From Perkinsus chesapeaki (Eukaryota > Perkinsozoa > Perkinsida > Perkinsidae): 27,909 nt of DNA. A program made the position numbers and the translations under genes. Positions within the stretch are counted from its first letter, which is position 1. Every line of letters begins with the position of its first letter. Location: contig JAAPAO010000287.1 of NCBI GenBank assembly GCA_013115145.1, positions 1 to 27,909 of the forward strand, written 5' to 3'. Shown in pieces: positions 1 to 27,909 of this stretch. The notes under the pieces are model-generated. The model was given only the letters and a program-made list of their open reading frames with translations. It was not told where the DNA came from and did no database searches.

Positions 1-689
1 TAATATTATCAGTTATGTTCATCGGACATAAAAATAAATTATCATTTTCGGCACTCTTAACGTTCTTTTCATTAAATACTTCGATATAGGGATGCGCAAA
101 AGGCGCGGTTTGACCGGAAGCCGAAGATATCAAACCCAAAGTGATACGAAGCGCGAACCTCATAGACCTGGATGAACTAAGCAAAGCTGAGAGGACATCA
201 GAAGCTTCCGAAAATGTTCTTGCTTAAAACCAATGGAGGAACTTTTTAAAGTCGGATAACTCGGAAGGAGACACCAATTTGGGTAACACCCGGCACATTC
301 ACGAGACGAGCATGACACCTCACACCTGCCGTGGGTGTGAAACGGCTTCACGAAACTAATCTTGTAATATATGAGTCAGGACTACGCACAAGACCCGACC
401 CAAAGATGAGCTACTTAGTAAGCAGTGCTTACAAGGCCTTCTTGATGAAGGGACGGAGCTCGGCAATTCATCAGTAAATTCTGTTGGATGGCCGCAAGTT
501 CGATCTGTCATTTTTCTGCGGGAAAATATTTTTTGGCCCGCGAACCTTCAAGATACAACGAGACCAACTTTCGTATTTTTCCTAGTAACCCCAGAGTAAG
601 AGCTATCGATTGGTGCATAGTATGTGATCATAACCCCTCTAGATCCAGCTCGATAATTTGTTCGCACGCACCCACAAAGTATTAGTAAA

Positions 690-1080
690 GTTGTGGGAGT
701 CGTGATCGAGACGACGATTGATACTATCGGTAGGCGATGGGCGACTCTGGTAACACAATACCAAATACGAAGTAGTGCTTAGCGGGCAGGCAATACAGCT
801 TCGAGGTACAATGGCTCGAGACCTCGGAGACAAGTAATGAAGCGTAGGTGAAACTAACTTCTCACCAACAGTACGGATAAAGGATTCCAGTGAATCTTCT
901 CCTTTATCTAACTCACCGTACGCGTGCGGACTTAGCTCTTCCGCAGAAGAAGCGCCGCGTCCGTGAGTCACGGTCGGTCACGGGCCGTGACCGACTACAA
1001 CAGCAGGGGATATAAAGACTCGTAGCTACATATGGCCGAACGGAATCGATTTACATACAATATAGCAGGCACATAGCCAC
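690..1080 (+). repeat. Diverged repeat, copy A
   Basis: This stretch shares ordered blocks with 18470-18690. Block 1 is GGCGACTCTGG (740-750 and 18497-18507), followed in both copies by CAATAC and AGTAGT. Block 2 is ACTACAAMAGCAGGG (994-1008 and 18608-18622), followed by CGAAACGG/CGAACGG, TCGATTTA/GCGATTTA and CAATATAGC. Copy A has a longer middle (about 245 nt against 100) that contains the 973-995 hairpin. Both copies lie on the same strand upstream of a + strand gene. It could be an old mobile element or a shared upstream control region; the sequence does not decide. Confidence 0.6.
973..995. repeat. Perfect 11-bp hairpin
   Basis: GTCGGTCACGG at 973-983 and its exact reverse complement CCGTGACCGAC at 985-995 are separated by one base. 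It lies inside repeat copy A, immediately before the conserved ACTACAA block. Copy B lacks it. Confidence 0.9.
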
Positions 1081-1267
1081 ACGGGCACACGTAAAAGGAA
1101 TAGAGGAACCTCCTAACGGGCCGGCGGCGCCGCTCGCTCCGCAATAATATGAATTGTTTGGTAGCAAAGAACCGTTACAACGCCAGTAGCGCTCGCCATT
1201 CTGATCGATTTTATTTTGTCGTCACGGTGGCTACCTCCCTCGCACAATTGATTACTGCGGTTGTTCA

Positions 1268-4200
1268 ATGGCCAAAACCAACAACGCCAAACGAGCACCA
1301 TCTAAAGGAGGATCTTCGAAGGGCTCCTCGATCACAAAGAAGAAATCTGCTGTAACGAAGCAAACCTCGGCAGCAGCCATCGTGGCCGCTAAGACTGCTG
1401 GTCTTACTCACGTACCTAGTATAACCTATAAAGACCTTAAAGTCGGCACACAACTCCAGGCTGCTGTACAGGATATCTCATCAGAGGCTTTAACACTTGA
1501 CTTGCCATTTAATAAGGTTGGCTTCGTCAAAGGTACGCGGGATTTGAGGAAAGAGCGGTATCAGATGTTATTAGGTGTTGCTAATATGGTGGATGAAGGG
1601 GACATTAGTAAGCATATTAAGCAGGCTAATGTGACATTGAAGAGCTATAAACCGGAACATAGATTCCATAAAGGTCAATTGGTGTCCGCTGTTGTGATAG
1701 AGAATGACGCTACTGGCCGAGAAGTACCGGCAGCTGCCCTCCCTGCATTTTAATGGTATCATTCAGGCCTCGGTTCACTTATCTTTGTTACCATCTGTAT
1801 TGAACGCTGGTCTGACCCCTAAGAGCCTCAGGAAAAATATGTGGTTGTCTGCCTCTGTCCTGACCGAAGAGGCTCATGGGTATGTTGGATACATTGCGAG
1901 GTTGGTGACAATTGCTTGGTTGGTTAGATACGTCCTGAGCTTTGGTATAGACGGCATTACTGGCTTCCTTAAGAAGAGTGAACTACCGGCGCATGCAGAG
2001 GGTGTTGAGACTGTCAAGGGCGACAATCCTTTATTGGAATTGTCGGTCAGAGATAACGATGCTCCCGAGGCCGACCAGGTAGGGAGGGGCCTGTGGGGGG
2101 GTCTGTTGGGGATGGGTTGGTTCAGATGAAGTTGGGGACATTGTTAAACGTACGTATACTTGAGGAGAATGCTGCTAATAAGACCAGCATACAGTGCAGT
2201 GCAAAGGTTGGCAAGTTGGACGAGGAGGATAAAATAAGTGAGGGAGCTGGGGATTGAACCGGGGACATATGGGATGGTAATCAGGCAACAACACCAGTTC
2301 AGCTGTGAAGATGAACTTGTTGAAGGTGGGCACGCCTGTTGAGGCCAAGGTGACCCATGTATGTGTGCCGATTCAAGCTGGCAAGAAAAAGGCCAATAAG
2401 AAAAGTGCAGGAATTGAAGTCGGGTTCATGGGGCCGCTAAAGGGTGAGGATCTGTGACGCCGTGACGCGTTGGTTATCTTTCGTTATTTAGGCGTAGTTC
2501 ACCAGTATCACTTGGTTCATCCGATACTTAATCAAACGGACATGACAATGTCAACCAACCTTAAGGTGAGGAATCTTCATAGTGCGGTTAGAGGGTATCT
2601 TTGTGCGCACGCGTGCTGATGTTTAGGTTGGACAATCGGTGAGTGCTAGAGTGCTGGCAGTTTTGGCCGATCCTTCGTCGCACAATCGAGCTGTCTACCT
2701 CACCCTTCTTCCCAACATTCTTCAATGGAAGACTGTTGAGAGTCAAGTGGAGCCTGGAGTCACATTGGAGGTATCGGTATGGGGACAGTTTTTGTGTTAC
2801 ATCTTCCTGGTCAGGCTGCCAGAGTTATCGATCTCATCCCAAAGGATTGTACTCGCTTCGTTGATGGTGGCAACTTGTTAGTGGCCCATGCTACCCGATG
2901 TGCTTTGCCATATAGACAGCCAGGAGCGGTGGGCAAGAAAACAGATGTCAGAGTCCTTGGATCAAATCTGCTAGAGATGACGATACAGGTGATATAGTTT
3001 ATTGGATAAAAATATGGTATGTAGAGTACCATTAATATTCCTCTATCTTGTCTTTGCCACGTATTCGCTCACAGTGCGCCATTTTCTTGTGGAAGATTTT
3101 TACAAGAATACAAGACATTTCCAGTGGAGATTCCAACTTCATTCCGGTTCGATTATGTAGTCGTTGTCGCTGTGTGTAGGTTAGCGCTGAGGAGAAGGTG
3201 TTGGCAGCCTCTGTGGTGAACCTCCAACAGCTAGCTCCTGGTATGGTATTCGACAAAGCTGTTATCGAACATTTCGACAACGAGAAGGGCCTTATAGTGA
3301 GGCTTAGTGACTTCGTTACTGGTAGAGTGCCGAAGGAGCAATGTACAGACCAGGGAAATCAGAAGAAGTTGCCGAAGAGGTATACTGAAGAGAAGGCTGA
3401 GATTAGAGTCAGAGTGTTGGGGGTAGACCCAGTAAGAAGACAGGTAATTGGAGGGAGCGGTATGGTAGCGGCTGAGAATTGCACAAAATTGGGGACAGCA
3501 GCGAGGGGAAATTTATATGCACAAACATTACCTATATATCGTAGTGATAATCTTTCTTCATTTCATGGCGAGTGACGGAATTTCTGGAAGACTGGAAAGA
3601 TTCTTCCAGGTTACCTTGACTGCCAAGAAGTCGCTGGTAGGCCGACCTGATGATGAGGAACCTCCCAGAGCTCTCACCAGGAACGCTGATGCAGCTGTTG
3701 GAGATGTGTTTGTCGGTTACGTTAGTAAAATGCTGGACCATGGTGGTTGCTACGTGAAGTTCTTCGGTGAGGCATTTGGACTGATGCCGGTGGTCAGCGA
3801 AGGGTGTGCTCATAGTGGAGCATATGTTAAGGTTAGGGTCACTAGCAAGAAAGATTCGCCTAAGGGAACTAGATTAAGGCTACAGCAGATAAACGGTATG
3901 GAGGACGCTGTAATAGGGGAGATTACTAAGATTGGGGATCTATTGGCGATCGAGAAGCTCGAGGGGCCGGCAAAGTGCAGTGGGGGCCGACAGGGGGTTA
4001 AGATCAGATGCGAAGGAGGGGTTGATGTGCTGGTGCCGGTTATGCAGCTGGCTGATGACCCGGATATGGCAGTGGCTGTTATGGAGCGCGTTGAGAAAAT
4101 GCAAGATTTGCAAGATTTCCCAGTTAAGAGCGTCCTTGTCACTGCAGTGTTGAACAATGGTACTATAGAAGGGACATGCAAGCCAGTTTTGGTTGAGGAC

Positions 4201-7200
4201 GCGAAGTATAGGGAACTTCTCGGTGTCAGTCAGGAGGAGATTCCGGCAAAAATTAAAGTTGGGGAAGGACTGGTCGGATTCGTCTCGAATGTGACGACGT
4301 TCGGTGCGTTTGTGAAGGTCGGTGGTATCTCGGGACTGGTACCGAAGCCTAAGTTGGCGGAGGGATTTGTTGATGAAGTGTCGGAGGCTGTAGAGGTGGG
4401 ACAGACTGTCACAACGGCGGTGGTGTCATCGGTGGATGCTGAGAGGAACATGTTCAAGCTGGACATGCAGCCACGGCCGATCGCTGGGGTAGCTGAGCTG
4501 GGCGCGAGAGAGCAGCTTCGTGCAGAGGCGAAACTGGCGCTGGAAAAATGGCTTGGGGGCGGGAAACTGCCAAAGAGAGGGGAAGTTGTTACGGCGACCG
4601 TGGGAAAGAAGAAACCGTACGGATGGATGTTGGAGCTGAAGGAGTATTCGGAGGCAGCTGGTCTGTTGTTGAAGCTGGAGGGAAGTGACGAGATCGAAAG
4701 TGGAAAGAAAATGAAGGTCTTAGTGGTCGATGTCGATGTGGTGCGATCGGTTGTTTATACGTGCAAAGAGCCCGAGAAGAGCCGGAAGAGAAATCGTGAC
4801 AGTGAGGAGTTTTGTGAAGGGAAGGTTATGACGAGCCGGGGAGGGTACAGCACGGTACTGCTCGGCAGTGATGTATTGCTGGTGACCAGCGGACCTAGGA
4901 GCATCAGCCAGGAAGATACTGTCAAGGTTAAGGTGCATGCAGGTGTGGGTGTGCTAGTTAATGAAGATAAAAAGGCAAAGAAGGCGCGTCGCTCCGCTGG
5001 GGAGGGTGGCAATTTCGCGGCGGATGTGTCGGTTGTTGAGGAGATAGAAGAGCTAGTGGATGGCAAGGAGCTGTCTATGGAGGTAGGAGGGTGGCATGGG
5101 TTCGATCCCGGGATGGTGCATTTTTAGATTGTCGGTCACACGCCTACTAGAGTGATTCTTGTTGCCGCGCCTAACATTAGGGCGACCATGCATGTGGCTC
5201 ACTGCCGTCCAGGCGTGGAAGGAAAGCTTGCGAAGGAGTAATAAATGCTTTGGAGGGGGTTTGAACCGACGACATTGTGTATGATAGACGTGGAGCATAC
5301 CCCGTTCATCTAGATACCCGATCGGTTCTGTCGTTCCCGTTCGCGTGCTTGGATCCTCTCGTGTAGCAGCTTACTCTGCTGCTGGTACTAGCCAATGGAA
5401 TATAAGTGTTAGGGATCCCAAGACAGCGAAGGAGGAGTGCAAGGTAAGGGAAGGGGGACACTACCACACAACACTAACAACCGCAACCTTTGCCTAATCG
5501 CCAGATCACGATTTCTAAGTTTAATTTTTTTCTCAAAAGACTGCTATTTTACATCATAGCTATTTGGGGTGCAGGGAAAATAACAAACGACTCGCATTGT
5601 TGAAGAGATGCTCGACATCTGGGGGTCAACAAGGGATGCATTAGAAAATTTATATATTCACATTTTCTGAGCGGTTTCGAGGTTAAGTAAGTCCACGATG
5701 CTCAGCAACCACTCTAGACGGCAGGTCGTATCTGTATAGAACATTTCTCTACCTGACCAGCCTTTGTAAAATTTGGCTGCTTCTATGGTCCGAGGGAAGT
5801 ATCTTTTCAAGCCCGCCTTTCCGACAACACACAATAGCTATATCTCCTTCAGTTGTACAAGTGGAACCCAGCATCCCTCTGCGGTGCCTCAGTGGTGGGC
5901 TGTGCGGTGTCCTCAGTCAACGAGGATGAGATGTTCGTTACTGTGGATGTGCCTGGTGTGGAGATGAGCTCTCATTCGCAACTGGAAGCTGGCAAACTCG
6001 GGAATATGACAAAGTCGCAGAAGGCGAAGTAAGCGGGAGGTCGTGGGTTCGAATCCTGGTGGAGATATTTTTTAGGTTTTTCCGTCAGCATTTGGGTGAC
6101 CATGAGGCAGCTAATAGCACTTGCAAGGTGAGGCAGAAAAGATTCTTTTGAGGTTGACTCGCGTGCCACCGTTGGGATTAGCCAATTCAGTAGACCTACT
6201 AGAGATACCCAAAATAGTTGCTGTTTTTAAGATTGCTTTCCTAGGCGACATGTGTGTGTTCCGACAGGTGATGGTCGGCAAAATCCGGGCTGTCGACTTG
6301 CCGAAGGCTGTTGAGGAATATAAAATCGGTCACGTCCTCACCGAGGAAGTCAGAGCGTTTGATGTGGTACCAAAGAAGAAGATAGAGCTAACTGCTGTGG
6401 AGGAGGTGATGGTCGAAAGTTCAGCGAGTTGAGGAGAAGTCGGTATGATCAGGTTTCCGAGGGTACAGTGGTCACCACTGCCCGAGTGTCTAATAACAAG
6501 ACTGCTCCGATCCAGCGGATGTTGGATCTTCCAGGCGGCCACAAGGGGAGATTGCATGCTACTATGGCGTGTGATGATTGGAGAGCAAAGTGAGGGCGAG
6601 GGGATTCGAACTAGGGATCTACGGATTACTGGAGGGCTGCTCTACCGCTGTAGTATATTTACTGACTTTCTAATGTTAGTCCGTTGGCACCATTGACTCC
6701 CGGTATGTTGGCACCAGCTGTGAAGGTGATTAGTGTTGGCAGCGGGCGCAAGCCGACTGAGGTCTGCCTCAAATCGATAAGCCAGGCGCACGTGAAGTCC
6801 CTTCCAAAGGGAGCCAAGGACCTGAAGGAAGGAGGAAAGGTAAGGTCGTGGGTTCGAATCCCAGGGGCGGTATTTTTATTGTGATAGGTGTCCGGCTATG
6901 TCGCCAGTGTGAGCTCCTCGGGTCTCTTCGTCGCCCTCTCTCCATGGCTCACCGGCAGAGTGTTGTTGGGCAATGTTGCGGAGCATCCAGTCACTCCTGA
7001 GGAAGCTGGAAAACTGTATGTGGATTTCATACCGACTTTTCCTCAGATTCCGATTGTTAGGTACCCCGTTGGGACTGCGGTGAAGGAGATCGCAATCACT
7101 TCTGTAGACGTGACCAAGAACCAAGTAAGGCGGAGCGAAGCGTTTTTTGAATTACGTTTTTTCGATAGGTCGGCTTGGCTATTGTAAACAAGGACAAGAG

Positions 7201-10200
7201 TAAGGTTGAGGAGATTGAAGAAGATGCGATTATGTACGGTCAAGTGTCCCGGAAGGACAGAGATGGCAAAGGACTCTTCGTAATAGGGAATAGCTCTTCC
7301 TCTGTTATTTATAACGCCGATGGAAGAGTGTAATAGTCGATTTAGGTCCGTATATCTGGTACAGGAGGGAGGCATGGATACTGTGCAGCGAAGGACTTGT
7401 TTGATGGCAAGGGGGATAATAAGGCATTGAAGGAGGCAGTGGGCAGTTACAAGGTGATAGAAGTGGGGAGGGTTGAGGAGGATTGGTTGTGATGTTGGTA
7501 GATCGGCACGAAAGTTCGTTGTCGGATTTTATCGGTTAAGGATGACGGAAAGATTAATATTGGATTGGCTAAGAAGTACTTCCCAGAGGATAATGATGTC
7601 GTGGTTGAGGATGCTGTTGGAGAGGAGGAAGAAGAGGATAGCGATGTTGAGATGGAAGAGGAATTAGCTGAGGTGGTTAAGGGTCGTGGCTGTCAGCCGA
7701 GTGGTCGTGGGTTCAATTATTTGTTTATCCATTTTATACTCAGACAAGTGAAGCTCCATCACCTTCTATTGAAGAGAGCGAAGAAGATGACGAGGAAGAG
7801 GAGGAGGAAGATCTCGAGGGTACGTCAGATGAGTGAGCTTGAAGGGTGTCCTACCGGTGCCACTTCACCCAACGTAAATCATTATTCAATTCCTGTAAAG
7901 CGTCGTCGCTCTTGGGCAACAGCAGCCGCCGCTTTGTGTTGTTGTCATTTGGTGGTGGTTTCAGTGAACGGCGGCGATAGCGAAGTGGGACAGTTTGGAT
8001 TTGCTGAAGGGGAGATGTTTGCTGAGGAGGAAGAGGATGACGTAAGTCCTGTAGGGGAGGGTCGGGCTATCTCACTGCGGTTAGTTCTGTGGTCCAGCAA
8101 TAGGCTCTCCAATGGATGGATTTTATATGTTATAATTTATACGGCTTATCTATAAGCTTAGGATTATAATTGTAGGATATGCTTTCATGGTTCATTCATA
8201 AGAGGGTTTCAGTCAAATCCACTGTAGTGTAATTATTACTAACTGTCTGACGTGTCACTAAGCATCTTTAAGATGTCCTAGAAGAGCGATGATGGATATA
8301 GAACGATAATGTCATGGTTGTTCAGGAGGAGGAGGACGAAGAGGCAGATGGTACCAATGGAGAGCCGGAGCATGACGCTATGGAGGACAGTGATGATAGT
8401 GAGGGAGAGGAGGAGGAGAAGGCTGGTAATATGGGGTACAGAGGAGAAACGCCAAACGCTATCAGAATGAATGTAGTTGCTGTCTTAACTTGCTCTGTGG
8501 AATATTTCCTGACAAAGATCAAATTATAAATCTGCAACAGGGACTAAATTCCACCCCCCTGCGGGTCACATCGTGGAGAGGTTGAGAGACTCTCTGGCGA
8601 AATTCAGCATTGTGAATACGGCGAATACTTTTGTAGAACTTCTAAACCTATTCGTACATAATAATTTGCCTCAGGTACTGGTAAGAAATCCGCCAGGCAG
8701 AAGGCCCGAGAGCGACGTGAGAGAGAGAAGGAAACAAGGGAGATTGAGTTGGCTAATGCTAGTGGTGATTGGAAGAGGAATCCAAGGGGACCTGATGACT
8801 TTGAAAGACTGGTAGTTTGGAGAGGATGATATCTGCATTCGATCGCCTGCACCATTTGACGAGGAGGGTAAATTCTGGTAAACTTTACGAAATTACGCGC
8901 TAGCTTCGAGAAGTGTCTTTCGTGTGCCAACTCGGTGAGGATATTTACAGCTACTAATCGAGCTCAGGTGCTAATGTCATGTAGTGCCTCTTCGACGCCG
9001 GACATGCCTAGCGCCTCCGAAGTGTGGATTCAGTATATGGGTTACTGGATGCAGATGGCCGAAGTTCAAAGAGCTCGAGACTGTGCTGAACGAGGTCGGC
9101 GAGAAGCTGTCGGTCTGAATTGACGGGGTGGTGGTCTGTTAGGTATTAAACAGAGGCTTGGATTTAGGGATGAGCAGGACAGGTTGAATTTGTGGATTGC
9201 ATATCTTAACTTGGAGGCCCATGTAAGAGATTTGGCGGGTGGTGATGGAGGTGGTGATGGACGGTCGTTGCTGCAGTTGTGTGTTGAGGGCGGCAGAAAA
9301 CGAGATGGTATCAAGAGAGTTGAGGATTTGTTCAAGAGAGCTGCGAGCTATAATGACTCTAAGAAAGTGTAATAAGAATGGTGGGAGGGGGCAGCCGTTT
9401 GTGTGCACGCTCAGGAGGAATGGTTCGGGGAGTGTTGCGTCACAGCTTACGTGATGACAAGCTTGTTTTACCCAACCATTTTCTCTGGGCCTCAAAATGA
9501 GCATATCGAAGCTTCCGCTCTGAGTTCATCAACTTTGTGTGTGTGTCAGGCATATGGCCATGTGTGACGTATGGTCTCGAGCAGGAGCGGAGGACCTTGC
9601 GTTAGATATGTACAAGAGAACGGCGGAGAAGTTTGGACATTCTAAGAAGGTTTGGTTGAAATATTTAGAGTGAGTTTGGGGGGGGGGTTGGAATAGCTTT
9701 AGTTGTCGAATTTAGGTTCCTCTATTCGACTGGGAAGTTGTCTGAGGCGCGCCAGAATTGTCTGCCCAGAGCCTTGAGATTAACCGAGAAAAGGAAGCAT
9801 GTAATAAAAGGGTCTATTGGGTGTTATAGAGCTGTCTGGGCTACGATAGAGGTTCATGAAACAGTTTCGGTACGGAGGTTATTCTCATGATTCGACGTGC
9901 GCACTCGTGACACCAGATATCCTTTGATTCGCTGATTCTCATGTTATTTCTGTTCCCTTAGTCGCTGATAGCCACGAGAGCGGCTAAGTTAGAGTACAAG
10001 TATGGTACGGTGGAGAGAGGGAAGACTATCTTCGAATCGTTACTTGCGGTAATAATATGGAAAGGATAGGTCGGTTGTGATGGAGGTGATTGTTAGTCCC
10101 AACCTAAGCGTCTTGATATATGGTCGGTGTATCTGGACGAGCACATCAATGCTAATAAGGAGGACCCGGACGCAGTTCGTTCGGTGTTTGATAGAGCTAT

Positions 10201-10359
10201 CACTCTGAAGTGGGACGAGGGCGATTTTGATTGTTATTATATGGTGGCAGGTTGAAACCAGCAAAGGTTAAGTTCTTCTTTAAGCGGTGGGTCGGTTTTG
10301 AGCAGTTGTATGGAGATGTTGAACATCTCGAACTTGTGAAGGATAAAGCAAGAGGGTAA
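1268..10359 (+). CDS. RRP5: Ribosome-biogenesis factor Rrp5/PDCD11 (32 exons)
   Basis: Rrp5 is a nucleolar RNA-binding protein needed for processing pre-rRNA toward both 18S and 5.8S/25S rRNA and for both ribosomal subunits. The spliced model is about 1962 residues (yeast 1729, human about 1870). A basic N-terminus is followed by many S1 RNA-binding repeats from about residue 57 to 1490. Clear ones lie near 572 (VGDVFVGYVSKML), 760 (GLVGFVSNVTTFGAFVKVGG) and 1336 (VSGYVASVSSSGLFVAL). An acidic Glu/Asp linker (about 1488-1628) and a basic stretch precede DDFERL near 1668, the hallmark opening of the C-terminal HAT repeats (WIQYMGYWMQ, LNLWIAYLNLE, VWLKYLEFLYSTGK, KVKFFFKRW). The ATG at 1268 opens a long frame leading straight into the first S1 repeat. 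The last codons are uncertain: the frame stops at 10359, but a protein-like continuation runs on one frame over to 10435. Confidence 0.95.
2238..2302 (-). repeat. Intron with antisense tRNA-like 3' end
   Basis: This 65-nt RRP5 intron, read on the minus strand, ends like a tRNA: T-loop TTCAATC (2258-2252), then 5 + 7 bases, then A at 2239 and C at 2238. The 5' splice site GT is therefore the complement of tRNA positions C74 and A73. Further upstream on the minus strand, TTACCATCC resembles an anticodon-loop region. The T-stem pairs only in part, so this is a relic and not a working tRNA. Confidence 0.65.
2989..3179 (+). other. RRP5 intron, 191 nt
   Basis: This is one of the longer RRP5 introns, placed between TIQ and VSAEEKV codons. 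It has a GTGATA donor and a GTGTAG acceptor. A CCGGTTCGATTA string near 3144 recalls a tRNA B box, but nothing around it supports a tRNA. No inner exon was seen. Confidence 0.7.
5083..5127 (+). repeat. Intron made of a sense tRNA-like 3' end
   Basis: This 45-nt RRP5 intron contains GGGTTCGATCCC. From TTCGA at 5101 there are exactly 20 nt (7 T-loop, 5 stem, 7 acceptor, 1 discriminator A) to a five-T run at 5121-5125, then AG. The Pol III-terminator-like T-run thus sits where the 3' splice site needs pyrimidines. The T-stem pairing is decayed. Splicing it out joins SME to IVGHTP in the Rrp5 frame. Confidence 0.75.
5238..5313 (-). repeat. Intron with antisense tRNA-like 3' end
   Basis: This is a 76-nt RRP5 intron. 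On the minus strand it reads GGTTCAAACC, with T-loop at 5265-5259, the discriminator-position A at 5246, then TTTATTAC running out to the intron's 5' end. The donor GTAATA is therefore the complement of the T-rich trailer. Removing the intron restores KEYPIGSVVPVRVLG in the Rrp5 frame. Confidence 0.65.
5444..5852 (+). other. Longest RRP5 intron (409 nt)
   Basis: The donor GTAAGG follows the exon ending EECK, and the acceptor CTTCAG at 5852 opens an exon reading LYKWNPASLCG. It carries a run of seven T's near 5526-5532 and no tRNA-like block. I saw no inner exon, but a small one could be missed. Confidence 0.65.
6029..6075 (+). repeat. Intron made of a sense tRNA-like 3' end
   Basis: This 47-nt RRP5 intron begins GTAAGCGGGAGGTCGTGG. 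TTCGAAT starts at 6048, and 20 nt later a six-T run (6068-6073) leads into AG. The block GTCGTGGGTTCGAATCC is shared with the intron at 6840-6887. The base in the discriminator position is A. The T-stem pairs at about four of five positions if G-T pairs are counted. Confidence 0.8.
6590..6679 (-). repeat. Intron holding a nearly full-length antisense tRNA-like sequence
   Basis: On the minus strand this 90-nt RRP5 intron shows a D-arm/A-box-like part (CAGCGGTAGAGCAG, complement of about 6634-6647), an anticodon-arm-like part (AGTAATCCGTAGATCC) and a B box (AGTTCGAATCC). The 12 bases of T-stem and acceptor follow, then A and C at 6591 and 6590. The donor GT is the complement of C74-A73, as in the 2238 intron. 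A 5' acceptor strand able to pair is not visible, and the T- and anticodon-stems are decayed, so it is not an intact tRNA gene. Confidence 0.75.
6840..6887 (+). repeat. Intron made of a sense tRNA-like 3' end
   Basis: This 48-nt RRP5 intron begins GTAAGGTCGTGGGTTCGAAT. TTCGAAT starts at 6853 and the T-run at 6873-6877 is again exactly 20 nt on, with A in the discriminator position. Four of five T-stem pairs are possible. After the T-run, ATTGTGATAG supplies the splice acceptor. Confidence 0.8.
7125..7168 (+). repeat. Short intron with GGCGGAGCGAAGC motif
   Basis: This 44-nt RRP5 intron starts GTAAGGCGGAGCGAAGCG and ends with a T-run, TCGATAG. The GGCGGAGCGAAGC motif recurs just inside the donors of the CWC22 introns at 26382 and 26494. 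It contains GCGAAGC, a sequence known to form an unusually stable DNA mini-hairpin. Confidence 0.7.
7673..7743 (+). repeat. Intron with weak sense tRNA-like block
   Basis: This 68-71-nt RRP5 intron lies in the acidic linker; donors at 7673 and 7676 both keep the frame. It contains GTGGTCGTGGGTTCAA, sharing GTCGTGGGTTC with the introns at 6029 and 6840. There is no conserved acceptor stem or T-run 20 nt downstream, so this copy is weaker evidence. Confidence 0.45.
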
Positions 10360-10435
10360 TGTTGCCAGAGGGAAGGCAGCGGTCTTGGGGCTGGCTGTCA
10401 AAAAAGTCGAACTAGTTATTGAATTTGGTAAATAA
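10356..10435 (+). other. Possible frameshifted end of RRP5
   Basis: The Rrp5 frame stops at TAA 10357-10359, right after LVKDKARG. Moving one base on gives GNVARGKAAVLGLAVKKVEL and a stop at 10433-10435. The first half of that matches the length and style of other Rrp5 C-termini (a KAKALEYVEAKSSVL-like end). Explanations are an extra G in the GGG run (sequencing error or real mutation), an unusual splice, or a genuinely shorter protein. An intron at 10356-10415 would instead give a different short ending. Confidence 0.5.
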
Positions 10436-10480
10436 ATTAATAATCTCATAATACTCATTATTAACTCACCAAAATATCAT

Positions 10481-10705
10481 ATGGGACTCCAGCTTGTTGG
10501 AGGTGTGCTTTTTGGAGTGTACTTATTATGGGCGAAGTATAAAGGGTGCACAGTTTCTCTCAAGTGAATAGAATAAAACCCTTCAGTGCAGTTAGCTCGT
10601 TGGTTCCATGTAGATTATTGGTTGATAAACTCGGTGGTCAGGTATGTTATGGCTCTTGAGAAGAGTCGTCGGGCCGATGATATCGGTGAAGAGGGCGAGG
10701 AGTAG
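10481..10705 (+). CDS. Possible small one-pass membrane protein (2 exons)
   Basis: The exons are 10481-10563 and 10642-10705, with a 78-nt GT-AG intron. The product is 48 residues: a hydrophobic N-terminal segment (LVGGVLFGVYLLWAKYKG, about residues 5-22), a basic middle, and an acidic end, DDIGEEGEE, before TAG. It lies only about 45-120 nt after RRP5. I do not recognise the family. In its favour are the single clean membrane helix, the phase-correct join and the charged tail right at the stop; against it are the very short length and lack of a homologue. The intron contains GTTAGCTCGTTGGTTC, which resembles a tRNA A-box region. Confidence 0.4.
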
Positions 10706-12058
10706 ATACCTGTATAGGCTCACCCTTCAACGTAAATCTACCAACGTACGTTATACCTTATCAGTTTCTCTATCCCAATTCTATACTGTCTTGTTTATAC
10801 AGTTTTACAGGGGGTTGGGCAACAAGGTCTCCGCCAGTGATTCAGCGGTAGTACACCGTCTCTGTCTTAGCATACCTTTTCTAATGCTTTCGGCGGTGCA
10901 TCGGGGGCTGCGGGCGATAGGGACGGGTAATGCTTGGTGGAATTTCGATCCCTGTGGCTTGATAACTTGTCATATCAATTTCGAGGGCGTGTTATATGCG
11001 AATCAAGGTATTGCTGATTTGTTACTAAGTTGGCGGCGTGAATTTTGTATACGGTACTTGATGCGAAGTTGCATTACTGCTGTCTGTGGACCCTCGATTC
11101 CTGACCAGTGGGAGGTTCCTGTCCCGATTAAAGGGTTCGGCGTTAGCTGGGACTAATAGTAGGGTCACCCTGTCCCATTTAGGCTCGGCGCTCATTAATG
11201 CACGGAAGGTTCCTGCCATCCTATCCAACCAAATAGCCGCACCGGTAGTAGGGTTTGCAGTAATTAAGAGTGAGCCGTGATCCGTTTGTAGGCTGTACGA
11301 ATAGGTTGGCATCAACCGACTGCTGCGGGTTTCGCTACTTGGCAGCCTGGGCAGAGGGGAACCAGACGGATGAGATTCTCTCGGATGGGAACGACGTTGG
11401 TGCCTTCTCTTTGGAAATGGTATGATACATTGGAGGTGGCCGTGAGCGAATTTGAGATCTAAAATTTGTATAAACTAATGAGAGCTGAAACTCTTGCCTT
11501 GTAAGTACTTTGAAAATATTGATCGGAGTCGTTTCAATATAATCCACTGGCCTAAATCCAGTTATTCGATGTGTAACGGACCATGTCACCGAAACCGTGT
11601 GATAAAATGCGGCCATGGATTATCTCATAGCACAACACTTCATCCAGCCTCGGGGCTCCTTGGATCCTCTAGGCTGGAAAGTGTAGTCACACTTGGGCCT
11701 CTCACCAAAGACGGAACGTGGGGTACAGACGACGGATAAGCTCTGTTGAGCTCGCGGTCTCGAGAAGGGCCGGGGCCCAGCTCCTTTGTGCGCCAGTACG
11801 ACTAATCGCAGTGCTGTCACGTGACGTGATCAAGAGATTCTGTCAGCTGTGCACGTTAGAAACTGTTACGGGTAGGTGCTAGTAAATCCTTGGTGCGCCG
11901 CACTGAGGTGAGTGCACTTGTGGCCCGAATGATCTGATACTGGAAAGTATGTGAGTATTTGAAGAGTACGGGGTGTTCAACTCTCCAGCTTTCGTCTGCA
12001 TTCGGTGACAACGTTGGTGATATTATGTAGATATGCTGATTGATTACAACAATCTCAA
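10706..12058. other. No recognisable gene
   Basis: Open frames here, including a 170-codon one over 10644-11156 and a 96-codon one on the minus strand over 11025-11315, have no family-like features and overlap one another. A tRNA-like pair of boxes, TGATTCAGCGGTAGTAC near 10847 and ATTTCGATCCC near 10943, lies too far apart for one tRNA. Confidence 0.5.
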
Positions 12059-12283
12059 GTGGCCCACTTACAGAGCGAGTTAGGGACGGTGCGGGCCGGG
12101 CATGTCATCTCCATGGACCACCAACGCAACACTATCAAACAGATACTCAGACGCAAGATTTCCGGCCAAACTCTCACCATGGTGACCGACTACGGATTCA
12201 TCTTTGGCATATACGTGGTTCCCACAACGGCAATATATTACGCGAGTCCCGCGCTGGAAGATATCTTTAACGGTCATGAATGA
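12059..12283 (+). other. Unassigned open frame, possible relic
   Basis: The frame encodes a 74-residue peptide with a hydrophobic middle (VTDYGFIFGIYVVPTTAIYY). An overlapping + frame and a minus frame are equally long, so coding is not established. The locally even composition suggests it could be a remnant of a gene or mobile element. Confidence 0.2.
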
Positions 12284-13079
12284 TGAGTGCTCTAGTGACT
12301 ATTCGAACAAACTAGTTCGATTAATTGTCACGAGAGAATTATTGTTGATGGATATATTTGAACGTTTACGTTGGCTTTGTATTCTGCAGACAAAAACACT
12401 CGGGGATATATACCGCAGTGGGCAGGACCACCGTCGCTCTCGCAATCATGACTACTCACCGGTTTGGTCGTCAGGTTTCGTCTTCCAATATAATGAGTTG
12501 TTTTCTTGTTTACTTGATAGAGTAGCGAATGATTCTGGTGGTGGGTCGAAGATTTCATCTTCGAAACGAAATTCCAACTGTGTTAACCGAAGTTTTCTTT
12601 AGCGAATGCTTTGGTTAGGTACCATAGGCATGGATACTGGGCAACGCGAAAGAAGAACCTTCACTTTACTAAAAAAAGGTGAACTGACCACGCGACTCAA
12701 CGGCGATCAGAAGCATGATCTTTTTTGTCAGGCCACATAAATTCCACCTTGCTGTTGGGTTTGGCAAACGGAAGAACTCATATAAAAGCATGTATGTTGG
12801 TAGCAGAAAGGATAACTCCTACTATAAGCCTATAAAGAATTACTGCAGATTTTAGGTTTAAGGAACATGCGGTTTCAGATGATATTGCGGTGGTTCGTGT
12901 TGTCAATTGGTGAAACCCTTCCCGTACAGTGAATGTCACCTGTGATTTTCGGCACTAGTGTTATAGAATGAATCAGCGTACAATGCGCCATGAATGTGGC
13001 GCGCTTCTGATGAACGTATTTGGTCGAGAAAAGCTACGAGATGACGGTACCTTGTTAGAATTTGTAGAGGAGCTACAGC
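12284..13079. other. No recognisable gene
   Basis: Only short competing frames are present. There is a small inverted repeat near 12984-13003 (TGCGCCA with TGTGGCGCG, imperfect). Nothing else can be supported. Confidence 0.5.
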
Positions 13080-15950
13080 ACGGAAACTGCCCTAGTGAAA
13101 GGTGCCAGCTTTTCTGTTAACAACGCGATACGAATGGCCTTTGTTGGTAGATTAAGGAGCGAGCTTGATGAAGTTAGTAAACACCTGTATAGTCGGGTAG
13201 AAGAATTGGAAAAGGCTGGGTGTGAGTCTGTGAACAGTACCAGCCCACACACCCCCTCAAGCGGAGAGGCAGAAGTGAACAGGCAGAACCGGCTGAAGGC
13301 GGCCGATTGTTTTGGTAAACATTGATGGTTACGGAAGTCCTCTTCGATTTGCCCGGTATTCCTATATACAAAGCCTCGAGAACATCTGGTACCACTAAAA
13401 CGACTATGAATTATTCTCAACTGGTCTACATGAGATTAGCCTCAACATGATTAGAATACTTTGTGATACAATTTATTTTTCGTGATAAAGTCTTCATCAT
13501 AAAATATAAAGCTTTATTCCTGCCAGTAGCTCACTAGCTATGACTCATAGCCTAAGAGTCGTCGGCGATAGCTCGTCGCCCAGGACAAGCTCCCACCATC
13601 TTTTTCAGAAGCTCTTGGAGCAAGATTTAAATTAAGCCTGCTTGAAGAAGAGCTTGATGATCTACGGGAGAGGCATAAACATGCGAAGATAATAGTTAAG
13701 CGGCTCAGCTCAATATTAGAGCACCAAACGTGAGCGCATCTTCCAGTTGCGATCTTAGCATTTTGCTCAGCGAGGACGGCGAGATCGTCAAGGGCTGCCT
13801 TCAGGCATTAGAAAGATGCCTTGACACGTAACATGGTACTCCTGTATCATCGAAAGGAAGGATTGTGTTGTTGGTGTCAGAGAGTCTGAGGCTGGAATGT
13901 CATCTTGATGGACGATTGATCATCATCACACTAGCGGGGTGATATGCCATTTTTAATGACTCCACAAACAGTCCTTACTGTTATTTCCTGTCGGTAGCCC
14001 ATACACGACGGAGCAGGGAGTGACCCCTGTTATTCGTTACTACCCGATTGGTAGCGACGTACGCACATGTTGCGCGGGGACCGCATCTAAGTATTCCACG
14101 AGGCATGATTATTTCTGCATTCGTAGTCAGTTTAAATCACAATTATTTCCTATCGAGCTTCATCAGCTATGATGTTAGCGGTTGAGAGTCTCTACTGATT
14201 CTTTACTCAAGATCCCTTGTTTCTACTGGCAACTAGTGGCAACGTGGCAAAGTAGTATATTCTCGAGTGAGTACTACCCACTAAGTACTCTACCTAAGTG
14301 TTTAGGCAGTATTTAGCTAGATAGCTGTTATATGTCTTATTGGCTGTCTAAACGTCTATTAACCTACATCGGGGCATGGTAGCCAAGTCACCACATTCGC
14401 AAGACAATCTCGCCGAGACTTGAATGTAGAGTTCACGCAGTTCCTTGACTTGTGAACACATAATGGACATTAAGCCGACTACGTACAGATACGACTCTGA
14501 ACAAGGGTTAGAAGATACGAGTGAGCATCCTGTAATATGTTATTCGATAAATCTACAATATACACTTTAGTAGGCCGAATGCCCAAAGGTTTGGAGTGCG
14601 CCGTTGGAGCCTAAAGGGGATGATAGAGAAGTGAGCTTCCACGAGAGCTTGATCAAGCGCATTCGATTTCAAGATCCGGAAGTTAAAGTCGAAGATGGCT
14701 AAGATCCGCCAGAAGGCTGAACGAGCGAACGAGGTTGACATTTCTGTCGGTCGCATGGATGCTTTATCTCGAATGAGCATGTGTTTGATGAGAGGGACAG
14801 AGGATCGTACAGGAAAGCTTGACTGTAGCGATGACGAAGCTACTACTGTAACTTCCCATACCTGTACTCCTGACTATGTGTTGGTAACTGGCAGGAAGGG
14901 CCTAAACCAGAGGGTAAATGGTAAGGATTGTGTAGTCCTCCGAAACAAGACCGTACCAGTTCGCAGGGGTGTACGGCCGTCTTAATATAGATCATGACGG
15001 AAAGCCGGTTTATTTAAAAGTGCAAGAGAAATGTGATGGGACTATCAATTGGACCGCTGCTGCATGGAATGTGCTCTGCAAAATGGCCCATGACGTACCT
15101 ATCACTCGTGAGTAAGAACTATCCATTGAGGTAGACGAAGCGAGCACTGTCAGACTCTCCCCTAGATTTGTTAATAGAGTTTTCAAGGATATGAAGAGAG
15201 TCGAATTCGATATACCATTCCCGAGGTTGAGCCAAGGTAAATACGGCAATCTTGCAAGCCACTACCAAGTGTCGCTCTTTATTAGACACTTGTGGGGCGG
15301 AAGGAATGAACCCATCCTCGTCAGCGGAGGTCTTTCTTATTGGCAATGACATAAGATGGGTATCTTTAGGTTGGCATTATGACTGGAAGGTCCATCGCTG
15401 GATCGGAGGCCTCTTCTGCCGCGGAACCATTGCCTGAAGAATTTCGGACGGTAACCGATGCACAGATGTGGTTTTACTTTTGCGAGAATACTGGTTACTG
15501 GTGAGGACACTCTGTAGATATGATGAGTCCCTAGGAATGGTGAGTGTTATAAGGCAATGCGTTAAGGTACATTTCTCCCCGTATTGACCATGCTCTAGCA
15601 TTTGCTCGATGCGCTGGAAGACTCACTCCAGCACAGGCCGATCCGAGCCTGCTGGGAGGCCACAGCGGCCCGTGGGAGGTTTATGATAAGATAACGCGTA
15701 ACACTATAGCAGCGACAGTTAATGAGTGTACTTTTGTCGCAGGCGAATTCGTCTTCGATCCATGTGTTGTTGTCGTACCGTGTGGCAACAATGAAGAGAT
15801 ACTACAAAGTCATTCTTGAGACAGCACTCTATTGAGTTAGACAAAGTTTGGGAAACGTGGCACGTGAATTTACTTACGCTGGCAACGCCAAGAGAATCCT
15901 GCAACACATTTCGTATCGCACTTGCACCCCACCCACTTGCACCCGAAACC
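13080..15950 (+). pseudogene. Decayed coding stretch, family unknown
   Basis: Broken frames that read like protein follow one another on the + strand. 13086-13325 encodes a helix-rich segment (RLRSELDEVSKHLYSRVEEL). 13615-13730 gives a coiled-coil-like LLEEELDDLRERHKHAKIIV. 14600-14700 gives REVSFHESLIKRIRFQDPEV. 14968-15347 gives a long run with one inner stop, including DGKPVYLKVQEKCDGTINW and then HYQVSLFIRHLWGGRNEPIL. 15718-15820 gives ECTFVAGEFVFDPCVVVV. Stops and frame changes between them argue for a dead gene or mobile element. I could not identify any polymerase, integrase or gag motif. Confidence 0.4.
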
Positions 15951-15977
15951 AACTGAGCTGGACCAGCTCAGTTGGTT
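15947..15977. repeat. Perfect 15-bp hairpin containing a tRNA A-box-like arm
   Basis: AACCAACTGAGCTGG (15947-15961) and CCAGCTCAGTTGGTT (15963-15977) are exact reverse complements with one base between them. The right arm, AGCTCAGTTGGTT, equals the common D-arm/A-box part of tRNAs. It has the same layout, long arms and a one-base centre, as the hairpin at 973-995. Confidence 0.9.
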
Positions 15978-15992
15978 CGATCGAGATAGGTA

Positions 15993-16007
15993 GGCTCACT
16001 GTGAGCC
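15993..16007. repeat. Perfect 7-bp hairpin
   Basis: GGCTCAC and GTGAGCC flank a single T, followed at once by a third, overlapping CTCACAG copy. It lies 15 nt from the 15-bp palindrome. A longer imperfect inverted repeat (AGACC...GGTCT, about 16147-16192) follows, forming a palindrome cluster beyond the 3' end of the secreted-protein gene. Confidence 0.8.
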
Positions 16008-16314
16008 GCTCACAGTAATCCATGGCTTGCACAAACTCGACTTAACCCAACACAAAGGGTTACGACTATGAAAGTCTTTCGTTGACAGCATCTGATATGA
16101 AAGATTATTTCTAGCAGAACATTTTAATTGCCTGCAGAAATGAGCCAGACCTTATCTGAGTGGGTCAGATGCCACTCTGAGGATTGGTCTAAACTGAGAC
16201 TCACGAAGTCATACACGAGAAGTTATTTCCAAAGAATATCACGGTCTCTCTGGTGGTTCAAGGCAGTATGGCCACCGTGAGCAAAAGAGAGAGGGTGTAT
16301 CCTTGCTGCGAGGA

Positions 16315-17142
16315 CTATTCCAGTATAATGGTACGGTTAATAAACGGAATAGTGGTGTTCGCAATTAGTTTGCCAAGAACACTCCCTGAAACATCTATAG
16401 CTCCCAACAACTTCCATTTCTTAAAGCTGTCATCCAAATTACTGAAAGTGAGATACGCTATAGCTTTAGCAGTAAAGACGTGAACGAGCGATGTTTTATA
16501 ATTATAGCGCATGTGCGAGCCTGCTTCGGGACCATCTTCACTGAATACATAAGAGTAAGGCGCGGTGAACCCACCATGGATGAGCTGTCTCGAGTATGCG
16601 CTAAAGTCTATGAACAACTTTGCATTGTAGAGCACTGATAGGAAACCTTCAGTAACCTTGAGGGGCGGCAAGGGCTCTTCAGCAGTGCAGATTGCGAGTC
16701 CAACCGCTACCACCGATGGCTTGCCATATTGAACGACCTTCGCGCACCCACCGAAATGACCACGCAAGCTTACATAGTTCTTCCCAGTGTAGGTGGCAGT
16801 GAAGCCAATCATTGTAGAGTTGTTAGGGTCGATAATATCTGTCAAGTTTAGACGAGCATCAATTCTCGAGTTGTCACCATTCTTCTGGAGGTTACCGTAG
16901 AAACAAAAGCTCAAACCGGTCTTGTTTTTGCTTGTCGAACAGCCAGGCGGAACATCAAAGTCACCAGCTGCTCCAAGAGTTCCTCTATCTACCAAATCCT
17001 CAATTGGGAAGTTGTCTTTTAGGTTGCGCGAGCCAAGAAATTGGGGTGCGGTTTCTACCGATTTGAAGTAATTGTTAGGGATCGACTCGCAGACGCCACA
17101 GGCAACGTATGATCCAATAATGATCACCAGGTAGCAAATCAT
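16315..17142 (-). CDS. Secreted glycoprotein of unknown family
   Basis: This is an intact single-exon frame of 275 residues on the minus strand, with no sign of introns, unlike its neighbours. The N-terminus MICYLVIIIGSYVACGVCES is a typical signal peptide (hydrophobic 2-14, small residues before a likely cut near 15-19). The mature part has several N-glycosylation sequons (NKT, NLT, NNS/NST, NTT, NRT) and a few cysteines that could pair (in PPGCSTS, LSFCFYG, FGGCAKV and AICTAEE). There is no second membrane helix and no clear GPI tail. Sequence such as GFTATYTGKNYVSLRGHFGG looks beta-rich. I do not recognise the family; a lineage-specific surface or secreted protein is an inference from the signal peptide and glycosylation sites. 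Confidence 0.75.
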   Translation of the reverse strand: MICYLVIIIGSYVACGVCESIPNNYFKSVETAPQFLGSRNLKDNFPIEDLVDRGTLGAAGDFDVPPGCSTSKNKTGLSFCFYGNLQKNGDNSRIDARLNLTDIIDPNNSTMIGFTATYTGKNYVSLRGHFGGCAKVVQYGKPSVVAVGLAICTAEEPLPPLKVTEGFLSVLYNAKLFIDFSAYSRQLIHGGFTAPYSYVFSEDGPEAGSHMRYNYKTSLVHVFTAKAIAYLTFSNLDDSFKKWKLLGAIDVSGSVLGKLIANTTIPFINRTIILE

Positions 17143-18469
17143 TTCAAAGAGCGTCCGAGGGGGAATACTCGCTTGGGCGAGACGCGAAGTGCAACAGTGC
17201 GGCGCCTGTCACCCGACACGGTTCTGTTTTACTCCTGGGCGATGTGCGTGCCATGTGGTCTGACTGACTCAGTTAAACTGAGGGCGTCTAAGAGTACCAC
17301 AAAGTCTAATACTGCTGAAGCTAATTTGCTGTAGCCTGGTTTACCGGGAACCAAATTTCCATGCCGACTTAGATAATGATGCGGCACACAATCCTAGTGT
17401 GGCGATCTTGTGAAGACACGGCCAACGTTGTGTGGAACGGTTAGGAAAATGAGTACGTATTTGCTAGTGTCTTTCCTAGGATAGGGTGCCTCATTCTGTC
17501 ACGGAATTTGTGTATCCACCAGTTCAGGTTTGGCTGGAGATTGCAGTATAATTTAGATTGCTTAGGCGATGTGTGGGGCTTTGCGGACATCGGTTATCTG
17601 ATCTACACATCCGCACGCATGCGTTGGGGTTGTCTGCGCGGTTAAAATTCCGTGCCAAAATCTTGGACGGCTCGGTTCTGCTCGGAGCTTTGGGGTGTTT
17701 GAGTCTGCCCGGGTTCACAGAGCCCGTGGCCCGGACTGGCCATGTGACTCACATGAAGTACGGACAGAGACTCAAAGTGCGAGCATCTCCAAGTCGTTTT
17801 CAGGAACGGACGCCTAACATCATTTTGCGCGGCTGCAAAGAACTTATGTTAGGATGACCGTGTTTCCCGGGAGTGGAGGGATGGGCCAAGAAAAACCTCA
17901 CGTGAGACGTGAGGAAGATTCAATTATTACACCGAACGCGGATAGATTCAAGACTCTGAAACTGAAAGATATGTGGCGCGCGGGATATCCTGCCTTGCGC
18001 AGCCGTAATACCGCGCGGTGGCTGGTATCGCGTGTCTTTCGAAAGTATTCTATTTTACCGAGGCAGTTCTGCGCGCGCGGAAAATTTCGCGCGCCGGTAT
18101 CTTTGCACCCAGGCATGAAACGGTTGATCGATTTACATGTTCTTCCTTGCTGTGTCTTCTAGGACTATGCTACAGTATTTTAAGGTCGTACACTCAGTAG
18201 CAGACGAGAAATCGTTAAAAAACGAAATATTCTATTCCATTGGGGAGGGCTGTATACCGCGCGCGTCCACCGCCGCAGAAGGCAGTGGCGTTGCTTCGCC
18301 CTCATGATTTTTACCGGCCAATCCTTGATCACCCGGGTCACACGTGTCCGGAGTACTCTCCGATTGACTTCGCAAACTAGGAGATGATCTCATCGTAAAT
18401 CATAATTACGTTTCTCTACCACAACATTGCGATACTTGCAATCGTCACCATGAATCATGGTCCATGATC
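17143..18469. other. No intact gene; CpG-rich, possibly decayed coding
   Basis: Two overlapping + frames (17558-17857 and 17854-18162) look mildly protein-like but match no family that I know, and minus frames overlap them. The 17970-18100 part is rich in CGCG (for example TGCGCGCGCGG). A hairpin CCTCACG-TGAGA-CGTGAGG lies at 17896-17914. Confidence 0.4.
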
Positions 18470-18690
18470 AACTGCGACCATCAGTATAGTATGGCCGGCG
18501 ACTCTGGCATCCCAATACTTTATGAGCAGTAGTATTGAGACTAATTCTTGAGTTACTCTGCTCAAGATACCCGAGCAGCTACATCATCACAAGTAGCGTG
18601 CTAGCCAACTACAAAAGCAGGGCCGTGCAAATGCTCACAACTATGCGTGGGCGAAACGGGAGCGATTTATTTCCAATATAGCGGGAATGT
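18470..18690 (+). repeat. Diverged repeat, copy B
   Basis: This is the second copy of the repeat described for 690-1080, about 850-1070 nt upstream of the ArfGAP start. It keeps both conserved blocks in the same order and orientation, with a shorter middle that holds its own hairpin (TCTTGAG...CTCAAGA, about 18546-18567). Confidence 0.6.
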
Positions 18691-19151
18691 AGATGCAGGC
18701 GACGCTAGCGAAATGATCCTCCTACCCCAGGCTTATCTAGCGTATTTCTCATACAATGAGAGCCTTGTTTAGTAACAGGGACCGGTAACGCTTAGCTTCA
18801 AAGGAAGACGTTCGGCTGGGCTCTGAGCTGCGCGTAACGTAGCTGCAGGTCTCCCTTGCAGTTTGCTACTTGTTGAGGACTTTAAGGACACTCGGAGTCG
18901 CGTTGCCAACGCGGCGTTGGACAAAGACTGCCTACTAAAACAGGTTGGGACTATCGATCGGACCTTGCGACAAAAGGTGTTTATCCAATGTCCACGGCAG
19001 GGATACGGGGGGTCTATATCAAGCGGCATGACTAACTCATAGTTACTAGCTTACTGTAATGTAGGACAAGAACATAGTCAGGTAGGCGTGGCATATAAAA
19101 GCTACAATCGAACTACCACCTACTACAGACTTCGAACGATCACACTAGCTT
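18691..19151. other. No recognisable gene
   Basis: This is intergenic sequence between the repeat copy and the palindrome-rich tract. An 86-codon minus frame at 18769-19029 has no supporting features. A TATAAAAG string lies near 19094, about 440 nt before the ArfGAP ATG. Confidence 0.5.
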
Positions 19152-19400
19152 GTGTACCACTGGGCCTATACCATAGTAGCAGCTCCTTAAGGAAGGAGCC
19201 TAGCTTAGGCTACGTAAGTTACTTAAGGAAGGCGCATATCCCTGTAACATAGGAGGCCAAGGACCTAACGATAGGACCTTAAAGGGAGAATCTTAAGGTT
19301 CTATGCTAAGGTCCTCAGGGAAGGGTTACGGTGTTTATGTGTACAGTGGGTCTATTACATAGTAGCAGTAACATAAAGTAACATAGTAATAGTACAAGTA
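19152..19400. repeat. Palindrome-rich tract bounded by a direct repeat
   Basis: A 30-31-nt direct repeat (starting GTGTACCACTGGG at 19152 and GTGTACAGTGGG at 19339, both ending CATAGTAGCAG) bounds a run of hairpins. These are GCTCCTT-AAGG-AAGGAGC (19182-19199), AGCCTA-GCT-TAGGCT (19197-19211) and AGGACCTTA...TAAGGTCCT (19273-19315). Short AACATAGTA and AGTAACA units follow to about 19400. It may be a small fold-back element or an expressed structured RNA; there is no coding. Confidence 0.7.
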
Positions 19401-19460
19401 ACACACTGTATGTCGCTGCCCATTTACCAGCGCTTGTTCAGTTGAAACTTGCGCGCGATA

Positions 19461-19495
19461 GACGCGAGTTCGAACCCTGGCACGTGTATTTTTAG
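19461..19495 (+). repeat. tRNA-like 3' end just upstream of ArfGAP
   Basis: GCGAGTTCGAACCCTGG is followed by an acceptor-length stretch and A. A five-T run at 19489-19493, 20 nt after TTCGA at 19469, then leads into AG. This is the same architecture as the RRP5 introns at 5083, 6029 and 6840, but it lies 41 nt before the ArfGAP ATG, so it may be the end of an intron in the 5' untranslated region. Confidence 0.65.
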
Positions 19496-19515
19496 TCTAT
19501 TTTTCCCTCGACTAG

Positions 19516-22086
<2,571 letters not shown>

Positions 22087-22722
22087 AGGAGAATTTCTGG
22101 TGAGAAGAAAGCATCTTTTGGGGAGAGGAATGTCGTAGATTTGGGCTTGCTTGCATAACGGTTGTTACTGTTTGGCTTGTTAGTGGGTGTGTAGAACTGC
22201 GGCTACAAGATAATCATCCGACTGTGGACCTTGTGGGCTTTTCGCGTGAGCTTGAAAAATGAATTATAGAATACGAGAGGGTAATTTGGGAGCATCTGTG
22301 GATGATGAGAGGATACACCCCCGGCAGGTATAAGACTTATCGTTTAGGTTGATAACACATATAACGTACTCGTGATGCAGTAGAAAACTAGGCAGGGCAT
22401 TTTTGAGGAATTGATCGAATTTAGTTATAGTACGCTTCATAGAAAAGAGTAGTTCCAATTTCGAGTTGTAATTCTTAATTCGTGCCAGATGCAGCAACAC
22501 CGCCGGCAGCATCGCAGGGAGGCAATAAAAAGTCCTCGACGGAGCGAAGCGCGGGAGGACTTAACTCGCTGGATCCGTTTTCGATTCTGAGATGACTTGT
22601 GTATTATTTGATAGACTGCTTGTCTGTGCGTTTTCCAAAGGGAAGTGACGTGTTTTGAGTTGGTATAAGCGAAGCCGCAAAATTGTTGTTCCAGTTCCTT
22701 TCTGTTATCTCATCCAGCTCGG
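22087..22722. other. ArfGAP-CWC22 intergenic region
   Basis: No gene was seen; the 82-codon minus frame at 22264-22512 has no support. It contains the GGAGCGAAGC hairpin at 22530-22562. A C/T-rich stretch (GTTCCTTTCTGTTATCTC) lies close before the CWC22 ATG. Confidence 0.6.
22530..22562. repeat. Hairpin with GGAGCGAAGC loop
   Basis: AAGTCCTC (22530-22537) pairs with GAGGACTT (22555-22562) around a loop carrying GACGGAGCGAAGCGCGG. The loop shares CGGAGCGAAGC with the introns at 7125 and 26382. Confidence 0.8.
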
Positions 22723-25700
22723 ATGAGTACACCTACGGAACCGTCTGCTCCTGCGGCAGCAGCAGAGGCGTCCTCGAATAATACGAATAACGAAGGTGAA
22801 TCCAAGAAGCCTGAGGTTGAAGATGCTGTTGAAAGGAGAAAGAGGCAGTTGGAGAATTTGGGTAATGATTGGGCAAGGGAGCGGTATGAGTTTATATTCT
22901 TGATCGGTGGATGTACGGTATTGAGGTATAATAGTTTGATGAAGAGAAGCGTTTATAGTAAATCATGTATCAACTATATCACGTAGCGCTTGGACGCTTA
23001 GATAAAGACTATAATTACCAACATGTGCGTCTGGGAGAGAATTCGGAGATTCGGTAGCACCGCATCATTGCCACCAGATTGACGACAGCGTTTGCTCGGT
23101 CGATCACACCCTGCCCATAAATAGTGAGATGTGCACACCATTAACCTTTGATGGAGGGTAAATGTCATATCGCATACAGTACGCGCAGGTGCCAAAAATG
23201 CAGTAAAAACGTTTTGAGAAAACTCGACCTGTGAAGCATTTTAGCGATACAACAGCATTAAGAGAGCATATACACAAAATTTCAGATTCATATGTGGTCT
23301 GGTTAAGAAACTATGCCGGTGACACCAAACGCGCGCTTTAGATTGCGCGTACTGTAGAACCTTAGCAATATTGGATATTGCTAGGGTATCTATTTTATGT
23401 ATGTTATGAACAATCGGATGTTGGGGCCATGCAGGGTCGGACTAAGATACGCGTTACCGATGAAGAATGGCGAGTTTTGAGCGAATGTGTTTCTGAAGAA
23501 TCAGGAAGGCGTTCCGGTTGACCTGGACTATGACTTGTTGTTGTTCTGTAACTAGGTCGATCTGGTGGTGTTTACATTCCTCCCTTCAAGTTGGCAAGAA
23601 TGCAGGCTGAAGCTGCTAAAGAAGCCAAGGACCCTTTTGGTGACCAGACGGAGGGGGGAGGCTATAGTATTGTTGATGTTAGGTGCGGAGGTTCAACGGC
23701 AGGAGTGGGAGGCATTAAGGAAGTCTATCAATGGATTGGTTAATAAAGTGTCTGTTGGCAATATCAAAGATATTGTGCGAGGAGAACTCTTTACTTTGAA
23801 CCTCCTTAGAGGGAAAGGTCTCTTCGCTAGAGCTGTCCTAAGGGCTCAGATGGTAGGGGGTGGGTTGGTCGGATATGGGATTGAGTTGGACACGTAGGCC
23901 TCCCCCGGCTTCACTCATGTATATGCGGCATTGGTGGCGGTGGTTAACTCCAGACTGCCGGAGGTTGGAGAGCTTATTGCTAATAGGACGGCCTTGATGT
24001 TTCGGTAGTAAAGGGGCTTAGCGGCGTCGGTGGGGAAAGTTCGTATGGCGCTCGACGTAGATGGTCTGGTCGGAGGATGATTGGCTGCTAAACGTATTGT
24101 CTAATATCATGCTCAGTAAGTATTGTTGATATATTTTGCATGAGCTTCAAACTAACATAGCAAGCAAAAGCGATTGGGGTTGCCGTTGCTGTATCAGATG
24201 TAGACTTCTTCGTTATTATGTTATAGTCCCAAAAACCTGTTATCGCCTACTCTAACCTATTCACCTGTATTACCACTTGAGGCCCGTTTGATTCAAACAC
24301 ATGGCATTTGTGAGTTTCATTTCCATATTTTTCTGTTTAGGCGTGCCTATGCTAGAAATGATAAGATCGTTCTGACGGCAGCCTGTAAGATGCTGGCACA
24401 TCTGATGAATCAGAAGGTTGTGTCGGAGTAAGTCGTGCTTAATGGAGGGGGAGGAATCTTGCCCCAGTATCGACGCCTTTGTGGGGGATTCATCTTGCAA
24501 TCCGTCAACCTTTCGGCTCGTGGAAACGAGCCATAGTTCTTGACGTGGCCCAACAAATTGATCGTCAAGATGTAGATCTCATGGATGCAGGCTACTGGGG
24601 GCCGTTCGAGCTGGGCGTGAAGCTTAGGACTTGAAAATATGGTGAATTAGGAACTCAGCAAGATGGATATAATCGTCATTTTGACGGTCAATGGGTCGGA
24701 GCCCGTATTTTTGTTCTTCTCCGAAGCATGGTTGCTTGATTTTTCAGGTTTACTATTATGAGAGTCTGTTTGTTGTTTTTGGAGGAGTTGACCACAGACA
24801 GTGTTGAGGTATGTTGCCAATTGCTAACTGAATGTGGTCAAGTGTTACAAGAGATGAATAAAAAGGCAATGATGATATTAACATCGAGGTTGAGAAAGAT
24901 ACTTCATGAAGGTAGGAATGGTGGTATCTTTAAAATCTATGTAGTGCGCGGCCGCAGAATTGAACCAAGAAGTTATCTAAAGTCTTATCCGGCCTTTTTT
25001 CATCTTAAGAATATAATAGAGTTTCACCCGTTATATGTAAAATGCCAATGAAAAACGAAATTCGTAATTCGCAAATACCTGCTGGTGTTATTACATTCGT
25101 ATGTAATATGCGCCATTTGCGGGTGAATTTCTTTTCGAAACTCAGTTATATGCTCTTCGCTATTGTCTTGGGGACTCGAAGGATTCTTTTCTTTCGACTT
25201 GGTTGGGTTACCGGTGGACCGGTTCAAATCCCGACTGGGTTCTGATGCGAATGTCCTTCAGGTCAACTTGACAACAAACGCGTTCAGTATGCCATCGAGA
25301 ACTTCTTTGCTATACTTCGGCAGAATTTCGCCCCTGACCATATTGGAGTTGTGCCAGAGTTAGAATTGATAGACGAGGAGGACCAGTAGGAGGAGGAGGC
25401 CTCCAGGAGAGGGCTATGGGATATGCACGCATGCGTTTGGTAGGTATACCCATGACATCGCTATAAGAGATGGTAAAATTGACGGTGAGAATATCTTGAA
25501 TATTTTCCGAGCGGAGCCACCTGAGCAGTAAGCCTTGGGGTAGAGTGGGTGGTTGAGGAGGTTGGTTAAGATACAAAAAGGAAGAAGGTGAATGGAAGTC
25601 ATTTAGCAAGTCCTTGTTGGGAGGGGAAAGTAGCGAGTCTGAAGGGGAGAGTGATGGTGGTAAGTTTGTGGACATTATTAACTGTATATAAGACCCTTAA

Positions 25701-27909
25701 CCTCTTCCTCTAAGACTCTTTGAAGGTTGAGGCCGATATGTGTGTGCTTATATCTGTATTGTTTGATATTATTAAACGTATTATACTTATTTGCTCCGGT
25801 AGACAGACGTATTAGATGAATCGGTTGTGCGCAGAAATCAGCTTTTCAAATCTACTCTTCCTCAATCGCAACCCAGCATTTCTAAATTACTTAATTTTTA
25901 ATTTAGAAAACTTACTTGGATTTTTAAATTCTAAAAATTACTTTATACCGAATCTACTTCTCGTCGTCGTCGTCCTCATTGCTACTTCACCTCGCTAGCT
26001 TGGTATCCTTGATGTCACTGGCCTTGTATAGCTCTATTATCCTTCTCAACTCGCTCATCTTGATCAGTATTTCAACTTTTTCTTACATGGCATTTTGTTA
26101 CTATATTCAGAGTCATCATCATCATCATCATCTGAGGACAGTGAGGCTGAAGAGGAGGAGGAAGGAGAAGAGGGGCAACCGAAGGCTACACAGGACATTG
26201 TCGATTACACCGAGCAGGCTACGGTCGACCTACGAAGAACAGGTGCTTTGCATCTAAGGCTTTATTGAAGGAGATTCTACTTTTATTTTCAGTGTACTTA
26301 TGCATCATGTCATCGGTCAACTTTGAGGAATGTGTTCATAAGATTCTAAGTCTTAATATAAGGGAAGGGCAAGAGAAGGAGGTAGGGGGGCGGAGCGAAG
26401 CAATTCATGTTTGTTATTTTTATTCAGATATGTACAATGCTTATCGATTGTTGTGCGATGGAAAGGACGTTCAACAGCTTCTATGCCCTACAGGTAGGCG
26501 GAGCGATGCAAGAATCTTCGTCCTTGTCTTTTACTGATGTCATCAACGGGTTGAAAATTTTTCGCCTAATAAGCTTCAAAACTAATAAACTTCAGCATTG
26601 CTTGCTTGTTCAGGCCGAAAGATTATGTCGATTGGTCGAAGTGTATCGGCAGAATTTCGAGGCTAACTTCTTGGATCAATACGAAACATGTCATAGACTA
26701 GAGACCAATAAGATTAGAAATGTTGCCAAGTTCTATGGTCATCTCCTGGCTACAGATGCTATCAGTTGGGAGGTAGGCATGGTGATGGACGGGTTGAGGG
26801 GTAGAGTGGGATTGGTAGGTATTGAAATGCATACAGTTGACAGAGGAGACCACAACTTCTGCTACACGTATATTTATAAAGAACCTCATACAGTATCTTA
26901 GTGAGGTGAGGGAGAATACGGTATGAGATTTGGTGATAGATAGGTTGGAGTAGGTATGGGGCTTACGTAAACTATATCAAAGGCTTAACGATGCTAACTA
27001 TGAGGAGGCATTGGCGGGTATTCTACCGAGGGACACGGCTCATCATATGAGGTAGGGAGATAGAAGGGGGAATGGAAAATGAGATTCTGATGCATTAGAT
27101 TTGCTATTAACTTCTTCTCGGCTATCGGATTGGGGGCATTGACAAAGAAGCATCGGCAGTTACTAGAGGAGGTAGATGGATCCTGAGGGGCGGTAGAGTA
27201 GGGTGGATGCAGGTACAGGCGAAGGAGGCGGCTGAGAGGGCAGCTGCTCAGATTGATGATGATGAGGAGGACTCTAGTAGCGATGAAAGTAAGATAAGTT
27301 GTCATCATGCTCGTTCGTTTGGGTTGAGGAATGACACTCGTGGTAGTTTTGGTGATTTACTTTCGCGTGACTTGGTGGGTGTTTAATTTTATTACTGACA
27401 ACTGCTTAAGTAGAGAGTGAAGCATCTTCCTTGATTGGATGCGTTACATTGTCTTTTCTGTTTCACCGGACATACTGTTGATACTCCGATAATGAAGGGT
27501 TAATGTGGACGCTGAAAATGGGGGCAGCTTAGGAGATTTGACTCTCTCTCTCGGATTTTACTGTATCCTAGGATTTCCCTTCTTTCCTGGCAGCACTTCA
27601 ATAATTCCTGTTTGGCAGGTTCGTCGTCCTCATCGTCCTCATCGTCATCTTCATCCGACTCCGACTCTGACAGTAGTAGTAGTAGCGAAGAGAGTGATAG
27701 TGAGGCAGAGAGAAAGAGTAGGTCACCTATAAGGCGACGGAACCGGAAGGATACCAGAGTTAAGAGTGAGGATAGGAGCCCTAGGGCTCGAAGGAGTCAA
27801 AGCTATTCAAGGAGGAGAAGGAGGCAAGGTGAAAGGAGGGATAGATCGGCTGAAGGAGACCGTCGACGAAGTGAGCGAAGGGATAGATCGGCTGAAGGAG
27901 ACCGTCGAC
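22723..27909 (+). CDS. CWC22: Pre-mRNA splicing factor CWC22 (3' end cut by window)
   Basis: CWC22 is a nuclear spliceosome component that binds eIF4A3 and loads it to start exon-junction-complex assembly. About 706 residues are visible. The N-terminus is low-complexity. The MIF4G domain, about residues 50-320, opens with SGGVYIPPFKLARMQ and includes WEALRKSINGLVNKVSVGNI and RGKGLFARAVLRAQM. A Ser/Glu linker (SSSSSSSEDSEAEEEEEGEE) follows. The MA3 domain, about 375-584, includes FEECVHKI, MLIDCCAMERTFNSFYALQ, RLETNKIRNVAKFYGHLL and RFAINFFSAIGLGALT. A Ser-rich then Arg/Ser tail runs into the window edge. The order and motifs match animal CWC22 closely. The ATG at 22723 is the first in frame, but the first intron (22862-23555, 694 nt) is unusually long and could hide an exon. 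Confidence 0.95.
22862..23555 (+). other. Long first intron of CWC22 with hairpins
   Basis: This 694-nt stretch separates the low-complexity N-terminus from the MIF4G start. It holds a perfect hairpin TAGCAATAT-TGG-ATATTGCTA (23363-23383) and a nearby GCGCGC/GCGCGT pair. Frames inside are short. An inner exon cannot be excluded. Confidence 0.5.
24428..24747 (+). other. CWC22 intron with hairpin cluster
   Basis: This 320-nt intron inside the MIF4G region contains GGCTCGT-GGAA-ACGAGCC (24515-24532), TCTTGACG...CGTCAAGA (24538-24570) and CGTCA-TTT-TGACG (about 24674-24686). The first has a GNRA-type loop if transcribed. No coding was seen. Confidence 0.7.
24912..25261 (+). other. CWC22 intron with tRNA-like T-arm block
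   Basis: This 350-nt intron contains CCGGTTCAAATCCCGACTGG near its 3' end (about 25221-25240), which fits a tRNA T-arm and B box, preceded by GGACTCGAAGGATTC-like sequence. A weaker antisense B box (GAATTGAACC) lies near 24957. There is no T-run at the tRNA 3' end here. Confidence 0.5.
25660..26110 (+). other. CWC22 intron, 451 nt
   Basis: This long intron lies in the Ser/Glu linker. Its 25870-25950 part is strongly AT-rich. No tRNA-like block or coding exon was seen. Confidence 0.65.
26382..26427 (+). repeat. Short CWC22 intron with GGCGGAGCGAAGC motif
   Basis: This 46-nt intron begins GTAGGGGGGCGGAGCGAAGC and ends TTTTTATTCAG. The same motif follows the donor of the next intron and of the RRP5 intron at 7125. 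Confidence 0.75.
26494..26613 (+). repeat. CWC22 intron with GGCGGAGCGATGC motif
   Basis: This 120-nt intron begins GTAGGCGGAGCGATGC, one base different from the core motif of the intron just upstream. The two introns flank a 66-nt exon. Confidence 0.7.
27289..27618 (+). other. Last visible CWC22 intron (330 nt)
   Basis: The donor GTAAGA splits a Ser codon and the acceptor TTGGCAG opens the poly-Ser/Asp part. It is pyrimidine-rich near its end. No tRNA-like block or coding was seen. Confidence 0.75.
27839..27909 (+). repeat. 42-nt tandem repeat in the CWC22 RS tail
   Basis: The block beginning GGATAGATCGGCTGAAGGAG recurs 42 nt later (27839 and 27881), encoding RRDRSAEGDRRRSE twice. The second copy is cut by the window end, so the total number of copies is unknown. 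Confidence 0.85.

What the first reader, a model, noticed from the sequence alone, without database searches (positions are those of the whole stretch)
5083..6887. Introns that look like tRNA 3' ends running into a Pol III-type T-run
Three RRP5 introns (5083-5127, 6029-6075, 6840-6887) contain TTCGANN followed, after exactly 20 nt in each, by a run of five or six T's. 20 nt is the tRNA distance from T54 to base 73. All three have A at the discriminator position. In two of them the T-run leads directly into the acceptor AG. The introns are only 45-48 nt, so the tRNA part makes up most of each. Seen: motif, spacing, T-run. Known: tRNA T-loop layout and Pol III termination at T-runs. Inferred: tRNA-derived sequence became introns, the terminator serving as the pyrimidine tract.
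Basis: partly seen in the sequence, partly recalled or inferred. Interest (0 to 1): 0.9.

Follow-up and report, generated by a model that had tools for sequence, protein, structure and literature searches.

The report
Introns resembling tRNA gene ends
In a single-celled parasite related to Perkinsus, a few very short introns of an essential gene, and hundreds of other places in the genome, look like the tail end of a transfer-RNA gene followed by its stop signal, which suggests that pieces of tRNA genes can turn into introns.

Summary
TTCGA-N14-A-TTTTT occurs four times in the window against 0.02 expected. GGTTCGANNCC-N10-ATTTTT with at most one mismatch occurs 776 times in the 35.4-Mb genome against 7 for the reversed pattern. 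Of 79 distinct listed places with an oligo-T downstream, 48 have it at exactly the tRNA distance. One protein points to a Perkinsus relative. The three RRP5 introns fit: removal keeps a reading frame, and similarity to a relative's protein stops at the first donor.

The element matches tRNA positions ~44-73 plus the T-run; the 5' half is missing and the T-stem no longer pairs. Intron 6029-6075 is clearly tRNA-Thr(AGT)-like: 26 of 28 bases, its 5' splice site in the anticodon loop. Introns 1 and 3 have no traceable parent. In the sample 26 of 77 elements fit small sense introns, antisense 1 of 32. Splicing, intron gain and the insertion route remain inferred; a conserved splicing or DNA motif is a live rival.

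The parts
5083..5127 (+). RRP5 intron 1, GT...TTTTTAG, 45 nt; tRNA-like part from about position 44 (5091) to base 73 (5120), T-run 5121-5125
   Evidence: Motif; reading-through meets the TAG of TTTTTAG; with the read-through as query, protein similarity to relative P0001 stops at the valine encoded by the donor GTA
6029..6075 (+). RRP5 intron 2, 47 nt; first 28 nt match tRNA-Thr(AGT) positions 35-62 at 26 of 28; base 73 at 6067, T-run 6068-6073
   Evidence: removal keeps frame ...SQKAK|FFRQHL
6840..6887 (+). RRP5 intron 3, 48 nt, GTAAGGTCGTGGGTTCGAATCC...A-TTTTT...AG; base 73 at 6872, T-run 6873-6877
   Evidence: hand-joined exons align to yeast Rrp5 (5wlc_NJ 1143-1200) with no gap at the junction (whole-sequence E 2.5e-6, that stretch alone i-Evalue 3.6)
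19469..19495 (+). fourth copy of the motif TTCGA-N14-A-TTTTT-AG in the window, gene context not resolved
6590..6679 (+). RRP5 intron (90 nt) holding a tRNA-like sequence in antisense (T54 at 6610 on the - strand, base 73 at 6591, A-box-like stretch further on)
   Evidence: boundaries by eye from frames
5237..5370 (+). RRP5 intron with a second antisense tRNA-like sequence (B box GGTTCAAACC on the - strand, T54 at 5265); boundaries approximate
3469..5082 (+). long RRP5 exon with S1 domain, open from 3469
   Evidence: Pfam PF00575 E 7.6e-10; 74% identity to P0001 over 480 aa

Best explanation
The three RRP5 introns belong to a class of several hundred dispersed elements that are 5'-truncated copies of tRNA gene 3' ends: variable loop, T arm, 3' acceptor strand, base 73 and a Pol III-type terminator directly behind it. 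Many lie in the sense direction as complete introns of about 44-60 nt. Such a piece is close to a ready-made intron: tRNAs supply a 5' splice site either in the anticodon loop (GTAAG at positions 35-39, as in tRNA-Thr AGT) or at the stem/variable-loop junction (GTAAG or GTAGG at about 42-46), and the terminator supplies the pyrimidine tract, in some followed directly by AG. Shown: motif, spacing, excess, sense bias in the sample, donor distances, one tRNA-Thr parent, reading frames. Inferred: splicing in the cell, that the pieces were inserted into exons rather than into older introns, and the route (truncated reverse transcripts of pre-tRNA with their U tail, or DNA fragments).
For: 776 against 7 genome-wide; exact spacing in 48 of 79 listed places; information over 66 elements confined to tRNA positions ~44-73 plus T5, including C48 and G46 outside the B box. 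GTAAG within 30 nt before the B box, 160 against 12; of the 100 listed, 31 have donor-to-TTCGA distance 19, and 18 of 87 remain after removing 13 exact tRNA-Thr(AGT) matches, against 2-6 at distances 17, 18, 20, 21; 18 more sit at 12-13. Intron 2 differs from tRNA-Thr(AGT) at 2 of 28 bases; 22 places match with <=3 mismatches (18 exact, 4 derived), none in the reversed control. Small sense introns with open joined frame and positive coding score: 26 of 77 elements, 427 of 4000 random places, 35 of 189 ATTTTT sites without TTCGA, 1 of 32 antisense. Some true tRNA genes here have T4 directly after the last base.
Against: No RNA data. No intron-lacking ortholog seen. T-stem does not pair and acceptor partner is absent. 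Positions 63-72 have their own consensus. Near-identical elements share no flanks by eye, so no copied intron unit is visible. Relative P0001 reads through the first intron with a peptide compatible with the same motif, which points to an old, conserved intron rather than a recent insertion. Intron 1 has no recognisable parent (10 of 19) and intron 3 reaches 13 of 19. Only 5 of the 18 non-exact places at distance 19 were seen as letters; other tRNA genes among the rest cannot be excluded.
Confidence: 0.5

Rival explanations
1. A functional motif kept by selection: the 36-nt sequence (AGGTCGYRGG-TTCGAWYCC-YGGNRRSGGYA-TTTTT) is a splicing signal or a DNA site such as a TFIIIC (B-box) site in a special class of introns, and its likeness to a tRNA end is ancestral at most or convergent.
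For: Site-specific constraint: 66-69 vary much more freely than 64, 65, 70-72; T-stem pairing not kept; no shared flanks between near-identical copies; the relative's read-through peptide fits the motif at the same intron (0 of 3000 shuffles of that peptide and 16 of 3000 random window peptides do).
Against: Exact 20-nt spacing, C48/G46 and donors at anticodon-loop distance are tRNA features that a splicing motif would not need; intron 2 is tRNA-Thr(AGT) at 26 of 28; the B box also occurs in antisense behind GTAAG (117 against 6; 10 of the 79 listed places compared are the sense places again because GGTTCGAACC is a palindrome).
Confidence: 0.22
2. tRNA-derived pieces landed inside older introns, which later shrank; no intron was created.
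For: Both orientations are found near donors; two longer RRP5 introns hold antisense tRNA-like sequence.
Against: The three introns are 45-48 nt and the tRNA-like part plus T-run takes about 35 of them, leaving little older intron; donor distances follow tRNA positions; antisense elements with T5 almost never fill a small intron (1 of 32).
Confidence: 0.2
3. The sites are not introns; the gene is broken or the sequence is misread.
For: No RNA evidence was available.
Against: Frame and coding continuity, alignment to yeast Rrp5 without a gap at the 6840-6887 junction, and protein similarity stopping at the first donor.
Confidence: 0.05
4. Chance.
For: None beyond the small size of the motif.
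Against: Counts exceed the reversed control 9-fold to over 100-fold and the shuffles of the window.
Confidence: 0.01

Closest known systems
Introners / introner-like elements (Micromonas, fungi, Aureococcus, Amoebophrya; PMC3443670 and PMC7789003, passages)
   Same: Repeated sequence in many short spliceosomal introns of one genome; those of Micromonas and fungi lie only co-linear with transcription.
   Different: Those of Aureococcus and Amoebophrya have inverted and direct repeats; here the shared part is a 36-nt tRNA-end-like motif without shared flanks. In the introner survey PMC9860276 the word tRNA occurs 0 times in the main text (term count).
SINE-made introns: rice catalase A, human Alu in 3' UTRs (PMC2394776, passages)
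   Same: A retroelement inserted in an exon is spliced out as a new intron.
   Different: There one rice case and four Alu cases; here hundreds of places carry only a tRNA 3' end, with the T-run as pyrimidine tract.
tRNA pseudogenes and tRNA-derived SINEs (recalled)
   Same: Internal B box, tRNA 3' end, oligo-T.
   Different: No A box, no 5' half, no SINE body in the small introns.
TFIIIC-only sites (ETC/COC loci of yeasts; recalled, no call)
   Same: B box without a tRNA gene.
   Different: Those are not tied to introns or to a T-run at +20.

Membership tests
tRNA gene | complete cloverleaf, found by tRNA models | tested here: not met
   ARAGORN 0 in window; Rfam no tRNA in window at E<=10; of 20 loci scanned (20 of the 30 fetched) four had a tRNA hit, all complete tRNAs
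tRNA-derived sequence | similarity to a specific tRNA of the genome beyond the B box | tested here: inconclusive
   Met for intron 2 (26 of 28). Over 71 elements, 3 reach >=16 of 19 against 0.1 in column shuffles; mean best similarity is reached by 15, 7 and 0 of 200 shuffles over 12, 15 and 19 upstream bases and by 0 of 200 downstream. Only 14 tRNA species available
tRNA-derived sequence | T-arm base pairing | tested here: not met
   49:65 pairs in 22 of 66 (shuffled 26.4), 51:63 in 31 (35.0), 50:64 in 53 (50.8), 52:62 in 59 (59.8), 53:61 in 66 (65.0, reached by 57 of 2000 shuffles)
Pol III terminator | oligo-T where true tRNA genes of this genome have it | tested here: inconclusive
   T4 at offset 0 in 11 of 46 distinct true tRNA trailers, five of them from loci chosen for T5, 32 of 46 without any T4 in 12 nt; elements at +20 in 48 of 79
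Introner | near-identical copies as introns in many genes | tested here: not met
   Pairs with identical or near-identical 27-mers share neither flanks nor whole introns by eye
Introner | presence/absence of the intron between close relatives | not testable with these tools
   No eukaryote relative's DNA on hand; P0001 suggests presence of intron 1 in the relative
SINE-made intron | retroelement insertion with target-site duplication or tail | not tested
   No systematic search for duplications was made
Spliceosomal intron | GT-AG, frame restored on removal | tested here: met
   The three introns:
Spliceosomal intron | spliced in RNA | not testable with these tools
   No RNA reads held

The most novel reading that the evidence does not exclude
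tRNA gene 3' ends are ready-made mini-introns: a 5' splice site waits in the anticodon loop or at the variable loop and the Pol III terminator doubles as pyrimidine tract, so 5'-truncated tRNA copies falling into exons became hundreds of spliceosomal introns in a Perkinsus relative. No such route showed in the (capped) listings of the papers searched.
Probability: 0.42. Interest if true: 0.85.

Novelty: new variant of a known kind. Interest (0 to 1): 0.66.

Why it matters
Where new spliceosomal introns come from is a long-standing question, and few sources have been caught. A genome in which hundreds of places, many of them minimal introns in the sample tested, carry the 3' end of a tRNA gene at exact spacing would give a new source of introns, tie Pol III termination signals to 3' splice sites, and make the source directly testable with RNA-seq and with other Perkinsus genomes. 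If the motif turns out to be kept by selection instead, it would be an unusual intron-borne signal shared with tRNA promoters.

Tried and rejected
Chance: rejected. Full tRNA genes nested in the introns: rejected and by intron length. Ordinary introner family with copied bodies: near-identical pairs were fetched and by eye share no flanks. RNA hairpin kept as T arm: mean folding z -0.18 over 71 elements (mononucleotide shuffles) and no covariation at 49:65 or 51:63. Acceptor-strand partner upstream (hidden full tRNA): 8 of 71 elements have a full 7-bp partner against 3.7 with shuffled strands, while 6 of 6 true tRNAs have one. A first coding model kept no ORF and was replaced; it separates coding from shadow only weakly, so one search is a group statistic, and ATTTTT sites without TTCGA also score above random there (35 of 189). 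The exon table was provisional: several other boundaries in it are off by a few bases. One search was run with a query that ends at the intron, so it could not show where similarity stops; one search repeats it with the read-through. A homolog search with RRP5 downstream exons found nothing; a PDB search with the first junction peptide found nothing. The 18S rRNA could not be obtained: searches were unanswered and one search gave no usable answer, so the lineage rests on one protein. In one search, 11 of 77 elements were left out (true tRNAs and a repeat family); one search used 71; one search compared 79 of the 100 listed places with the 100.

Full report
What is there. The window lies on contig C209 of an unnamed 35.4-Mb, 884-contig assembly. 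One of its proteins is 66% identical over 77% of its length to Perkinsus chesapeaki FOL47_007462; the only other hit is the window's own protein. So the source is most likely Perkinsus or a close relative (taxonomy), on one protein's word. The gene from 3469 to about 7333 is RRP5: its first long exon has an S1 domain and a relative at 74% identity, and hand-joined downstream exons match yeast Rrp5 (E 2.5e-6). Perkinsus marinus genes carry introns of 39-1622 bp, most under 100 bp (PMC3101222, passages), so 45-48 nt is near the lower limit.

The observation. Removal of each of the three introns leaves an open frame on into the next exon. Across intron 3 the alignment to yeast Rrp5 1143-1200 has no gap at the junction, though that stretch alone is weak (i-Evalue 3.6). 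When the read-through of intron 1 is used as query, similarity to the relative P0001 stops one residue past the donor.

Genome-wide counts. TTCGA-N14-ATTTTT: 358 against 40 for the reversed pattern. GGTTCGANNCC: 1877 against 287. GGTTCGANNCC-N10-ATTTTT with <=1 mismatch: 776 against 7. With a base other than A at 73: 68 against 0. Position of the first TTTTT: +20 in 48 of 79 distinct listed places, +19 in 7. Some of these places are real tRNA genes (Arg-ACG, Arg-CCT, Val, Ile) and some belong to a dispersed repeat (L091, L106, L114).

Shape of the element. Over 66 elements (11 of 77 left out) information starts at tRNA position ~44 and ends just after the T-run; base 48 is C in 57 of 66, base 46 is G in 49, base 72 a pyrimidine in 64, while positions 24-34 carry almost none and 35-43 at most 0.23 bit. 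So the 5' half is absent. T-stem pairs 49:65 and 51:63 fall below shuffles and 49:65 clashes in 44 of 66; the acceptor strand has no partner upstream beyond chance levels in most (8 of 71 against 3.7). Positions 63-72 follow CCYGGNRRSGGY (from 61 on) with 66-69 variable, which a mixture of tRNAs would not give. This is the main fact against the simple reading.

Introns. GTRRG lies 9-45 nt before TTCGA in 29 of 74 elements against 12% of random places and 15 of 74 on the other strand. With 75 and 36 nt of exon, 26 of 77 elements fit a GT-AG intron with open joined frame and positive coding score, against 427 of 4000 random places, 35 of 189 ATTTTT sites without TTCGA, and 1 of 32 antisense; on open frame alone 31 of 77, 619 of 4000, 45 of 189 and 4 of 32. 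With 90-nt exons, 14 of 41 against 9% and 1 of 41 antisense. Fits of 44-50 nt include L047 and L048, L088, L094, L095, L122, L136.

Where the 5' splice sites sit. GTAAG-N{0,30}-GGTTCGANNCC: 160 against 12. Among the 100 listed, the donor-to-TTCGA distance is 19 in 31 and 12-13 in 18. Distance 19 puts GT at tRNA positions 35-36, the last two anticodon bases of tRNA-Thr(AGT), whose loop reads AGTAAG. Thirteen of the 31 match the tRNA-Thr(AGT) 3' part exactly and are taken as genes; the other 18 (of 87) still stand out from 2-6 at distances 17, 18, 20 and 21. Five of the 18 were seen as letters and fit introns (C32:14911, C90:67848, C117:31512, C150:26496, C209:6029); the other 13 were not seen. 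Distance 12-13 puts the donor at the anticodon-stem/variable-loop junction; tRNA-Ile(TAT) here reads GTAGGTCG at that place. In antisense, GTAAG before the reversed B box is also enriched (117 against 6). Ten of 79 listed antisense places are sense places read twice, because GGTTCGAACC is a palindrome; among the other 69 the gap is 11-12 nt in 19, that is, at base 73.

A traceable parent. The 28-nt 3' part of tRNA-Thr(AGT) starting at GTAAG is found 18 times exactly and 4 times with 2-3 mismatches, none in the reversed control; window 6029-6056 is one of the four, with 2 mismatches. One exact match lies on the same contig at 37644, and a second derived copy (C390:21834) also lies on a contig with an exact match (C390:17460). 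This hints at local copying, but four cases are few. Downstream of position 62 intron 2 does not follow tRNA-Thr. Across 71 elements, similarity to the 14 tRNA species on hand is slightly above column-shuffled elements: the mean is reached by 15, 7 and 0 of 200 shuffles over 12, 15 and 19 upstream bases, and by 0 of 200 over the 14 downstream bases.

Age and selection. P0001 reads through the first intron as VSKGNVGSIPACCILCYG. The peptide is compatible with GGTTCGANNCC-N10-ATTTT at one offset; 0 of 3000 shuffles of it and 16 of 3000 random window peptides are. So the relative probably has the same intron with the same motif. That would make the intron older than the split and leaves room for selection on the motif. 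It rests on back-translation of one protein.

How it most likely works. The tRNA piece brings its own donor-like sequence and a pyrimidine run; the spliceosome removes it as a minimal intron. The source is most likely 5'-truncated copies of tRNA genes or of their transcripts. In true tRNA genes a T4 directly after the last base is found in 11 of 46 distinct trailers, or 6 of 41 when loci fetched for T5 are left out, so a terminator at base 74 is present here but not the rule. Splicing and gain are inferred, not shown.

Known work. Ten paper searches listed no paper recognisable from its title or abstract as describing tRNA-derived introns; the listings were capped and most subscription journals are not held. 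Precedents are the SINE-made intron of rice catalase A and Alu introns (PMC2394776, passages) and introners (PMC7789003 and PMC3443670, passages; of PMC9860276 the listing with the start of the abstract, term counts and three reference-list passages).

Verdict.

Noticed in passing
window about 437-540 (+) and L091, L106, L114: A dispersed repeat of about 100 bp that also ends in a B box and T-run (TTCGATC..CTGTCATTTTTCTGCG in the window; relatives vary at the end); looks like a tRNA-derived SINE family.
   Followed up: partly
window 5237-5370 and 6590-6679: Two RRP5 introns carry longer tRNA-like sequences in antisense, one with an A-box-like stretch.
   Followed up: partly
G000:C209:37644-37671 and G000:C390:17460/21834: Exact tRNA-Thr(AGT) 3' parts lie on the same contigs as two of the four derived copies, hinting at local copying.
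   Followed up: no
L005, L097 (G000:C5, C42): A tRNA-Arg(ACG) that looks bacterial or organellar to my eye sits with T5 directly after base 73.
   Followed up: no
L046, L134, contigs C464, C478, C51: The motif is clustered: several copies within a few kb, as in RRP5, while 50 kb of sampled sequence (L039-L043) holds one GGTTCRA-NN-CY site.
   Followed up: no
window 7127-7172: A further short RRP5 intron with long T-runs but no B box; boundaries approximate.
   Followed up: no
P0001: Metagenome protein prediction reads through an intron; such read-through tails could be mined for intron sequence of relatives.
   Followed up: partly
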